Program-made: the position numbers and the translations under genes
Shown here: in pieces, positions 1 to 64,000 of the stretch
Layout of the letters: every line of letters begins with the position of its first letter
Position numbering within the stretch: position 1 is the stretch's first letter
DNA from: an uncultured bacterium
GTDB taxonomy: Bacteria > Cyanobacteriota > Vampirovibrionia > Gastranaerophilales > Gastranaerophilaceae
Direction of reading: 5' to 3'
Length of the DNA stretch: 64,000 nucleotides
Assembly: GCA_949282215.1 (NCBI GenBank)
Contig: CASDPF010000011.1
Span: 1-64,000, forward strand
The notes under the pieces: generated by a model
What the model saw: only the letters and a program-made list of their open reading frames with translations
Told to the model about the DNA's origin: nothing
Databases searched by the model: none

Positions 1-663
1 TAAATCAGGGCGTTTTTTCTTTGTCCGCTCTATTGATTGCTGCAGCCTGAATTCCGCAATTTCTTTATGATTGCCGTTCAAAAGGACTTCCGGAACCTTT
101 AAACTTCTATATTCTCGTGGTTTTGTATAATGCGGATACTCTAAAAGTCCGTTCGAAAAACTGTCTTCATCTGCAGAAGCAATTTTCCCTAATGTTCCCT
201 CAACTTTTCTGCTCACTGCATCCATAAGGCAAAGAGCAGGCAATTCACCCCCAGTCAATACGAAATCACCAACAGATATTTCCTTTGGCTTAATTATATC
301 TCGAATTCTTTCATCAAACCCCTCATAATGCCCACACATCAAAATCATTTGATTATATTTTGCAAAATCATTTACAAGCTTATCATTCAAAGGCTGTCCC
401 TGAGGTGAAAGCATTACTGTTATTGAATTTTCTGCTTTTTGAATACTTTCATAAGCATCGACATAAGGTTGAGCCATTAATACCATACCGGCTCCACCTC
501 CATAAGGAGTATCATCAACTTTTTTATGTTTATCCAAAGTAAAATCACGAGGGTTAATCGTATTTACAGATATAACTTCAGACTCAATAGCACGTTTCAA
601 GATACTGAAAGAGCAATAACTTTCAATCATTTCCGGAAAAAGAGTCATTACGTCAAATTTCAT
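1..663 (-). CDS. trmD: tRNA (guanine-37-N1)-methyltransferase TrmD (C-terminus beyond window)
   Basis: TrmD transfers a methyl group from S-adenosylmethionine to N1 of G37 next to the tRNA anticodon, preventing +1 frameshifting. The visible 221 residues start MKFDVMTLFPEM and carry the family signatures GGGAGM (about 55-60), MCGHYEGFDERI (109-120) and VGDFVLTGGELPA (131-143), which build the deep trefoil knot for SAM and the dimer active site. The reading frame is still open at base 1, so only the C-terminal end is missing. The ATG overlaps the rimM stop by one base (TAATG), so translation is probably coupled. The order rimM-trmD is the usual bacterial one, but the usual rpsP partner is not upstream here. 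Identification is secure. Confidence 0.97.
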   Translation of the reverse strand, partial: MKFDVMTLFPEMIESYCSFSILKRAIESEVISVNTINPRDFTLDKHKKVDDTPYGGGAGMVLMAQPYVDAYESIQKAENSITVMLSPQGQPLNDKLVNDFAKYNQMILMCGHYEGFDERIRDIIKPKEISVGDFVLTGGELPALCLMDAVSRKVEGTLGKIASADEDSFSNGLLEYPHYTKPREYRSLKVPEVLLNGNHKEIAEFRLQQSIERTKKKRPDL

Positions 664-1175
664 TATTCCAAAAGCCCTTCTAAATTATTAATGACTATTT
701 TCTTATCTTTTATACTAACACTTACAACAATCGCTTTCACAAAAGGCACTAAACATATTTTTTTAGAATTAGTTTTAATAGAAAGCAAATCATTAGCACC
801 GTTGTTTGATACTCCGACAACAAAACCTAATTTCTTATCATCAGTATCAAATACCGAAAGTCCTACGAGTTCATCAATAAGAAATTCATCTTCTTCTAAC
901 TTTTGACGAATAGTATCTTCTTCTACAAACAGTATAGAACCTTTATACTCCATAATATCGTTAATAGAGTCAATACCTTCAAACTTAACAAGTGCAAAGT
1001 TCTTATTCAATCGTGAGCGTAATATATTTAAAGGCAAATAATCATTGTCTTTTTTTACAAAAACTCTATCGAGTGACAATAAGAAATCTTCCTGCCCTTT
1101 AGAGAAACCGACTTTAGCTTCACCCTGAATTCCATGAAAATTTAGAATTTTACCAACTGAAATGAATTTACTCAT
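663..1175 (-). CDS. rimM: 16S rRNA processing/ribosome maturation factor RimM
   Basis: RimM binds S19 and helps assemble the head of the 30S subunit. The 170-residue protein has normal length. An N-terminal RimM barrel (VGKILNFHGIQGEAKVGF near residue 7) is followed by a C-terminal PRC-like barrel starting at IDELVGLSVFD (about 97-107), with NGANDLLSI near 125. Its start overlaps the stop of the upstream zinc-ribbon gene by one base and its stop overlaps the trmD start by one base, giving a tightly coupled three-gene operon transcribed leftward from the promoter near 2,400. Family assignment is confident. Confidence 0.95.
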   Translation of the reverse strand: MSKFISVGKILNFHGIQGEAKVGFSKGQEDFLLSLDRVFVKKDNDYLPLNILRSRLNKNFALVKFEGIDSINDIMEYKGSILFVEEDTIRQKLEEDEFLIDELVGLSVFDTDDKKLGFVVGVSNNGANDLLSIKTNSKKICLVPFVKAIVVSVSIKDKKIVINNLEGLLE

Positions 1176-2281
1176 TATTCTGCGGCTTCTTCTGTTTTCT
1201 TAGGTTTTCTTCCTCTTTTAGGCTTTTCTTCAGCTACAGCTTGAGTATCTTCTGCACCAGACTCTTCAACTGCAGGAGCATCTTCAACTTTAACTTCGCT
1301 TACCTCTTTATTTTGGTTTTTAAACTCTTCAGGACAGTCTTCTCTTTCCTGATTCCAACGCTGCAAGCCCATTTGAGAACGAATTAAACCAATTCCCACA
1401 TGCACACGCCATTCATCCATTTTTAACTGAGCAGCTATAATTTTATGACATCCGATTGGAGGCAATGGCAACAATGGCACATAAAGATTTTTAATAGCAA
1501 ATAACTGGTCAGGTGAAATTGCGAGCTTACGTTTAGGGAACGGCAATTTCGGAAGCATCATTTTTTGTCTTACTAAATTTATACCAAAGAATACTTTTCT
1601 AGGTTCCAAACCGATTTTTTCACCAATAACCTCATGTGCATCAGGGTTTGGAAGCGGGAGCATTTGTTTATAAAGCAATTCAATTTGTTCTAATTGTTCT
1701 TTGCTGACAAGTAATTGTTTAGGTGCTTTATTTCTGTTCATAGGGCGTTTATTTTTAAATCCGCCTCTATTAAACCCGCCTTGCTGCGGTCTTCTGTTGT
1801 TAAAGTTTGAACGGTTATATCCGCCCTGTTGCGGACGATTTTGGCTGTATCCTCCTGACCTGCTATAGCCTTGATTATCTCTGCGATATCCGCCTTGTTG
1901 CGGACGATTTTGGCTATATCCTCCTGACCTGCTATAACCTTGATTGTCTCTGCGGTATCCGCCTTGTTGCGGACGATTTTGACTATAACCGCCTGACCTA
2001 CTATAACCTTGGTTATCTCTGCGATATCCGCCTTGTTGCGGACGACCTTCTCCGGCACTATAGCTGCTATAGAACTTTGGTGCTTCAGCTTCAGTACTAT
2101 ATGAAGACATTGGAGCTTCAGAAGAATAACTTTGTTGTGGTGAAACTTCTTCTGATGATGGCTCTACAGACGGATTTATCATCATTTTCTTATCAGGGTA
2201 TAAACAATCCGGACAAATAACTCTTTTGGGGTTTTTTGTTTCGAATTCACGACCGCATTTGACGCACTTGTTAACATACAT
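1175..2281 (-). CDS. Zinc-ribbon protein with three perfect-length 23-residue RGG-like repeats and a duplicated C-terminal domain
   Basis: I do not recognise a named family. The 368 residues fall into parts: an N-terminal zinc ribbon (C6-x2-C9 and C23-x2-C26), a Ser/Glu-rich linker, three tandem 23-residue repeats (about 84-152; each starts GGYRRDNQGYSRSGGYS) running into further Gly/Arg/Asn-rich sequence to about 189, then two related blocks of about 60 residues. The first block runs from LLVSKEQLEQIELLYKQ and the second from LAISPDQLFAIKNLY; both contain LPLP and later V-x-GI-x-L-R/V-R/I. The tail (about 330-368) is acidic and then Lys-rich. Gly/Arg/Tyr-rich repeats plus a zinc ribbon in a rimM-trmD operon suggest RNA or ribosome binding, which is inference. 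It is the first gene of the operon, with an AGAGG ribosome site before the ATG. Confidence 0.8.
   Translation of the reverse strand: MYVNKCVKCGREFETKNPKRVICPDCLYPDKKMMINPSVEPSSEEVSPQQSYSSEAPMSSYSTEAEAPKFYSSYSAGEGRPQQGGYRRDNQGYSRSGGYSQNRPQQGGYRRDNQGYSRSGGYSQNRPQQGGYRRDNQGYSRSGGYSQNRPQQGGYNRSNFNNRRPQQGGFNRGGFKNKRPMNRNKAPKQLLVSKEQLEQIELLYKQMLPLPNPDAHEVIGEKIGLEPRKVFFGINLVRQKMMLPKLPFPKRKLAISPDQLFAIKNLYVPLLPLPPIGCHKIIAAQLKMDEWRVHVGIGLIRSQMGLQRWNQEREDCPEEFKNQNKEVSEVKVEDAPAVEESGAEDTQAVAEEKPKRGRKPKKTEEAAE
1826..2032 (-). repeat. Three tandem 69-bp coding repeats
   Basis: This is a direct tandem array inside the zinc-ribbon protein. Each unit is 69 bp, encodes 23 residues and repeats with few base differences, including the conserved CCGCCTTGTTGCGGACGATT stretch seen on the plus strand. 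Because 69 is a multiple of three, gain or loss of a unit would change protein length without shifting the frame. Confidence 0.9.
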
Positions 2282-2391
2282 AATTTGAAAGCCTCTTAAT
2301 TAAAAATCATAAACATAAAATATCAACTAGTTATAAAGTAATTACTCCTCGGTAATCCAAAAATTTAATCTACAATATACTTAATGATAAT

Positions 2392-2420
2392 ATTATAACA
2401 TAAAAACTAAATATTGACAA
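2392..2420 (-). promoter_or_regulatory. Sigma-70-type promoter of the zinc-ribbon/rimM/trmD operon
   Basis: Read on the minus strand, a -35 TTGTCA (2420-2415) and a perfect -10 TATAAT (2397-2392) are separated by 17 bases. This predicts transcription from about 2,385 with a leader of about 100 bases before the ATG at 2281. The leader contains GATTACC-GAGGA-GTAATTAC, which could fold, but I recognise no riboswitch or ribosomal-protein site in it. Confidence 0.6.
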
Positions 2421-2436
2421 GTGTTTACAAAAATTA

Positions 2437-2874
2437 TCATTTTTCAACCATAAAAGTAACAGGCCCATCGTTAATTAATTCAACGTCCATCATAGCTCTA
2501 AATTTACCTGTTTTGACCTGCAAGCCTTCATTTTTTAGGTGCTTAACAAAAACTTCATATAATTCATTTGCATATTCAGGTGCTGCAGCATTATCAAAAC
2601 TCGGACGAGTCCCTTTTTTACAATCCCCACATAATGTAAATTGAGATACTACAAGGATTTCACCATTTACATCTTTTACTGAAAAATTCATTTTATCGTT
2701 TTCATCTTCAAAAATTCTTAAAGATAAAATTTTTTGAGCTAATTTTGCAGAATTTTCTTCACTATCAACCTTTTCAACACCAAGAAAAACTAATAGTCCT
2801 TTCCCGATTTGGGAATATAAATTATTTTCTATTGTAACAGACGCTTTTTTCACTCGTTGGATTAATGCTTTCAT
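2437..2874 (-). CDS. dtd: D-aminoacyl-tRNA deacylase
   Basis: Dtd hydrolyses D-amino acids (and glycine mischarged on tRNA-Ala) from tRNA. At 145 residues it is full length. It starts [15 protein letters not shown] and has both signature motifs: SQFTL (about 77-81), followed by the KKGTRPSF segment, and NDGPVTF (about 135-141), the Gly-cisPro loop that rejects L-amino acids. The start overlaps the stop of the AbrB-like gene upstream (ATGA), so the two are translationally coupled. Identification is secure. Confidence 0.96.
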
Positions 2875-3038
2875 TCAATATCCTCTTTCTCTTTTATTAC
2901 TTTTTTTATTTTTAGGATATCATTTTCAATTTGCATTTCAATAGTATCTTTTTCAGGGTCAATTTTTAATAACTCAATTATGACTTTTGGCAAAAATAAA
3001 GACCACCCGTTGCCTGCTCTGAATAATTTACGTTCCAT
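2871..3038 (-). CDS. Small AbrB/MazE-like DNA-binding protein coupled to dtd
   Basis: This 55-residue ORF starts [18 protein letters not shown] and continues with [21 protein letters not shown]. That is the SpoVT-AbrB/MazE swapped-hairpin pattern: a basic start, a G-N-x-W/S-x-x-x-LP turn, then an alternating hydrophobic strand and a final basic strand. GAGG lies just before the ATG. Its TGA overlaps the dtd ATG in the ATGA arrangement. AbrB-fold proteins act as dimeric transcription factors or antitoxins; no toxin gene is adjacent. It sits divergent to the pseudopilin at 3154, separated by 115 bp, so it may regulate that gene as well as its own operon. The role is inference. Confidence 0.8.
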
Positions 3039-3077
3039 ATTACCTCATAAAATTTTTAACACGTTTCTAACATGTAC

Positions 3078-3106
3078 TTTACAAAAGAAACATAATAAGG
3101 TATATT
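3078..3106 (+). promoter_or_regulatory. Promoter of pseudopilin at 3154
   Basis: TTTACA (3078-3083) and TATATT (3101-3106) are spaced by 17 bases, with a predicted start near 3,113 and a leader of about 40 bases ending in GGAGGA before the ATG. A GTTTCT...AGAAAC inverted pair flanks the -35 region and could be an operator for the divergent AbrB-like protein; that is tentative. Confidence 0.55.
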
Positions 3107-3153
3107 TTAATTAGTTTATACTTGGTTACTAATATATTACAATCGGAGGACTA

Positions 3154-3885
3154 ATGAAAAACAATTTAAAAATGATAAGAAAAATACATTTAAATAGCAA
3201 AGGCTTCACATTAGCAGAAGTTTTGATAACACTAGGAATTATAGGAATCATAGCAGCAATGACTTTGCCTACATTAGTTAACAAGTATCAAGAACGAATT
3301 ACTGTAACAAAAGTGAAGAAATTTTATTCTTTAATGAATCAAGTACTTCAACATGCAATCACTGATAATGGAAGCATTGATCAATGGTCATATATAAAAG
3401 AAGGAGCCAATGCTCCTGATGTTAGTTCACTTGGTAAATCAAGCTCAGCTTTTGCAAGTAAATTTAAACCATATTTAAAAATATCTAAAGATTGTGGAGA
3501 TAATACTGGATGCATAGCAAAGCAATTTTATTACCTCAACGGGAATAGATATAATGTTGACTATGATGGAAGTAAAAGATATTATAAAATGATACTTACA
3601 GATGGTCTTACACTATGGATTAGAGACAACTACAATCCAAGCTTACCAAATCAAACTGAATGTGAATTAACCGACGCAGGTGTAAATAATATTTGTGGAG
3701 TATTATGGCTTGACACAAACGGTAAAAACCCTCCAAACAAGTTTGGTGTAGATGTTTTTTGCTTTTACATAATGAAAAACAGAATATTACCTCACGCACT
3801 GGATGACTGCAAAAGTTCCCAAAATGGATGGGGTTGCTCAACCTATATACTACAAAAAGGTGATATGAAATATTACTACAAATAA
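3154..3885 (+). CDS. Prepilin-like (type II secretion/type IV pilus pseudopilin family) protein
   Basis: The 243-residue protein has a 17-residue basic leader ending SKG, then the type IV prepilin segment FTLAEVLITLGIIGIIAAMT with Glu at +5. It should be cut after Gly and N-methylated by a prepilin peptidase, leaving a hydrophobic assembly helix. The globular part contains CGDNTGC and CGVLWLDTNGKNPPNKFG, a version of the DxNG-PN-G-D motif shared by most pseudopilins here, then WGCSTYILQ. It lacks the DYPW terminus seen in four relatives. GGAGGA precedes the chosen ATG. No pilus ATPase, platform protein or peptidase is nearby. It is divergent from the AbrB-like/dtd pair. Confidence 0.88.
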   Translation: MKNNLKMIRKIHLNSKGFTLAEVLITLGIIGIIAAMTLPTLVNKYQERITVTKVKKFYSLMNQVLQHAITDNGSIDQWSYIKEGANAPDVSSLGKSSSAFASKFKPYLKISKDCGDNTGCIAKQFYYLNGNRYNVDYDGSKRYYKMILTDGLTLWIRDNYNPSLPNQTECELTDAGVNNICGVLWLDTNGKNPPNKFGVDVFCFYIMKNRILPHALDDCKSSQNGWGCSTYILQKGDMKYYYK

Positions 3886-3888
3886 CTA

Positions 3889-4905
3889 TTACACCTTTCC
3901 GCTTAATTGACCGCAGGCAGCATCAATATCAGCACCGCGTTCCAGTCTTACAGTAACCTTTTTACCCGAATGTTCAAGCAGGTATTTAAATTTCATAATA
4001 GAATTATTTGACGGACGCTGATAATCATTTTCGGCTGTCGGGTTATACGGAATAAGGTTTACATTGCACTTTAAATCATGCAAGTAATTTGCGAGTTCTT
4101 TTGCACTTTCTGTCGTATCATTCAGGTCTTTTATCAGAAGGTATTCAACAGTAATCCTGCGACCTGTTTTTTCTACATAATTTTTCAAAGCTGAATGAAG
4201 GCTTTTCATATCATATTTATCTTCAATTTTCATTAATTTAGAACGAATTGCATGATTTGGAGCATGCAAAGATATTGCTAAAGTCGACTGCATATCAAGT
4301 TCTGCAAGCTTATTAATTTGTGGAATAATTCCGCTTGTAGATACGGTCAATCGTCTTGCCCCAATTTGGAAATTATCGTTAAAAATCTCCATAGCTTTTA
4401 AAACATTATCAAGATTTAAAAGAGGTTCTCCTTGTCCCATAAACACAACGTTTGTAACCTTTAAGCCTGTATCTCTTTGAATAGTCAATACCTGCTCTAT
4501 AATTTCTTTATAAGAAAGATTTCTTATAAATCCTCGTTTCCCCGTTGCACAAAAAGAACAATTTACCGCACATCCGACCTGAGAACTTACGCAGGCGGTA
4601 AGATTAGCACGATTGTCAAAACGCATAAGAACCGTCTCTACACACTCTCCGTCAGGATATTCCAAAAGATATTTTATAGTCCCGTCTGAACTTACCTGTT
4701 TTACTTTAATTTTAATATCAGTAACTTTAGCGACTTTTTTTAATTCTTCTCTGAACTTTACTGAAAGATCAGTCATTTCATCAATTTCTTTGACAGATTT
4801 TAAGTAAATCCAATTATGAATTTGTCTTGCACGAAACTTTGAAGCATGCAATTCATCTGTTATTTGCTCTATTTCCGATAACGTTAATCCTGAAAGTACT
4901 TGCAT
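3889..4905 (-). CDS. rlmN: Dual-specificity RNA methyltransferase RlmN
   Basis: RlmN is a radical-SAM enzyme that methylates C2 of A2503 in 23S rRNA and A37 of some tRNAs. The 338 residues contain the radical-SAM cluster motif C112-x3-C116-x2-C119 (CAVNCSFCATG), the GEPL motif (about 159-162) and the resolving cysteine near the C-terminus (C331 in ACGQL). Length matches the family. Its first 22 bases overlap the end of the YkgJ-type gene, so the two form an operon. Identification is secure. Confidence 0.97.
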   Translation of the reverse strand: MQVLSGLTLSEIEQITDELHASKFRARQIHNWIYLKSVKEIDEMTDLSVKFREELKKVAKVTDIKIKVKQVSSDGTIKYLLEYPDGECVETVLMRFDNRANLTACVSSQVGCAVNCSFCATGKRGFIRNLSYKEIIEQVLTIQRDTGLKVTNVVFMGQGEPLLNLDNVLKAMEIFNDNFQIGARRLTVSTSGIIPQINKLAELDMQSTLAISLHAPNHAIRSKLMKIEDKYDMKSLHSALKNYVEKTGRRITVEYLLIKDLNDTTESAKELANYLHDLKCNVNLIPYNPTAENDYQRPSNNSIMKFKYLLEHSGKKVTVRLERGADIDAACGQLSGKV

Positions 4906-5567
4906 ATATTTTCCTTATAATATTGAACAATTTCTATCATTGAATGTAACATAAGAGTCACAGGTTCAATTTCCTCTTTCCACTTTTTGTATCCGCATGA
5001 TTTCGGCAAAATACTCAATGGATTATCTGGGAAATCTCTGCATATTTGAGGTCTGTTTTCATAATCAGAACATCTTTTATCCTCTGTCAACTTAGGACAA
5101 TGATAAAAGTAGACCTTATCCTCTTTATTTTCCTCCAGCATTTGAATATATTCAGGATAAACTTTCCGAGCTTCCTCTTTAGATTCGTAAGGAATAAAAA
5201 TACTTATAAACTGTTTTGCAAAATTATCACCATTTTCGGCTTTTAATCTTAGTTCTTCAGGCGAAAATTCACTACACGCAAGATTACAGCAAGTAGCACA
5301 ACCTGTACATTGGAATTCATTACGGTATGCTAAAACTTCCCGAAATTTTCTATATACTTCTTTGGATACATCATTTTCAAGCATATCCAAAACCTCAGCC
5401 TGCCATTTCCTTCCAACAGACTCTTCCGGATACTCATCAAAAATATCACCCTCAAAATTCTCAGGTCTAAGATCCTCTACCTTTTTTATAATTTCCTCAA
5501 CAGACTGAGAGAAAATATCTCGATATTCTTTTCTTAAATTTTCTACAGACGAATACAAATTACTCAT
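4884..5567 (-). CDS. YkgJ-family cysteine-cluster protein (putative metal-binding)
   Basis: The 227-residue protein has a helical N-terminal region, then the cysteine-rich core typical of the YkgJ/UPF0153 family: CTGCATCCNLAC (about 103-114), then CPKL...RCSDYENRPQICRDFP (about 158-180). The cysteines are thought to bind zinc or iron-sulfur; the reaction is unknown. The 3' end overlaps rlmN by 22 bases, so it is co-transcribed with and upstream of it. That pairing makes an RNA-modification-related role possible, but this is inference. Confidence 0.8.
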   Translation of the reverse strand: MSNLYSSVENLRKEYRDIFSQSVEEIIKKVEDLRPENFEGDIFDEYPEESVGRKWQAEVLDMLENDVSKEVYRKFREVLAYRNEFQCTGCATCCNLACSEFSPEELRLKAENGDNFAKQFISIFIPYESKEEARKVYPEYIQMLEENKEDKVYFYHCPKLTEDKRCSDYENRPQICRDFPDNPLSILPKSCGYKKWKEEIEPVTLMLHSMIEIVQYYKENICKYFQD

Positions 5568-5674
5568 AATATTATAATATCACGGATATTAAGAACTGTA
5601 AAAAATAATTTCATATATCAAGAAAAAATATTTTTATATTTTAAAATAAACTGAAAGATGAAAGGATTTATATT

Positions 5675-7408
5675 ATGAGAATTTCTGCTATATCTAATGT
5701 TAATTTCAGACAAACTACTCAAGTTGAGGATAAATCAAAAAAAGCTGAAAATAATGAACCTAAAGATAATAATAACAAACAAGGATTAACTACAAAAACA
5801 AAAACCTTAATCGGAGCAGGGGTCGTTGCTGCTGGTGCATTAGCAATTTACTTTATCACAAGAAATCCAAAAACTGCAAAGAAAGCTGCGGAAGCAACTT
5901 CAAAAGCTGCATCTGATGCCTCAGGTAAAGAAAATATCAAAAACCCGATTGATGAAGTAAATAAAAAAATTCAAGAATCCTTAAAAGATTTTAAATCTGA
6001 TATTCAAGACATATCTGAAACTATAGTAGAAAAACTTGACACAGGATTTACAAGAATTACATATTCAGGCAAAAACAAAGACGGTCATGAACTAAAAGAT
6101 ATGCTGTTCTTTAACAAAAATAATGAATTAACTCAACGTATGATTGAACAAACAACACCTGATGAACAAATTAAAATAATTTATAAAGGAGATAATGCAA
6201 TTCTTGCAAAGCCTGACGAAATATCTGGAGGTCGTTATAACCCGAAATATTTCCAAAGACAAATTACAAAATCAAATATGGAAAAACATGGGGATGAGAA
6301 TGTGCAAGATAGTGCATTTTATTCTCAAACAACTTCTATATTTGACAATAAAGGTACATTTAAAGACATAACCCGCAGATACAAAACTGATGAAAGGAAA
6401 ACTAAAATTTCAACAAACATTTCTCAAGGCACTGTGGAAATTAAAGAAAACGCAGATACAAAAGTACATGAATTTAACTGGGATACAAAAAAAGAAATTG
6501 ATAAAAAAAATATAGGATTTGCATACACAGACGACCACAAATTAAATGCATACTATACCCGTCAAAGTATAATTAATGGTAAAAATGTACCTGACGACAG
6601 CGTTATATTAAAATACAGAGACAGAAAATACGGTATAGTTTATCAAACTCATAATGAAATGATAGCTCATGAGCCGGATTTATATAAAAGAACACAAAAT
6701 GTAAATCCTCAACCAAAACCTGAAATAAATTCAAATACCTCTGAAAAAAGCATCTCTGCTAGTTCAGAAAAAGAAGGTTCAACATCAACATCAAATTCAA
6801 AAAAAACACCACTTAAAAACACAGAAAAGAAACCAAAAGAATTTATACAAGGCTTTGAATTAGGCTCGGAAGAAGCTGATAATGCAGTTAATAAATTAAA
6901 TCCAAAAGCTAAAAACTATCTTGAAAATTCATTTTTCTCCGAATTTGATGATTTAACTCACAGAAATATAGCTGAACTTCCACAAGGCAAAACAAAAGTT
7001 GAATACACAGGAATTTCCGATTATGGAGACAAATACAGAGAAACCGTAATATTCGACAAAGAAGGAGAATTTAAGAAAAAATCAAGCAAAAGCTATATAA
7101 ACGACTTAGAAACTAAAGAAACAACCGAAACCTTATCAACACAAACACCTGATAATAAAACAAGAATAACAACAATAGTATCAGATAGTAACTCACATAA
7201 TAAGAAAAACTGTACAGTCCAAGAAAACGGAGAAATAAAAAAAGAAATACGCTTCGGATATGATAAAAACTCTAACCCTGTCGGATACGCATATACTCAA
7301 GATAATAAAGTCATATTAAAACTTAATGATAAAAAATTCGGACAGGTATTTGACAGTTTTGAAGATATATCCGCCAACGTCAACCCTGAAGAATTTAAAA
7401 CATTATAA
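5675..7408 (+). CDS. Single-pass membrane protein with two copies of an uncharacterised domain
   Basis: I do not recognise the family. The 577 residues start MRISAISNVNFRQ, followed by a charged stretch and one membrane helix (about 43-62, ending AIYFITRNPK). An Ala/Lys-rich helix follows, and then two related domains of about 200 residues are separated by a Ser/Thr/Lys linker (about 350-390). Each domain has a T-R/K-I/V-x-Y-S/T-G strand, a following FF/IF-N/D-K line, GFAYT or VGYAYT, and a final ILK-x-R/N-D-x-K-x-G pattern. The shape suggests a surface or periplasmic beta-rich protein made by internal duplication. Codon use looks like its neighbours. It is monocistronic and ends at a clear terminator. 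Confidence 0.75.
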   Translation: MRISAISNVNFRQTTQVEDKSKKAENNEPKDNNNKQGLTTKTKTLIGAGVVAAGALAIYFITRNPKTAKKAAEATSKAASDASGKENIKNPIDEVNKKIQESLKDFKSDIQDISETIVEKLDTGFTRITYSGKNKDGHELKDMLFFNKNNELTQRMIEQTTPDEQIKIIYKGDNAILAKPDEISGGRYNPKYFQRQITKSNMEKHGDENVQDSAFYSQTTSIFDNKGTFKDITRRYKTDERKTKISTNISQGTVEIKENADTKVHEFNWDTKKEIDKKNIGFAYTDDHKLNAYYTRQSIINGKNVPDDSVILKYRDRKYGIVYQTHNEMIAHEPDLYKRTQNVNPQPKPEINSNTSEKSISASSEKEGSTSTSNSKKTPLKNTEKKPKEFIQGFELGSEEADNAVNKLNPKAKNYLENSFFSEFDDLTHRNIAELPQGKTKVEYTGISDYGDKYRETVIFDKEGEFKKKSSKSYINDLETKETTETLSTQTPDNKTRITTIVSDSNSHNKKNCTVQENGEIKKEIRFGYDKNSNPVGYAYTQDNKVILKLNDKKFGQVFDSFEDISANVNPEEFKTL

Positions 7409-7413
7409 AAATT

Positions 7414-7446
7414 AAAAAACTCCGTTAACTTTAACGGAGTTTTTTA
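7414..7446. terminator. Bidirectional intrinsic terminator
   Basis: AACTCCGTTAA (7418-7428) pairs with TTAACGGAGTT (7431-7441), flanked by A-rich and T-rich runs on both sides. It can therefore stop the rightward repeat-domain gene and the leftward activase gene. Confidence 0.85.
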
Positions 7447-7469
7447 TTATCTAAAAATTTAAAGTTACA

Positions 7470-8474
7470 CTACGAAATATCCCATCTTCCGCAAGTACCG
7501 CCCCAACGAGCAATAATATTCCCTTTAATATCTTTAATATTATCATAATGCGGAACTTCTGTTTCACCCTCTAAAATCGTAATAACCTCACAATTGTTAG
7601 AACAGCCGTTACATTCACAAGTAACAGAATGGAAATGCATATCACCAACCTGCCAGCCTTTAAACTTAGTTTCAGCTTCAGTATATTGATGATTTTCCAT
7701 AGCTAACAAAGCCGCCCCGATAGCACCCATTGTCTGATGGTTTTCAGGAACGACAATCTTATGTCCTAAAGCTTCCTCAAAAGCTTTAACCATACCTGAG
7801 TTTGTAGCAACCCCGCCTTGGAATGTAATAATCGGCAAAAGTTCTTTACCTAAAGCCAAATTAGAAAGATAATTTCTAACAAGAGCCTGACATAGACCAT
7901 ATAGCAAATCTTCAACAGGATACCCCAGTTGTTGTTTGTGTATAAGGTCACTTTCTGCAAAAACTCCGCATCGCCCTGCAATACGAGCAGGATTTGTAGA
8001 CTTCAAAGCAGTTTCACCAAAAATTTCAATCGGAACATTAAGTCTGTTTGCCTGTTGATCCAAAAAACTACCTGTACCTGCAGCACATACTGTATTCATA
8101 GCAAAATCGGTTACGATACCGTCACGAAGAATAATAATTTTACTGTCCTGCCCGCCGATTTCAAGAATTGTCTGAACTCCAGGGACATTAATACTTGCAG
8201 CAACAGCATGAGCAGTGATTTCATTTTTAATAATATCCGCTCCGACTAAAGCTCCTGCGAGATTACGACCTGAACCGGTTGTTCCTACGCCCATTACATT
8301 GTAATCCGTTAATTTCTTTTTATACAATTCCTTTAGACCATTCTGTACAGCTAAAACAGGTTTGCCGGCAGTTCTGAGCATATAACTGTCAACATATTTG
8401 CCCTTTTCATCAACTAACGCCAATTTTGTTGTAACTGAACCTACATCTATCCCTAAATATACTGTTAAACTCAT
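7470..8474 (-). CDS. Acyl-CoA dehydratase activase (BadF/BadG/HgdC family ATPase)
   Basis: Activases of this family use ATP to push one electron from a dimer-bridging 4Fe-4S cluster into 2-hydroxyacyl-CoA dehydratases or benzoyl-CoA reductase. The protein has the ASKHA phosphate loop LGIDVGSVTTKLALVD (about 6-21), the cluster-ligand segments TVCAAGTGSFLDQQ (about 128-141) and GRCGVFAESD (about 167-176), and GGVATNSG (about 220-227). At 334 residues it is longer than the usual 260. The extra C-terminus has CECNGCSNNCEV, a cysteine set I know from the large activase-related proteins. No dehydratase subunits are adjacent, so the substrate partner is unknown. Confidence 0.85.
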   Translation of the reverse strand: MSLTVYLGIDVGSVTTKLALVDEKGKYVDSYMLRTAGKPVLAVQNGLKELYKKKLTDYNVMGVGTTGSGRNLAGALVGADIIKNEITAHAVAASINVPGVQTILEIGGQDSKIIILRDGIVTDFAMNTVCAAGTGSFLDQQANRLNVPIEIFGETALKSTNPARIAGRCGVFAESDLIHKQQLGYPVEDLLYGLCQALVRNYLSNLALGKELLPIITFQGGVATNSGMVKAFEEALGHKIVVPENHQTMGAIGAALLAMENHQYTEAETKFKGWQVGDMHFHSVTCECNGCSNNCEVITILEGETEVPHYDNIKDIKGNIIARWGGTCGRWDIS

Positions 8475-8534
8475 GCTATATATTCCTTATAATATACCTT
8501 ATAGAATAAGTTTACCACAAAAAGAACTATAAAT

Positions 8535-9419
8535 TTATTCTCTAACAAAATATACTAAACGAGAAAGTACAAATTTTTTCACAAACTTATTTATAGGGAA
8601 AGAAATTTTTTTCTGTAAAAAATTAACAATACCAATTAAAAACTGTTGAGTATAAACGAATTCCTCATCTGTTACAGGGGTACCCTTTACAAACTTTGTC
8701 AAAATTGAATACATATATTCTTTATCGTTAGCAAAATCTCTTATAATATTATCAAATAAAATAGTCAATACCATTTTTAATTGATACTGTCTATTTTGAG
8801 ATGAAACCCCATCTGGAGAAATACGATAAAAAGATAATATCTCAGGATAATTAGCACATTTACAATACTCACTAATATCAGTCCAAAACTTTAAATCTTC
8901 AGCATGTAAAGCACCTACATTAAAACGGATACTATATTTATCAACAATTGATTTACGGAACATAGCTGCAGAAGTACTTATACAATTACCACAATATCTG
9001 AGAAATAATGTAGTATCATTAGGCTCTGAAGGTATAGGATACCATCGATCTCCCGGCATTATTTTGTAGTATGTACCAAGCAAACCTACTTCAGGATGTT
9101 CATCTAAATATTTAGCCTGTTTTTCCAGCCTATCTCTAGTACACCAATCATCACTATCTATAAATGCAACATATTCGTATTTTGCTTCATTTATTAACCG
9201 ATTTCTTGTAGCAATGATTTTAATATTTTTTTCATTTTTCAAATAACGTATTCTTTTATCTTTATAGGACAGAATTACATCTTCGGCATTATTAGTAGAT
9301 GCATCGTTAATAATTATAAGTTCAAAATCCGAATATGTTTGATTTAGGATAGATTCAATAGATTCTCTTAAATCAGATTCTCTTGTATTATATACAGGCA
9401 TTAATACTGAAATAGGCAT
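8535..9419 (-). CDS. Family 2 glycosyltransferase
   Basis: GT-A fold glycosyltransferase with the classic start MPISVLMPVYNTRESDL, SILNQTYSDFELIIINDAS (about 25-43) and the metal-binding AFIDSDDW (about 85-92), followed by the DRLEKQ and GTYYKIMPG segments typical of bacterial GT2 enzymes. Such enzymes transfer an NDP-sugar to a lipid- or protein-linked glycan at the cytoplasmic face of the membrane. I chose the ATG at 9419, which begins the conserved strand; a TTG at 9440 would add seven residues. It lies 11 bases behind the interrupted pseudopilin on the same strand, so a functional link is possible but unproven. Confidence 0.88.
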   Translation of the reverse strand: MPISVLMPVYNTRESDLRESIESILNQTYSDFELIIINDASTNNAEDVILSYKDKRIRYLKNEKNIKIIATRNRLINEAKYEYVAFIDSDDWCTRDRLEKQAKYLDEHPEVGLLGTYYKIMPGDRWYPIPSEPNDTTLFLRYCGNCISTSAAMFRKSIVDKYSIRFNVGALHAEDLKFWTDISEYCKCANYPEILSFYRISPDGVSSQNRQYQLKMVLTILFDNIIRDFANDKEYMYSILTKFVKGTPVTDEEFVYTQQFLIGIVNFLQKKISFPINKFVKKFVLSRLVYFVRE

Positions 9420-9430
9420 ATTAGAAAACC

Positions 9431-10243
9431 CTATCTGCAATATGAGGAATCAGGATTATTGTAATCAGCAAAACAATATCCCCACCATACAACAGAATAA
9501 CAGCCGCCGTAGCCATCATTAGAAGGAGTACCATTTAAAGCCTCACAGGCTTCTTGAGTTTTACAAGCATCAACATTATCAATTGTACACTTATTAACCT
9601 CTTCTAATTCAAAAGATACATCTGATAATACACCATTACCTGAATATCTGAATTTATATAAATCTTTTTTCACGGTATTAGGATTTTTCAATCCATTAAC
9701 ATCAGCCACAACACTAAAAGAAGTTAACTCATCATCTGGTAAAAGCCCATAAGTCATACCATCTGTAGTCGCAAAGATGTATGGTACCTCACTCCATTTA
9801 AATGGGGATTTTTCACTCTCACCTTGAATTATATAATCAGTTGGTAACAAATCACTATCAAGACTAGTTGCAGAATCAGCTACTATATTAAAAACTTTTT
9901 TATGTTCATTAGACATACAAGCTTTTTCCGTAAAATGATTGCAGTCATTCATAAAAGGCAAGTGTTCAACCTTGAAATTTTCAGTTTTAGCCATCATTAA
10001 TTTATATCCGTTAGCCAAAACCGTTTTTGCTTTTGCATATTGAGTTTCTAAAACTTTTTCTTGATTTTTGTTAATCAATACAGGCAACGTTAAAGCTGCA
10101 ACAACACCAATTATACCTAAAGTTATCAATACCTCAGCAAGCGTAAAAGCATTATATTGCTCACTTGATACATTAAGTCCTTATTGTAAAAAATTTCTAA
10201 AAATTTCACTTTCATTTGATAAACCGCGAAATTTATTACTCAT
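9431..10243 (-). CDS. Pseudopilin interrupted by an in-frame TAA upstream of the prepilin signal
   Basis: A strong ribosome site (GGAGGCGGGTGG) precedes ATG at 10243. The frame runs MSNKFRGLSNESEIFRNFLQ and then hits TAA at 10183-10181. The same frame continues GLNVSSEQYNAFTLAEV into an ordinary prepilin helix and a 230-residue globular part with ADVNGLKNPN and a Cys-rich C-terminus ending SSYCR. No usable start codon exists between the TAA and the signal except a TTG inside the helix (10129), which would destroy the signal. The gene is therefore silent unless the stop is read through; a C-to-T change (CAA to TAA) is the simplest origin. The -1 residue is Ala rather than Gly. The GT2 gene lies just downstream. 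Confidence 0.78.
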
Positions 10244-10310
10244 TCCACCCGCCTCCACTAAAAAATCTTTTTTAAGATTATAACATACAAAAATATAATG
10301 TCAATATAAA

Positions 10311-11003
10311 TTACCAAGGATAATCGTCTTCAAATTCCCAATTATCTATATAAACTAAAGCTGCACACCAAATGCCTAAGGAATTTTTATTACAAGCATA
10401 ACCGCCTCCATTCATTATTTTTGAGCGATTGTAGTTTCCTAATTGTCCACCCTGCACACCTGCATCACCTAGGCCATAGGGAACTAATTGTTTTTGAGTT
10501 TTTGACATAGAAAACACAAAAACATCTTTTCCCAGCTGATTAGGCTGTTTATCGCCATTCACATCAATTGTAACAGCCTTATACATTGTCTGCCCAGGAT
10601 GACTCATTATTCCCATTACAGTACCATTACTCAAATATGTATAAAAAGATGATCCTACAGTACACCAAACTTCACCTGTACACTTGGTGCCATTTAAATT
10701 TTTATAGACCATATAATTTTTAAATTCAGAATTAGGGATTTCTCTCACTTTTTTTATATATGAATTTAAATACCTGTAATAAAAATCTTTTCCACTGAGT
10801 GTATAGTCCCAATCTCCCATAGATTCGTTATCAACTTCTGATCTTTTTAGTAATTGAGATATTTCACTATAAGATTTTTTTAACTGAGTAGCTGTCTGCA
10901 TTTTTTGATATTTTTCAACAAGAATAGGTAACGTCAACGCCGCAACTATCCCGATAATACCAAGTGTTATTAATAATTCCACTAACGTAAATGCCTTTTT
11001 CAT
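10311..11003 (-). CDS. Prepilin-like protein, DYPW-terminus type, divergent from an XRE gene
   Basis: The 230-residue protein has a very short leader, MKKA, then FTLVELLITLGIIGIVAALT; the site before Phe is Ala. The globular domain has CTGEVWCTVGSS, the shared TIDVNGDKQPNQLGKDVF motif and the C-terminal WEFEDDYPW that recurs in the pseudopilins at 13942 and 40596 (with a variant at 45323). AGGAGG sits six bases before the ATG. It is divergent from the XRE-type regulator at 11086 across 82 bp that carry a palindrome, so local repression is likely. No secretion-machine genes are near. Confidence 0.88.
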   Translation of the reverse strand: MKKAFTLVELLITLGIIGIVAALTLPILVEKYQKMQTATQLKKSYSEISQLLKRSEVDNESMGDWDYTLSGKDFYYRYLNSYIKKVREIPNSEFKNYMVYKNLNGTKCTGEVWCTVGSSFYTYLSNGTVMGIMSHPGQTMYKAVTIDVNGDKQPNQLGKDVFVFSMSKTQKQLVPYGLGDAGVQGGQLGNYNRSKIMNGGGYACNKNSLGIWCAALVYIDNWEFEDDYPW

Positions 11004-11035
11004 ATACTACCTCCTGATATTATATTTGGAATTCC

Positions 11036-11072
11036 GTGCTAATATTAGCACAACTCGTATCAATATTAGCAC
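11036..11072. promoter_or_regulatory. Operator-like palindrome plus direct repeat between pseudopilin and XRE gene
   Basis: GTGCTAATATTAGCAC (11036-11051) is a perfect 16-bp palindrome. Its AATATTAGCAC half (11041-11051) is repeated exactly at 11062-11072, a pitch of 21 bp or two helical turns. It lies in the 82-bp gap between the divergent starts, where a repressor dimer would block both promoters. Binding by the adjacent XRE protein is inference. Confidence 0.7.
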
Positions 11073-11085
11073 TAAAATTTAAATT

Positions 11086-11358
11086 ATGCAAGAGGGATAT
11101 TTAGAACAAAAAAAATATTTGCAAATAGAACTGGGGAAATTAATAAAAGAATATCGACTAAAAACAAACAAATCGATATCGCTACTTACTGCAGAAGTAG
11201 GTATGACAAAATCTTTGCTTGCAGATACGGAAAAAGGAATTAAAGATCCCCAGTTCAGTACACTTTGGAGACTTGCACAAGGTTTAAATATACCATTATC
11301 GGAAATTATAAAAGAACTTGAAAACAATTTAAAAGAAGATTTTTCACTAATAGAATAA
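11086..11358 (+). CDS. XRE-family helix-turn-helix regulator
   Basis: This 90-residue protein has one Cro/cI-type helix-turn-helix: LGKLIKEYRLKTNKSI, then LTAEVGMTKSLLADTEKG (about 35-52), IKDPQFSTLWRLAQGLNIPLSEI and a short acidic tail. The second HTH helix is the predicted DNA reader. It has no toxin partner and no sensor domain. It is divergent from the pseudopilin at 10311 and faces the palindrome at 11036, the arrangement of an autoregulated local repressor. The ATG follows a T/A-rich leader with no strong Shine-Dalgarno sequence, so the level may be low. A terminator follows immediately. Confidence 0.85.
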   Translation: MQEGYLEQKKYLQIELGKLIKEYRLKTNKSISLLTAEVGMTKSLLADTEKGIKDPQFSTLWRLAQGLNIPLSEIIKELENNLKEDFSLIE

Positions 11359-11392
11359 AAGAACCGCAAAGTATAATACTAAGCGGTTCTTT
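11358..11392. terminator. Bidirectional intrinsic terminator
   Basis: AAAGAACCGC (11358-11367) pairs with GCGGTTCTTT (11383-11392) around a 15-base loop. It ends the XRE gene rightward and, read from the other side, the pyrophosphatase gene leftward. Confidence 0.8.
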
Positions 11393-11415
11393 GTTATGAG
11401 ATAATACTCATTTCC

Positions 11416-13839
11416 CTATTTATTAGATGGAATTCTCATTCCATAGAATGAACGGATAACAAAAATTAATGCTATCACTAAGAATACCCAGCCTGCAATA
11501 GGAGCAATATCACGGAAAGCTTCACTAATTGCAATTTCCATAGCTAGAAGCCCGAATAATGTAGTAAACTTAATAATCGGATTCATTGCTACTGATGAAG
11601 TATCTTTGAACGGATCGCCTACCGTATCTCCGACAACAGTCGCTTCATGGAGCGGAGTACCTTTTTCTTTCATATCAACTTCAACGATTTTCTTAGCATT
11701 ATCCCAACATCCGCCTGCGTTTGCCATAAATACAGCCTGGAATAGCCCAAATACGGCAATCGCAATCAAGTAGCTTACGAAAAATGCTACAGGTGCTGAA
11801 GTCGAAGCTGTCGGAGCTGAAAGACAAGCCAGTGCCAATGCAAATGTAAACAATGCAATAAAGATATTAATCATACCTTTTTGGGCATACTGAGTACAAA
11901 TTTTTACAACCTCTTTTGAATTTGCAACATTTGCACTCTTAGAATCCGCATCATCAAGCTTAATATTATCACTGATATATTCAACTGCTCTATAAGCACC
12001 TGTTGTAACAGCCTGCATAGATGCTCCGCTAAACCAGTAAATAACAGCACCACCGGTTAAAAGACCTAATAATGTGTATGGATTTAACATATTAAGTATA
12101 GCCTCAGGGCTGATATTTAAAGTATTTTGGATTACCAAAATCAAAGAGAAAATCATTGTAGTTGCACCGACAACTGCTGTACCGATTAATACAGGTTTTG
12201 AAGTTGCTTTGAAAGTATTTCCGGCACCGTCATTTTCTTCTAAGAATTGCTTAGCATTTTCAAAATCAGGTTTAAAGCCGAATTCTTTTTCAATTTCTTC
12301 ACCAACGTTTGGAATATCTTCAATTAAAGATAATTCGTAAACAGATTGTGCGTTGTCCGTAACAGGACCATAGCTGTCAACAGCGATAGTCACAGGCCCC
12401 ATACCAAGGAAACCGAATGCTACAAGACCGAAAGCAAATACTGAAGGATAAATCATCGTACTTGCAGGGATATGCAAACTTGCAACATAAGCAAGTGCCA
12501 TTAATAATACAATTACCATACCAATCCAAAAAGCACTGAAGTTTCCAGCAACAATACCTGAAAGGATTGTAAGAGAAGCACCGCCTTCTTTAGAAGCTGT
12601 AACAACTTCTGCAGTATGTTTTGCTTTAGGAGAAGTGAATATTTTAGTAAATTCAGGAATTAAAGCAGCACCAAGAGTTCCGCAAGAAATAATTACAGAA
12701 AGTACTAACCATAATTTTCCGCCTAAAGGTGACAATAACCAGTGGCTTACGCCAAAAGTCATAGCAATAGATAAAATAGAAGTTAACCAAACAAGATTTG
12801 TCAATGGTTGTTCAAAGTCAAATTTTTCAACTTTTTTAGCATAAATCTTATCGACAATACCGTTAATCCAATATGCAACAACAGATGTCACAATCATTAA
12901 AAATCTCATTACGAAAATCCAAGTTAATAACTGAACTTGATTTTCTTGTCCGATAACTGCCAAAAGAATAAATGAAACAAGAGCAACACCTGTTACCCCG
13001 TAAGTTTCAAAACCATCAGCAGTAGGTCCGACAGAATCCCCTGCATTATCACCGGTACAATCAGCAATTACCCCAGGGTTTCTAGGGTCATCTTCTTTAA
13101 TACCGCATTGAATTTTCATCAAGTCAGAGCCGATATCAGCAATCTTTGTAAAAATACCACCAGCAACACGAAGTGCTGAAGCTCCTAAAGATTCACCGAT
13201 TGCAAAACCTATAAAACAAGCTCCTGCAAGATGTCCAGGTACAAATAAAAGAATTGTTAACATCAAAATTAATTCAACTGATACCAACAAAACTCCAATA
13301 GACATACCTGCTTTCAATGGAACATTTAAAATATCCAAAGGATTTCCTTTTAATGAAACAAAAGCAGTTCTTGCATTAGCTAAAGTATTCATTCTGATAC
13401 CGAACCAAGCAACGGCGTAAGAACCTAAAATACCGATAATTGACCAGGCAAGAATAGTTAAAACTCCTGATATTCCCATTTTTTGAAGATATCCGAAGTA
13501 AAACGCAATACATAAGCCAATCAAAACTTCTAATACAAGTAAAAACTTACCTTGTTGAATTAAGTAAGTCTTACAAGTTTCAAAAATAGTATTACCAACA
13601 TCTGCCATAGCTTTGTGAACATCAAGCTTTTTAATTCTTAAAAATTCGATAAACCCAAAAATCAAGCCGATTACAGAAATAACCATACCAATTAAAAGTA
13701 AGTTAAAACTGTGAGAGCTGATATCTTTGATACTTGGGACTACCAAATCAGCTTCCCCCGCAAAAGCAGGAGAAATACCCAAAAGCAAAGTAGCAAGAAA
13801 AGCTAACAATGATTTTGGAGCAGTCAACTTTTTAAACAT
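11416..13839 (-). CDS. hppA: Membrane-bound ion-translocating pyrophosphatase
   Basis: HppA couples hydrolysis of pyrophosphate to export of H+ and/or Na+, saving biosynthetic energy in fermenters. The 807-residue, roughly 16-helix protein contains the substrate-binding EDDPRNPGVIADCTGDNAGD segment (about 250-268), GGIFTKIADIGSDL just before it, and the C-terminal GDTVGDPFKDTSSVAMNP. The usual DNVGD-CAG wording is replaced by DNAGD-SVG, a variant I associate with Na+ or dual Na+/H+ pumps of gut anaerobes; the ion is unproven. A cleavable-looking signal (about 1-27, ending SPAFA) starts the protein. GGGAGAG precedes the ATG. It is monocistronic. Confidence 0.95.
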   Translation of the reverse strand: MFKKLTAPKSLLAFLATLLLGISPAFAGEADLVVPSIKDISSHSFNLLLIGMVISVIGLIFGFIEFLRIKKLDVHKAMADVGNTIFETCKTYLIQQGKFLLVLEVLIGLCIAFYFGYLQKMGISGVLTILAWSIIGILGSYAVAWFGIRMNTLANARTAFVSLKGNPLDILNVPLKAGMSIGVLLVSVELILMLTILLFVPGHLAGACFIGFAIGESLGASALRVAGGIFTKIADIGSDLMKIQCGIKEDDPRNPGVIADCTGDNAGDSVGPTADGFETYGVTGVALVSFILLAVIGQENQVQLLTWIFVMRFLMIVTSVVAYWINGIVDKIYAKKVEKFDFEQPLTNLVWLTSILSIAMTFGVSHWLLSPLGGKLWLVLSVIISCGTLGAALIPEFTKIFTSPKAKHTAEVVTASKEGGASLTILSGIVAGNFSAFWIGMVIVLLMALAYVASLHIPASTMIYPSVFAFGLVAFGFLGMGPVTIAVDSYGPVTDNAQSVYELSLIEDIPNVGEEIEKEFGFKPDFENAKQFLEENDGAGNTFKATSKPVLIGTAVVGATTMIFSLILVIQNTLNISPEAILNMLNPYTLLGLLTGGAVIYWFSGASMQAVTTGAYRAVEYISDNIKLDDADSKSANVANSKEVVKICTQYAQKGMINIFIALFTFALALACLSAPTASTSAPVAFFVSYLIAIAVFGLFQAVFMANAGGCWDNAKKIVEVDMKEKGTPLHEATVVGDTVGDPFKDTSSVAMNPIIKFTTLFGLLAMEIAISEAFRDIAPIAGWVFLVIALIFVIRSFYGMRIPSNK

Positions 13840-13941
13840 AATCTCTCCCTTCGTAAAATGTAAAATTTAACGGAAATATTATAATCTAAATTAGCATTTT
13901 AAACAATTTTGTAACAATAAATCCTACACCCGTATGAGAGA

Positions 13942-14670
13942 TTACCACGGATAATCATCGGGCATATCCCATCCGTTACACATTATGTATGCAAGACAAG
14001 CACCCCTGCCATGGTCTTTTGTACAAGTCAAATTTGCTTGAAAACCGTTTTTATAATATGAGCAAGGCTTATCTTTATTGTATCCGTAAGGTAAAAACTT
14101 ATTTTTATCACCGCCGCCCTGTCTTCCGCCTAATTCAATAATAAAAGCATCCTTCCCTAAAAAATTCGGCCCCTTAATACCGTTTACATCATACAAAATC
14201 CTAACTCGGCTTTTTGTATATCCACTAAGAGTGCCAACCTGTATACTGACAATAGCTGAATTATTGAGCACTAAGGTTGTTCCATAATTACTTTGCGGTT
14301 TAAAAGATGTAAAATCTGAACCTGTATAGTCATAACTGCCTATTTTATGGCTGCAAGCAGGAGTATTCGTCTCTTTTTTACAATATTCCACAACCTTTAA
14401 ATTAGGTATAAGATATTTTTCTGCAAAAAACATACTTTTTTCTAAATTACTGCCGGTATCAAGAAACTCCCAATTATCAATATCCGTTCCATAATTCACT
14501 TTTGCATTTTCCAAAGCATTATTCAGCAAATTATATACAACTTTGGCCTGAGTAAGAAAAACTTTCTTCTGCTGTTTTTGCATAAGAACAGGTAAAGTCA
14601 TTGCTGCAACCACACCGATAATACCCAAAGTAATAAGAACTTCCGCTAATGTGAATGCTTTATTATTCAT
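13942..14670 (-). CDS. Prepilin-like protein, DYPW-terminus type, divergent from an XRE gene
   Basis: The 242-residue protein has leader MNNKA, then FTLAEVLITLGIIGVVAAMT, with Ala at the cleavage position. The globular part carries CKKETNTPAC, ILYDVNGIKGPNFLGKDAF and a Cys-rich end finishing GWDMPDDYPW. It is closest in layout to 10311 and 40596. GGAGGA lies before the ATG. The start is 97 bp from the divergent XRE gene at 14768; its own promoter overlaps two of three repeated operator-like sequences. It is single-gene, without assembly genes nearby. Confidence 0.88.
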   Translation of the reverse strand: MNNKAFTLAEVLITLGIIGVVAAMTLPVLMQKQQKKVFLTQAKVVYNLLNNALENAKVNYGTDIDNWEFLDTGSNLEKSMFFAEKYLIPNLKVVEYCKKETNTPACSHKIGSYDYTGSDFTSFKPQSNYGTTLVLNNSAIVSIQVGTLSGYTKSRVRILYDVNGIKGPNFLGKDAFIIELGGRQGGGDKNKFLPYGYNKDKPCSYYKNGFQANLTCTKDHGRGACLAYIMCNGWDMPDDYPW

Positions 14671-14678
14671 CTTTCCTC

Positions 14679-14751
14679 CAATTTAAAATTGATAAATTCA
14701 ATTTAAAATAGAATTATTCTTTTGTCAATAGGTTTATTTCCATTTTAAAAT
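14679..14751. promoter_or_regulatory. Back-to-back promoters with three operator-like repeats
   Basis: CAATTTAAAAT occurs at 14679-14689 and 14699-14709, and CATTTTAAAAT at 14741-14751; the pitches are 20 and 42 bp, close to whole helical turns. The leftward pseudopilin promoter is TTGACA (14728-14723), 17 bases, TAAATT (14705-14700). The rightward regulator promoter is TTGTCA (14722-14727), 18 bases, TAAAAT (14746-14751). Repeats cover both -10 boxes, so the regulator could control the pseudopilin and itself. Confidence 0.7.
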
Positions 14752-14767
14752 ATATTACTCTTAGGCT

Positions 14768-15085
14768 ATGAATATAAAAAGCGGATTTGGTAAAAAAGTA
14801 AAAGAACTAAGACAGCGATTAGAGCTGACTCAGGAGCAATTTGCCGAAAAAATCGGAATATCTGCAAAGAGTTTAAGTCAGATTGAACTTGGGAAAAATT
14901 TTGTATCCGCAGAGGTTTTGGAAGCTATATGCGACAATATGAATATTAGTCCAAAATCACTTTTTGACTTTGATTATTTTGAAAAAGATCCACAGAATTT
15001 ACTTGATGATGTCATACAAAGAATTTCCAATAATACATCAATACTGAAATCTATACACAAGATAGTAGTTGCTTTAGACGAATAA
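14768..15085 (+). CDS. XRE-family helix-turn-helix regulator
   Basis: The 105-residue protein has a Cro/cI HTH at its N-terminus (VKELRQRLELTQEQFAEKIG, then SAKSLSQIELGKNFVSAEVL, about 11-52) and NMNISPKSLFDFD. The C-terminal helix is DDVIQRISNN...IHKIVVALDE. The regulator at 63050 has the same overall plan, including SLFDFD/DLFDFD and a terminal I-x-KI-x-x-AL, so the two are paralogues. Both sit divergent to a pseudopilin gene. No ligand domain is apparent; the tail may be for dimerisation. Confidence 0.87.
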   Translation: MNIKSGFGKKVKELRQRLELTQEQFAEKIGISAKSLSQIELGKNFVSAEVLEAICDNMNISPKSLFDFDYFEKDPQNLLDDVIQRISNNTSILKSIHKIVVALDE

Positions 15086-15128
15086 ATACAAGAATAAAAG
15101 CTGTTGTAACTCTTAATAATTCAATGTA

Positions 15129-15157
15129 TTGCACAAAAGAAAAATATCAGTTATAAT
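15129..15157 (+). promoter_or_regulatory. Promoter of the small secreted protein at 15181
   Basis: TTGCAC (15129-15134) and a perfect TATAAT (15152-15157) are 17 bases apart, with a predicted start near 15,164 and a 15-base leader holding AAAGGAG. Confidence 0.65.
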
Positions 15158-15180
15158 GGTTTATATAAAAGGAGATTTTG

Positions 15181-15372
15181 ATGGCTTTTAAAATAGTTTT
15201 CCTTATAATATTAATTTTTACATACTCTTGGTGTTACAACAACATCAATATTGAGGATTTTACTAAAGAAAACATAACAGAACAGATAAAGAAAGAAAAA
15301 ACCATAAATACTGTACAAAAAACTCGTGAAAAACGTAATCAGGAAGTTCAACGAGTTATGGACAATATTTAA
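15181..15372 (+). CDS. Small exported or membrane-anchored protein of unknown function
   Basis: This 63-residue protein has a hydrophobic N-terminal helix (MAFKIVFLIILIFTYSWCYN), then a charged, mostly helical tail rich in Lys, Glu, Gln and Asn (TKENITEQIKKEKTINTVQ). The helix could be a signal peptide or an anchor; the Cys at 18 has Trp at -1, so it is not a normal lipobox. The ATG at 15181 follows AAAGGAGATTTTG and a good promoter, which supports real expression. I recognise no family. Confidence 0.65.
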   Translation: MAFKIVFLIILIFTYSWCYNNINIEDFTKENITEQIKKEKTINTVQKTREKRNQEVQRVMDNI

Positions 15373-15389
15373 ATATAAAATTTTGCATC

Positions 15390-16322
15390 CTAATATATAT
15401 ACAAATCTTCGTTTAGCTTAATTTCATAGAGGGTACCGGCAGGCAATGAAATATGTCCGCCTTTATAGTATATTGAAAATAACGGCGAGCCGACAAAATT
15501 TACGGCATAAACAACAACTCCTGCGATAGTTGGAATAGGAGAAATAATTACCCCTACAGGATTGTCAGCAAGTTTTTTTGAAGCACGTCTTGATTTTTGG
15601 TAAAAATTCTCACCCTTATCAATTTGTACTCCGACCCCTTTCCAGTACTGACGTTTCCCTTTTATGTTATTAAAGAAAATTTTCTTCCCTCCGGCTTTTG
15701 TAATTCTGGCATCCATAGAGTAAGTTGAACCTTTATAAATAAGCTTGTCAGCTTTCAAGACAATTAATCCGCCATTACCGGTAGCTTGGGGTTGATGAGA
15801 TTCTACAACAACACCTTTAAAAACAGTTCCTGCAGGGATTGTTATATAACGCTTTGTTACAGGCTCTAAAGACACAAAAGATAAAACAGCACCTGCCCTT
15901 GAGTAATCAGATACGGCAGTTTGAGATTTCACAAGAAATTTTGTACCTTTTTTTATTTTTATAGCGGCGAAATCATCTTTAGTTGAAGTTTTTGGCAAAT
16001 CTTTTTTAACCTTACCGGTATTCTTTGCGAAATCAGTAGAAGGTACGGTTTTTGGAGGCTGTGTCGAGGTCTGCGAAACAGACTTTTGCGGAACTGAAGT
16101 GGGAACAGAGATTGAATTAGCGGTTGAAGCAGGAGTTTTAGGAGCAGTATTCTTGATTTCAGGAATCGGAGGTAATGCGTCAAGCTCCAGTTTTGAGGGA
16201 TTATAATTTTTCCTTATTTCCTCATCAACTGACATATCTAATTCTAAAGAATATGCCGGCATTAAACAAATAAAAATTGCCAATGCCGAACATATAAATT
16301 TTTTCAATGAACTTTTGTCCAT
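15390..16322 (-). CDS. Exported Pro/Thr/Ser-rich protein of unknown function
   Basis: The 310 residues start with a signal peptide (about 1-25, FICSALAIFICLMPAYS). A low-complexity linker rich in Pro, Thr and Ser (about 55-120) follows, and then a folded domain from about 125. That domain is predicted beta-rich, with FLVKSQTAVSDYSRAGAV, TIPAGTVFKGVVVESHQP and a C-terminal HISLPAGTLYEIKLNEDLYI. The paired 'PAGT' strands resemble repeated beta-barrel or SH3-like modules. Secretion to the periplasm or outer membrane is likely; function is unknown. It is eight bases downstream of the GltA-like gene on the same strand, so they may share a transcript. Confidence 0.7.
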   Translation of the reverse strand: MDKSSLKKFICSALAIFICLMPAYSLELDMSVDEEIRKNYNPSKLELDALPPIPEIKNTAPKTPASTANSISVPTSVPQKSVSQTSTQPPKTVPSTDFAKNTGKVKKDLPKTSTKDDFAAIKIKKGTKFLVKSQTAVSDYSRAGAVLSFVSLEPVTKRYITIPAGTVFKGVVVESHQPQATGNGGLIVLKADKLIYKGSTYSMDARITKAGGKKIFFNNIKGKRQYWKGVGVQIDKGENFYQKSRRASKKLADNPVGVIISPIPTIAGVVVYAVNFVGSPLFSIYYKGGHISLPAGTLYEIKLNEDLYIY

Positions 16323-16329
16323 TATACAC

Positions 16330-17700
16330 CTATTTTAACAAATCATTAATAGCCTTTGCAGCCTTTTTACCTGCACCCATTGCATTAATAGCGTTAGATT
16401 CACCAACAGGAGCAACGTCACCGCCGGCATAAACAGTTGGGATATTTGTACAACGGGTTTCACCATCTACAGTGATATATCCTCGTTTATCGGTGATAAT
16501 TTCTAACCCTTCAGCTTCTGCAGAACGTTGAATAATAGGGTTAGGACCGGTACCTAAAGCAACAATCACAGTATCTAAATCCATTCTTTCAATTTTACCG
16601 GTTGCAACAGGTTTGCGTCTACCGCTTTCATCAGGTTCACCAAGCTCCATTACCTCAAGATCAACAGCTTTTACATAACCGTCTTCTCCGATAATTTCTT
16701 TTGGTGCGTATAAGAATTTAAATACAACACCTTCCTCTTTAGCGTGACGAATTTCTTCCAGTCTTGCAGGAAGCTCTTTTTCTGTACGTCTGTAAATGAT
16801 ATAAACTTCTTCAAAGCCAACCCTTACAGCAGTTCTTGCAGCATCCATAGCAACATTACCACCGCCAAAGATTGCAGCCTTTTTACCAACTCTCAACGGA
16901 GTAGGGCTATCCGGCTGACCTGCTTGCATTAAGTTTACACGAGTTAAGAATTCATTTGCAGAGAAAACACCGTTAAGATTTTCACCAGGAACATGAAGCA
17001 TTTTCGGTAAACCTGCACCTGAACAAATGAATATAGCATCAAAACCATCTTCTTTTAATTGTTTTAAAGTAATAGACTTACCAACAATAACATTCGTATG
17101 GAATTTAACGCCCATTTGTTTTAAGTTTGTAATTTCTCTATCAAGAACAGTTCTTGGAAGTCTGAAAGGAGGAATACCATATCTTAATACCCCGCCTAAT
17201 TTGTGAAGAGCTTCAAATACAACAACTTCATGACCTTCTTTTCTTAAATCAGCAGCAGCAGTAATTCCTGCACATCCTGAGCCTACAACTGCAACTTTTT
17301 TACCTGAAGGTTTAATTTCAGGCATATCAGCTTTTGTATTATCACCTACATATCTTTCTAAAGCTCCGATTGCGACAGGAGAACCCTTTATGCCAAGCAC
17401 ACAATTACCTTCACACTGTCTTTCTTGAGGACAGACTCTTCCGCAGACTGACGGTAACATGCTTGTTTCTCGGATTATTTCGCCTGCTTTTTCCAAATTT
17501 CCTTCTTTAATTGCCTGAATAAATTGTGGAATTTGAATATTTACAGGACAACCTTGAACGCAACGTGGATTTTTACAATTTAAGCATCTTGAAGCTTCCA
17601 ATTTAACCTGTTCAGGAGTCAAATTACTTTCAACAGGATCAAAATTGTGTCTTCTTTCCATTTTATCTTGTTCTATAACTCTTTGTCTTTCAATAGCCAT
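16330..17700 (-). CDS. gltA: NADPH-dependent glutamate synthase small-subunit-type flavoprotein
   Basis: The 456-residue protein has an N-terminal cluster domain (CLNCKNPRCVQGCPVNI, about 38-54; CGRVCPQERQCEGNCVLG, about 90-107), an FAD-binding Rossmann motif VVGSGCAGITAAADLRKEG (about 138-156) and an NADPH motif AIFGGGNVAMDAARTAVR (about 275-292). These are features of the GltD/GltA family. Stand-alone members are annotated as homotetrameric glutamate synthase, but the same architecture occurs in NfnB (NADH-dependent ferredoxin:NADP oxidoreductase) and sulfide dehydrogenase. No large subunit or NfnA-like gene is adjacent, so the physiological partner is unresolved. Confidence 0.88.
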   Translation of the reverse strand: MAIERQRVIEQDKMERRHNFDPVESNLTPEQVKLEASRCLNCKNPRCVQGCPVNIQIPQFIQAIKEGNLEKAGEIIRETSMLPSVCGRVCPQERQCEGNCVLGIKGSPVAIGALERYVGDNTKADMPEIKPSGKKVAVVGSGCAGITAAADLRKEGHEVVVFEALHKLGGVLRYGIPPFRLPRTVLDREITNLKQMGVKFHTNVIVGKSITLKQLKEDGFDAIFICSGAGLPKMLHVPGENLNGVFSANEFLTRVNLMQAGQPDSPTPLRVGKKAAIFGGGNVAMDAARTAVRVGFEEVYIIYRRTEKELPARLEEIRHAKEEGVVFKFLYAPKEIIGEDGYVKAVDLEVMELGEPDESGRRKPVATGKIERMDLDTVIVALGTGPNPIIQRSAEAEGLEIITDKRGYITVDGETRCTNIPTVYAGGDVAPVGESNAINAMGAGKKAAKAINDLLK

Positions 17701-17799
17701 CTTATATCCCCTTCTTATTAATTTATCAATACCAATATTCTACTTTAAACATATTATCTACGCAAGAATTTTAAATTTTTACATAATATATGTTATTAA

Positions 17800-18226
17800 T
17801 ATGTTCATTTCTTTCTCTTTTATTGCGAGTAAAAGATGAAGTGAACCAACTCACAACTAAAAACCAAAGTGAGGCCATTTTGGAAGTTTCAAGCAAAGCT
17901 TTCAACTGCAAAAGAAAGCAAAAAAAACACGCTGAGTTTCCAGCAATGCCATTCTGGCATTGCAAGACCAAATTGCTGTTCGTGAACAGCTTTAGCTTTT
18001 CACCTCTTTTCTCGCTATCGTGCTTCGCACACGCTCGCTTAAAATTTGCCGAACATGCACAATTTATTGTGCAATAGTGAGGCTTGAACGGTTAAATGCG
18101 TTAGCATTTAACGACAACCATTTGATTTTCGCATCGCAAAGCGATGCTGTGAGCTTAGCGTTTTTCTCTTTCTTTGGTTCATTTCTTTCTCTTTTACCCG
18201 CAATAAAAGAGAAAGAAATGAACATA
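17800..18226. mobile_element. Hairpin-packed element with perfect 28-bp terminal inverted repeats (MITE-like)
   Basis: The 553-bp gap between gltA and mutS2 holds this element. Its ends, 17800-17827 and 18199-18226, are perfect 28-bp inverted repeats; weaker pairing extends about 20 bp further in. The right end alone folds into a 20-bp perfect stem (18177-18196 with 18204-18223). Five further perfect palindromes lie inside: 17943-17963, 17975-17990, 18056-18073, 18091-18112 and 18131-18147, plus a weak one at 18020-18030. The G+C content is visibly above the flanks. Overlapping ORFs of 95 and 73 codons exist but look like by-products. No transposase is present, so if mobile it is non-autonomous. 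A structured RNA or repeat family is the alternative. Confidence 0.6.
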
Positions 18227-18253
18227 GTGATATGTTTATAGTAAAATTAGGAT

Positions 18254-20620
18254 ATGGATATTGTATCGAATAGCTTAAAATCATTAGAATTTGACAAAGT
18301 ATTAGAAAAATTAGCAGGCTTTGCTAAAATTAAGCAAAGCAGAAAATTGTGTCTTGAATTACTACCCTTTGAAAATAACGAAAAAATAGAATCAGAAATT
18401 TTATTTACAAGAGAAGCAAAACAAATTTTAGACATCCCAAACGATATTCCTATAGGATTTGTTGCCGAGGTTTCCGAAATTCAAAAAAATACACTCGTAA
18501 GTTACCTTACAGAAAGTGAACTTGTAGATATTGCAAAAACTATGCGGTCTTCAAGACTTGTAAAAAATTTCCTTAATGATAATTGCGAACAAAACTCCAA
18601 GCTATTCGGACTCGCAATGAATCTTATTTCATTTAAAGAACTTGAGGATAGGATTTTTGATACATTTGATGACGACTTACAGATAAAAAAGGATGCGACA
18701 CCGGAATTAAAAGGATTATTTGTATCATTAAGAGATACTGAAAAGAATTTAAAATCAAAAGTTACCGATCTTTTAAATTCCGCAGATTTTACAAAACACT
18801 TACAAGAAACGATTTACACAACACGCGATGATAGAATTGTTTTTCAGGTAAAAGCTCCAAGTAAAAACAAAGTAAAAGGGATTGTACATGACGTATCTGC
18901 CACAAACAAAACTTTTTATATTGAACCTGAATACATTGTGCCTTTAAACAACAAAATAAGAGAAATTCAATCTCAAATACACGCTGAATATGTAAGGATT
19001 TTAGCGGAACTTACTCATTTAGTAAAACAAGAGTTAAAATCAATAAAACACAGTGAAGATATATTGGCAAAAATTGATTTTCATTTTGCGAAAGCTCGTT
19101 ATGCGGTTAAAATTCAAGCTGTAGAACCTGAAATTACCAAAGAGCAAATCATTGAATTTGAAAACATGAAACACCCGCTATTAATCGGGACTGTTGAAAA
19201 CATCGTCACTAACAATTTTGAAATAGGCAAAGATTATAAATCAATAATAATAACAGGTTCAAATACAGGCGGGAAAACAGTCACAATAAAAACTATCGGT
19301 CTTCTTATTCTTATGGCAAAAGCGGGAATGTTTCTGCCTTGCACAATGGCAAAAGTTTACCCGTTTAAACAGATATTTGCAGATATAGGTGACGCTCAAA
19401 GTATTCAACAAAGTCTTTCGACTTTCTCATCTCATATGACAAATATTATTGAAATAATAAATAAAAGTGATGAAAACACATTTGTAATTCTTGATGAAAT
19501 CTGTGCAGGTACAGACCCTCAAGAAGGAGCAGTCCTCGCAAAAGTAATTTTAGAAAATCTTGCTCAACAAAGAACTTACTCAACTGTCACAACACACTAT
19601 GGAGAACTAAAAGCTTTGGAATATTCAAATTCATATTTCAAAAATGCTTCAGTAGAATTCGATACTCAATCGCTCAGGCCAACATATAAACTTTTGATAG
19701 GAATTCCAGGACTAAGTAACGCAATATCAATTTCCGCAAACTTAGGTCTAAGTTCTGAAATCGTAAATAAAGCAAAAGAAATTCTCACCTCAGAAAAAGA
19801 TCAATCAATAATTGTTGTAGAAAAACTGCAAGAAACGCAACAGAAATTGTCGGAAAACCTAAAAGAAGCAGAAGAACTTAAAGAAGATTCTGAACTTATA
19901 AAAAAAGAATATGAAGAAAATCTTTCAGAAGTAAAAAAAGATAAGAAAAAAGTAATAAAAAATATTAAAGAAAAATTCAGCCACGAAATGCTTGCCGTAA
20001 AAGCCGAGATTAAAGATATTCTGGAGGAATTACGCAAAGAAAAATCCGAAAAAATCGCTCGCCGCTCTTATGCAAGACTAGCGAAACTAGAACAAGGTTT
20101 CCATGAAAAAGTAGGGAAATATGAAGAAAAAGAACAATACGCGGAAATTAACTGGAATGAATTAAAGATTAATGACAAATTAATTCTCAAAGAAATTCAT
20201 CAACCGGTAACAGTTTTATCTTTACCTGATAAAAACGGAAACATCTTTGTTCAGATGGGGAATATCAAAACTAAAATAAAGAAAAACAAACTTGCACCTT
20301 ATGACAAATCGTTCGAAAAAAAATCATCAGGTTATACTCCATCAAACTTTACTTCTTTTGAACTAAAACGTACAAACCTGTCAAACAGACTGGATTTAAG
20401 AGGTTACAGAGTAGAAGATGCACTTGATGATTTGGAAATTTATCTTGACCAAGCAAGTTTGGCTAATCTATCTCCTGTCACTGTCATTCACGGTCATGGC
20501 ACCGGTGCTTTAAAAAGTGCAATAAGGGATTTTCTTTCAACTTCTCCTTATGTCGCAAAATTCAGACCTGGCGAAGATAGTGAGGGTGGAGACGGCGTTA
20601 GTATTATAGATATAAACTAA
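18254..20620 (+). CDS. mutS2: Endonuclease MutS2
   Basis: MutS2 is a MutS-like ATPase with a C-terminal Smr nuclease domain. It acts on branched DNA and suppresses recombination, or rescues collided ribosomes in some Firmicutes. The 788 residues show core/lever domains, Walker A TGSNTGGKTVT (about 334-344), Walker B FVILDEICAGTDP (about 411-423), a long coiled coil (about 520-620) and the Smr domain LDLRGYRVEDALDDLE with HGHGTGALK (about 714-760). It has no mismatch-recognition domain, as expected. The ATG is just past the hairpin element, with AGGAT close to it. Confidence 0.95.
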   Translation: MDIVSNSLKSLEFDKVLEKLAGFAKIKQSRKLCLELLPFENNEKIESEILFTREAKQILDIPNDIPIGFVAEVSEIQKNTLVSYLTESELVDIAKTMRSSRLVKNFLNDNCEQNSKLFGLAMNLISFKELEDRIFDTFDDDLQIKKDATPELKGLFVSLRDTEKNLKSKVTDLLNSADFTKHLQETIYTTRDDRIVFQVKAPSKNKVKGIVHDVSATNKTFYIEPEYIVPLNNKIREIQSQIHAEYVRILAELTHLVKQELKSIKHSEDILAKIDFHFAKARYAVKIQAVEPEITKEQIIEFENMKHPLLIGTVENIVTNNFEIGKDYKSIIITGSNTGGKTVTIKTIGLLILMAKAGMFLPCTMAKVYPFKQIFADIGDAQSIQQSLSTFSSHMTNIIEIINKSDENTFVILDEICAGTDPQEGAVLAKVILENLAQQRTYSTVTTHYGELKALEYSNSYFKNASVEFDTQSLRPTYKLLIGIPGLSNAISISANLGLSSEIVNKAKEILTSEKDQSIIVVEKLQETQQKLSENLKEAEELKEDSELIKKEYEENLSEVKKDKKKVIKNIKEKFSHEMLAVKAEIKDILEELRKEKSEKIARRSYARLAKLEQGFHEKVGKYEEKEQYAEINWNELKINDKLILKEIHQPVTVLSLPDKNGNIFVQMGNIKTKIKKNKLAPYDKSFEKKSSGYTPSNFTSFELKRTNLSNRLDLRGYRVEDALDDLEIYLDQASLANLSPVTVIHGHGTGALKSAIRDFLSTSPYVAKFRPGEDSEGGDGVSIIDIN

Positions 20621-20663
20621 AAATTTTTATAATTATACAGAACACAATAAAAAGGAGGATTAC

Positions 20664-20744
20664 ATGAAAAATTTCAAAAAACAAAAAACTCAAAACACTT
20701 GCTGTGACTTAGCTTTCAATGAGGGGGGGGGGGCTTTCCGTTGA
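20664..20744 (+). other. Upstream start and leader ORF of the Stealth gene, out of frame at 11 G
   Basis: An AAAAGGAGGATTAC ribosome site precedes ATG at 20664. Translation reads MKNFKKQKTQNTCCDLAFNE, enters the G tract and stops at TGA 20742-20744. Removing one G (10 G) joins this start directly to the Stealth reading frame; adding two has the same effect. This is the layout of a phase-variable gene whose recorded state is off for the strong start. Confidence 0.75.
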
Positions 20745-21693
20745 TATAGTTTACTTGTGGGTAGATGGAAGTGATCCCGAAATTATAAAAAAGCGAAATT
20801 ATTGGAAAGAAAAATACGGAAAAGAAATTAATACACAAGCACTTGACCCTTGTAGATTTATTGATAATAATGAGTTGAAATACTCTCTGCGTTCTTTAGA
20901 AAAGTATGCACCTTGGATAAACAATATCTTTATAGTTACTGACAACCAAATTCCTAAATGGCTTAATACAAATCACAAAAAAATACATATTGTCGATCAT
21001 ACAGAAATTATGCCCGAAGATGCACTCCCAACTTTTAATGCATCTGCAATAGAAACTTGTATTCATAAAATTCAAAATCTATCGGAATATTTTCTATTTG
21101 CAAACGATGACATGTTTTTTACTAAATTAACACAACCTGATTTTTTCTATAAAAATAATAAACCAATATTCAGAGCAAGACACAAACTAAAACTTCCATC
21201 TGAGCATTTATATACAAACATGCTTGTTAATGCCTATACTTTAATCGAGAAACAATTTAAACAAAAATTTTACTATGACCCACACCATTCTATTGATGCC
21301 TACTTAAAATCAGATATTATCAAATGTAATGAATTATTTAAAGAGGAATTACTAAAGACTACATATAGTAAATTCAGAGAATCTGATAATATATCAAGGG
21401 TCATTTACTCAGCCTACTCCTGCTGTATTGGACACGGAGAATTAAAATTAATAAGAAAAATTGACGACAAACTTCCAATTATAAAAAAACTCTTAAAAAT
21501 TTTAAAACAGGATTACCACAAAGATTCAATATATTTTCACACCTGTAACCACAACTACAAAGAAAAAATAATAAAATATAAACCTGAACTTATTTGTATC
21601 AACGACAATGAAGACACAACAGATGATGACAGAATAAGAATGCAAAAATTTTTAGATGAATATTTTCCGAAAAAATCTTCCTACGAAATATAA
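20719..21693 (+). CDS. Stealth-family sugar-phosphate transferase (phase-variable)
   Basis: Stealth proteins transfer sugar-1-phosphates to build capsule or exopolysaccharide. The protein has the CR1 motif VDIVYLWVDGSDPE, the CR2 block RFIDNNELKYSLRSLEKYAPW, then NIFIVTDNQIPKWLN, LPTFNASAIE and YFLFANDDMFF, followed by a CR3-like HHSIDAYLKSD...TYSKFRESDNI region. It has about 318 residues without the leader. In the recorded sequence the open frame can start only at ATG 20719, which lacks a ribosome site and leads straight into the G tract (Met-Arg-Gly-Gly-Gly). The better start at 20664 is one base out of frame. No other polysaccharide genes are adjacent. Confidence 0.85.
   Translation: MRGGGLSVDIVYLWVDGSDPEIIKKRNYWKEKYGKEINTQALDPCRFIDNNELKYSLRSLEKYAPWINNIFIVTDNQIPKWLNTNHKKIHIVDHTEIMPEDALPTFNASAIETCIHKIQNLSEYFLFANDDMFFTKLTQPDFFYKNNKPIFRARHKLKLPSEHLYTNMLVNAYTLIEKQFKQKFYYDPHHSIDAYLKSDIIKCNELFKEELLKTTYSKFRESDNISRVIYSAYSCCIGHGELKLIRKIDDKLPIIKKLLKILKQDYHKDSIYFHTCNHNYKEKIIKYKPELICINDNEDTTDDDRIRMQKFLDEYFPKKSSYEI
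20723..20733. repeat. 11-G homopolymer in the Stealth gene start region
   Basis: Eleven consecutive G residues in an AT-rich genome, 20 codons after the strong ATG at 20664. Slippage would switch between start 20664 in frame (10 or 13 G), the weak start 20719 in frame (8, 11 or 14 G) and neither (9 or 12 G). Confidence 0.9.
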
Positions 21694-21764
21694 TTAATCT
21701 TAATAAATATTGTAAGTTTTGTAATATGTGATAAAATTTAATTAATCACACGTAGGAGAAAATT

Positions 21765-22928
21765 ATGGATTTAAACAAAATAAGAAAAGAGCATGAGCTG
21801 GTGGATTTGTTCTGCAATCTCGCAGAAATCCCATCTCCATCGCTAAAGGAAGAAAACGTATCACAATGGATTAAAGATTATTGCGACAAGAATAGTATAC
21901 CTTGTGAATTTGATGATTATCATAATGTGTACATAAATATTACGGCAACGGAAAACACCAAACCCACACTTATGCTATCATCTCATATGGATGTAATCGG
22001 CGATGACAGCCCTGTAAAAGCATATCTCGACGGAGATTTAATCCGTGCAGAAGGCAGAACTCTTGGAGCTGATGATAAGGCCGGAGTTGCAAATGCACTA
22101 TACCTTGCAAAAACTGTCGCTAATTCTGATATAAAACATGGCGGTCTTGAAGTAATCTTTACAAGAGATGAAGAATCAGGAATGTCAGGAATTAAGCATG
22201 TTAATTTTGAGAAATTAAAATCAAAATATGTATTAGTATGCGATAGTGACAGCTTAGGACAACTAATGACATCCGGAGCCAGTTATACTTTAGCAACTAT
22301 CGAAGTTAACTCCTTCAGAGGCGGACATTCCGGTATAGATATTGCTGACAGAACAAGAGAAAATGCCGCTAAATTAATTGCTGATATAGTCTCCAACCTT
22401 CCACAAGGAGTATTCTATTCTGATGAAAACCATAACGTTGTAACCTCTTGTAATATTGGCGGAATTGTCTCTGGAAATCCTGATGTTACTAATGTTATTA
22501 ATACTTATGGAAAAGCAACTTATTCTATAAGAAGCTCCAGCAGAAAACACGAAGAAGAACTAAAAGATAGAATTTGCTTTGAAATAGATGATTTCAATAA
22601 AGAATATAGAGGAATAGCACAAGCCTCTGTAAAATTCGAAGAACATCTTCCTCCTTTTGAAAAAGCTGATGACGATTACATTCCAATACTTTTTGAAGCA
22701 GTAGCTAAAAAAGTAGGTGTAACTCCTGAGATTTCATCATTCCACGCAGGAGCAGAAACTCATATTTATGCTAATAAATGCAACTCTAATAAAGAATGTT
22801 TTGCCCCATATCTTGTAGGACTTGCTGATGTATGCAATATGCACTCACCTGAAGAATATGTGGACTACAAATCAATCTTAAAAGGACAAGAGCTAATTTT
22901 AGAATTCTTTAAAGCATATAATGCATAA
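21765..22928 (+). CDS. M20-family metallopeptidase (PepT-like)
   Basis: The protein is a two-zinc exopeptidase of the M20 clan, about 387 residues. It has SSHMDVIGDD (first His/Asp pair, about 76-85), TLGADDKAGVA (bridging Asp, about 107-117), TRDEESGMSG (catalytic Glu pair, about 135-144), CDSDSLG (about 161-167) and the lid-domain GGHSGIDI motif (about 188-195). The C-terminal FHAGAETHIYA supplies a late ligand. The closest family is tripeptidase PepT-like peptidases, acting in the cytosol on imported peptides; exact substrate is unknown. AGGAGAA lies before the ATG and a strong terminator follows. Confidence 0.88.
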   Translation: MDLNKIRKEHELVDLFCNLAEIPSPSLKEENVSQWIKDYCDKNSIPCEFDDYHNVYINITATENTKPTLMLSSHMDVIGDDSPVKAYLDGDLIRAEGRTLGADDKAGVANALYLAKTVANSDIKHGGLEVIFTRDEESGMSGIKHVNFEKLKSKYVLVCDSDSLGQLMTSGASYTLATIEVNSFRGGHSGIDIADRTRENAAKLIADIVSNLPQGVFYSDENHNVVTSCNIGGIVSGNPDVTNVINTYGKATYSIRSSSRKHEEELKDRICFEIDDFNKEYRGIAQASVKFEEHLPPFEKADDDYIPILFEAVAKKVGVTPEISSFHAGAETHIYANKCNSNKECFAPYLVGLADVCNMHSPEEYVDYKSILKGQELILEFFKAYNA

Positions 22929-22956
22929 ATTTAAAATGTAAATTAAATAAATTATA

Positions 22957-22990
22957 AAAATGCCGTTATCAGTTTTGATAACGGCATTTT
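22957..22990. terminator. Strong bidirectional intrinsic terminator
   Basis: A 15-bp perfect stem (AAAATGCCGTTATCA with its complement) encloses a GTTT loop. It separates the rightward peptidase gene from the leftward lytic transglycosylase gene. Confidence 0.92.
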
Positions 22991-23010
22991 GTTTCCTTTC
23001 TTGAGAACTC

Positions 23011-23670
23011 TTAAATAGCTAAACTGGAAGCTTCAATTTCGAGTTCTATAGGAGTCTCATCAACTCTTTCGAGCTTTGTACTAAGCTCATTTTCCTTAAC
23101 AGCCTTTGGAACAGGAGCTGCAACTACAGGAGCTGCAGAAACTCTCGCTGCCGAAGGAACAGATGAAACCGCAGCCGGTTTCTTTGCTGCAGATGCAGCA
23201 GCTCTCATCGCAGGATCAGGATTTGCCTTTAACTGATGGTAATCAGCCATAATCTTGCTTACAAAGCGTTTCGTTTCGCTATAAGGCGGAACTGCATTGT
23301 ATTTTTTTACATTTCCAGGCCCTGCATTATAAGCAGCTAAAGCAAGTTCCATTGAACCGAACATTTTATACATCATCTTATAGTACATAATACCGCCTTT
23401 GATGTTGTCGTTCAGTGAATACGGATTTAACCCCATTCTTCTTGCTGTGGATGGCATTAGTTGAAATACTCCTACCGCACCATGACTGCTTCGTGCATTA
23501 TGTCTGTAACCTGATTCAGTCTTTGCGATACTTAAAGCGATTGCAGGATCAACGCCCATAGAAATTGCGTGTTTCACAATAGTCGCCTTAACAGTATTAG
23601 TATCGGAAGCTTGAACGGGTGCAGCCAACATTAACACTAGCGTAATAGTGAATAGTAATAATTTTCTCAA
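23011..23670 (-). CDS. Secreted lytic transglycosylase (SLT domain)
   Basis: Lytic transglycosylases cleave peptidoglycan glycan strands, forming 1,6-anhydro ends. After a signal peptide (LLLFTITLVLMLAAPVQA) the SLT domain shows SIAKTESGYRHNA with the catalytic Glu, GAVGVFQLMPSTARRMG, and AALAYNAGPGNV-type sequence (here LALAAYNAGPGNVKKY). An Ala/Pro/Val-rich C-terminal tail follows. I chose the TTG at 23670, which has AGAGGA eight bases upstream and begins the signal peptide directly (219 residues). An in-frame ATG at 23718 would place 16 residues before the signal. The 265-bp gap to mtnP contains only a 9-bp inverted pair (AATTGTAAA, 23861 and 23892). Confidence 0.9.
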   Translation of the reverse strand: MRKLLLFTITLVLMLAAPVQASDTNTVKATIVKHAISMGVDPAIALSIAKTESGYRHNARSSHGAVGVFQLMPSTARRMGLNPYSLNDNIKGGIMYYKMMYKMFGSMELALAAYNAGPGNVKKYNAVPPYSETKRFVSKIMADYHQLKANPDPAMRAAASAAKKPAAVSSVPSAARVSAAPVVAAPVPKAVKENELSTKLERVDETPIELEIEASSLAI

Positions 23671-23983
23671 AATGTAATCCTCTGGTTGTAAATTGAAAAT
23701 CCTTAAAAGCAAGTGCACTCTCTCTTTTGCGTCAAGTTTTAACTTTCAAGAATGAAATTTATAGCAACAGTCTAGTACAAAAATTTTTAAATTTCAACCC
23801 TATATTTAAAAATACAATCGAAGCAGTTAGTTAAAACCTTTATAAATCAAGGGTTTTGGGAATTGTAAATTTTATATTATTGGGTGTATATTTTACAATT
23901 TTAGTCCGTTTTTGAATTTGCACAATAAGTATGTTTAAGTTATAATTTCTATGATTTAAAAATAAAAAGAAAGGGAAATAAAT

Positions 23984-24787
23984 ATGTCTGGCAAAAAATT
24001 AGCAACTATAGGGGTATTTGGAGGTTCAGGTTTTTATAAATTTTTAGATAATATTGAAGAAGTAAAAATTGAAACTCCTTATGGAATGCCAAGTGATAAC
24101 TTACTAATCGGACAGATAGGTCCGCACAAAGTAGCATTTATGCCAAGACATGGAAGAAATCATACCATATTGCCTCATCTTATCAATTACAGAGCAAATG
24201 TATGGGCAATGAAATCCGTTGGTGTAGAAAGAGTAATTTCTCCTTGTGCAGCTGGGAGTTTACAAAAAAATGTAAAACCGGGAGATTTTGTAATTTGTGA
24301 TCAATTTGTAGACTGGACAGACGGAAGAAAAACTACATTTTTTGAAGGTCCGATTGTAACTCACCCGTCTGCTGCAGATCCGTATTGCCCTGAATTACGA
24401 AAACTGGCTATTAAAACAGGAAAAGATTTAGGTATTAATATTCATGAAACAGGGACTGTTGTCGTAATAAACGGACCAAGATTTTCAACAAAAGCAGAAT
24501 CAAAATTCTTTACAAGCCAAGGTTGGGAAGTAATTAATATGACTGCATTCCCTGAAGCATACCTTGTAAAAGAAGCGGATATGTGTCCATTAAATATATC
24601 ATTAATAACAGATTATGATGCGGGACTTGTAGGTGATGTTCCACCTGTATCACATCATGAAGTAATTGAAGTATTCAATTCAAATCTTGCAAACTTGAAA
24701 AACTTATTGTTCAATATGATAGAGCAAATTCCTGCAGAAAGAAAAGAATGTGAATGTGCTCTTACAAAATCTAAATCACAACTATAG
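23984..24787 (+). CDS. mtnP: S-methyl-5'-thioadenosine phosphorylase
   Basis: MtnP splits methylthioadenosine, a by-product of polyamine and other SAM-dependent reactions, into adenine and methylthioribose-1-phosphate. The 267-residue protein starts MSGKKLATIGVFGGSGFY, the phosphate-binding start of this class. It contains FMPRHGRNHTILPHLINYRAN (about 50-70), SPCAAGSLQ, PGDFVICDQFVD, and the family EVINMTAFPEA with YLVKEADMC purine-site sequence. It leads a short run with yggT, 11 bases apart. No other methionine-salvage genes are in the window. Confidence 0.95.
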   Translation: MSGKKLATIGVFGGSGFYKFLDNIEEVKIETPYGMPSDNLLIGQIGPHKVAFMPRHGRNHTILPHLINYRANVWAMKSVGVERVISPCAAGSLQKNVKPGDFVICDQFVDWTDGRKTTFFEGPIVTHPSAADPYCPELRKLAIKTGKDLGINIHETGTVVVINGPRFSTKAESKFFTSQGWEVINMTAFPEAYLVKEADMCPLNISLITDYDAGLVGDVPPVSHHEVIEVFNSNLANLKNLLFNMIEQIPAERKECECALTKSKSQL

Positions 24788-24798
24788 GAAAAACAAAT

Positions 24799-25080
24799 AT
24801 GATTAGAGGCTTAATAAACGGCATAAACAATATATTCCTGCTATTTTACGTAATAATTCTTTTAAGAATTTTCCTGAGCTGGATTCCTAATCTTGATTGG
24901 TACAAACAACCTTGGTTTACAATAAGAAATGTCGCTGATGCTTATTTAAACATATTCAGACGATTTATACCGCCATATAACGGATTAGATTTTTCGCCGA
25001 TTATTGCATTAATTGTTTTACAAGTCATTCAAAATGTTGTAATCTATGCCATCTTAATCATAGGTAGAGGATTAGTATGA
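24799..25080 (+). CDS. YggT-family membrane protein
   Basis: This 93-residue protein has two hydrophobic helices (about 8-28 and 68-90) around FLSWIPNLDWYKQPW and FRRFIPPYNGLDFSPIIALIVLQ, the recognisable YggT/Ycf19 pattern. Cyanobacterial Ycf19/CcdB-like relatives and E. coli YggT have been linked to envelope or osmotic functions; the biochemical role is unclear. Its stop overlaps the trkA start (ATGA), so it belongs to the potassium-uptake operon. Confidence 0.88.
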   Translation: MIRGLINGINNIFLLFYVIILLRIFLSWIPNLDWYKQPWFTIRNVADAYLNIFRRFIPPYNGLDFSPIIALIVLQVIQNVVIYAILIIGRGLV

Positions 25081-26423
25081 AAATAGTAATATTCGGAGCA
25101 ACAGAAGTAGGCTGTTTGCTCGCGACAGAATTTTTTGAAGATCACGATATCACAATAATTGATAAAGAAGAAAATCAGACAGATGAATTTTCGAAGCTGG
25201 ATATAAGTTTCGTAATAGGAAATGCTTGTGATATAAGTGTACTAAATAATGCAGACGTTCAAAATGCAGATGTATTTATAGCCTGTACACCGATTGATGA
25301 AGCAAATATTGTAGCATGTCTTTCCGCAAAAAGAATAAGCGGGATTAGGACAATATGTTTTGTCAGCAAAGAAGAATACCGAAAGACTCTTAATTTTGAA
25401 AAAAATAATATAGACAGAGGTGATTTCTTTATAGATTATATTATTTGGCCTGAAGAATTGCTTACTCAAGACATATTCAGAATTGTAACAGTTGCAAAAG
25501 CACTTGATGTAGAAAATTTTGCAGACGGAAAAGCAAGATTACTTGAGTATAAAGTAACTTCAAACCTTGGAATAGTTAATAAAAAACTAAAAGATTGCCG
25601 TTTTACAAATGATACCTTAATCGTAGGGATTACAAGAAACAGTGAATTATTCATACCTAACGGTGAAACTGAAATTCTGGCAGACGATAAATTAATATTT
25701 ATGGGAACATCACATTCATTGGATATACTTGCTGGTACATTTTTCCATGAAAAAGAAATCGTTAAAAATGTTTCCATCATAGGTGGAGGCACTGTAGGAC
25801 TTATGCTTGCCAAAAACCTTGAGACGCTAAAAATTAAAACTAAAATTGTTGAAAAGAACTATGCAAGATGCGAATTCTTGGCACAAGAATTAAAACACAC
25901 TCTTGTAATTCACGGGGACGGTACCAACTTAAAACTTCTGGATGAGGAAGAAATCGGGTCTGCTGACGTAGTAATTAGCGTTACAAATAATGATGAAAAG
26001 AATTTATTGTGTTCATTACTTTCAAAACAATTGGGAGTAAAAAGAGTCATAGCAAGGGTTGCAAAAGTTTTAAACATACCGCTTTTTGAAAAAGTTGGTA
26101 TTGACGTTGCAGTATCACCAAAAAATTCAGCACTTGCTGAAGTGAAAAATGATTTAGCAGAAAATAATGTAGACATCTTAGCTACCGTTGAACAGGGGCT
26201 TGGCGAAGTTTTGGAAGTAAAAGTTAAACCGGAATTTGATAACAAAAAAATTATGGAATTAAAATTTCCTACTCCTGCAATTATCGGAATAATTGAACGA
26301 GGGAATAAAGTAATCATCCCAAACGGTCTAACATTGTTAAAAAATGATGACACAATGATAATATTTACAAAAGCTGAAGATGGAGATTCAATAAAAAAAT
26401 TTTTCGGAGCAGGTTCTAAATAA
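25077..26423 (+). CDS. trkA: Trk potassium uptake regulatory subunit TrkA
   Basis: TrkA is the cytoplasmic NAD(H)-binding gating ring of the TrkH channel. The 448 residues hold two RCK-N/RCK-C tandems. The first Rossmann start is KIVIFGATEVGCLLA (about 2-16), with acidic IIDKEE after it. The second is VSIIGGGTVGLMLAKNLE (about 232-249), with IVEKNYARCEFLA. Each half ends in a TrkA-C domain (around FIPNGETEI and VIIPNGLTLL). The order with trkH, overlapping by one base (TAATG), fits a functional pair. Confidence 0.95.
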   Translation: MKIVIFGATEVGCLLATEFFEDHDITIIDKEENQTDEFSKLDISFVIGNACDISVLNNADVQNADVFIACTPIDEANIVACLSAKRISGIRTICFVSKEEYRKTLNFEKNNIDRGDFFIDYIIWPEELLTQDIFRIVTVAKALDVENFADGKARLLEYKVTSNLGIVNKKLKDCRFTNDTLIVGITRNSELFIPNGETEILADDKLIFMGTSHSLDILAGTFFHEKEIVKNVSIIGGGTVGLMLAKNLETLKIKTKIVEKNYARCEFLAQELKHTLVIHGDGTNLKLLDEEEIGSADVVISVTNNDEKNLLCSLLSKQLGVKRVIARVAKVLNIPLFEKVGIDVAVSPKNSALAEVKNDLAENNVDILATVEQGLGEVLEVKVKPEFDNKKIMELKFPTPAIIGIIERGNKVIIPNGLTLLKNDDTMIIFTKAEDGDSIKKFFGAGSK

Positions 26424-27892
26424 TGCGTATAAATTATATTATTAAAGCAATCAGTTTAATTTTAATGTATGTAAGCCTTGTAATATTAGCACCAATTATA
26501 ATTGCAATTGTTTATAAGGATTTCAATTCCATCATACCATTTCTTACTGCAAGTATAATATCAGCAACCTCAGGTTTTATTTTGAGAAAAATATTTAAAG
26601 GGACAAAAGAACTGGAAAACCTTAATGATATAAAAAAAGCAGAAGCACTTTTCATAGTGGCTGTTTCTTGGATTTTATTCGGTCTTGTATCAGCAATTCC
26701 ATATTTATTTTACGGATTAAGTCCTTTAGATTCAATCTTTGAAGCTGTGTCAGGGATTACGACAACAGGAGCGACAATCCTTACTCATTATGATTATTCA
26801 AAAGCATTTTTCTTCTGGCGTTCAATGACACAATGGCTTGGAGGTTTAGGGATAATCGTTTTATTTATCGCAATCCTGCCGCAATTTGCCGTAGCAGGAA
26901 GACAAATGTTCTTTGCTGAAACACCTGGACCTACTGAAGATAAATTCACCCCGAGAATAAGAAATACAGCATCTGCATTATGGAAAGTATATTTAAGCCT
27001 TACGATTTTACTAATAATCCTTCTTATCGCTGCTGGAATGCCTGCTTTTGATGCAATTTGTAATTCTTTTTCAACACTTGCGGCAGGAGGATTTTCACCA
27101 AATGCACAAAGCACTATGGGATATAACTCCAATTATATAACATGGATTATTCTTATATTTATGTTCTTTGCAGGTGCCAGCTTTAATTTGCAATATAAAG
27201 TTATTACAAAAGTAAATCCGCTTTTGTTTTTTAAGAATGAAGAATTCAAATTATATTTAACTCTTGTATTAGCAATTGGGACATTAATAACAGCAGCCCT
27301 TGTAATAAACAGTCATTATACAATATTTGATGGTGTAACACACGCATTTTATCAAGTAATAAGTATAATGACATCCACAGGCAGTGCAAGTATTGACTTT
27401 GCGAAGTGGGATTTCACATCAAAAGTACTATTATTTTTCTGTATGTTTTTAGGAGCTTGTGCAAGTTCAGCTGGCGGCGGTATAAAAATGACTCGCTGGT
27501 TTTTGCTATTTAAAACATTAAAAGCAGAATTAGTAAGAATTCTACACCCAAATGCAATTATCAATATAAAACTTGATAATGTAACAATTGCCCCTGAAGT
27601 AATCAGACAAACCATTGTATTCATAATATATTATTTCATAATTTATGCAATCGGAGCTTTATTGATAGGTATAATTGAACAAAATGCGACAATAGGACTT
27701 ACAAGCTCTATCACTGCAGTCGGAAATATAGGCCCAGGATTTGGAAACATAATTGGTCCTATGGGGAGTTTTAGTTCTTTGCACTCAGCATCAAAGTCTA
27801 TTATGATAATATCAATGCTTGTCGGCAGACTTGAAATAATACCTTTCCTTGTTATGTTTGAACCAGACTTTTGGAATTTCAAAGACAATTAA
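26423..27892 (+). CDS. trkH: Trk potassium uptake channel subunit TrkH
   Basis: TrkH is the membrane K+ channel subunit. It has 489 residues with about ten membrane helices and four selectivity-filter loops that can be read in order: VSGITTTGATIL (about 109-120), STLAAGGFSPN, QVISIMTSTGSASI, and ITAVGNIGPGFGNIIGP near the C-terminus. RSMTQWLGGLGIIVLF after the first loop is typical of the family. Its ATG overlaps the trkA stop. It likely depends on TrkA for gating. Confidence 0.95.
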   Translation: MRINYIIKAISLILMYVSLVILAPIIIAIVYKDFNSIIPFLTASIISATSGFILRKIFKGTKELENLNDIKKAEALFIVAVSWILFGLVSAIPYLFYGLSPLDSIFEAVSGITTTGATILTHYDYSKAFFFWRSMTQWLGGLGIIVLFIAILPQFAVAGRQMFFAETPGPTEDKFTPRIRNTASALWKVYLSLTILLIILLIAAGMPAFDAICNSFSTLAAGGFSPNAQSTMGYNSNYITWIILIFMFFAGASFNLQYKVITKVNPLLFFKNEEFKLYLTLVLAIGTLITAALVINSHYTIFDGVTHAFYQVISIMTSTGSASIDFAKWDFTSKVLLFFCMFLGACASSAGGGIKMTRWFLLFKTLKAELVRILHPNAIINIKLDNVTIAPEVIRQTIVFIIYYFIIYAIGALLIGIIEQNATIGLTSSITAVGNIGPGFGNIIGPMGSFSSLHSASKSIMIISMLVGRLEIIPFLVMFEPDFWNFKDN

Positions 27893-27942
27893 CAGGTTGA
27901 AGAACTCAAGAATAATGATATAATATACATAAAGGAGGTACT

Positions 27943-28708
27943 ATGGGAAACGAAGAAATAGCTTTAAAAACAATTAGGGGGGGGGGGCGTAACCCTTTAT
28001 AATCGCAGGTTTTCAGGATTTACCCTTGCTGAGGTATTAATAACTCTTAGTATTATTGGAATAGTTGCGGCAATGACTCTGCCTGCTGTGATTAATAAAA
28101 CACAAGAAAAACAATTTAAAACTGCATTCAAAAAACAATATTCGGTTTTCGCTCAAGCCATGCAAAGAGTATATATTGAAGATGGAGAAACTTATGAACA
28201 GGTAGAATGGATACAAATGCCGATATATTTTTGCAAACTTCTTGCACAACAGAAAGTCATGAAATCCGGTGTTAAATGTGAAGAAGTATTAGCAGGAGGC
28301 TATAAAAATAATTTAGAATGGCCTACAACCGGTAAAAAGTATTGGCATAAAGAAGGAAAATGGTATGATAAAAAAGGCAACCCGCAAGGATTAAATGGTG
28401 GATATGAAGCTTTATCATACATTCTACCAGATGGAGCATTAGTAAATTATAACTGCTCAAGACAAATTTTTATTGATGTAAACGGATACAAAAAACCAAA
28501 TACTATAGGTAAAGATATATTCTTTTTGTTAGTCGAATCAAAACATATGGTTCCTACAATTATGTCAACAACCACCAGTTATGTAAGACCTAACGGCTGT
28601 TCAATAGGCGGGACAAATGCTACACCAATTTTAACTAAAGATAACATTGAAGAAGATTGCAAATCAGGTTCAGGCTGGGGTTGTTCTTTATTATATTTAC
28701 TGGAATAA
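27943..28708 (+). CDS. Phase-variable prepilin-like protein, out of frame at 11 G
   Basis: AAAGGAGGTACT precedes ATG at 27943. The frame reads MGNEEIALKTIR, then the G tract, then RNPL and TAA at 28000. With one G fewer the frame becomes IRGGGVTLYNRRFSG|FTLAEVLITLSIIGIVAAMT, a complete prepilin signal cut after Gly, and runs to 28708. The downstream frame has a TAA at 27965 and no other usable start before the signal, so in the recorded state the gene is off. The first later ATG (28073) falls inside the hydrophobic helix. The globular part has IFIDVNGYKKPNTIGKDIF and ends GWGCSLLYLLE, like the pseudopilin at 3154. Confidence 0.85.
27977..27987. repeat. 11-G homopolymer in the pseudopilin leader
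   Basis: Eleven G residues, eleven codons after the start at 27943. The in-frame state is 10 or 13 G, the same numerical rule as at the Stealth locus. Confidence 0.9.
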
Positions 28709-28787
28709 AAATTTTTCCATTATCGGAATGATTAAAATGAACAATTAATATGCTTTAATCGTTAATATATTATCGAGGATGATTATT

Positions 28788-30245
28788 TTGAAAACTATCG
28801 ATAGCTTTAAAATATTAACAATTATTAGCATACTTTTTTTAAGCATAGGCACATCTGATGCAGCAGAAAAATACGCAGTTATACAAAAAGGTGCAAAACT
28901 TACTATGTCAGACTGTATTCAAATTGCACTGAAAAACAGTCCGCTAATAAATAAAGCTTATTATAACTATCACGTTTCAAAAAATGATGAAAAAATTGCA
29001 AAAGCAGCATTCTTCCCGACAATAGGAATAGGCACCGGATATACCTATAACACTAACAGTTCCAATCGAATGAGCAACAATACAGACAATTATAACGCCC
29101 AAGCAACACTTAGCCAATTAATCTTCAACTTCGGAAAAACAAATGCTCAAATAAAAATGCAAAAGTTTAATAAAATTGCAGCAATGTATAATTTTGATGA
29201 TGTTGTATTAGACACAATTTTCGGAGTAAAAACATACTACTATAGCGTACTAGCTGCAAAAGCTACAGTCGATATAAACAGAGCTTATGTCCAGATAAAT
29301 GAAAGAAATTACCAAAGAACAAAAGCTTATTTTGACCAAGGAATAAAATCAAAAATTGACTTAGTAAACGCAGAAGTAAACCTTAGTGATTCAAAAGTTA
29401 CTCTTGTAGAATCAATAAAAGCTTACCAAAATGCCATTGTACAATTAAACAATTCAATGTATGTAGCATATACTCCTGAATATGAAATTGCATCAACTGA
29501 AACTTTCAACTTTCAACAAAAAGAAATCCCCGTAAACCTTCAAAAAATTTCAGAAAAAAGAGATTTAAGCAAAACCCCGGAACCGGTCTCAGATGCAACA
29601 TTAACTTCAAAAGTTGAAAAAATGGATGTAATAGAAACTTTTAAATTCAAACCGTTTCCATACACTTTTGAAGAATGTGTAGAACTGGCAAAGAAAAACC
29701 GCCCTGATTTGAAAGCCTACAATGCTACACTTGATGCAATGAAACAATCTCTTTTATATATAAAAAGAGAATATTACCCTGAAATTTCAGCAAGTGCAGG
29801 ATACAATTACCGCAATCAATACAATACAAATTCGTTTAATGTCGGAGTAAACTTATCAAGCTCATTAAATATCCTGAGCCAAAAATATAAAATTGATAAC
29901 GGCAAACTTCAAGTAGATTTAGCAAAAAATGAAATAGATTTACTTGAGCAAAACATATATTTTGAGGTTCAAAATGCCTACATAAATATGGTACAATTGG
30001 AAAAACAAATTCCACTGCTTGCGGTAAAAGTTAAACAAACCCACGAAAACTTTGAACTTGCAGACGGTAGATATGCTGTCGGAATAGGCGACTACATACA
30101 ATTACAAGATGCAAGAGTAAACTACAATAACGCACAACAATCCTATGTTCAAACAGTTTACAACTACAACGTAGCAAGAGCAAACCTTGAAAAATTAATC
30201 GCACTGCAACAGGAAATTACTGTAAATGTTGAGGAAAAAAGATAA
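28788..30245 (+). CDS. TolC-family outer-membrane efflux protein
   Basis: The protein provides the outer-membrane channel of a tripartite pump. After a signal peptide (ILTIISILFLSIGTSDA) two repeated OEP halves follow. The first begins LTMSDCIQIALKNSPLINKA, with periplasmic helices containing ARIN-like NRAYVQINERNYQRTKAYFDQG. The second begins TFEECVELAKKNRPDL and ends with QLQDARVNYNNAQQSYVQTVYNYNVA. GAGG lies eight bases before a TTG at 28788, which I chose; the in-frame ATG at 28779 overlaps that site. The stop overlaps the adaptor ATG by one base (TAATG). Confidence 0.92.
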   Translation: MKTIDSFKILTIISILFLSIGTSDAAEKYAVIQKGAKLTMSDCIQIALKNSPLINKAYYNYHVSKNDEKIAKAAFFPTIGIGTGYTYNTNSSNRMSNNTDNYNAQATLSQLIFNFGKTNAQIKMQKFNKIAAMYNFDDVVLDTIFGVKTYYYSVLAAKATVDINRAYVQINERNYQRTKAYFDQGIKSKIDLVNAEVNLSDSKVTLVESIKAYQNAIVQLNNSMYVAYTPEYEIASTETFNFQQKEIPVNLQKISEKRDLSKTPEPVSDATLTSKVEKMDVIETFKFKPFPYTFEECVELAKKNRPDLKAYNATLDAMKQSLLYIKREYYPEISASAGYNYRNQYNTNSFNVGVNLSSSLNILSQKYKIDNGKLQVDLAKNEIDLLEQNIYFEVQNAYINMVQLEKQIPLLAVKVKQTHENFELADGRYAVGIGDYIQLQDARVNYNNAQQSYVQTVYNYNVARANLEKLIALQQEITVNVEEKR

Positions 30246-31405
30246 TGAAACTAAAGAAAAAACAAATAATCATTAGCATAATAATAGTAGCACTACTTGG
30301 CACAGGTTTTGTATATAAAAAATATAAATCGAGAGTAAAATACCATACAAAACCCATAGAAAAATGTACTATTACTCAAGTTGTAGAAGCTTCAGGAACA
30401 ATAAACCCTGTAAACACAGTTTCTGTAGGTTCAACCGTATCAGGTCTAATCCAAGACATTTATGTAGATTTCAATTCACAAGTCAAAAAAGGTCAAATTC
30501 TTGCACAGATTGACCCGAGAAACTTTGAAGCTACAGTACAGCAAAATCAAGCCCAAATTGCAAATGCACAAGCAAACGTATCAAAATTACAGGCTATAGT
30601 AGAATATGATAAAAAGATGTATGAACGCTATAAAGAACTTTATGCAAAAAACTTTGTAGCAAAAAGCGAGCTTGACCAATATAAAAGCACATACTATTCT
30701 GATTTAGCACAAATTAGAGCAGCTCAAGCTCAGGTAAACCAATATAGAGCAAATCTAAAAACCGCTGAAACAAACCTCGGATATACAAAAATTATAGCAC
30801 CTGTAGACGGCACAATTATTTCGAGAGAAATAGACGTAGGACAACCGGTAGCAGCAAGTTTCCAAGCTCCTGAGTTATTTACAATCGCACAAGACCTTAC
30901 AAAAATGCAGATAGAAGTAAGCGTCTCTGAAGCAGATATTGGTAAAGTTCAAGAAGGACAAGATGTCACCTACACTCTTGACGGATATCCTGACAGCGTA
31001 TTCAAAGGTAAAGTTACTCAGGTTAGAATATCCCCTACAACAGTTTCCAATGTTGTTACATATACTGTAATTGTTGAAGTGAAAAATGATGATTTAAAAT
31101 TAATTCCTGGTATGACAGCTAACGTTTCAATCATTACGGATAAAAGTGAAAATGTAATTTGTGCACCAAGCATTGCTTTAAAATTTAATCCAAATACTGA
31201 TGGAACAAGATATAAAAATCAAGGGATTTGGATTTTAGAAAAAAGAAAACCAAAACGTATAAACATTGAAACAGGTGCCAGCGATGATACTAACACTGAA
31301 ATTATTTCAAAAGAAATAAAAGAAGGTGACAGGGTAATAGTTGATTCATCACTATCTAAAAGTAAAGATAGCAAAAATCAAAGACGCGGACCAAGAATGT
31401 TTTAG
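30245..31405 (+). CDS. MacA-like periplasmic adaptor of ABC efflux pump
   Basis: This 386-residue membrane-fusion protein has an N-terminal membrane helix (IIISIIIVALLGTGFVY), a biotinyl-lipoyl half VSVGSTVSGLIQDIYVDFN, a coiled-coil hairpin (ATVQQNQAQIANAQANVSKL through RANLKTAETNLGY), the second lipoyl half TKIIAPVDGTIISREIDVGQPV and a beta-barrel (QIEVSVSEADIGKVQEGQDV). This is the MacA/HlyD layout that links the inner-membrane MacB to TolC. It is in an operon with TolC, ATPase and permease genes. Confidence 0.92.
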   Translation: MKLKKKQIIISIIIVALLGTGFVYKKYKSRVKYHTKPIEKCTITQVVEASGTINPVNTVSVGSTVSGLIQDIYVDFNSQVKKGQILAQIDPRNFEATVQQNQAQIANAQANVSKLQAIVEYDKKMYERYKELYAKNFVAKSELDQYKSTYYSDLAQIRAAQAQVNQYRANLKTAETNLGYTKIIAPVDGTIISREIDVGQPVAASFQAPELFTIAQDLTKMQIEVSVSEADIGKVQEGQDVTYTLDGYPDSVFKGKVTQVRISPTTVSNVVTYTVIVEVKNDDLKLIPGMTANVSIITDKSENVICAPSIALKFNPNTDGTRYKNQGIWILEKRKPKRINIETGASDDTNTEIISKEIKEGDRVIVDSSLSKSKDSKNQRRGPRMF

Positions 31406-31417
31406 GAGAAAATAACC

Positions 31418-32146
31418 TTGAGCCTGATAGAAGTAAAAGATGCCATAAAAACCTATCAAACAGGAGAAGACTGTTTTAACGCCCTAAACTGCGTATCACT
31501 TTCCATTGAACGCGGAGAATTCGTTGCAATAATGGGTGCTTCAGGCTCAGGCAAATCGACATTTATGAATATGCTAGGCACTTTAGACAAGCCTAATTCA
31601 GGAAGTTATTTTCTTGACGGAATAGATATGCTCTCCCTTGATTCTGATGAATTAGCAGACGTTAGAAACATAAAAATGGGATTTGTTTTTCAGGGATTTA
31701 ATCTTATATCAAGAACAAGTGCTATTGAGAATGTTCAACTTCCAATGATTTATAAAGGAATACCTGAAGCTGAAAGAATTGTGCGAGCCAAAAACGCACT
31801 AAAAATTGTAGGACTTGAAAAAAGAGAAGACCATATGCCAAACCAAATGTCAGGAGGGCAACAACAAAGAGTTGCAATAGCTCGAGCAATCGTAAATGAC
31901 CCGCCGTTAATTCTCGCAGATGAACCTACAGGAAACTTAGATACAAAAACCAGTATTGAGGTTATGGAGTTTTTTGTAAACCTTAATAAGCAAATGGGAA
32001 AAACAATTGTTCTCGTAACACACGAACCTGATATCGCGGAATATTGCGGAAGAATTGTACGTTTTAAGGATGGAAATATTATCTCAGATGAGATTAACAA
32101 AAACCCGCATCCGGTAACAACAAAAATGGAAGATTACATATTATGA
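31418..32146 (+). CDS. MacB/LolD-type ABC transporter ATPase
   Basis: The 242-residue protein has Walker A MGASGSGKSTFMN (about 39-51), Q-loop FVFQGFNL, the signature MSGGQQQRVAIARAIV (about 143-158), Walker B LILADEPTGNLDT and the switch His in LVTHEPD. Sequence type and length fit the MacB/LolD/FtsE group that powers mechanotransmission permeases. The start is TTG at 31418 after AGGAGAA. Its stop overlaps the permease ATG (ATGA), so in this operon MacB is split into separate ATPase and membrane chains, as in YknYZ. Confidence 0.93.
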   Translation: MSLIEVKDAIKTYQTGEDCFNALNCVSLSIERGEFVAIMGASGSGKSTFMNMLGTLDKPNSGSYFLDGIDMLSLDSDELADVRNIKMGFVFQGFNLISRTSAIENVQLPMIYKGIPEAERIVRAKNALKIVGLEKREDHMPNQMSGGQQQRVAIARAIVNDPPLILADEPTGNLDTKTSIEVMEFFVNLNKQMGKTIVLVTHEPDIAEYCGRIVRFKDGNIISDEINKNPHPVTTKMEDYIL

Positions 32147-33372
32147 TAGATTTCAAATCAACACTTATAATGGCAATTCGCTCTTTAAAAATAAATAAAA
32201 TGCGTTCTATACTGACAAGTTTAGGCATTATTATCGGTGTAAGTGCCGTAATTATAATGCTTGCAGTAGGTACAGGTGCAAGCAAAAAGATTGCAAAAGA
32301 TATGGAATCAATGGGCAGTAACCTTCTTATGATACGCTCAGCATCAGCTACCTCAGGGGGGGTTAGAATGGGCTTTGGAACAAAACCCTCTTTGACATTA
32401 AAAGATGCGGAAGCTATTGAAAAAACAGCTAGAGGCGTGCTTGCCGTCGCACCATACTCATCAGGAACAGCTCAATTAACCTACGGAAACCAAAACTGGT
32501 CAACTACAATTGGTGGTACCACAGCATCTTACCTGTTTATAAGAAATTATGAAATCCTGTCAGGCAGAAACTTTATTCCAGAAGATATCAAAAACAATAC
32601 CAAAGTTGCGATTATCGGGAATACAGTTGCAAATGAACTGTTCGGAGACGTTGACCCTATAAATAAGACTATGAGAGTAGGTAATGTCCCGTTTAAAATT
32701 ATTGCACTGCTAAAGACAAAAGGACAAAGCGGGATGGGAATGGATCAGGATGATTTAGTATTCATCCCAATTACAACAGCACAAAAGAAAGTTTTCGGTA
32801 CAGACTTTCCCGGCTCAATCAAAATGATAAACGTTAAAGCTCAAAATGATGAAGTCCTCAATTCAACTCAGGAAGATATAGACGAAATACTTATGAAACG
32901 TCATAATCTCGGGAAAAATCAAGAAAAAGACTTTGAAATAAGAAATCTCGCAGAAATGCAGGAAACAATAAAATCATCAGCACAGACAATGTCAATTTTA
33001 TTGGGTGCAATTGCATCAGTATCATTAATTGTAGGCGGAATTGGGATTATGAATATAATGCTCGTATCAGTAACAGAAAGAACAAAAGAAATCGGTATTC
33101 GTATGGCAATCGGAGCAAAAGCAAGCGATATAAGAATCCAATTTTTGATTGAATCCTTCCTTTTATCTGTAATAGGCGGAATAATCGGAGTCATACTCGG
33201 TGTTGTCGGAGCGAAGGCAATACAAATATTTTCTGAAATGAGTATCTCTATATCAGGATTTTCAATAGCTCTATCTCTTGGATTTTCGGGTGCAATAGGA
33301 GTTTTATTCGGATATTACCCTGCTTATAAAGCTTCTCTATTAAATCCTATTGATGCATTGAGGTATGAATAA
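32143..33372 (+). CDS. MacB/FtsX-type ABC transporter permease
   Basis: The 409-residue permease has one N-terminal helix (SILTSLGIIIGVSAVIIMLA), a periplasmic MacB-PCD domain of about 220 residues, then three C-terminal helices within the FtsX-like domain: LIVGGIGIMNIMLVSVTERTK, ESFLLSVIGGIIGVILG and ALSLGFSGAIGVLFGYYPAYKAS. It pairs with the ATPase, adaptor and TolC genes to form an export pump for a drug, peptide or glycolipid; substrate unknown. It contains a GGGGGGG run at 32355 inside the reading frame (Ser-Gly-Gly-Val), which leaves the gene intact here. Confidence 0.92.
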   Translation: MIDFKSTLIMAIRSLKINKMRSILTSLGIIIGVSAVIIMLAVGTGASKKIAKDMESMGSNLLMIRSASATSGGVRMGFGTKPSLTLKDAEAIEKTARGVLAVAPYSSGTAQLTYGNQNWSTTIGGTTASYLFIRNYEILSGRNFIPEDIKNNTKVAIIGNTVANELFGDVDPINKTMRVGNVPFKIIALLKTKGQSGMGMDQDDLVFIPITTAQKKVFGTDFPGSIKMINVKAQNDEVLNSTQEDIDEILMKRHNLGKNQEKDFEIRNLAEMQETIKSSAQTMSILLGAIASVSLIVGGIGIMNIMLVSVTERTKEIGIRMAIGAKASDIRIQFLIESFLLSVIGGIIGVILGVVGAKAIQIFSEMSISISGFSIALSLGFSGAIGVLFGYYPAYKASLLNPIDALRYE

Positions 33373-33879
33373 TTATTTATTCTTTAAACTTTTTATAAAT
33401 TTCTTTGCAATATCAAGTAAAAACGGATAACGATCTTTATGATAGCCCATTTCTAACATTTCTTTACTGGCATGTTCAAAATTATCTAACCCGCTCATTA
33501 CTTTGTAAATAAGAGAATAAAATCCCGTACGATCTGCACCAGCTTTACAGTGAATTAAAACCTGACCTTTTTTCTTCTTAACATCATCAATTATATTTAA
33601 AAAACTTTTAACATCTTCTAATTTTGGATTTTTAGTCTCAGTTGGAATTGAATGATAATTTATATTCAAGGCATCTGCTAATTTTGCTTCATTAAAATCA
33701 ATAGCAGGCACACCCATAGTTCTAAAATTTACGATATCTGTTATTTTTAAATGTTTCTTTATCCACACAATTTCTTCGGCCTTAGGCTGAGCTGAGCGAT
33801 GAACATTTTCATCAATCCTCTTATAATTATGAGGTTTATGGTAACCAGTAAAAGATAACTTAGATACACAAAGCGACAT
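33373..33879 (-). CDS. Dual-specificity/tyrosine protein phosphatase-like protein
   Basis: The signature VLIHCKAGADRTGFYS is the Cys-x5-Arg phosphate loop of the cysteine phosphatase superfamily. The preceding NVHRSAQPKAEEIVWIKKHL and IVNFRTMG segments match Siw14/DSP-like bacterial members, which act on phosphoproteins, inositol phosphates or polyphosphate. The C-terminus is helical. I chose ATG 33879 (168 residues), with GGAG upstream; a TTG at 33897 would add six residues. The stop directly abuts the permease stop from the other strand. It precedes no obvious kinase. Confidence 0.8.
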   Translation of the reverse strand: MSLCVSKLSFTGYHKPHNYKRIDENVHRSAQPKAEEIVWIKKHLKITDIVNFRTMGVPAIDFNEAKLADALNINYHSIPTETKNPKLEDVKSFLNIIDDVKKKKGQVLIHCKAGADRTGFYSLIYKVMSGLDNFEHASKEMLEMGYHKDRYPFLLDIAKKFIKSLKNK

Positions 33880-33914
33880 AAAATATAAAAACTCCAAATA
33901 AAAAATTTTTACTA

Positions 33915-34757
33915 CTACAAATTTTCAAGTGCAGCAATCTTCATTGCATTAAAGTCCGGAGTTCTGCCAAACCAGATTTCCTGAGCTGCTATTGCTTGAT
34001 ATACAAACATATCAAGCCCATTAATAATTTTATAACCAAGTTTTTCGGCATTTTTCAACAATATTGTCTTTTTAGGATTATAAATTACATCATACACGAC
34101 AGCTCCGTCAGGAAGCGTTTTCAAAACATTTTCTTCAATCGGAGTCATATCGGCAGAACGCCCGAGCATACCAATAGGCGTTGTATTAACAAGAATTTGA
34201 TACTTAGACAAATCCCTGACGGCATCTATTTGATATGCAGTAAATGTAATGTGAGGGAATTTTCTTCTCATATAAGTCATATAATCCATAGCATTTGGAA
34301 TATTTCTTGTATATACACCAATCTCAGAAACTCCCAGATCAGATAAACCTAAAACTGCTGCTCTGCTCGCACCACCTGTACCTAAAAGTGCAGCCGTTGC
34401 ACCTTGCAAATTAATATCAGAAGGTACAGCTTTACGAAACCCTGCAGCGTCAGTATTAAAAGCACTGAATGTCTTATCAGGATTAATTTTAACAGTATTC
34501 ACAGCTCCCGCAATATCTGCATATTTATCAACTTCCTGAACAAATAAGGAAATAGGGAGCTTTAATGGAATAGTCACATTAAAACCTGTATAATTTTGGT
34601 GTTTAAGAAATTTGACTCTGTCTACCAAATCCTCAGGAGGAGTTTCAAGAATATCGTAACTTGCCTCAATTCCAAGACTTTTAAACCCTGCTTTATGAAT
34701 AACAGCAGAAAGTGAATGACCTAAAGGGTAACCGATTAGACCGAATTTATTCGTCAT
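33915..34757 (-). CDS. aroE: Shikimate dehydrogenase
   Basis: AroE reduces 3-dehydroshikimate to shikimate with NADPH in the aromatic pathway. The 280-residue protein has GYPLGHSLSAVIHKAGF (about 9-25, shikimate site), FNVTIPLKLP with the catalytic Lys, NTDAAGFRKAV, the NADP loop ALLGTGGASRAAVLGLSDLG (about 131-150) and the late GLDMFVYQAIAAQEIW. It overlaps the end of topA by 11 bases on the same strand. Another pathway gene, aroQ, lies at 59905. Confidence 0.96.
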   Translation of the reverse strand: MTNKFGLIGYPLGHSLSAVIHKAGFKSLGIEASYDILETPPEDLVDRVKFLKHQNYTGFNVTIPLKLPISLFVQEVDKYADIAGAVNTVKINPDKTFSAFNTDAAGFRKAVPSDINLQGATAALLGTGGASRAAVLGLSDLGVSEIGVYTRNIPNAMDYMTYMRRKFPHITFTAYQIDAVRDLSKYQILVNTTPIGMLGRSADMTPIEENVLKTLPDGAVVYDVIYNPKKTILLKNAEKLGYKIINGLDMFVYQAIAAQEIWFGRTPDFNAMKIAALENL

Positions 34758-37095
34758 TAGAACCTCCTTCCTTATCAGCTTCTTCTAGAACACGTTTATA
34801 ACCGCAAGAACGATTTGAGCATTCTATAGTAGTACCTTTTCTCAAAATCTTTTTAACAAGTAAAGCCCCACAATCAGGACATTCTTCACCTGTAGGTTCA
34901 TTCCACAAAGTAAAATCACATTCAGGATATTTATCACACCCGAAGAAAACCGTTCCACGTTTTGATTTTCTTTCTACTATCACACCATTTCCGCATTTAG
35001 GACATTTTACACCTGTAGAACGGCGGTATGGTTTGCGGAATTTACAATCTTCATTAACGCATTCCAAATATTTTCCATACGGACCTGTTTTAAAAACCAT
35101 ATCAGCCCCGCATTTTTCGCATTTCTCTTCACATTTTTCCTCAGCAGGTTTATTTTCATCTTCCTGAGGCTCTTCTGAAATGGCATTCAGGGACATAACA
35201 GTCTTACATTCAGGATAACCGGAACAGCCCAAGAATTGATTTCCCTGACGGCTCGTTCTGACAAGCATTGGCTTTCCGCAGTTAGGACATTTTATTTTTG
35301 TTTCAATTCTTACTTTTTCAGCAGTTTTCATCACTGAATTTACGTTCTCTATAAACGGAGTATAAAAATCTTTTAATACTTTATTCCAAACAGCTTTTTT
35401 ATCAGCAATCTCATCGAGTTTACTTTCCATGCCTGCAGTGAATTTATAATCCATAATATCTTTAAACTGGGCACATAACTGTTTCGAGACAGTCCTGCCT
35501 AAAAGTGTCGGGAACAGGACTTTGTTTTTCTTTTCTACATATTTTCTTGTCTGAATAACAGTAATGATTGTTGCATAAGTAGACGGACGGCCGATACCGT
35601 ATTCTTCCAAAGCTTTAACAAGAGAAGCTTCATTGTATCTTGGAGGAGGCTGAGTGAAATGTTGCTTCGGTTCAACTTTTTTACACTTAACTTTATCTCC
35701 TTGTTCCAAATCCGGAATTTTAGCTTCGGCTTCTTGTTCTTCTTCCTCTGCATCGTTATATACTTTCAAAAAACCATCAAAAGTAACTTTGCTTGTACCT
35801 GCTTTGAGAGTATAATCGCCTGCGGTAATTTCGATTGATTTATTTGCCACTTCTGCGGCAATCATTTGAGATGAAATAAATTTTTCCCAAATAAGTTTAT
35901 ATAATTTATATTGATCGTTATCCAAATATTTTTTTATACTATCAGGTGTTCTTTCAGGATAAGAAGGTCTGATTGCTTCGTGAGCATCCTGAACATTTTG
36001 TTTTCCTTTTACATAAACATTTGTTTTTTCAGGGTAATATTCAGGCCCATAGTTTGCGGTAATAAAATCTTTTGCCATAGCATGTGCATCATCGGAAATT
36101 CTCACACTATCAGTTCTCATATAGGTAATCAAACCTACAGGAGTGCCGTCAATTTCAATACCTTCATATAATTTTTGAGCAACCTGCATTGTCTTTTGAA
36201 CACCAAATCCGAGCTTTGAACTGGCTGCTCGTTGCAGAGTTGATGTAATAAAAGGTGCGGTAGGCTTTCTTTTTGTTGTCTTTTTAGTTACCTTTGAAAC
36301 GTCAAAATCATCTGGATATGAAGTTAAAAAATCTACAATTTTTTGGGCTTCTTCTTGGTTTTTTATAGTTTTTTCTACTGATTTACCTTTAATTTTTGAT
36401 AATTCAGCTTCAAAGACTTTGCCGTCTTTATCAAGATTAGCATGAATTGACCAATATTCTTGAGGAACGAATGCTTCTATTTCATCTTCTCTTTCGCAAA
36501 TCATTCTTAAAGCAACGGATTGAACACGACCGGCAGAAAGATTTCTGTTACCTATCTGTTTCCAAAGAACAGGACTTAACTTAAAGCCTACAAGCTTATC
36601 GAGAATTTGTCTCGTCTGTTGTGCCTGAACCATATCCATATCGATGGCACGAGGGTTTTCAACGGAATTTTTAACAGCTTTCGGCGTAATTTCGTTAAAA
36701 ACTATTCGATAAACTTTATCATCTGGAACTTTTAACACTTGTCTTACATGCCAAGCAATTGCCTCCCCCTCACGGTCAGGGTCGGATGCAAGATAAATTT
36801 TATCAGCCTTTTTAGCAAGATCATTTAATCTTGTAACAACTTTTTGCTTCCCCGGAATAATTTCAAACTTAGGTTCAAAATCATGACTTATATCAAAGCC
36901 TAAATTCTCGGTAGCCGCATCTTTTGTCGGTAAATTTCTTATATGCCCGTAACTTGCTTCAATGGTGTAACTATCCCCTAAAATCTTCCTTATAGTTTTA
37001 GATTTAGCAGGAGACTCAACTATTACAAGAGCCTTTTCTTTTTTATTAGATGTCTTTTTACCGGCTTTACTTTCAGCCTCTACCGCATTTGCCAT
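34747..37095 (-). CDS. topA: DNA topoisomerase I
   Basis: TopA relaxes negative supercoils by single-strand passage. The 782-residue type IA enzyme starts with a Toprim domain (ALVIVESPAKSKTIRKIL, then ASDPDREGEAIAWH), contains the active-site Tyr in GLITYMRTDSVRIS and GRPSTYATII, and ends in four zinc-ribbon modules (CPNCGKPML..., CEKCGADMV..., CPKCGNGVI..., CPDCGALLV...). The N-terminal Lys-rich extension (about 1-22) is unusual but short. It is in a leftward run dprA-topA-aroE, as in many bacteria. Confidence 0.97.
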   Translation of the reverse strand: MANAVEAESKAGKKTSNKKEKALVIVESPAKSKTIRKILGDSYTIEASYGHIRNLPTKDAATENLGFDISHDFEPKFEIIPGKQKVVTRLNDLAKKADKIYLASDPDREGEAIAWHVRQVLKVPDDKVYRIVFNEITPKAVKNSVENPRAIDMDMVQAQQTRQILDKLVGFKLSPVLWKQIGNRNLSAGRVQSVALRMICEREDEIEAFVPQEYWSIHANLDKDGKVFEAELSKIKGKSVEKTIKNQEEAQKIVDFLTSYPDDFDVSKVTKKTTKRKPTAPFITSTLQRAASSKLGFGVQKTMQVAQKLYEGIEIDGTPVGLITYMRTDSVRISDDAHAMAKDFITANYGPEYYPEKTNVYVKGKQNVQDAHEAIRPSYPERTPDSIKKYLDNDQYKLYKLIWEKFISSQMIAAEVANKSIEITAGDYTLKAGTSKVTFDGFLKVYNDAEEEEQEAEAKIPDLEQGDKVKCKKVEPKQHFTQPPPRYNEASLVKALEEYGIGRPSTYATIITVIQTRKYVEKKNKVLFPTLLGRTVSKQLCAQFKDIMDYKFTAGMESKLDEIADKKAVWNKVLKDFYTPFIENVNSVMKTAEKVRIETKIKCPNCGKPMLVRTSRQGNQFLGCSGYPECKTVMSLNAISEEPQEDENKPAEEKCEEKCEKCGADMVFKTGPYGKYLECVNEDCKFRKPYRRSTGVKCPKCGNGVIVERKSKRGTVFFGCDKYPECDFTLWNEPTGEECPDCGALLVKKILRKGTTIECSNRSCGYKRVLEEADKEGGSNDE

Positions 37096-37101
37096 TTATA
37101 T

Positions 37102-38187
37102 TTATACCCTCTTATATCTATCTCCGGTTACCTGTTTTATTATGCCTTTAAGCTCCATGGTTGTCAAGTTCATCAACAAATCATCCGTACTTATTTTTGT
37201 TATAGCGGCAATTTCATCAAAACCTTTTTCTTCCAATTCAAGAGCTTGGATAATTTTTTCTTCTTCATCTGTAAGTCCGCTCAAATCTATTTTTAACTGC
37301 TCTACAGGTGTTATTTCCCAACCGAGAGCTTCCAGTATATCCTCAGATTTGGTAACTAACGCCGCTCCGTTTTTCAATAATTTATAAATTCCCTCAGTAT
37401 TAGGATTGGAGATAAGTCCGGGAATACACATTAATTCACGCCCCTGTTCAAGACAAAGATTAGCGGTAATTAAAGCTCCGCTTTTCAATGAAGCTTCAGC
37501 TACAAGAGTTCCGTAAGACATTCCTGAAACAATCCTGTTACGTTGAGGGAATCTGAATTTTAAAGGTTGAAACGTCGGATAATATTCAGTAATTATAGCC
37601 CCATTACCATTTTCAATCCTTTCGTATAATTTCTTATTAGATGTCGGATATATAAAATCAAACCCGCTTGCTATAACACCTATTGTTTTAAGACTATTAT
37701 CCAACGCAGCTTCATGGGCTGTTGTATCAATACCTGCAGCTAATCCTGAAATTATACAAATATCCGTACATGAAAGCTCTGATAATATTTTTCTGACAGC
37801 TTCTTTTGCATGGTAAGTAGATTTTCTTGACCCCACTATAGATAGTGTTTTTTCTAAATTACATCCGAAAATATCCCCCTTATAATACAAAACTGCCGGA
37901 GGATCGGAAATTTGTTTTAACATTTTAGGATAATTTTCATCCTCTAGCGTTAAATATTTAATTCCTCGATTTTCGACAGCAAATAAAGCTTTATCAGGAT
38001 CAATTTTATCGCGTTCTTTCAGAAACGTTTCAGCTTTTTTTACGCTCAAACCGTCAATTTGAGATAGTTCATTCATCCCTGCACTAAAAGCTTCCTCTAT
38101 ATCTCCAAAATAGTTATAGAGGCGTTGTACAAAACTACTGTCTATCTGCTCAATTGCAGAAAATGCGATCCAGAATTTATTTTTCAT
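37102..38187 (-). CDS. dprA: DNA-processing protein DprA
   Basis: DprA loads RecA on incoming single-stranded DNA during natural transformation. The 361 residues have an N-terminal SAM-like region (about 1-75), the extended Rossmann core with LSIVGSRKSTYHAKEAVRKI, ISGLAAGIDTTAHEAAL, FPQRNRIVSGMS and LVAEASLKSGALITA, and a C-terminal winged-helix (LTDEEEKIIQALE to the end). It is full length. Its first 11 bases overlap the TPR gene upstream. With many pilin-like genes around, natural competence is conceivable, but the competence machinery is not in the window. Confidence 0.95.
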   Translation of the reverse strand: MKNKFWIAFSAIEQIDSSFVQRLYNYFGDIEEAFSAGMNELSQIDGLSVKKAETFLKERDKIDPDKALFAVENRGIKYLTLEDENYPKMLKQISDPPAVLYYKGDIFGCNLEKTLSIVGSRKSTYHAKEAVRKILSELSCTDICIISGLAAGIDTTAHEAALDNSLKTIGVIASGFDFIYPTSNKKLYERIENGNGAIITEYYPTFQPLKFRFPQRNRIVSGMSYGTLVAEASLKSGALITANLCLEQGRELMCIPGLISNPNTEGIYKLLKNGAALVTKSEDILEALGWEITPVEQLKIDLSGLTDEEEKIIQALELEEKGFDEIAAITKISTDDLLMNLTTMELKGIIKQVTGDRYKRV

Positions 38188-38956
38188 TCGCCGTTTTCTT
38201 TTTAATTCGCTCTACCAATTTTTGGATATTAGATTTTTCCTCCTCAGGAATTCCCATATCCATATAATCTTCAAAATACTCAACGGCATCCTCATAATCA
38301 CCGCGAGCAAGAAATAAAATTGCTACTTTCTTATATGCTTGATAAAAACCGTCATCCCTTGCGATGGTCTTTAAATAATTGGAAATAGCTTTATCAATCT
38401 CATCATTAGCTTCATAAGCCTGTGCCAAGTAAAAATAAATCCATTGATTATTTTCTTTAAACTCAAGTACATTTTCAAAATTTTCAATAGCTGATGCATA
38501 ATTACCAAGTTCGAAATGAACTTTACCTAAATCATAATATGCATCATAATTTTCAGGCTGGACTTCCAATACATGTTCAAGCTCATCCACGGCTAAATCA
38601 AGCCTTGAATCCTCCATATAAAATCTTGCAAGATAATGACGCAAAACCATATTATCAGGAATTTCATAAATACCTTGAGAAAGTAATTCAATGCCATTAC
38701 CATAATCTTTAGTCTTAAAATAAATATCGGCAAGATTTATATAAGCCTGAGGAAGTTTTGAATCAAGCTCAATTGACTTTAAAAAGTTATCCTCGGCCTT
38801 TTCATTATTTCCTATACTGGCATAGCATTGTGCAACATTATTATAAATTTCAGCAGTCGGTTTTTCTGTTTCTAAAACCGAGCTAAAAATATCTATAGCT
38901 TTTTCATATTCGCCTTTATTATATAAATCTACTGCGTTTTTTATTTTATCACTCAT
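38177..38956 (-). CDS. Tetratricopeptide-repeat protein
   Basis: The 259-residue protein consists of about seven 34-residue TPR units, for example NKGEYEKAIDIFSSVLETEK, YASIGNNEKAEDNFLKSIEL and FELGNYASAIENFENVLEF. It has no signal peptide or membrane helix, so it is likely a cytoplasmic scaffold. It lies between the OstA-like gene (two bases away) and dprA (11-base overlap), so it is in the same operon. The partner proteins cannot be told from sequence. Confidence 0.85.
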   Translation of the reverse strand: MSDKIKNAVDLYNKGEYEKAIDIFSSVLETEKPTAEIYNNVAQCYASIGNNEKAEDNFLKSIELDSKLPQAYINLADIYFKTKDYGNGIELLSQGIYEIPDNMVLRHYLARFYMEDSRLDLAVDELEHVLEVQPENYDAYYDLGKVHFELGNYASAIENFENVLEFKENNQWIYFYLAQAYEANDEIDKAISNYLKTIARDDGFYQAYKKVAILFLARGDYEDAVEYFEDYMDMGIPEEEKSNIQKLVERIKKKTANEK

Positions 38957-38958
38957 AT

Positions 38959-39942
38959 TTACAATCCTAATCCTACGCCTTCACCTTGACCTTCTGAACC
39001 GTCACCGATATTTTTAATTACGGTTCTAGTATTTCCTTCAGCTCGGAAATCTTTCGGATCCAGCATCATCTTCATCTTATCTGCATATATAGTTCTTACA
39101 CCCTGAGTTATGCTTGAGCGTCCTACAAAATAAATATCATTTGGCTTGTTAGTAGTTTTATCAGGATATACGTTAATTTTAGGACCTACCGCATAATAAT
39201 CTTTATACCAAACTCTTACATTACCGCTTGCACTAAATGTATTCTTATCTTGAGTGTATTCTTGCATATTAGATTTCAAAACGAGTTTTGTCCCATCTTC
39301 CATCAAAACATTAGATGTCGTATTTCCTGTAGCCGTTAGAACTTTCGTTGCCTCATTGTAGTAAAATTTATCTGCAAAAGATTCATTAGTTTCACGTTTT
39401 ACTCTACCGTTTCCGATAAGCTCAAGATCTTTTAAATCTCCGTTTTTATCGGTCTTGATAATAGCTTTATCCGAGAAAGTTTCTATTTCTTTGTATTTAA
39501 TAGTTACCATGCCGGTTGCAGTCATAACACCTGTTTTAGTGTTGTATTCCTGCACATCAGAGTTGATTACAACAATAGGAGTTTTTCCGTCAAACACTAC
39601 AGACTGAGTATCGCCCTCAGCTCTTACTATTTTTGTAATCAAAGATACTTTTAAAATATTAGCTTTTACCTCACGTTTTTTATTTTTCTTTATTTCATAA
39701 GCATAAGGTTTGTCGTAAAATGTAGCAGTATCAAGCTGTTGGTTTTCGTCCATATTAACATCAGCAGATTCTCCGACTACACGCAAATCGTCTATTGATA
39801 CATTTACATTTCCGTCAAATTTTATTTTATTTTCTTTTTCAGCATAACTTTGAGTTTTTGATTCAATTACCAAATCAGAAGCCTGAACAATCAGACCTGC
39901 CGAGAACATTAACAAAGTTACAGCTAATAATATTTTTTTCAT
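38959..39942 (-). CDS. OstA/LptA-like periplasmic lipopolysaccharide-transport protein
   Basis: After a signal peptide (LLAVTLLMFSAGLIVQA) the 327-residue protein shows repeated short beta strands of the OstA fold: KIKFDGNVNVSIDDLRVVGE, TATGMVTIKYKEIETFSDKA, FSASGNVRVWYKDYYAVG. LptA bridges the periplasm for LPS. It directly follows the LptC-like gene (one-base overlap, TAATG), a canonical pair. At 327 residues it is longer than E. coli LptA (about 185) and closer to cyanobacterial/Firmicute-type OstA proteins. Confidence 0.85.
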   Translation of the reverse strand: MKKILLAVTLLMFSAGLIVQASDLVIESKTQSYAEKENKIKFDGNVNVSIDDLRVVGESADVNMDENQQLDTATFYDKPYAYEIKKNKKREVKANILKVSLITKIVRAEGDTQSVVFDGKTPIVVINSDVQEYNTKTGVMTATGMVTIKYKEIETFSDKAIIKTDKNGDLKDLELIGNGRVKRETNESFADKFYYNEATKVLTATGNTTSNVLMEDGTKLVLKSNMQEYTQDKNTFSASGNVRVWYKDYYAVGPKINVYPDKTTNKPNDIYFVGRSSITQGVRTIYADKMKMMLDPKDFRAEGNTRTVIKNIGDGSEGQGEGVGLGL

Positions 39943-40565
39943 TATTTCTCCTTAATGTCGTACAATTTTGAAACAGCATTACCTTTTATCTTAAAGTCAT
40001 CGTATCCTGGGCTGATTTCAACCTCATCAGCAGTAGCATACAAATCCTTTCCTCTTGTAATTTTGACATTACCTTTTGCAATAACCGGCTTGTCACTGCC
40101 TGACCATGTGAGTCTGTCAGCCTCTAATACAGTACCGTCTTTTATCACAATACGGGTATCATCATACATTATAATCTGTTTTTTTCTTTCGTTGTATGTA
40201 CCCTTTGAAGATTCAAAACTCATAGAGACTTCATTATCTTCACCGTAAAAATTACCTATACAATTATCAAGCATGGCAACCCCGTTGGTGCTATCATAAT
40301 TACCTGTATCACCGTAAATTTCCCAATATTTTTTATCATCCTTAGTTTCAGTAAGAATAATACCGTTAATCAAAGCTTCCTGCTTGTCCTTTTGTCCTGA
40401 AAGCTGACTTCTGTTAAAGTTGTGTGTAATTATTCCTGCAGAAATAAAAGCCCACATCAAAAGTCCCACAATTGTGAGAAATCCCAAAAGATAAGCCTTC
40501 TTCTTTCTGCTCAAGTTATTCCACTTCATAACAAAAATGGTAGCACGAAAAAGTTTAAAAGACAT
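39942..40565 (-). CDS. LptC-like lipopolysaccharide export protein
   Basis: The 207 residues include a membrane helix (KAYLLGFLTIVGLLMWAFIS, about 23-42) and a periplasmic beta domain (GIILTETKDDKKYWEIYGDT, then GTVLEADRLTWSGSD and KGNVKITRGKDLYATADEVE), the LptC/YrbK pattern. LptC anchors the periplasmic bridge to the LptBFG ABC transporter, which is not in the window. The start is uncertain: ATG at 40565 or at 40529 (MKWNNL), neither with a clear Shine-Dalgarno site. It overlaps the OstA gene start by one base. Confidence 0.82.
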   Translation of the reverse strand: MSFKLFRATIFVMKWNNLSRKKKAYLLGFLTIVGLLMWAFISAGIITHNFNRSQLSGQKDKQEALINGIILTETKDDKKYWEIYGDTGNYDSTNGVAMLDNCIGNFYGEDNEVSMSFESSKGTYNERKKQIIMYDDTRIVIKDGTVLEADRLTWSGSDKPVIAKGNVKITRGKDLYATADEVEISPGYDDFKIKGNAVSKLYDIKEK

Positions 40566-40595
40566 CTTTTGTAAAAAAATATCAAGGAAGATACC

Positions 40596-41318
40596 TTACC
40601 AAGGATAATCATCCTTAATCTCCCAGCTATCATAATATATTAGTGCAGTACAAGCTAAATTATCATAAGCTTTACCAGATGGATTTGGAGAACAAAGCTC
40701 AAGTAATTTATCTCTTGACAAGCCATAATTTGCCGGAATTAACTTCATTGAATTTACAGAATCTAAAGAAAACATGAAAAAATCACGCCCCAACTGGTTA
40801 GGTTTTGTTTTACCATTAACATCAACAAAGATAACAGGGAATGAATAAATTTGAAAATCCCCATTATAGCCTATAAATAAAGTAACACCATTCACTAACT
40901 CAATGATATAAGATACCCTATTACTATTTGACCAATAAACTTGTCCGGACTTTGTGGTATATCCACTGTAACCAAGCTCATTTATATTAAATGTTCCCGG
41001 ATTTCCTGAATATTTTAAATACGGTTTTATATATTTTTCTGCGAAATTTTCTACCATACTTGTACCTTTATCTGGATTATCAGGATCAATAGAAGTATGA
41101 TAATTATCATTTACATCCCAGTTTTTCATATCACCATAGTCTACCTGTGCCATATTTATTGCCTGATATAACTGACTGTATGTTTGTTTTAATCTTGTTG
41201 CTATCACTTTCTTTTGATGTTTTTGGATTAAAGTCGGTAATGTCATCGCTGCAACTATTCCGATTATTCCTAATGTGATTAGCACTTCTGCCAATGTAAA
41301 AGCATTTTTCTTTTTCAT
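40596..41318 (-). CDS. Prepilin-like protein, DYPW-terminus type
   Basis: The 240-residue protein has leader MKKKNA, then FTLAEVLITLGIIGIVAAMT; Ala is the -1 residue. It carries VIFVDVNGKTKPNQLGRDFF and the C-terminal SWEIKDDYPW. GGAGGACTAA precedes the ATG. Unlike the other DYPW members it has no XRE gene divergent to it; dapA is the divergent neighbour, and a C11 tract (G11 when read on this strand) lies about 154 bp upstream. It ends 31 bases before the LptC-like gene start on the same strand, so readthrough into the envelope operon is possible. Confidence 0.87.
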   Translation of the reverse strand: MKKKNAFTLAEVLITLGIIGIVAAMTLPTLIQKHQKKVIATRLKQTYSQLYQAINMAQVDYGDMKNWDVNDNYHTSIDPDNPDKGTSMVENFAEKYIKPYLKYSGNPGTFNINELGYSGYTTKSGQVYWSNSNRVSYIIELVNGVTLFIGYNGDFQIYSFPVIFVDVNGKTKPNQLGRDFFMFSLDSVNSMKLIPANYGLSRDKLLELCSPNPSGKAYDNLACTALIYYDSWEIKDDYPW

Positions 41319-41444
41319 TTAGTCCTCCGTTTGTTTAATATTTTTTATTAACTGTTTTAAAAATTTTGCACGACAATTCCCCGTGTCTTTTGGCACGGTT
41401 TCCTATTCTGCATACTTTCTTTCGAACGGAGGTATAAGTCTGAA

Positions 41445-41564
41445 ATGCTTACTATTACTTGTAAGCAGGTGCCCCCCCCCCCGAAATTCTATCTATTTGC
41501 GATCAATTTCCGCAACTTCAATGTTCTTAATATAAATCGTTCCTACATTATGTTTGAGGTATAA
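41445..41564 (+). other. Possible 39-codon leader ORF spanning an 11-C tract
   Basis: GGAGGT (41429-41434) lies 11 bases before ATG 41445. The frame reads MLTITCKQV, four Pro codons from the tract, then KFYLFAINFRNFNVLNI and ends FEV at TAA 41562, just before dapA. Changing the C count gives different short ends. A hairpin GCTTAC/GTAAGC (41447-41466) overlaps the start. Whether it is translated is unknown; I list it because of the tract and ribosome site. Confidence 0.3.
41472..41482. repeat. 11-C homopolymer between pseudopilin and dapA
   Basis: Eleven C residues (G11 on the minus strand), exactly the same length as the two coding G tracts. It sits 127 bp before the dapA ATG and 154 bp before the divergent pseudopilin ATG, so any effect would be on transcription, leader folding or the short ORF. 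Confidence 0.9.
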
Positions 41565-41608
41565 TTTAGATTAGGAGAAAGTCTTAGTTTATAAGGAAAG
41601 AGGTAATT

Positions 41609-42502
41609 ATGGCAATCAGATTTGATGCAGGGGAAGTTATAACCGCAATGGTTACGCCGTTTGATAAAAACAGAGAAATAGACTACAACAAAGTTGAAGA
41701 TTTAACCAAATATCTTGTAAATAACGGCAGCGATACACTTCTTGTAGCAGGCACTACAGGGGAAGGACCTACTCTCACTCACGAAGAAGAAATTGAAGTA
41801 CTCAGCACCGTGAAAAGAGCGAATGCAAACAAGGCTAAAGTTATTATGAATGCAGGTTCTAACTGTACAATGACAGCAATTAGAACAGCAAAACTAGCTC
41901 AAAAAGAAGATGTCGATGCTATTCTTTCAGTTGTACCTTACTACAACAAACCTTCACAAAAAGGTATGATTGAGCATTTCTCTGCTATCGCAAAAAGTAC
42001 TGATTTACCTGTTATCATATATAACATACCTTCAAGAACCAGTGTAAATATGCTTCCTGAGACCGTAGCAAAACTTGCTAAAGAATTTGATAACATCGTA
42101 GGCATCAAACAAAGTTTCGCTGATATGGATGCAATCACGGAAATGAAATTGATTTGTCCTGATGATTTTTCAGTATATTCAGGAGATGACAGCCTTACAC
42201 TGCCAATGTTATCACTTGGTGCAAGAGGGGTTGTGTCAGTTGCATCACACATTTTCGGCTCTGAATTAAAATCTATGATTAGAAACTACAAAACAGGTGA
42301 ATTTTTAGCTGCATTAAATATGCATAAAAAATTATATCCTGCATTCAAAAAGCTATTTATGGCACCTAATCCTGTTCCGGTAAAAGCCGCGTTAGCTCAT
42401 AAAGGAATTATAGAAGAATACGTTCGTCGTCCGCTTGTAGAACTTTCTGATGATGAAAAAACAACCTTGTTCAATGTTTTGGACAGCGTAAAAGAAGATT
42501 AG
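41609..42502 (+). CDS. dapA: 4-hydroxy-tetrahydrodipicolinate synthase
   Basis: DapA condenses pyruvate with aspartate semialdehyde in lysine and meso-diaminopimelate synthesis. The 297-residue TIM-barrel has TAMVTPFDKNREIDY (about 11-25), LLVAGTTGEGPTLTHEE, YYNKPSQKGMIEHF with the catalytic Tyr, IYNIPSRTSVNM and IVGIKQS with the Schiff-base Lys. An AAAGAGGTAATT ribosome site precedes the ATG, and a TATAAT box at 41560 suggests the promoter. The upstream C tract is described separately. Confidence 0.96.
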   Translation: MAIRFDAGEVITAMVTPFDKNREIDYNKVEDLTKYLVNNGSDTLLVAGTTGEGPTLTHEEEIEVLSTVKRANANKAKVIMNAGSNCTMTAIRTAKLAQKEDVDAILSVVPYYNKPSQKGMIEHFSAIAKSTDLPVIIYNIPSRTSVNMLPETVAKLAKEFDNIVGIKQSFADMDAITEMKLICPDDFSVYSGDDSLTLPMLSLGARGVVSVASHIFGSELKSMIRNYKTGEFLAALNMHKKLYPAFKKLFMAPNPVPVKAALAHKGIIEEYVRRPLVELSDDEKTTLFNVLDSVKED

Positions 42503-42587
42503 CCCTCTAGGCTATCAATTTCAATTTTATTTTTTATTAAAATTTGAAAATATAAAATAAAAAGTACAGATAAAAGAGGATAAAAAA

Positions 42588-43895
42588 GTGAAAAACAAAA
42601 TTATCATGTTTTGGGCAATTGTACTTATTGTAGTAGCTTCAATAATTACAATTTTCGTAAAACCAACAAAACTCGGTCTTGATTTGGTCGGGGGATCCCG
42701 TCTTGTAATCGAAGCCGAAACGACCAAAAATGTTCCTGTAATAACGCAGGAAGTCATGGACAGATTACAGTTTGCAATTGAAAACCGTGTAAACAAATTA
42801 GGTGTTGCAGAAACTGTCGTTCAACAAATCGGTGAAAAAAGATTATTAATCGAAATTCCTAACGTAACTGATTTAAAAGAAGCAAAAGCATTCTTAGGAG
42901 AAACTGCTCAATTAGAATTCAAAAAAGAAGCTATCGGACCTGATGGGGTACAAACTTGGGTGGAAACAGGGCTTACCGGTCAAGACCTTGCAAAATCCAC
43001 TCTAACAACAGACTCTGCAGGTCATTGGGTTGTATCTTTAGAATTCAAATCTGAAGGCTCAAAAAAATTCGCAGATTTAACAAAAGAACTTGTTAATAAA
43101 CCTATGGCAATCTTCTTTAACGGTGATCTCGTATCAGCCCCTAACGTAAATGAACCAATATATGGCGGAAAAGCTCAAATTTCAGGCGGAGACAGCGGTT
43201 TCGCTTATGAAGAAGCTGAAAGAATGGTAAACCTATTGAATGCAGGTGCATTACCTGTACCGGCTAAAATTGTTGAAGAAAATACTGTAGGTCCTACTCT
43301 TGGTGCGGATAGTATTGCAAAATCAAAAGTTGCAGGTATCATAGGCCTAGGCCTTGTTATGTTGTTTATGGTAGCTTATTACAGATTACCTGGACTTATC
43401 GCTGACATCGCATTAGTAATTTACAGTTTAATTCTTTTTGCTCTATTCAAAGCTATCCCTGTTACCTTAACTCTTGCAGGTATTGCAGGTTTCATTTTAA
43501 GTATTGGTATGGCGGTTGATGCTAACATTCTTATATTTGAAAGAACTAAAGAAGAATTAAGAGCAGGAAGAAATTTATTCACAGCCATAAATTCAGGCTT
43601 TGACAGAGCCTTCACTAGTATTTTCGATTCAAATATGACAACGATTATTACCTGCGTAATCCTTTATATGCTTGGTACAAGTATTGTTAAAGGCTTCGCG
43701 CTCACTCTTGCTTTAGGTGTAATTATTTCAATGTTCAGTGCTATAACTATTACAAAAAACTTTATGCATTTAATCTTCGGTACTGGAGAATTGAAATATC
43801 CGGCACTGTTCGGTTTGCGTAAAGATGAAATCGGAAAAGGGTTTGAAGCAACAGAAACTAAACGTGAAAATGCCCGTTTCGGAATTTTGGATTAG
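42588..43895 (+). CDS. secD: Protein translocase subunit SecD
   Basis: SecD uses the proton motive force with SecF to pull preproteins out of the Sec channel. It has 435 residues: a first membrane helix, LGLDLVGGSRLVIEAE (periplasmic P1 start, about 26-41), SVAD-like periplasmic domain with VGPTLGADSIAKSKVAG, then five RND-type helices with DANILIFERTKEELRAG (about 306-322) and a late FGLRKDEIGKG. It is the compact form of SecD. It is followed by secF. Confidence 0.95.
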   Translation: MKNKIIMFWAIVLIVVASIITIFVKPTKLGLDLVGGSRLVIEAETTKNVPVITQEVMDRLQFAIENRVNKLGVAETVVQQIGEKRLLIEIPNVTDLKEAKAFLGETAQLEFKKEAIGPDGVQTWVETGLTGQDLAKSTLTTDSAGHWVVSLEFKSEGSKKFADLTKELVNKPMAIFFNGDLVSAPNVNEPIYGGKAQISGGDSGFAYEEAERMVNLLNAGALPVPAKIVEENTVGPTLGADSIAKSKVAGIIGLGLVMLFMVAYYRLPGLIADIALVIYSLILFALFKAIPVTLTLAGIAGFILSIGMAVDANILIFERTKEELRAGRNLFTAINSGFDRAFTSIFDSNMTTIITCVILYMLGTSIVKGFALTLALGVIISMFSAITITKNFMHLIFGTGELKYPALFGLRKDEIGKGFEATETKRENARFGILD

Positions 43896-43946
43896 AAATT
43901 CGCGAAATACGTGTATGAACCAGTAAAATTAAGAGGTAAAACAAAA

Positions 43947-44926
43947 ATGAATGAGATAACATCAAGACACTTAATAAATATTGTAAAATACAGAATAGTA
44001 TGGCTCTGTATTTCGGCAATTTTGCTGCTGCCCGGAGTCGTGGCTCTTGTATATTCTACGATACATAATGAAAATCATATTCCGCTCAAAGTCGGCATTG
44101 ATTATACCGGCGGAACAATTCTCCAATACGGAGTTAATAAAAACGTAACTAATGCGGATATGAGTAAAACCCGTACAGATTTAGAAAAGATAGGAATTGA
44201 AAATCCATCAATTCAGATTCTCCATGCAAATGCAGAATCTTCAAAAAATTCTGATTTGAAAAGTATTATTTCAATAAAAACTAAATTTATCGGAGAAGAT
44301 AAAGATACCGTGAACAAAATCACTATTACACAAATCCCGATCTTATTTCCGTAAGTTCAGTGGGGCCGACATTAGGCAGAGAATTGTTTAAAAATTCACT
44401 CCTTGCGTTAAGTCTGGCATTTTTAGGAATTGTAGCATATCTTTCTTTCAGATTTAAGTTTGATTATGCACTTGCGGCAATTCTCGGGATTGCACACGAT
44501 GTACTTTTTGTAGTCGGGATATTTTCTCTTCTCGGACTTTTATATAATGTTCAAATCGACGGATTATTCATTACAGCAATCTTAACGGTTGTCGGGTTCT
44601 CAGTACACGATACAATCGTTGTATTTGATAGAATTAGAGAAAACCTGCGTTACTATTCAAAGAAAATGTCTTTCGGCGAAATCGTCAATGCGTCCGTTAA
44701 CCAGACTCTTGCAAGAAGTATCAATACATCATTGACTACAATAATCACTCTTGCTGCGTTATATTTCTTCGGCGGGGTAACGACCAAAGACTTTGTACTT
44801 GCTATGTTAATCGGTATTGCAATCGGAACATATTCAAGTATTTTCTTCTGCTCAGTCCTAGTTGACATTTGGGAAGATAAGAAAAACAACAAAACTCCAG
44901 ATAACAAAGCTGCAGCTGTTGTATAA
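43947..44926 (+). pseudogene. secF: Protein translocase subunit SecF with a single-base frameshift
   Basis: Two overlapping frames together make a full SecF. The first starts ATG 43947 (MNEITSRHLINIVKYRIVW, AGAGGT upstream), contains LKVGIDYTGGTILQYGV and ends at TAA 44354. The second continues in another frame from about 44340 (PDLISVSSVGPTLGRELFKN) through the helices ILTVVGFSVHDTIVVFDRIREN and SINTSLTTIITLAALYFFGG. Frame overlap places the shift between about 44303 and 44352; adding one A in ACACAAATCC restores T-Q-N-P-D-L-I-S. SecF is important for growth, so a sequencing or assembly error or a recent mutation are all possible. An upstream ATG at 43911 exists but is less likely. Confidence 0.88.
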
Positions 44927-44951
44927 AACCAAAATTAAAAATCAAATAAAT

Positions 44952-44985
44952 AAAAAAGCATAAGTTATAAAACTTGTGCTTTTTT
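44952..44985. terminator. Bidirectional intrinsic terminator
   Basis: AAAAAAGCATAAGTT pairs with AACTTGTGCTTTTTT (one G-T pair) around ATAA. It ends secDF rightward and the XRE gene leftward. Confidence 0.8.
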
Positions 44986-45193
44986 ATTTTCTTTCGGGAA
45001 TGAACTCTAAAATATCATTAATACTACAATTAAAATAAACACATAGCTTATTTATAATATCCAAACCAACATTTGTGCGTTTACCTCGAACAATATCAGA
45101 CAAAATTGATTGACTTATCCCTGTTGCCTTATGAATGTCTGTTGCAGTGGTATCATTATCCCATATAAGTTCTCTGAGCTTTATTTTTATCAT
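44984..45193 (-). CDS. Small XRE-family helix-turn-helix regulator
   Basis: The 69-residue protein is almost entirely a Cro/cI-type HTH: LRELIWDNDTTATDIHKATG, then SQSILSDIVRGKRTNVGLDI (reader helix) and LCVYFNCSINDILEFIP. It resembles the short YozG-like group rather than the 90-106-residue XRE proteins elsewhere in this window. It is divergent to the pseudopilin at 45323 across 129 bp containing repeats, the same layout as the other XRE/pseudopilin pairs, so convergent recruitment of different HTH types is possible. Confidence 0.85.
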   Translation of the reverse strand: MIKIKLRELIWDNDTTATDIHKATGISQSILSDIVRGKRTNVGLDIINKLCVYFNCSINDILEFIPERK

Positions 45194-45263
45194 TATAACA
45201 TTATATTCTTTATTTTCGTTATATTGACAAATTTTACAAAATATTATATATTTATAGTATATA

Positions 45264-45293
45264 TTATAAATTTTTATAATAATTTATAAATTT
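45264..45293. promoter_or_regulatory. Operator-like direct repeat between XRE gene and pseudopilin
   Basis: TTATAAATTT occurs at 45264-45273 and again at 45284-45293, a pitch of exactly 20 bp. The rightward promoter candidate is TTATAG (45252), 17 bases, TATAAT (45275-45280), so one repeat lies in the spacer and the other just downstream of the -10. The region is very AT-rich, so chance repeats are easier here than at 11036. Confidence 0.5.
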
Positions 45294-45322
45294 ATTGTCA
45301 AAAAAAGATACGAAAGGAATAT

Positions 45323-46006
45323 ATGATAAGAAAAGGATTTACACTTGCTGAAACCTTAATTACACTTGGAATTATTGGGATCATAGCAGCCCTGACGTTA
45401 CCAACTATTATGAGCAAATATCGAGAACAGGTAACTATGAGTAAACTGAAAAAATTCTATTCGACAATGCAACAGGCTCATTTGCGATCTATAGCTGACA
45501 ATGGAGAGGTTGACTCTTGGGATTGGGTAGCAGAAGGAGGAGAATCAAACAACGAAATATTATTATATTGGTTCAATAAATATTGGGCTCCCTATCTAAA
45601 CAATATTAGAATTATAGATAGAAAAGTATTAAAAGATAATGATCTCATAGACGGCGGAATAACATTCATTCTGGGAGATGGCAGCGTAGCTAATATGGGT
45701 GGATTTTCAGGGAATTATTTACATATTCATTTTTATACAAATTATAAAACATTTATAGAGGGAAATTCCAAAGCTGGCATAGACGATTTTTTATTCGGCT
45801 TTGCTGCAAATAAATCAAATATAAATAAATGTTTAACGAGATTTGACGCTTATGCATGCGACAGAAATGATGAAGAATTCCTAAAAAATGATTCTTGGGG
45901 AGGCTGTTACGTGAAAGGAACAAAAAACGGAGGAAACCCCTACTGCTCAAGACTTTTACAAATGCATAATTGGCAGGTACCGAAGGATTATCCTTACAAG
46001 TTTTAA
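45323..46006 (+). CDS. Prepilin-like protein, DYP-terminus type, divergent from an XRE gene
   Basis: The 227-residue protein has leader MIRKG, then FTLAETLITLGIIGIIAALT with Gly at -1. The middle region lacks the exact DVNG motif (it has EGNSKAGIDDFLFGF in that place), and the C-terminus is NWQVPKDYPYKF, a variant of the W-x(3)-DDYPW end. CGAAAGGAAT precedes the ATG. Its stop overlaps the stop of the opposite-strand pdxA-like gene by three bases. It pairs with the XRE gene at 44984. Confidence 0.86.
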   Translation: MIRKGFTLAETLITLGIIGIIAALTLPTIMSKYREQVTMSKLKKFYSTMQQAHLRSIADNGEVDSWDWVAEGGESNNEILLYWFNKYWAPYLNNIRIIDRKVLKDNDLIDGGITFILGDGSVANMGGFSGNYLHIHFYTNYKTFIEGNSKAGIDDFLFGFAANKSNINKCLTRFDAYACDRNDEEFLKNDSWGGCYVKGTKNGGNPYCSRLLQMHNWQVPKDYPYKF

Positions 46007-46941
46007 TCTAAAACCGCTTTAATTGCAGAAATCATGCCAGCCTCTGAAGCGATATTTTTACCGGCGATATCAAAAGCAGTCCCATGTCCTGGAGAGGTTC
46101 TTATAATATCGAGTCCGATAGTCATATTAACAGTCTCATCCCCTGCAACAGTTTTTATCGGAATTAATCCTTGATCGTGGTAGTTTGCAATATAACAATC
46201 AAAAGGACATTTTTTATTTTGATAAAAAGCCTTTCCTGCATTCACAAACAAAGTATCAGCAGGGAGCGGATTGGTTATACTAACACCCAATTTACGCAAA
46301 ACATCTACTGCAGGATTTAAAATTTCAATTTCTTCCTGACCTAAAATTCCATCCTCCCCAGAATGCGGATTGAAACCGCAAAGAGCAAAACTTGGCTTTT
46401 CTATACCAAAATGTTTATTGAAAAACTCTTTTAAATTTAAAACCTTATTGATTACAAAATCTTTTGTAAGGGTAACATCTTTTAGAGCACAATGTCTTGT
46501 GAGGAGCAAAACCCTAAAATCTCTTGCAATAAAAAGCATTTCTGCAAGCTGTCCGTTATGAGATAAAAACTTTTGCAAAACTTCTGTCTGCCCATTATAA
46601 ATATGACCTGCAAGATGAAGTGCACTTTTAGCAACAGGAGCTGTCACAATAGCTTTAGGTCTTATTTCACACACGGTTTTCAAAGACTGGAACGAAAACT
46701 CCCCCGCTTCAGCTGTAACTCTCCCAGCTTCTATGTTAGCAAAGTATGGAATTTCGATTATTTCATAATCCTTATCAAGCTTTCCATAAAAATCCAAAAC
46801 ACGCTTATTTGAAATAATAACAACTCTATCCTCAGGTAAATCAAGTTTTTTTAATGCTTTCACCGTAATTTCAGGACCAATACCGTTCGGGTCACCTGTA
46901 GTTATTGCAATTTTATTTTTATAATTATTCATGACTTTCAA
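46003..46941 (-). CDS. pdxA: PdxA-family dehydrogenase, probably 4-phospho-D-threonate type
   Basis: PdxA enzymes oxidise and decarboxylate a 4-phosphorylated hydroxy acid with NAD. The 312-residue protein has ITTGDPNGIGPEITVKAL (about 13-30), GQTEVLQKFL, CALKDVTLTKDFV with metal-binding His nearby (LLLTRH), CGFNPHSGEDG and IIRTSPGHGTAFDIAG. The gene lies directly downstream of and overlaps a DUF1537 kinase by 17 bases, the arrangement shown for PdxA2, which turns 4-phospho-D-threonate or D-erythronate into dihydroxyacetone phosphate. I therefore favour sugar-acid catabolism over pyridoxal phosphate synthesis; no other vitamin B6 genes are present. The start could be ATG 46941 or 46932. Confidence 0.9.
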   Translation of the reverse strand: MKVMNNYKNKIAITTGDPNGIGPEITVKALKKLDLPEDRVVIISNKRVLDFYGKLDKDYEIIEIPYFANIEAGRVTAEAGEFSFQSLKTVCEIRPKAIVTAPVAKSALHLAGHIYNGQTEVLQKFLSHNGQLAEMLFIARDFRVLLLTRHCALKDVTLTKDFVINKVLNLKEFFNKHFGIEKPSFALCGFNPHSGEDGILGQEEIEILNPAVDVLRKLGVSITNPLPADTLFVNAGKAFYQNKKCPFDCYIANYHDQGLIPIKTVAGDETVNMTIGLDIIRTSPGHGTAFDIAGKNIASEAGMISAIKAVLD

Positions 46942-48232
46942 AATATTTTAAAATATCAATGAGAGTATTCACACCCCCAAGATTACCTGATTTTGTAACA
47001 ATCCACCTTGCATCATGATCAAGACTTAATGCAATAGCAGGTGCAACCTCATCAATTAATTGCAACTGATTAGCACCGATAGCCTCGCAACATTTATAGG
47101 AAGTTTCACCTCCAAGTGTAATTAGAATTACATCTTTCTTGGCTACAACCTGTCTTGTTAATTCAGCAAGATAGTCAGTAATGACATTAGCAAGTCCTGA
47201 CTTTGTCAATTCAGCATTCAAAGAATCCTCTGAGAAGCCATCAAAATCTCTTATCAAATCAGAAGTGTGAACTACAACAATATTATTTGTACCTAAATTG
47301 TTTACAATACGCTCTACAAGCTCATCAGAAACACCATTTAATACAGTTTTCATATCCAAATGAATAACTAAAACATTTTCAAAATCATCAGACTCTTCAA
47401 GTTTTTTAATTTGGTTAGAGGTAATTTGTGTAGCACTACCCGAAATAACAAGCTTTGGTAATTCTGGGAATGTTTTTGAAAAATGTTGAGGTTTCAAATC
47501 TGGCAACCACAAATCACTTAATACCTGAGCAGTAGCAGCAGTTCCGACAGGAAGAATATTAAAATCAGTTTTTCCTATAGCAAGAACTATCTGTTCAATA
47601 TCCACTGTCGACACAGCATCTACAACTATAATTTTCTTGCCTGCGGAAATTAATTCCTTTAACAGTCTTAAAATAGGACCGGCACCTTTCATAACAGTTT
47701 TTAATTCAATAGAGGCAACTAAATCTTTATTTTCATCACTTAATTGAGATTTTAATAATGTCGGCAAATGCGACTCAAAAATTGGAGAATACGGATCTCT
47801 TGCCATTTCTGTTCTTTCAATAGGCACACCTCGCAAAAGATGATAACCGCCAACCGTTACTCGCCCTTCAGCAGGAAAAGCTGGAATTATTATCGCAGCA
47901 TCAAGCTCTAAAGCTTCAAGCATCGCTAAAACTTCAACAGCAATGTTTCCCCTTACTGTTGAATCTATTTTTTTGTAGTAGTAATCAGGATTAATATTTT
48001 CTTTTAAAAAACGAACTGCCGACTTTGTTTTTTCATAAGCGGCTTCAGGTTCGATATTTCTTGACTCAGTTGAAATAGCCCATGTTTGAGTCGATTTCAA
48101 GTTAACAGGTACAACTTCTTCATCCAGTAAAATTTGAGTGTTTGCACCCTTTAATTGAAATTGCAATGCAGTATCGTTAGCTCCGGTTAAGTCATCAGCA
48201 ACAATACCAACTACATTAGAATTAATCATCAT
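46925..48232 (-). CDS. Four-carbon acid sugar kinase family protein (DUF1537)
   Basis: The 435 residues comprise the two DUF1537 halves: an N-terminal domain with VGIVADDLTGANDTALQF (about 8-25), YYKKIDSTVRGNIAVEVLAM and AFPAEGRVTVGGYHLLRG, and a C-terminal nucleotide-binding domain with LVISGSATQITSNQI and ITLGGETSYKCCEAIGA. Characterised members phosphorylate D-threonate, L-threonate or D-erythronate at O4. With the downstream PdxA homologue it forms a two-step route to dihydroxyacetone phosphate. Its ATG overlaps the ssb stop (ATGA). No dedicated transporter or aldolase is adjacent. Confidence 0.9.
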   Translation of the reverse strand: MMINSNVVGIVADDLTGANDTALQFQLKGANTQILLDEEVVPVNLKSTQTWAISTESRNIEPEAAYEKTKSAVRFLKENINPDYYYKKIDSTVRGNIAVEVLAMLEALELDAAIIIPAFPAEGRVTVGGYHLLRGVPIERTEMARDPYSPIFESHLPTLLKSQLSDENKDLVASIELKTVMKGAGPILRLLKELISAGKKIIVVDAVSTVDIEQIVLAIGKTDFNILPVGTAATAQVLSDLWLPDLKPQHFSKTFPELPKLVISGSATQITSNQIKKLEESDDFENVLVIHLDMKTVLNGVSDELVERIVNNLGTNNIVVVHTSDLIRDFDGFSEDSLNAELTKSGLANVITDYLAELTRQVVAKKDVILITLGGETSYKCCEAIGANQLQLIDEVAPAIALSLDHDARWIVTKSGNLGGVNTLIDILKYFESHE

Positions 48233-48564
48233 AATACTTCAGAATCTCTCTTTGAACCTAATAGTCTTATGCCGGTAGCAACTACAAGGAAATTTTCTCT
48301 TTCATTACCGGTAGCTTTATCTACCCATTTGCTTTGAGCAATACGCCCCTCTACAGCTAATTGAGTACCTTTTTTTACATACTCACCTGCAAATTCAGCC
48401 TGTTTATCCCATACATCAACATTAAACCAATCAGTTGTTTCAGACTTAGTCTTTGCATCCCAACGGTTCACTGCAACAGAAAAATTCGCCTTTACTTTAC
48501 CTGATTCAAAATATTTTATTTCAGCATCTCTGCCTACTCGTCCTACTACTACTACTGAATTCAT
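48229..48564 (-). CDS. ssb: Single-stranded DNA-binding protein
   Basis: The 111-residue OB-fold protein starts MNSVVVVGRVGRDAEIKYFE and has VNRWDAKTKSETTDWFNVDVWDK-type core sequence (about 33-54) and EGRIAQSKWVDKATGNERE. It lacks the acidic tail (DDDIPF) that recruits partner proteins, so it is short (usual length 150-180). It may be a secondary SSB or a compact chromosomal one. It is translationally coupled with the sugar-acid kinase, an unexpected operon partner. Confidence 0.9.
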   Translation of the reverse strand: MNSVVVVGRVGRDAEIKYFESGKVKANFSVAVNRWDAKTKSETTDWFNVDVWDKQAEFAGEYVKKGTQLAVEGRIAQSKWVDKATGNERENFLVVATGIRLLGSKRDSEVL

Positions 48565-48723
48565 TAGTACCTCTTTCTATAATATTATATGCTCCGACTA
48601 TTAAAGCATGATTACATTTTACAATAAAAAAAGAACTTCGGTGTTTTAAAAACAATTCGTTAAAGAAATGTTAAAAAATCTCCTGAAAAACCATCTTACT
48701 TAAACCTAAAAATTTAAAATAAA

Positions 48724-49005
48724 CTAATGTCTAATAAGCTTTTTTATAAGAAAGCCTAATGCAACGGCACAAGCACTGCCGACTATCCAAAATACTGATT
48801 TTGGAGTTTTTTTAGTTTCTTCAAATGCAACTTTTTTTTGCAGAGTACAAACATCTCGATTAAGTTGTTTAAACTGCTGAGAAGCTTCTGCATCTGAATA
48901 CAAAACAACTTTTTGAAAATTATCGGGCGGATTTAAGACACCAATATTAAGTTGCGAAACTTTGGTATTTGGAATTAATGAATTATTTTGTACACTACTT
49001 ACCAT
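48724..49005 (-). CDS. Small tail-anchored protein of unknown function
   Basis: The 93-residue protein has an Asn/Ser-rich start, a helical middle (about 38-65, SDAEASQQFKQLNRDVCTLQ) and one C-terminal membrane helix (SVFWIVGSACAVALGFLIKK) followed by LIRH. The shape is of a tail-anchored or single-pass protein. It is divergent from the Fur-family gene. I recognise no family. An AAAGAT stretch before the ATG is a weak ribosome site. Confidence 0.6.
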   Translation of the reverse strand: MVSSVQNNSLIPNTKVSQLNIGVLNPPDNFQKVVLYSDAEASQQFKQLNRDVCTLQKKVAFEETKKTPKSVFWIVGSACAVALGFLIKKLIRH

Positions 49006-49084
49006 ATCTTTAATAAATAAACTGATAGAAAAAAATTGCCTTATTTAAAACTTAATATTACTTCATTTTAACATTTGAAAACTA

Positions 49085-49113
49085 TTGACAATTAAAGGCA
49101 AATCAGATAAAAT
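49085..49113 (+). promoter_or_regulatory. Promoter of the Fur/PerR-rubrerythrin block with Fur-like inverted repeat
   Basis: TTGACA (49085-49090), 17 bases, TAAAAT (49108-49113). A 21-bp imperfect inverted repeat GATAA-x11-TTATC (49106-49126) overlaps the -10, the place and end-sequence expected of a Fur/PerR operator, so autoregulation is likely. Confidence 0.6.
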
Positions 49114-49141
49114 GAGAATAGTTATCAACTTTAGGTAAAAT

Positions 49142-49516
49142 ATGAATTACTCAAGACAAAGAGAAATTATCTTAAATACATTAAAACAAAATGTTGTCCA
49201 CCCGACAGCAGAATATCTTTATGACGTATTAAAAAAAGAAAATCCATCAATTAGTCTTGCTACGTTATATAGAAACCTAAACCAACTTGCGGAAAACGGC
49301 ATAATAAAAAAGATTGATGGATTAGAATCATCCTCACATTATGACCACAATACGCATGAACATTATCATTTTATTTGTGATAAATGTAAAAAAGTATTCG
49401 ACATTAGTGCTGATGTCGCACCAGATTTAGTAAAAAAAGCACAAGATGAAACAGGTTTTACAATAATGGGTTCAGATATAGTATTCCATGGAATTTGTAA
49501 AGACTGCAATGAGTAA
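49142..49516 (+). CDS. Fur-family regulator (PerR-like)
   Basis: The 124-residue protein has an N-terminal winged helix (YSRQREIILNTLKQN, ISLATLYRNLNQLAENG about 37-53) and a C-terminal metal domain with SHYDHNTHEHYHFICDKCKK (His-rich site plus first zinc Cys pair) and terminal CKDCNE (second Cys pair). That is the Fur/PerR pattern. Because the following genes are rubredoxin and rubrerythrin, a peroxide sensor is the likely role rather than iron uptake control. Metal ligands are in place. Confidence 0.88.
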   Translation: MNYSRQREIILNTLKQNVVHPTAEYLYDVLKKENPSISLATLYRNLNQLAENGIIKKIDGLESSSHYDHNTHEHYHFICDKCKKVFDISADVAPDLVKKAQDETGFTIMGSDIVFHGICKDCNE

Positions 49517-49528
49517 AGGAGAAAAATT

Positions 49529-49672
49529 ATGGAAAAATTTCAATGCACAGTATGCGGTTACATCTATGATCCGGCAGAAAATGACAACGTAAGCTTTGAT
49601 AACTTACCTGAAGACTATACTTGTCCGCTATGTCATGTTGGCAAAGATATGTTTGAAAAATACGAAGGTTAA
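49529..49672 (+). CDS. Rubredoxin
   Basis: The 47-residue protein is a small one-iron electron carrier with [10 protein letters not shown] near the start (C6-x2-C9) and CPLC (C32-x2-C35). It is slightly shorter than classical rubredoxins (52-54) and has Tyr in place of the usual Trp before the second pair (YTCPLC). AAAGGAGAAAAATT precedes the ATG. It lies 12 bases after the Fur-family gene and 22 before rubrerythrin; it would deliver electrons to rubrerythrin or the flavodiiron protein. Confidence 0.9.
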
Positions 49673-49694
49673 ATTAAAATATAAGGAGAACTTT

Positions 49695-50237
49695 ATGGAA
49701 TTAAAAGGCTCGAAGACTGAAAAGAATTTGCTTGAAGCTTTCGCAGGAGAATCACAAGCAAGAAATAAATATACCTACTATGCATCTCAAGCTAAAAAAG
49801 AAGGGTTTGTTCAAATAAGTAAAATATTTGAAGAAACTGCTAATAATGAAAAAGAACATGCAAAAATTTGGTTCAAATATCTGCATGAAGGGAATAAAAT
49901 TCCTGAAACATTAAAAAACCTTGAAGACGCTGCAAACGGAGAAAATTACGAGTGGACAGATATGTATGCCCGCTTTGCAAAAGAAGCAAAAGAAGAAGGA
50001 TTCGATACACTTGCAATACTCTTCGAAATGGTAGGTAAAATTGAAAAAGAACATGAAGAAAGATACAAAAAACTCCTTGAGAATATAAAAAATAATACCG
50101 TATTTGAGAAATCAAATCCGGTAACTTGGGAATGTGCAAACTGCGGACACACATACGAAGGGGAATCTGCCCTTGAATTATGCCCAGTATGTAAACATCC
50201 TAAAGCTTACTTTTTCATGAAAGCTAAAAACTATTAA
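49695..50237 (+). CDS. rbr: Rubrerythrin
   Basis: Rubrerythrin reduces hydrogen peroxide at a di-iron site in anaerobes. The 180-residue protein has a ferritin-like four-helix part with [20 protein letters not shown] (about 11-30), [15 protein letters not shown] and [19 protein letters not shown], supplying the Glu and His ligands, then a C-terminal rubredoxin domain with [10 protein letters not shown] and [22 protein letters not shown] precedes ATG 49695; an earlier in-frame start would run into the rubredoxin gene and is rejected. A terminator follows. Confidence 0.96.
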
Positions 50238-50243
50238 AAAAAT

Positions 50244-50282
50244 AAAAAAACGGCTTTCATTGACTTGAAAAGCCGTTTTTTT
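50244..50282. terminator. Intrinsic terminator after rubrerythrin
   Basis: AAAAAAACGGCTTT pairs with AAAGCCGTTTTTTT across a short loop, ending in a T run. Confidence 0.85.
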
Positions 50283-50317
50283 ATGATAAAATTAAATCGC
50301 GAAAATTTGAGGGGGAT

Positions 50318-50530
50318 ATGACAAAAAATAACAATAAAAATAGATTTTATCCAACTGACAATCCGGATATTAAACCTGATGAAAACGGAGATTTTTATTG
50401 GAAATGTTTTGTATGCGGGGCAATATTAAAAGACAGTAAAAGACCTACCTATTGTCCTTTATGCTCAAAGCAAGAAACATTCTTTTTTAAGATTGACCCT
50501 GACGCCGAAAATATAAGGAGAAATTTATGA
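50318..50530 (+). CDS. Rubredoxin-like protein
   Basis: The 70-residue protein carries one rubredoxin-type iron site: CFVCGAIL (about 31-38) and CPLCSKQETFFF (about 47-58), with an N-terminal extension rich in Asn and Asp. The four bases before its stop overlap the flavodiiron start (ATGA), so it is very likely the electron donor for that enzyme, a link well known in Desulfovibrio and Moorella. GAGGGGGATATG precedes the start. Confidence 0.88.
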   Translation: MTKNNNKNRFYPTDNPDIKPDENGDFYWKCFVCGAILKDSKRPTYCPLCSKQETFFFKIDPDAENIRRNL

Positions 50531-51711
50531 AATTTTGTGAAATTAAGAATAATGTATTCTACTGCGGCCTAAATGACCGTGACAGAAGAATTTTTGATGA
50601 ACTTATCCCGTTGGAACATGGTACAACTTATAATTCATACTTGGTAAAAGGCAGTGAAAAGGTTGCAATCATTGATACAATGTATCCTCCAAAAGCAGAA
50701 AAATACTTAAAAAACCTTGATGAAAACGGAGTAACCCATGTAGATTATATTATTGCAAACCACGGGGAACAAGACCATACAGGAACTATACCAAAATTGT
50801 TAGAAAAGTATCCAGAAGCAATGGTCGTTACTAATGCAATTTGTAAAGGAAACATAATGGAAATGCTTCTTGTTCCTGAAAATAGAATTCAAGTTGTAAA
50901 AAATAACGATGAACTATCTCTTGGGGATAAAACTCTAAGATTTATTATTGCACCCGGCGTACACTGGCCTGATACTATGTTTACTCATATTGTAGAAGAC
51001 AATTTATTATGTACATGTGACTTTCTTGGAGCACATTACACATTTGACGATATCTTCTGCCCTGACAACTGCGAAGTAGAACATAGTGCAAAACGATATT
51101 ATGCAGAAATTATGATGCCATTCAGAAATTTATGCAAAAAATACACGAAACAAATTCAAGAAATGAAACCTGATATGATATTGCCAAGCCATGGACCAAT
51201 ATACAAAAACCCAAGTTTCATTTTAGATTTATATGAAGATTGGACAGCAGATGAAGGTAAAAATTTAGTTCTGTTACCTTATGTTTCTATGTATAACAGC
51301 ACTGAAGAAATGATTGATTATATTGCGGAAAAACTTGGTGAAAAAGGCATAAGGACAAAAGTTTTCGATATAGTAACAGGAGACCTTGGAGACCTTGCAA
51401 TGGCTCTGGTTGATGCAACTACTATTGTACTTGGAAGCTCTATGGTTCTGGCAGGCCCTCATCCAATGGCTGTAAATGTTGCTTATCTTGCAAATATTTT
51501 AAAACCGAAAGCTAAATTTGCAACATTTGTAGGATCTTACGGATGGGGCGGAAACCTATTCGGAACTTTAGGTCAAATGCTTTCAGGCTTGAAAGTAGAA
51601 ACTATTGAACCGGTTTTAGTAAAAGGTAAACCTAAAAAAGAAGATTATGAAAAACTTGATATATTAATTGAGGAGATATATAATAAACATAAGTCTTTAA
51701 ATCTTTTGTAA
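50527..51711 (+). CDS. Flavodiiron protein (A-type flavoprotein, O2/NO reductase)
   Basis: The 394-residue protein has a metallo-beta-lactamase-like di-iron domain with NHGEQDHTG (H79-x-E81-x-D83-H84), PGVHWPDTMF, LLCTCDFLGAH and LPSHGPIY, then a flavodoxin domain (about 250-394) with FMN-loop YVSMYNSTEEM and VLGSSMVLAGPHP. These enzymes reduce oxygen to water or nitric oxide to N2O with no free superoxide. It is translationally coupled to a rubredoxin-like gene and follows the rubrerythrin block, giving a full oxygen- and peroxide-scavenging set. Confidence 0.95.
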   Translation: MKFCEIKNNVFYCGLNDRDRRIFDELIPLEHGTTYNSYLVKGSEKVAIIDTMYPPKAEKYLKNLDENGVTHVDYIIANHGEQDHTGTIPKLLEKYPEAMVVTNAICKGNIMEMLLVPENRIQVVKNNDELSLGDKTLRFIIAPGVHWPDTMFTHIVEDNLLCTCDFLGAHYTFDDIFCPDNCEVEHSAKRYYAEIMMPFRNLCKKYTKQIQEMKPDMILPSHGPIYKNPSFILDLYEDWTADEGKNLVLLPYVSMYNSTEEMIDYIAEKLGEKGIRTKVFDIVTGDLGDLAMALVDATTIVLGSSMVLAGPHPMAVNVAYLANILKPKAKFATFVGSYGWGGNLFGTLGQMLSGLKVETIEPVLVKGKPKKEDYEKLDILIEEIYNKHKSLNLL

Positions 51712-51727
51712 ATATTAAGGAGGAAAT

Positions 51728-51910
51728 ATGGCAACAGACATTATGGTTAAATTGGGGCTAAAAAAAGATACTCAAATAGGAGAAACTTCAAGAGTAAAGA
51801 AAGATTCAAATACCAGGTATATAGAAAAAGCTCCAGACAAACTAGTTAGATCCCCGAAAAAAGATACATTTACTTCCTCCCAAAAAACAAATAATGAAAA
51901 CAAAAAATAA
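51728..51910 (+). CDS. Small Lys/Ser/Thr-rich protein of unknown function
   Basis: This 60-residue hydrophilic, probably disordered protein has no Cys and no membrane segment. TAAGGAGGAAAT is a strong ribosome site and the gene is 16 bases after the flavodiiron gene, so it is co-expressed with it. A terminator follows directly. The Lys-rich composition may mean binding to nucleic acid or another protein; I do not recognise it. Confidence 0.65.
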   Translation: MATDIMVKLGLKKDTQIGETSRVKKDSNTRYIEKAPDKLVRSPKKDTFTSSQKTNNENKK

Positions 51911-51911
51911 T

Positions 51912-51937
51912 AAAAAGCGGTTTAAAAACCGCTTTTT
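51912..51937. terminator. Intrinsic terminator after flavodiiron operon
   Basis: AAAAAGCGGTTT pairs with AACCGCTTTTT around a short A-rich loop. Confidence 0.88.
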
Positions 51938-52020
51938 ATTTTATTAAATTATGTAAAAATTAAACACGTCAAAAAGCAATATATCTGCTTTATTATCTTT
52001 ATATAGACAACTGTAAAAGA

Positions 52021-52842
52021 ATGGTGAACAACATGGAAGTTAATAAAATCAATTTTTATACCCCCGTAACGAATTTAGGACTAAGATTAAATAATCAAAA
52101 ACAAGAAAAACCTTCGTTTGAAAATAATATACAAACTTCTTTGTATAACCAAAAAGGTTTAAATGTATCTTTCGGCAGCCTTGCAAAAGGAATAGACAAA
52201 GCTGAAGAAACCTGTATCCAACTTTTACGCAAAGTCAGGGATGGTAAAAGAAGAAAATTTGCCGAAGACGATATAATGGAAATAATTACATCTATAAAAA
52301 AAACAAAAAACCTTGATGATAAAAAAAATATTATAGAAGAAGTTCTTACAATCAAAGACGATTCTACCGGTTTAAGACCGAGTAATGACATAATCAAAAA
52401 ACTAGTGAAACTTGTTGCGGATAAATCTGAAGATGAAAGATTTGCATTACTTGAATACGCTGAAAACGACCTTAAAACAGTAATAGAACCGCTAAATGCC
52501 TTCATCAGGATGCCCAAAGAAAAACAAAACGGGCTTATTAATATTTTAAAAGATATTAATGAAGTAAACGAATCAAACTTCTTCAAAACGCAAGACGCTA
52601 AAAATGAAACTATTGACACCCTGTATGAACATTTTAGGGAACTTTTGTATGTGGATGAAGAACTTTCGCACAACCCTGCAAGAGCAAAAGATTTAAAACT
52701 ACAAACCGTTGGCATATTAAGTGATGACTTAAAATATTTTATAAACGAACGGGACAAATATTCAAACCCCAATGCCCAAAATAAAGTCGTAAAAATTGCA
52801 CATGATGTGTTAAATTATTTTGTATCAAACTATTTAAGATAA
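52021..52842 (+). CDS. Helical protein of unknown function with VSFG-type N-terminal tag
   Basis: The 273-residue protein begins with a low-complexity segment ending LNVSFGSLAKG, the kind of VSFG/VNF tag also seen at 5675 (VNFRQ). It then appears almost entirely helical, with charged heptad-like sequence (DDIMEIITSIKKTKNLDD, LLEYAENDLKTVIEPLNAF). There is no signal peptide or membrane helix. The start may be ATG 52021 or 52033 (MEVNKI); neither has a clear ribosome site. A repeat-like helical scaffold is plausible; function is unknown. Confidence 0.65.
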   Translation: MVNNMEVNKINFYTPVTNLGLRLNNQKQEKPSFENNIQTSLYNQKGLNVSFGSLAKGIDKAEETCIQLLRKVRDGKRRKFAEDDIMEIITSIKKTKNLDDKKNIIEEVLTIKDDSTGLRPSNDIIKKLVKLVADKSEDERFALLEYAENDLKTVIEPLNAFIRMPKEKQNGLINILKDINEVNESNFFKTQDAKNETIDTLYEHFRELLYVDEELSHNPARAKDLKLQTVGILSDDLKYFINERDKYSNPNAQNKVVKIAHDVLNYFVSNYLR

Positions 52843-52869
52843 AAAGCGGATTTAAAAACCCGCTTTTTT
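52841..52869. terminator. Bidirectional intrinsic terminator
   Basis: AAAAAGCGGATTT pairs imperfectly with AAACCCGCTTTTTT. The hairpin overlaps the stop of the leftward TPR gene and follows the rightward gene. Confidence 0.75.
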
Positions 52870-53814
52870 CAAATCTTTTAAACAATCTCTGTATCTGTGG
52901 AGTTTAAAGTTTGCCTTTGCACGCAATAAATATATGGCTTTGCAACAGGACTCAGGCTCAGGTAAAACAGGATTTTGTAAAACTTTCGGTACTGCTTCAT
53001 ATTGATTTAAACTTTCCACAACATTTGGGTACTGACCTAATTTATAATAGCTTATTGCCATACCCAAATATCCTTTGCGGTCGCTTTTTGAAACTTCTTT
53101 GTACAACTCCAGAGCTTTTTCGTACTGTTCGTCGCTAAAATACCCCCCTGCAAGCTTAAGCGGCAATTCTTTGGATGCGACATTATATTCAGCGGCTTTT
53201 TCATAATCAGAAATCATTTGTTGGAAATTTTCTTTAAATAACTTATCATATTTTTCTTTTTCGGAAGATTTATAACTAATACCGTTCATACTCATGCCCG
53301 TTGCGTCCGCTCTTTTTTCGTAAACGTCCTTAAAATCAGGCTTGATTTCAATTACTTTTGAAAAGTCACTTATTGCTGATTTCGGGTCAGAACAAAATGA
53401 TTGTTCATCATCATCAAACAAAGAAATTTTTGGTTTGTTTCGGAGATTAGCACGCTCATAATAAAGTTTGTAATCATTCGGATTTTTTTTAATTTTCTCG
53501 TTCAGTTCAACAAGTTTTGTAAGACAATCAACTGCTTCATCTTTTTGTTTCAAATACAGTTTATTTTTGGAGTGAATAACTTTTCTTATGGTTTCACGAG
53601 TCTTCATATCTTCAAGAGAACCTTTGAAGTCCCCGTAATTAAATCTTTTATCTGCTCTTACAAATAAAGCCCTGTCGAGTTCTGAATATGCGTTTGCAAT
53701 CTGCTGCATGTCAGGAAGATTCTCTTTTTTATAGTTGTTAAAAGCGGTAAAAGAAACTAATATAACAAAAGTAATTACAGCACCTGCAAAAAAACATAAT
53801 ATATTCTTTTTCAT
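52852..53814 (-). CDS. Membrane-anchored TPR protein
   Basis: An N-terminal membrane helix (ILCFFAGAVITFVILVSF) is followed by a periplasmic helical domain with TPR-like repeats, for example ISDFSKVIEIKPDFKDVYEK, YFSDEQYEKALELYKEVSK and MAISYYKLGQYPNVVESLNQ, plus two Cys late in the chain. I chose the ATG at 53814 (MKKN), five bases after an AGAGGGG site; a second ATG is three bases upstream and the longest frame starts at 53844. It is downstream of thrS but separated from it by a hairpin. Confidence 0.82.
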   Translation of the reverse strand: MKKNILCFFAGAVITFVILVSFTAFNNYKKENLPDMQQIANAYSELDRALFVRADKRFNYGDFKGSLEDMKTRETIRKVIHSKNKLYLKQKDEAVDCLTKLVELNEKIKKNPNDYKLYYERANLRNKPKISLFDDDEQSFCSDPKSAISDFSKVIEIKPDFKDVYEKRADATGMSMNGISYKSSEKEKYDKLFKENFQQMISDYEKAAEYNVASKELPLKLAGGYFSDEQYEKALELYKEVSKSDRKGYLGMAISYYKLGQYPNVVESLNQYEAVPKVLQNPVLPEPESCCKAIYLLRAKANFKLHRYRDCLKDLKKAGF

Positions 53815-53834
53815 CATTACCCCTCTTATTAAAA

Positions 53835-53864
53835 GGGGCGGCATTAGTAAATGCCGCCCCCTTA
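53835..53864 (-). terminator. Strong hairpin between thrS and the TPR gene
   Basis: GGGGCGGCATT (53835-53845) pairs perfectly with AATGCCGCCCC (53850-53860). Read leftward it follows the thrS stop and is trailed by TTTTAAT, so it is an intrinsic terminator for thrS. The TPR gene starts just after it. Confidence 0.8.
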
Positions 53865-53873
53865 AAAGTAAAT

Positions 53874-55679
53874 TTATGCTTTCACAAGTTCTTTTGCAAA
53901 AGAATCCGCACGGCGTGCTTTGATTTCATCTTCAACTTTAGAGATGAATTCATCAACGCTCATTGTGCCAACCTGTCCGATACCTCTTGCACGAACTGCA
54001 ACAGAGTTTGATTCGATTTCCTTGTCACCGATTACGACAACGTAAGGGATTTTCTTATCTTGTAAGCTTTCTCTAATTTTATAGTTCATAGATTCTGAAC
54101 GGTCATCTAGTTTTGCTCTGATACCTACAGCACGCATTTTCTTATAAACTTCAGCAGCAAAGTCAGCGTGTTTTTCATTACTGATAGGAACAATAGCAAC
54201 CTGAGTAGGTGCAAGCCATGTAGGGAACGCACCTGCATAATGTTCAATCAATATACCATGGAATCTTTCCATTGATCCGAAGATTACACGGTGAAGCATT
54301 ACTGGAGTTTTCATTTGACCATCTTTATCTTGATATTTGATATCAAATCTTTCAGGCAAATTAAAATCTAACTGAATAGTTGCACACTGCCAAGTTCTAC
54401 CTATAGCATCTTTAACTTTGAAGTCAATTTTAGGCCCGTAGAAAGCACCGTCGCCTTCGTTGATTTCATAAACCATTCCGCGTCTGTCCATAGCTTCTTT
54501 TAAGCCTGCTTCTGCTCTGTTCCAGTTTTCAATTTCACCGACATAACTTTCTGGACGAGTAGAAAGCTCAACTTCAAATTTCATATTGAACATTTCCATA
54601 GTATCAGCTACAAAATCAATGATTTCATTAATTTCATCAACTAACTGTTCAGGAGTGCAGAAAATATGAGCATCATCTTGAGTAAATCCCTGAACACGAG
54701 TCAAGCCTGATAAAGCACCTGATTTTTCTTTTCTATAAACTGTACCAAGTTCAGCCATTCTTAATGGAAGTGAACGGTATGAATACCTGTTTGATTGGTA
54801 AATCAAAATATGAAAAGGACAATTCATAGGTTTCAAGATAAATTGATCATCACTGTCTTCATCTTTTTGGATAAAGAACATATTTTCACGATAATGGTCT
54901 GCGTGACCTGAAATTTCCCACAATTTTGATTTTGCAATATGTGGAGTATTAACAATTACATAACCACGTTTTCTATGTTCAGTTCTCCAGTAGTTTTCAA
55001 TTTCTTCACGTACAACAGCAAGATTTGGATGCCATAGAACAAGCCCACCGCCTAATTCTTCTCTTGTTGAGAACAAATCGAGTTTAGCTCCTAATTTTCT
55101 ATGGTCACGTTTTTCAGCTTCTTCTAAGAAGTTTAAATAATCAGCCAAATCTTCTTTTGTCCAAAAAGCAGTTGCATAAATTCTTTGAAGCATTTTATTC
55201 TTTTCATTACCTCTCCAGTATGCTCCTGCAACTTTTAATAATTTTATTGCATTACCTTTGATGTAAGAAGTGTTTGGAATATGAGGTCCTGCACAAAGAT
55301 CATTAAATAAAACATTTCCATCTTTATCTTTTGTCAAATATAAAGTAGGATTGTCATTTCTGTGTTCTTCAAGAAGTTCAGCTTTATAGATTTCACCTTC
55401 TTTTTTGAACTCAGCAATCTTTGCATCAACATCTTTAACTTCATATCTTTCAAAGGTAAGATTTTGTTTAATAATATTTTTCATCTCATCTTCGATTTTT
55501 TGAAGGTCATCTTCAGTGAATGCATGCCCGTCAGTCAAATCAAAATCGTAATAAAAACCGGTGTCTGTAGAAGGTCCGATAGCTAACTTTGCCGAAGGAA
55601 AGAGCTTCTGAACAGCCTGTGCCATAATGTGAGATGCAGAGTGTCTCAAAACACTCAGAGTTTCTTTGTTTTTTTCCAT
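53874..55679 (-). CDS. thrS: Threonine-tRNA ligase lacking the TGS domain
   Basis: ThrRS charges tRNA-Thr and edits serine. From ATG 55679 the protein has 601 residues. Its first conserved part is LRHSASHIMAQAVQKL, the HxxxH half of the editing site; CAGPHIPNT supplies the other half. Catalytic motifs follow: motif 2 YRKEKSGALSGLTRVQGFTQDDAH, the zinc Cys in ILKPMNCPFHILIY, motif 3 MLHRVIFGSMERF, then the anticodon-binding domain from LAPTQVAIVPIS. The usual N-terminal TGS domain of about 60 residues is absent, and an in-frame stop just before TTG 55730 rules out a longer form. The editing domain is intact. Confidence 0.93.
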   Translation of the reverse strand: MEKNKETLSVLRHSASHIMAQAVQKLFPSAKLAIGPSTDTGFYYDFDLTDGHAFTEDDLQKIEDEMKNIIKQNLTFERYEVKDVDAKIAEFKKEGEIYKAELLEEHRNDNPTLYLTKDKDGNVLFNDLCAGPHIPNTSYIKGNAIKLLKVAGAYWRGNEKNKMLQRIYATAFWTKEDLADYLNFLEEAEKRDHRKLGAKLDLFSTREELGGGLVLWHPNLAVVREEIENYWRTEHRKRGYVIVNTPHIAKSKLWEISGHADHYRENMFFIQKDEDSDDQFILKPMNCPFHILIYQSNRYSYRSLPLRMAELGTVYRKEKSGALSGLTRVQGFTQDDAHIFCTPEQLVDEINEIIDFVADTMEMFNMKFEVELSTRPESYVGEIENWNRAEAGLKEAMDRRGMVYEINEGDGAFYGPKIDFKVKDAIGRTWQCATIQLDFNLPERFDIKYQDKDGQMKTPVMLHRVIFGSMERFHGILIEHYAGAFPTWLAPTQVAIVPISNEKHADFAAEVYKKMRAVGIRAKLDDRSESMNYKIRESLQDKKIPYVVVIGDKEIESNSVAVRARGIGQVGTMSVDEFISKVEDEIKARRADSFAKELVKA

Positions 55680-55953
55680 TTTATAAAACCTTTCATGTCC
55701 TTTGGGTTGTTTTGGCAAATATCCGTTCAATTAACAACACTTAAATAAACATTTGCCCCCGGGGTGGACCCCCCTAACTATCTACAACAAATTTATACCA
55801 TCTTAATAAAAATTTTACAACCATAAAAGTCCAATACACCTCTGCAAATCGTCTTTATAAAACATTTCAATTCTCTATATTTACTATTTTCTTGTGAAAA
55901 AATTTATAGTAAAATATTTGCAAGACGAGTATTAGAAAATTAAGGGGATATTG

Positions 55954-58533
55954 ATGAAAAAATTTATTGTCTCATTATTGGTTATTTTAGCAGGCTCAAT
56001 TTGTTTTGCGACAGAGAGTGTCTATACGCTTGAAAACGGACAGACAGTTATTATAAAAGAAGTTAAGACAAATCCGATTGTCACTATGGACACTTGGATT
56101 AAAACCGGTTCAATAAATGAAACAGATAAAAATAACGGTGTTGCACACTTTCTAGAACACCTTTTCTTTAAAGGTTCAAAAAATCATGCACCTGGAGAAT
56201 TTGACAAATTGCTTGAAACAAAAGGAGCAATTACAAATGCTGCGACAAGCAAAGACTTTACGCATTACTACATAACAATTCCGTCAAAATACTTTAACGA
56301 AGCATTGGAATTACACGCAGATATGCTTATGAACCCTTTAATTCCAAGAAAAGAATTGGAAAAAGAACGTAAAGTCGTCTTAGAAGAAATTTCAAAAGAC
56401 GAAAATTCTCCAGATCATGTAGTCTATGATAATTTGGTCGGAATGCTATACAAAACTCATCCATATAAAAGAAAAGTAATCGGAACAAAAAGAATTATTG
56501 AAACAATTCCAAGAGATGAAATTGTAAAATTCTATGACACTTGGTATTCACCTGCAAATATGGTGACAGTAATCGTTGGAGATGTAAATTCAGAAGACGT
56601 CTTAGCTAAAGTCAAACAAAACTTTAATAATAACGATAAAAAAGCTCCAAAAATAAATTACGCAAAAGAAAAACCTCTTACAGAACAAGCAAAAAAAATC
56701 CAATATCTTCCTGCACAATCAGGTTATATGTTAATCGGCTTTAGAGGGGTTCCAATCAGCGATAATGATTCTTATGCTTTAGACGTTCTTGCAACCATCT
56801 TAGGTGATGGACGCTCATCTATGTTCTATCAGGAAATCAAAGATAAACTCCAATTAGCATATTCAATTTCTGCATCAAATGCAGGATTTAGAGATGATGG
56901 AATATTCTATATTTCTGCTAACTTCACACCTGAAAAATTACCTAAACTTGAAAAAAACATTTTTGATATTATCAAACAGGTAAAAAAAGATGGGGTTACT
57001 GCAGATCAGGTAAAACTTGCGAAAAATATTATTGAAAGAAATACCTATTATGAAAGAGAATCCATTTCCAATATAGCTCAAGAAATAGGCTATATTATGG
57101 TAACCGGAAACGATATAAAAATTTATGACAATTACGTTGATAATATTAAAAAAGTAACTCCTGAAGATGTAAAAAGAGTTGCAAACAAATACTTAGGAAT
57201 AAACAAATCTGCTGTATCAGTAGTTTTACCTGAATCTTCCAAAGAAAAAGAAATTTCAAATGTTACAATACCGACAATAGATTCAAAGCTCGTAAGTGAA
57301 AATAAAAACACTCAAAAGTATGAATTGTCAAACGGTACAACAATTTTGTTTACACCAAATACATCAAATGAAATTGTTGCTATTAACATCTTTGCAAAAG
57401 GCGGCAATTTTTTACAAGACAAATACGGAATTTCAAGCCTAACAGCATCAACTATGCTAAAAGGTACAAAGAAATATTCTTCACTGGAATTAGCTGAAAC
57501 ATTAGAAGATAACGGGATAAAAATTGCACCATCAGTCCGTTCAGATGCATTCTCTGTAACAGTTCTTACAACAAAAAATGAGTATGAAAAAACTCTTGCA
57601 ATATTAAATGAAATTATTAATAACGCCACATTTAGCGATTACGAAATCGAAAAAGTTAAAAATGAAAAATTAAATACAATAAAACAAACAAGAGATATCC
57701 CGATGCAAGTTGCAATAGAAGAGTACAAGCACCTAATTTTTGAAAATACTCCATACACAAATTCGACTCATCTTTTTGAAAAAAATATCCCAACAATTAC
57801 ACGTGATGATATTTTGAAATACTATAATAAAATTTTTGCACCTCAAAATGTTGTAGTATCAATAAATGGCAATGTTGATAAAGATGCAACAATCAAAGCT
57901 TTTTCTACAATGTTTAAATCAACAAATAAAGAAAAATTTGAATTTACACCACATCAGGAGGAAATCACCCCTATCAGCTCAGCAAAAGAATCAATCAAAG
58001 AAGCTCCGGATACGAATACCGATTGGATTTTCCTAGGCTGGCAAACCGCAGGAATGAATAACAAAAAAGATTTTGCAACTCTACAAGTAATTGATTCTCT
58101 ACTCGGCACAGGTATGAGCTCAAGATTATTTAAAAATTTAAGAGATCAAGAAGGACTAGCCTATCAATTAGGTTCAAGTTACTCTGCAAATGCTCTAAAA
58201 GGTGCCTTCCTTGTCTACATAGGTACAAATCCGCAAACTCTTGAAAAATCACAAAAAATGCTTATGGCTGAAATTAATAAATTAAAAACTGAATTTGTAG
58301 GCACAAAAGAATTAGAAGAAGCGAAAGATAAATTAATCGGTCAATTTATCCTATCTCAAGAAACTAACCTTGATAAAGCGGCAACAGTAGGCTGGTTTGA
58401 AGCAATAGATGCCGGATATAACTTTACCGATGAATACGAAAAACTAATCAATTCAGTTACTGAATCCGATATTATTGAAGTTGCTAATAAATACTTTAAT
58501 AACAGATACATTCTTTCTATCGTGAAAAAATAA
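55954..58533 (+). CDS. Secreted M16-family zinc metallopeptidase, fused two-unit form
   Basis: The 859-residue protein has a signal peptide (FIVSLLVILAGSICFA) and two fused M16 halves. The N-half holds the inverted zinc motif H65-F-L-E68-H69 (VAHFLEHLFFKG) and the downstream Glu in VVLEEISKDEN. The C-half (from about 440) has the same fold but no metal motif, as usual. The R-Y-like substrate segment is present near YQLGSSYSANALKG. M16 proteins degrade small peptides; a periplasmic or extracellular place is expected. TAAGGGGATATTG precedes the ATG. It has its own terminator-like inverted repeat. Confidence 0.92.
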   Translation: MKKFIVSLLVILAGSICFATESVYTLENGQTVIIKEVKTNPIVTMDTWIKTGSINETDKNNGVAHFLEHLFFKGSKNHAPGEFDKLLETKGAITNAATSKDFTHYYITIPSKYFNEALELHADMLMNPLIPRKELEKERKVVLEEISKDENSPDHVVYDNLVGMLYKTHPYKRKVIGTKRIIETIPRDEIVKFYDTWYSPANMVTVIVGDVNSEDVLAKVKQNFNNNDKKAPKINYAKEKPLTEQAKKIQYLPAQSGYMLIGFRGVPISDNDSYALDVLATILGDGRSSMFYQEIKDKLQLAYSISASNAGFRDDGIFYISANFTPEKLPKLEKNIFDIIKQVKKDGVTADQVKLAKNIIERNTYYERESISNIAQEIGYIMVTGNDIKIYDNYVDNIKKVTPEDVKRVANKYLGINKSAVSVVLPESSKEKEISNVTIPTIDSKLVSENKNTQKYELSNGTTILFTPNTSNEIVAINIFAKGGNFLQDKYGISSLTASTMLKGTKKYSSLELAETLEDNGIKIAPSVRSDAFSVTVLTTKNEYEKTLAILNEIINNATFSDYEIEKVKNEKLNTIKQTRDIPMQVAIEEYKHLIFENTPYTNSTHLFEKNIPTITRDDILKYYNKIFAPQNVVVSINGNVDKDATIKAFSTMFKSTNKEKFEFTPHQEEITPISSAKESIKEAPDTNTDWIFLGWQTAGMNNKKDFATLQVIDSLLGTGMSSRLFKNLRDQEGLAYQLGSSYSANALKGAFLVYIGTNPQTLEKSQKMLMAEINKLKTEFVGTKELEEAKDKLIGQFILSQETNLDKAATVGWFEAIDAGYNFTDEYEKLINSVTESDIIEVANKYFNNRYILSIVKK

Positions 58534-58540
58534 AAAATAA

Positions 58541-58593
58541 AATCTTCATTTCTATCTTTTTTGATATAAACAAAAGAATTAGAAATGAAGATT
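58541..58593. terminator. Inverted repeat after the M16 peptidase gene
   Basis: AATCTTCATTTCTA (58541-58554) and TAGAAATGAAGATT (58580-58593) are perfect complements with a 25-base, T-rich loop. It could act as a terminator or stabilise the 3' end. Confidence 0.6.
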
Positions 58594-58650
58594 ATTTATA
58601 TTTAAATTTACAGTTAAATTAGAAAAATAATAAATACAAAAAAATAAGTA

Positions 58651-58679
58651 TTCACTTTTGTAAAGAAAATTTCTATAAT
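58651..58679 (+). promoter_or_regulatory. Promoter for the gene at 58737
   Basis: TTCACT (58651-58656), 17 bases, TATAAT (58674-58679). Predicted transcription begins near 58,686, leaving a 50-base leader with AGGACGGG before the TTG start. Confidence 0.55.
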
Positions 58680-58736
58680 GTTTACATAAAAACATGTTTA
58701 TTATTACATGAGTGGTAGAATAGGACGGGTTTTAAA

Positions 58737-59381
58737 TTGCTAAATAATTACGAAAGCTTTGATAATTCCGAAACAGCGTCAAGAAAGTCAGCGCTAATTA
58801 TGGAGAGAGTGGGTCTTGTATCTACACACATGTACAAACAATTCCTAGACTATCAGCATGCAACTCTTAATACCAATGAAGTTTTTTCACGTATGATAGA
58901 TAATTTGCAAGAAGTTGCTGAAATTTTAAAAGAAGCATTTTCCTCACGCGGAGTAACGACACAAAATATATATGTGGATTTCGACCAACAAAAATCAGTT
59001 GTCATAATAAACATCCTATGGCATAAAATAAGTTTCACGACCCGTTGCAATTTCCAACCTCAAGCATTATACAGAGAAAATGGTAATCACATGTTCTCAG
59101 GAAGAATAATGGCAATTAGAGGCAACTACAACGAATTAATGAACGGAGTAAAAGATCACGACGAAGAAATGGTAAGACTCCTTGATAATGAAGTTGCATC
59201 AATCTTTATCCCGGCAGAAGGCAGTCAAAGATGCGTACTAAAAATCAGACACCTTGGCAACAGAGAAATTGACCTAAATCAAGTAGACGCACCAAGAGAA
59301 TTTGTTTTAAAAGTAGTTGAAACAATCTGCGGCGGCGGCTTCTACCACGAAGAAGGTGCGAGAAAAAGCTTTAATATTTAA
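58737..59381 (+). CDS. Cytoplasmic protein of unknown function
   Basis: The 214-residue protein starts at TTG 58737 after AGGACGGG. An N-terminal helical part (MERVGLVSTHMYKQFLDYQHA, then MIDNLQEVAEILKEAF) precedes an alpha/beta domain with NIYVDFDQQKSVVIINILWH, TTRCNFQPQAL and VLKIRHLGNREIDLN, ending FVLKVVETICGGGF. No membrane segment or signal is present. I do not recognise a family. The gene has its own promoter and no operon partner. Confidence 0.7.
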   Translation: MLNNYESFDNSETASRKSALIMERVGLVSTHMYKQFLDYQHATLNTNEVFSRMIDNLQEVAEILKEAFSSRGVTTQNIYVDFDQQKSVVIINILWHKISFTTRCNFQPQALYRENGNHMFSGRIMAIRGNYNELMNGVKDHDEEMVRLLDNEVASIFIPAEGSQRCVLKIRHLGNREIDLNQVDAPREFVLKVVETICGGGFYHEEGARKSFNI

Positions 59382-59412
59382 TCATCTGTCTTTTTACAAA
59401 ACGAATAAAAAA

Positions 59413-59664
59413 CTACTCCATGGAAATCTTTGAAGATAATTCTGCAAGAATTCTTGCGACATCAGAACCGCCGATACATACTTCTAAAATTAACGGGCTA
59501 TGAATAAGTACTGTTTCGCTATATTCCATCGTATCCACATTGATTACATCAAACTCGATAAAATCATCTCCGACGAATACAAGCTTACCATACTCACCAC
59601 CTGTCGCCCAACGGATAAACATATATTGATTTTCAAATTCTTTGAGTTTCTCTACTAAACGCAT
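59413..59664 (-). CDS. Small beta-rich protein of unknown function
   Basis: From ATG 59664 the protein has 83 residues (MRLVEKLKEF...), with GAGGG five bases upstream; a longer form from 59700 lacks a ribosome site. The central strands KLVFVGDDFIEFDVINVD and SETVLIHSPLILEVCIGG have the rhythm of a small barrel such as Sm/KOW-type folds, flanked by a short first helix and a C-terminal helix. This resemblance is by pattern only. It is convergent with the gene at 58737. Confidence 0.6.
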   Translation of the reverse strand: MRLVEKLKEFENQYMFIRWATGGEYGKLVFVGDDFIEFDVINVDTMEYSETVLIHSPLILEVCIGGSDVARILAELSSKISME

Positions 59665-59904
59665 ATAACCCTCATTCCCTATACAATATATTTTAGTCAT
59701 TTTTTTATCTAAGTCAAGCTATCCCTATAAAAAAAAAGCCATACGTCTTGTATAGCTTTAACAATAATCTTGGGAGGAGATTTGGGGATAGTTGTACATG
59801 CATGATAAGGCAAGCATGAAAAACATGTTACACATGTAATTCAAAAATTAATAAAAATTTACAATTACTTGATTTTATAATATAATAAGTGTAAGGAGAT
59901 TTCA

Positions 59905-60357
59905 ATGAAAATACTTTTGATAAACGGCGTAAATATGAATATGCTTGGAATTAGAGAACCTGACAAATATGGCTCCATGACTTTAAAAGATTTAGAAAAA
60001 GAACTATATGCATATTCTTTTAAACTGGGAATAGATTTAGAAACTTATCAAAGTAATCATGAAGGTGAAATTGTTGAAAAAATTCACTCCGCATACAATA
60101 ACGCTGATGGAATAGTAATTAATCCCGGAGCATACACGCACACAAGTGTTGCAATAAGAGATGCCCTATCAGCAGTTAATATACCTACAGTAGAAATACA
60201 CATGACAAATATACATAGTCGTGAAGATTTCAGACATAAATCACTCATTGCACCTGTATGTATGGCACAAATAAGCGGGTTTGGGGTAGACAGCTATAAA
60301 TTGGGTCTCAAAGGGTTAGTCAACTTTTTAAAAAGCGACAGTAATATTAAAGAATAA
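59905..60357 (+). CDS. aroQ: Type II 3-dehydroquinate dehydratase
   Basis: AroQ dehydrates 3-dehydroquinate in the shikimate pathway. The 150-residue protein has the family start ILLINGVNMNMLGIREPDKYG with the catalytic Tyr at about 23, YQSNHEGEIVEKI, INPGAYTHTSVAIRDAL (with catalytic His) and VEIHMTNIHSREDFRH. It is full length. AAGGAGATTTCA precedes the ATG. Together with aroE (33915) it adds to a full aromatic pathway. Confidence 0.97.
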   Translation: MKILLINGVNMNMLGIREPDKYGSMTLKDLEKELYAYSFKLGIDLETYQSNHEGEIVEKIHSAYNNADGIVINPGAYTHTSVAIRDALSAVNIPTVEIHMTNIHSREDFRHKSLIAPVCMAQISGFGVDSYKLGLKGLVNFLKSDSNIKE

Positions 60358-60379
60358 ACACTTTTGTAATTTAAATTTA

Positions 60380-60730
60380 TTATTTAGCAATAAATTCTTT
60401 CTTAAATGCATCAGTTAACGCAGCAGCTTTTTCATAAGGATTTTCCGCACCTTCAGCTCTATATTTAGCTTCAGCTGCATCAAAAAACTCATTAGCTTGT
60501 TCAACTGCCTTAGGGTTTTCCATCATTAATTTCACGTCATTATCCAAATTGTCTGCACTGCTAACTAAAGATCTTCCGCTGATTGCAGAAGGAGATTTTG
60601 AAAGATCCTCTGTACCTTTAGCTGAAATCTCTTGTGTTTCAGGTTTAACTTCAGGTGCCTTAGGAGCATCAGTTTTCAAATCTGCTTTCGGAGAAAATGG
60701 AACTCCTGTGTTGTTTGGAATTTCTCTCAT
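60380..60730 (-). CDS. Small probably disordered protein of unknown function
   Basis: The 116-residue protein is rich in Ala, Lys, Pro and Glu, with a disordered first half (MREIPNNTGVPFSPKADL) and a helical C-terminus (ANEFFDAAEAKYRAEG, KAAALTDAFKKEFIAK). It has no signal peptide. GAAAGAAGGATGCG upstream contains a plausible ribosome site. It is divergent from the histidine kinase. The function is unknown. Confidence 0.65.
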   Translation of the reverse strand: MREIPNNTGVPFSPKADLKTDAPKAPEVKPETQEISAKGTEDLSKSPSAISGRSLVSSADNLDNDVKLMMENPKAVEQANEFFDAAEAKYRAEGAENPYEKAAALTDAFKKEFIAK

Positions 60731-60922
60731 AGTCGCATCCTTCTTTCTTTTTGAACGATTTCTTAACCGTTCGGGTTTCTATCTCTTTAATCCGTTTTCA
60801 GTTTTAAAACACCAAAATAAAATTTTTTGCTATTTTACACAAAAAAAATTACAAAATTTAATATATAAATCTCTCCCGTAACTTTTTATGTTATCATTTA
60901 GTATATACTATAAAAGGATGTA

Positions 60923-62065
60923 ATGCAATATATGAACCTTATGAATTTATTCAGTAACATAAAGCCAAAAGATATCCTGCAATACTTGCCGGATGCGGTG
61001 TTCGTCGTAAAAGAAAATACAGGAGAAATAGTCTGGATAAATGAAAAAGCTGCAAGCCTTTTTGGATTAAATAAAGAAGAATTAGATGAAATAAATTTTA
61101 ATGATATTGTAGACAAAGGAACAGAACTTGCCGATAAATCATCACGCAAAGACATACCTATAATCGGAGGAGCTGTTGCAAGTTATGGAGAATTTTTTAT
61201 TGAACTTAATGCAACATTGTTAGATGATGAATATTTGATTACTATAAGAGATGTCACTGCGATGACAAATGTTTTGGCTAACGCTGAAAAAACAGGAAAA
61301 TTAAACCGAAACAAAAATTTGATGCTATCAAAACTATCTCATGAGTTTAAATCTCCTGTGCAGTCAATTCTCGGATTTTCAACTGCACTTACAGACGGAC
61401 TTGGCGGTGAAATTAATTCAAAGCAGCAAAAGTACGTAAAAATAATAAATAAAAATGCAAGTGAATTATTATATTTTATGGATAAGTTTTTTGAATTTTC
61501 AAACGTCGAATCATCCTTAAATGAATATTCATTCCTCACTTTTGATGTTGTAAATCTTATACAAAATGTAATTAAAAATAATGAACAACTCTTAAAAAAT
61601 AAAAATTTATCAATTAATATTGACGATGAAAAGCTTGTAGATAAAGCTATTTATAGTGATGAAAATGCAATAAAAACCATTTTGCAAAACATAATAGAAT
61701 TATCAATTAATCTCACTGAAATTGGATCAATAACAGTAGAGTTAAGTAACCCTGAACTTGATTTTGTGCAAAAAACAGGAGTTAAGTTAATTAAAGGAGC
61801 TACTACAAATTCATATATCCAAATTTCAATTATTGATAACGGAATAGGTCTTCAAGAAAATGAAATTGAAGGCATATTTGAACCTTATACCCAAGTTGAC
61901 AAATTAAATAAGAAAAATATAGTACGTTCTTTCTGCTTAGGCACCGCTAAAGAATTAGTCAGACACTTAAACGGTTCGATATGGCTTGCTACAGAAGTGA
62001 TGAAAGGTACTGTATTTAACGTAATTCTGCCGATTGAAAAGGGAGCTGTAAAACAGGATGAGTAA
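60923..62065 (+). CDS. PAS-domain sensor histidine kinase
   Basis: The 380-residue protein has a PAS domain (about 17-120, with [20 protein letters not shown] and [20 protein letters not shown]), a HisKA helix with the phospho-acceptor in [11 protein letters not shown] (His about 140) and a HATPase domain. In the HATPase, the G1-like [20 protein letters not shown] is clear and [10 protein letters not shown] ends the fold. No membrane helix is present, so it senses an internal signal. No response regulator is adjacent. The 3' end overlaps the ABC ATPase by eight bases, so the two are co-expressed. Confidence 0.9.
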
Positions 62066-63053
62066 TGTAACATTAAAAGGGGTAAAAAAAATCTATGACA
62101 AAAAAGTAGTCATAGATAATATTGATTTGGAAATTAAGGATAAAGAATTTATAGTACTTGTAGGAGCTTCCGGCTGCGGGAAATCAACCATATTAAGAAT
62201 GATTGCAGGACTTGAAGAAATCACTGATGGAGAAATTCTAATCGGAGATAAAAAAGTTAATAACATCCAGCCAAAAGACAGAGATATAGCATTTGTATTC
62301 CAGAGTTACGCCCTATACCCTCATATGACGGTAAGAGAAAATATTGCATTCGGTCTGAAAATGAGAAAAGTTCCAAAAGAGGAAATTGAAAAAAAAGTTC
62401 TTGAAGCTGCAAAAATTTTGGATTTGACAGAGTATTTGGACAGAAAGCCAAAACAACTCTCAGGCGGACAACGACAAAGAGTAGCTCTTGGTCGTGCAAT
62501 AGTCAGAAATCCGAAAGTTTTTTTAATGGATGAACCCCTATCGAATTTAGATGCAAAATTAAGAGTTCAGATGAGAGCAGAAATAAAAAAACTCCACGAA
62601 AAACTCCAAACAACATTCATTTACGTAACTCACGACCAAACTGAAGCCCTCACAATGGGCGATAGAATTGTCGTACTTGATAAAGGTATTATTCAACAGG
62701 TAGACAGCCCTGAAGAAATTTATAGTAATCCTCAAAACATGTTTGTTGCAGGCTTTGTCGGTTCACCGCAAATGAATTTTATTTCAGGTGAAAATATTTC
62801 AGAGGAATTTAAAGGGAAAATTCTCGGCATAAGACCTGAAAAAATGATTACCGACGGAGAGTTTAAACTTACGGTAAATATTGATATGACAGAGCTTTTG
62901 GGCAGTGAAAAAATTGCATATTTTACTATAAGAGAAAATAAATGCAGTGCAAAACTTTCTGCTGATTTCAAGTTTGAAAAAACTCTTGATTTAAGTATAA
63001 GTCGTAATGACATATATCTTTTTGACAAAGATAGCGGAAAAAGAATAAACTAA
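62058..63053 (+). CDS. Sugar-type ABC transporter ATPase (UgpC/MsmK-like)
   Basis: The 331-residue ATPase has Walker [20 protein letters not shown] (about 36-54), Q-loop [17 protein letters not shown], signature [20 protein letters not shown] (about 132-151), Walker [14 protein letters not shown] and the switch His in [16 protein letters not shown]. The C-terminal regulatory part (MOP/TOBE) is shortened, about 95 residues after the core against the usual 125. The family energises oligosaccharide importers and often serves several of them. No permease or binding-protein genes are adjacent, so it is probably a shared subunit. Confidence 0.92.
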
Positions 63054-63370
63054 TCCAACAATGCTTTTGTAATCTTATAAATATCCTGCAGCCTATCTCT
63101 TGATATAGGTTTTATTCTTGCAATTATTTCGTCATACAAATCCACATCATCTTGTTGGTGGTCAAAGTCAAATAAATCTTTTATCTTACAATTCAATGCT
63201 TTTGCGAGTTTTTCAATATTGTCAGGGGACGGAAAACATCTGCCGGTTTCAATATTGCTCAAATTTCTTGTTGCAATATTTATAATTTCAGCAAGCTCTT
63301 CTTGCTTTAAATTATTAGCTTTTCGCAACTCTTGAATTCTTCTTCCCAATAATTTTTTGAGTTCTGCCAT
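63050..63370 (-). CDS. XRE-family helix-turn-helix regulator
   Basis: The 106-residue protein has a Cro/cI HTH ([20 protein letters not shown], then [20 protein letters not shown], about 12-53), then [12 protein letters not shown] and a C-terminal helix [10 protein letters not shown]...[10 protein letters not shown]. It is a paralogue of the regulator at 14768. The stop overlaps the ABC ATPase stop from the other strand by four bases. It is divergent from the pseudopilin at 63515. Confidence 0.87.
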
Positions 63371-63416
63371 AAATAACCTCTATTAATAAAGTACATTATT
63401 TTTAAATAAACTGAAC

Positions 63417-63461
63417 GATATAATATTAGTTATTGACAAAATAAATGATGTAATATATCAT
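63417..63461. promoter_or_regulatory. Pseudopilin promoter with operator-like repeats
   Basis: TTGACA (63433-63438), 17 bases, TATCAT (63456-63461). GATATAATAT (63417-63426) and GATGTAATAT (63447-63456) repeat with one mismatch at a pitch of 30 bp; the second lies within ATGAT-x7-ATCAT, a dyad over the -10. The first lies over a weak leftward -10 (TATATC) of the regulator. This is the plan seen at 14679. Confidence 0.6.
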
Positions 63462-63514
63462 GCAGATAAGATACAACACATCACAAATTTTAATTTTAAT
63501 GATGAGGAATTAGC

Positions 63515-64000
63515 ATGAAAAAAGTTGGTTTTATGCTGGCAGAAGTATTAATAACTCTGGGAATTATAGGAATAGTTGCAGCAATGACTCTACCTACATT
63601 GATGCAAAAAATCCAATATAAAAAATATGAATCGGGATACAAAGTAGCAGAAAACCTTATACACAATGCAGTAAATTATTTTCATACCCAAGATAGAATG
63701 ATATATGGAGAGACTTATTGCACCTCAAATAAAAACACAACAGAAACAGATTACTGTCAAGGAGGACAATATAAAGTATTTTCAGAGGTCCTTGCCGAAG
63801 CCTTCAGAGGAATACATGCATTAAACAAACAAGGGAAAGTACTAAATTCTTATTATAATTTCAGCAATAAAACAAAAATTTATGCAGGGATACTTGACGA
63901 CGGATATATGGAACTCGTAAATGGAATGAGCATTATCATTGAAACAGGAGCTTCCAGTAAATGTCCGATAATATTTTTTGACGTAAACGGATTTGAGAAT
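63515..64000 (+). CDS. Prepilin-like protein (C-terminus beyond window)
   Basis: ATG 63515 follows GATGAGGAATTAGC. The 162 visible residues start MKKVG|FMLAEVLITLGIIGIVAAMT, with Met replacing Thr at +2 of the usual FTLAE. The globular part has YCTSNKNTTETDYCQGGQYK and reaches IIFFDVNGFEN, the beginning of the DVNG motif, at the window edge. The frame is still open. It is divergent from the XRE gene at 63050. Whether it ends in DYPW cannot be seen. Confidence 0.87.
   Translation, partial: MKKVGFMLAEVLITLGIIGIVAAMTLPTLMQKIQYKKYESGYKVAENLIHNAVNYFHTQDRMIYGETYCTSNKNTTETDYCQGGQYKVFSEVLAEAFRGIHALNKQGKVLNSYYNFSNKTKIYAGILDDGYMELVNGMSIIIETGASSKCPIIFFDVNGFEN

Follow-up and report, generated by a model that had tools for sequence, protein, structure and literature searches.

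A candidate contingency tract of guanines in a Stealth gene and the related tracts at type IV prepilin genes of a Gastranaerophilaceae bacterium

Main finding

The run of 11 guanines (G11) near the 5' end of a Stealth gene is probably a contingency tract that changes its length by replication slippage, and one of about 89 tracts in the same genome, most of which would switch type IV prepilin genes by means of two designs, named here class A and class B, and would mostly be OFF. The gene lies in the window, i.e. the whole stretch of 64,000 nucleotides that was analyzed, which belongs to a genome of 2.19 Mb in 45 contigs; the nearest relatives that bear a name are metagenome-assembled gut genomes of Ca. 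Gastranaerophilales. A previous reading of the window, made from the sequence only, had focused on the Stealth gene; the tract that it described is real, but its scope was understated, Stealth being an unusual passenger of a system composed mostly of prepilins. This wider prepilin tract system is more interesting than the Stealth tract alone.

The Stealth tract, its start site and its reading frames

The tract, the strong ribosome site, the ATG at 20664 and the spacing of about 20 codons between this ATG and the tract were all found again as originally described (Table 1). Scripted translation, performed with the tract length (n) varied, gave from ATG 20664 a Stealth ORF of 342 and 343 aa at n = 10 and 13, respectively, whereas the five other lengths (n = 8, 9, 11, 12 and 14) yielded a short product of 25-28 aa, in agreement with the proposal that Stealth is joined to this start only at 10 or 13 G. 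Because the leader and the Stealth frame join only at these two lengths, the assembled gene (n = 11) is OFF. As in a contingency locus, a change of a single G in the tract can flip the predicted product between the long ORF and the short peptide.

According to its domain matches, the gene that follows the tract is a member of the Stealth (sugar-phosphate transferase) family, as had been claimed. The scores of CR1, CR2 and CR4 (36.2, 143.3 and 30.3 bits) all exceed the Pfam cut-offs (27.2, 39.4 and 27.4, respectively), and the CR2 match has an E-value of 3.8e-42; in this default Pfam search with the whole protein, no CR3 match was listed at E ≤ 0.001. The predicted RNA structure of the Stealth leader was no better than that of shuffled sequences (z = 0.06).

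Table 1. Features of the Stealth locus and of the two other tract loci in the window. SD, Shine-Dalgarno sequence.
Feature	Coordinates	Strand	Remarks
mutS2	18254..20620	+	3' end also precedes Stealth in related loci
SD of the Stealth leader, AAGGAGG	20652..20658	+	Basis: sequence
Stealth leader, start and ~20 codons, MKNFKKQKTQNTCCDLAFNE	20664..20722	+	Basis: L103 without a frame-breaking indel at the same position; in-frame fusion in L299 and L104
Second ATG	20719..20721	+	Lacks a ribosome site; n = 11 puts it in frame; probably incidental and not conserved
Stealth G11 tract	20723..20733	+	Joined at n = 10 or 13, OFF at 11
Stealth protein body (CR1, CR2, CR4)	20734..21693	+	
Second tract locus	27943..28708	+	SD-ATG (27943), 11-codon leader, G11 at 27977-27987; the prepilin frame begins at 27989 and is OFF at 11, being joined to the start at n = 10 or 13; PF07963
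Prepilin served by the third tract	40596..41318	-	Own SD and ATG
Third tract, class A leader element	41428..41482	-	G11 at 41482-41472, anti-SD CCTCC at 41432-41428

Stealth orthologues in related genomes

The 3'-terminal sequence of mutS2 precedes the Stealth gene in the related loci L102-L105 and L299-L301. Since it is found upstream of the tract-bearing Stealth genes as well as of the nearest tract-free ones, the orthologous locus could be identified. The Stealth genes of L300 and L301 are tract-free and have an ordinary start. That of L103, which is 85% identical, and that of L102 both carry G11 and are OFF, with the frame open at 10 or 13. The leader in L299 (genome G012) is identical to that of L102, but is followed by G12 and one extra T, giving a continuous ORF of 346 aa; this difference in tract length (G11 versus G12) is a comparison across species. 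A continuous ORF of 346 aa is also present in L104, where the tract is interrupted, GGGGGGTGGGGG, and the gene is in frame ("locked ON"). As the leader and Stealth form one ORF in both L299 and L104, the upstream ATG is likely to be the start, as first suggested, the tract is coding, and this ATG and the leader are part of the gene.

Distribution of the tracts in the window, the genome and the family

Three runs of at least 11 G or C are present in the window (the third is read as C11 on the forward strand), whereas a first-order model predicts about 0.001 (0.0003 for G and 0.0005 for C runs), in line with the rarity estimated beforehand; the next longest G/C run has 7 bases. The two tracts outside Stealth had gone unmentioned in the sequence-only reading. 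The whole genome contains 89 runs of at least 9 G, of which 70 are exactly G11. The homopolymers are thus far longer than expected by chance. Nearly all of these tracts are located at type IV prepilin genes, and nearly all are predicted from the assembled sequence to be OFF. Both tract-served prepilins of the window show the prepilin methylation motif (PF07963) above the cut-off, and the prepilin signal was also recognized as TIGR02532.

As counted in 59 relatives, genomes of the family contain between 0 and 116 tracts, and those outside it between 0 and 6. Prepilin signals (PF07963) number at least 150 in the genome under study, 111 in G003 and 84 in G033, and only 4-9 in the tract-poor genomes G008, G017 and G034. 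In 36 genomes of the family the tract count follows the prepilin count (Spearman 0.85, with prepilins counted among the matches listed, up to 115). Tracts are nevertheless not obligatory beside many prepilins, as G039, from another family of the order, has 88 prepilin matches and no G tract. Two prepilin genes of the window (3155-3264 and 14596-14670) have ordinary starts and are tract-free; the tracts are therefore an addition that only some of the prepilin genes carry.

The Stealth product and the prepilins are predicted, by homology, to make or decorate the cell surface. Tracts were also observed at other genes. In contig C5 of the same genome (L051:6330-8132) there are two tandem glycosyltransferase-like (GT-D-like) genes, with a GT-D match just below the Pfam cut-off; the gene of 269 aa is truncated at an intragenic G9 relative to its tandem paralogue, and one more G would restore its frame. 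O-acetyltransferase-like genes in G004 (L261) and G009 (L274) and a kinase-like gene in G033 (L202) carry tracts too. Surface glycans are thus a minority target.

Class B: tracts inside the prepilin frame

In class B, an SD, an ATG, 8-20 codons, the tract and the prepilin are arranged in a single frame, which is also the design of the Stealth gene and of the second tract locus of the window. The prepilin frame was open from the tract to the FTLAE motif in all of the 65 class B loci of relatives for which match texts were available (24 genomes). At the assembled length it was joined to the start in 7 of these loci, while 39 require one G fewer and 19 one G more; these counts partly comprise paralogues and are descriptive, with no probability attached, and the bias towards OFF does not represent 65 independent observations, because paralogues share their frame by descent. 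In G033, where the usual length is G10, 32 prepilin loci require one more G, while another 6 have G11 and are joined to their start. The usual tract length is thus an OFF length in several lineages, with differing offsets.

Class A: leader ORFs upstream of a predicted masked prepilin start

Class A is represented by 61 copies in the genome under study and by 35 in its sister species G003. A short leader ORF (typically MQKxxIDRIS) is followed by G11 and by the sequence CCTCC, mostly exactly 39 nt past the tract, and the prepilin has its own SD and ATG about 145 nt beyond the tract. The distance from the leader ATG to the tract is 29 nt in 87 copies, and the upstream SD and ATG are largely conserved, i.e. 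the leader ORF has a ribosome site of its own, as is expected of an attenuator. At the assembled length the leader reaches a stop codon by position +20, ahead of CCTCC, in nearly all copies; with one more G it usually reads past CCTCC, and a few divergent copies do so with one G fewer. The leader also runs past CCTCC in three copies of G003 at G12 (L287, L295 and L296) and, at the assembled length, in a deletion variant of the genome under study (L097). One copy of the latter genome has an interrupted tract, GGGGGAGGGGG. It should be mentioned that the copy at the third tract of the window has lost a clear leader SD and ATG, and that a second leader type (MKSSIIASKLR in L221 of G012, MKNEIIALKLL in L296 of G003), with CCTCC at +25, follows the logic of class A.

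In minimum free energy folds of the segment between the tract and the start of the prepilin, the prepilin SD pairs with CCTCC as an anti-SD in 82 of 89 cases, which, as the copies are alike, are not 89 independent tests. The unpaired probability of the SD was 0.02, and it rose to 0.45 when the anti-SD segment was shuffled and to 0.56 when a ribosome was modelled over it. RNAalifold yielded the same helix, so that masking of the prepilin start is predicted, and CCTCC is among the best-conserved stretches 3' of the tract. When SD and anti-SD partners were swapped between copies, own partners performed no better than swapped ones, and the pair counts did not exceed those of shuffled sequences, with too few changes present. 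The helix thus rests on conservation and energetics, no locus-specific covariation having been seen. No codon-position bias was detected in the leader past the tract (0.60/0.69/0.62), and the constraint on this stretch is therefore one on the RNA and not on a peptide. A terminator-attenuator reading of the hairpin was also considered and is disfavoured, because the stop codon of many open-frame leaders, at +64, is reached after the anti-SD but ahead of the hairpin.

We consider the odds to be about even that class A, a leader of roughly 150 nt with about 61 copies here and about 35 in the sister species, is a form of tract-gated translational coupling, in which a slipping G11 sets the frame of the leader, the leader ribosome unmasks the prepilin SD in one frame only, and a large repertoire is OFF by default.

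Proposed mechanism and tract mutability

For the Stealth gene, translation would start at 20664. At n = 10 or 13 the leader would be fused to Stealth and the protein made, and at other lengths translation would terminate after 25-28 codons. Replication slippage in the tract would change n between cells. Class B prepilins, whose leader, tract and coding sequence share a frame, would be switched in the same manner; in class A, the leader frame set by the tract would decide whether a ribosome crosses the anti-SD that is predicted to mask the prepilin start. A single cell would express few of these loci, because the tract length typical of a lineage leaves the majority of them OFF. The expression of the tract genes and their role at the surface are likewise presumptive. 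We regard an ON/OFF switch of Stealth as likely, with slippage in living cells deduced from sequence comparisons.

Near-identical paralogues differ in tract length in G007 (G10 versus G12, with one difference per 100 flanking nt) and in G033 (G10 versus G12, with three flanking differences). In paralogue pairs with at most six differences, n differed in 4 of 16 and was equal in 12. The lengths in the genome under study are strikingly uniform (70 of 89), with less spread than very fast switches predict. The tracts cannot be attributed to a loss of mismatch repair, as mutS1 and mutL are present; both MutS1 and MutL are unbroken, and slippage may therefore be slow or moderate.

Alternative explanations

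An unlikely alternative is that the tract length is fixed and that slippage of the polymerase or the ribosome provides a small, constant amount of protein from each out-of-frame gene. Such programmed slippage would be compatible with the uniform lengths and with an offset from the open frame that is constant throughout a lineage; however, the direction of this offset varies (-1 in the genus under study, +1 in G033 and in genus g7), it differs between class A and class B within one genome, some loci, although a minority, are clearly joined in frame, and L104 is locked in frame by its interruption.

The sequence-only reading had proposed three states of Stealth, with strong, weak and no expression at 10, 11 and 12 G, the weak one due to the second ATG at 20719. 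This ATG indeed lacks a ribosome site and, as translation confirmed, its frame is open at n = 8, 11 and 14, thus including the assembled length; it is also found in L103. The corresponding position is ACG in L102, L299 and L104, however, and class B prepilins, which have the same tract design, need no such ATG. Its absence from three of the five tract-bearing orthologues makes a two-state switch the better fit and weak expression at 11 G improbable. What stands of the phase switch is thus a likely ON/OFF alternation, ON at n = 10 or 13, the third state being unsupported.

It is highly improbable that the tract acts as RNA, either by binding a small RNA rich in C, as in the RepG/tlpB pair, or as a G-quadruplex, as is known for gonococcal pilE. 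The tracts do occur in mRNA leaders, and RepG acts on repeats of 9-12 G (PMC8295292). On the other hand, some prepilins of G033 (L198, L206 and L209) have C10 or C11 on the coding strand at the position of the G tracts, which counts against a G-specific role; moreover, the open frame in 65 of 65 class B loci would be left unexplained, and no Rfam match to the class A element was obtained at the one locus searched.

Assembly miscounts or decaying pseudogenes are very improbable explanations: although the relatives are metagenome-assembled and the contig of one of them (L101) ends within the Stealth G tract, as if the assembly broke there, a single miscount of G11 cannot correct both class A (open at 12) and class B (open at 10) in one genome, the frames are open over about 240-320 codons, and the prepilins are amplified rather than decaying.

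Significance and comparison with known systems

Type IV pilus genes have been described in a Gastranaerophilus genome from the termite gut (PMC5877343). A literature search found no paper that links phase variation with Gastranaerophilales, which is not proof of novelty, and the single paper found for Melainabacteria is a flagellin survey. If slippage is real, few genomes would carry more homopolymer switches than this one, in which they are mostly OFF and directed at pili and surface sugars, in a lineage of abundant, little-cultured gut bacteria that are non-photosynthetic relatives of cyanobacteria; surface bet-hedging of a commensal could then be checked directly in existing metagenome reads. 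The class A leader, if correctly understood, would be a new way in which a repeat tract outside a gene switches that gene.

In translational attenuators such as the ermC leaders, a ribosome on the leader ORF unmasks a downstream ribosome site. The leader ribosome of class A would do the same, but the gate would be a mutable tract instead of a drug or a metabolite. The poly-G/C contingency loci of Campylobacter, Neisseria and Helicobacter comprise surface-glycan genes that are turned ON and OFF by the frame of a homopolymer in the 5' coding region. The tracts described here resemble them in this position, in the ON/OFF frame and in the surface functions, and differ in that prepilins dominate, the canonical length is OFF, and mutS and mutL are kept. 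A set of contingency loci has been compiled in silico for N. meningitidis (PMC5084427). In H. pylori, the small RNA RepG binds the G-repeat of tlpB, with a graded effect (PMC8295292); there, too, a surface gene is controlled by a G-repeat located upstream of it in the mRNA leader, although through binding of a small RNA, whereas here the feature that varies is probably the frame of a leader ORF. The closest likeness is to Bifidobacterium breve, also a gut commensal, where G10/G11 in the first gene of a sortase-pilus locus joins two ORFs; at least one of its loci is OFF at the annotated length and turns ON after slippage in vivo (PMC9187656). B. breve has two such loci per genome, and both encode sortase pili (PMC9187656), whereas the present genome has about 89 tracts, which would serve a Stealth gene and, above all, type IV prepilins.
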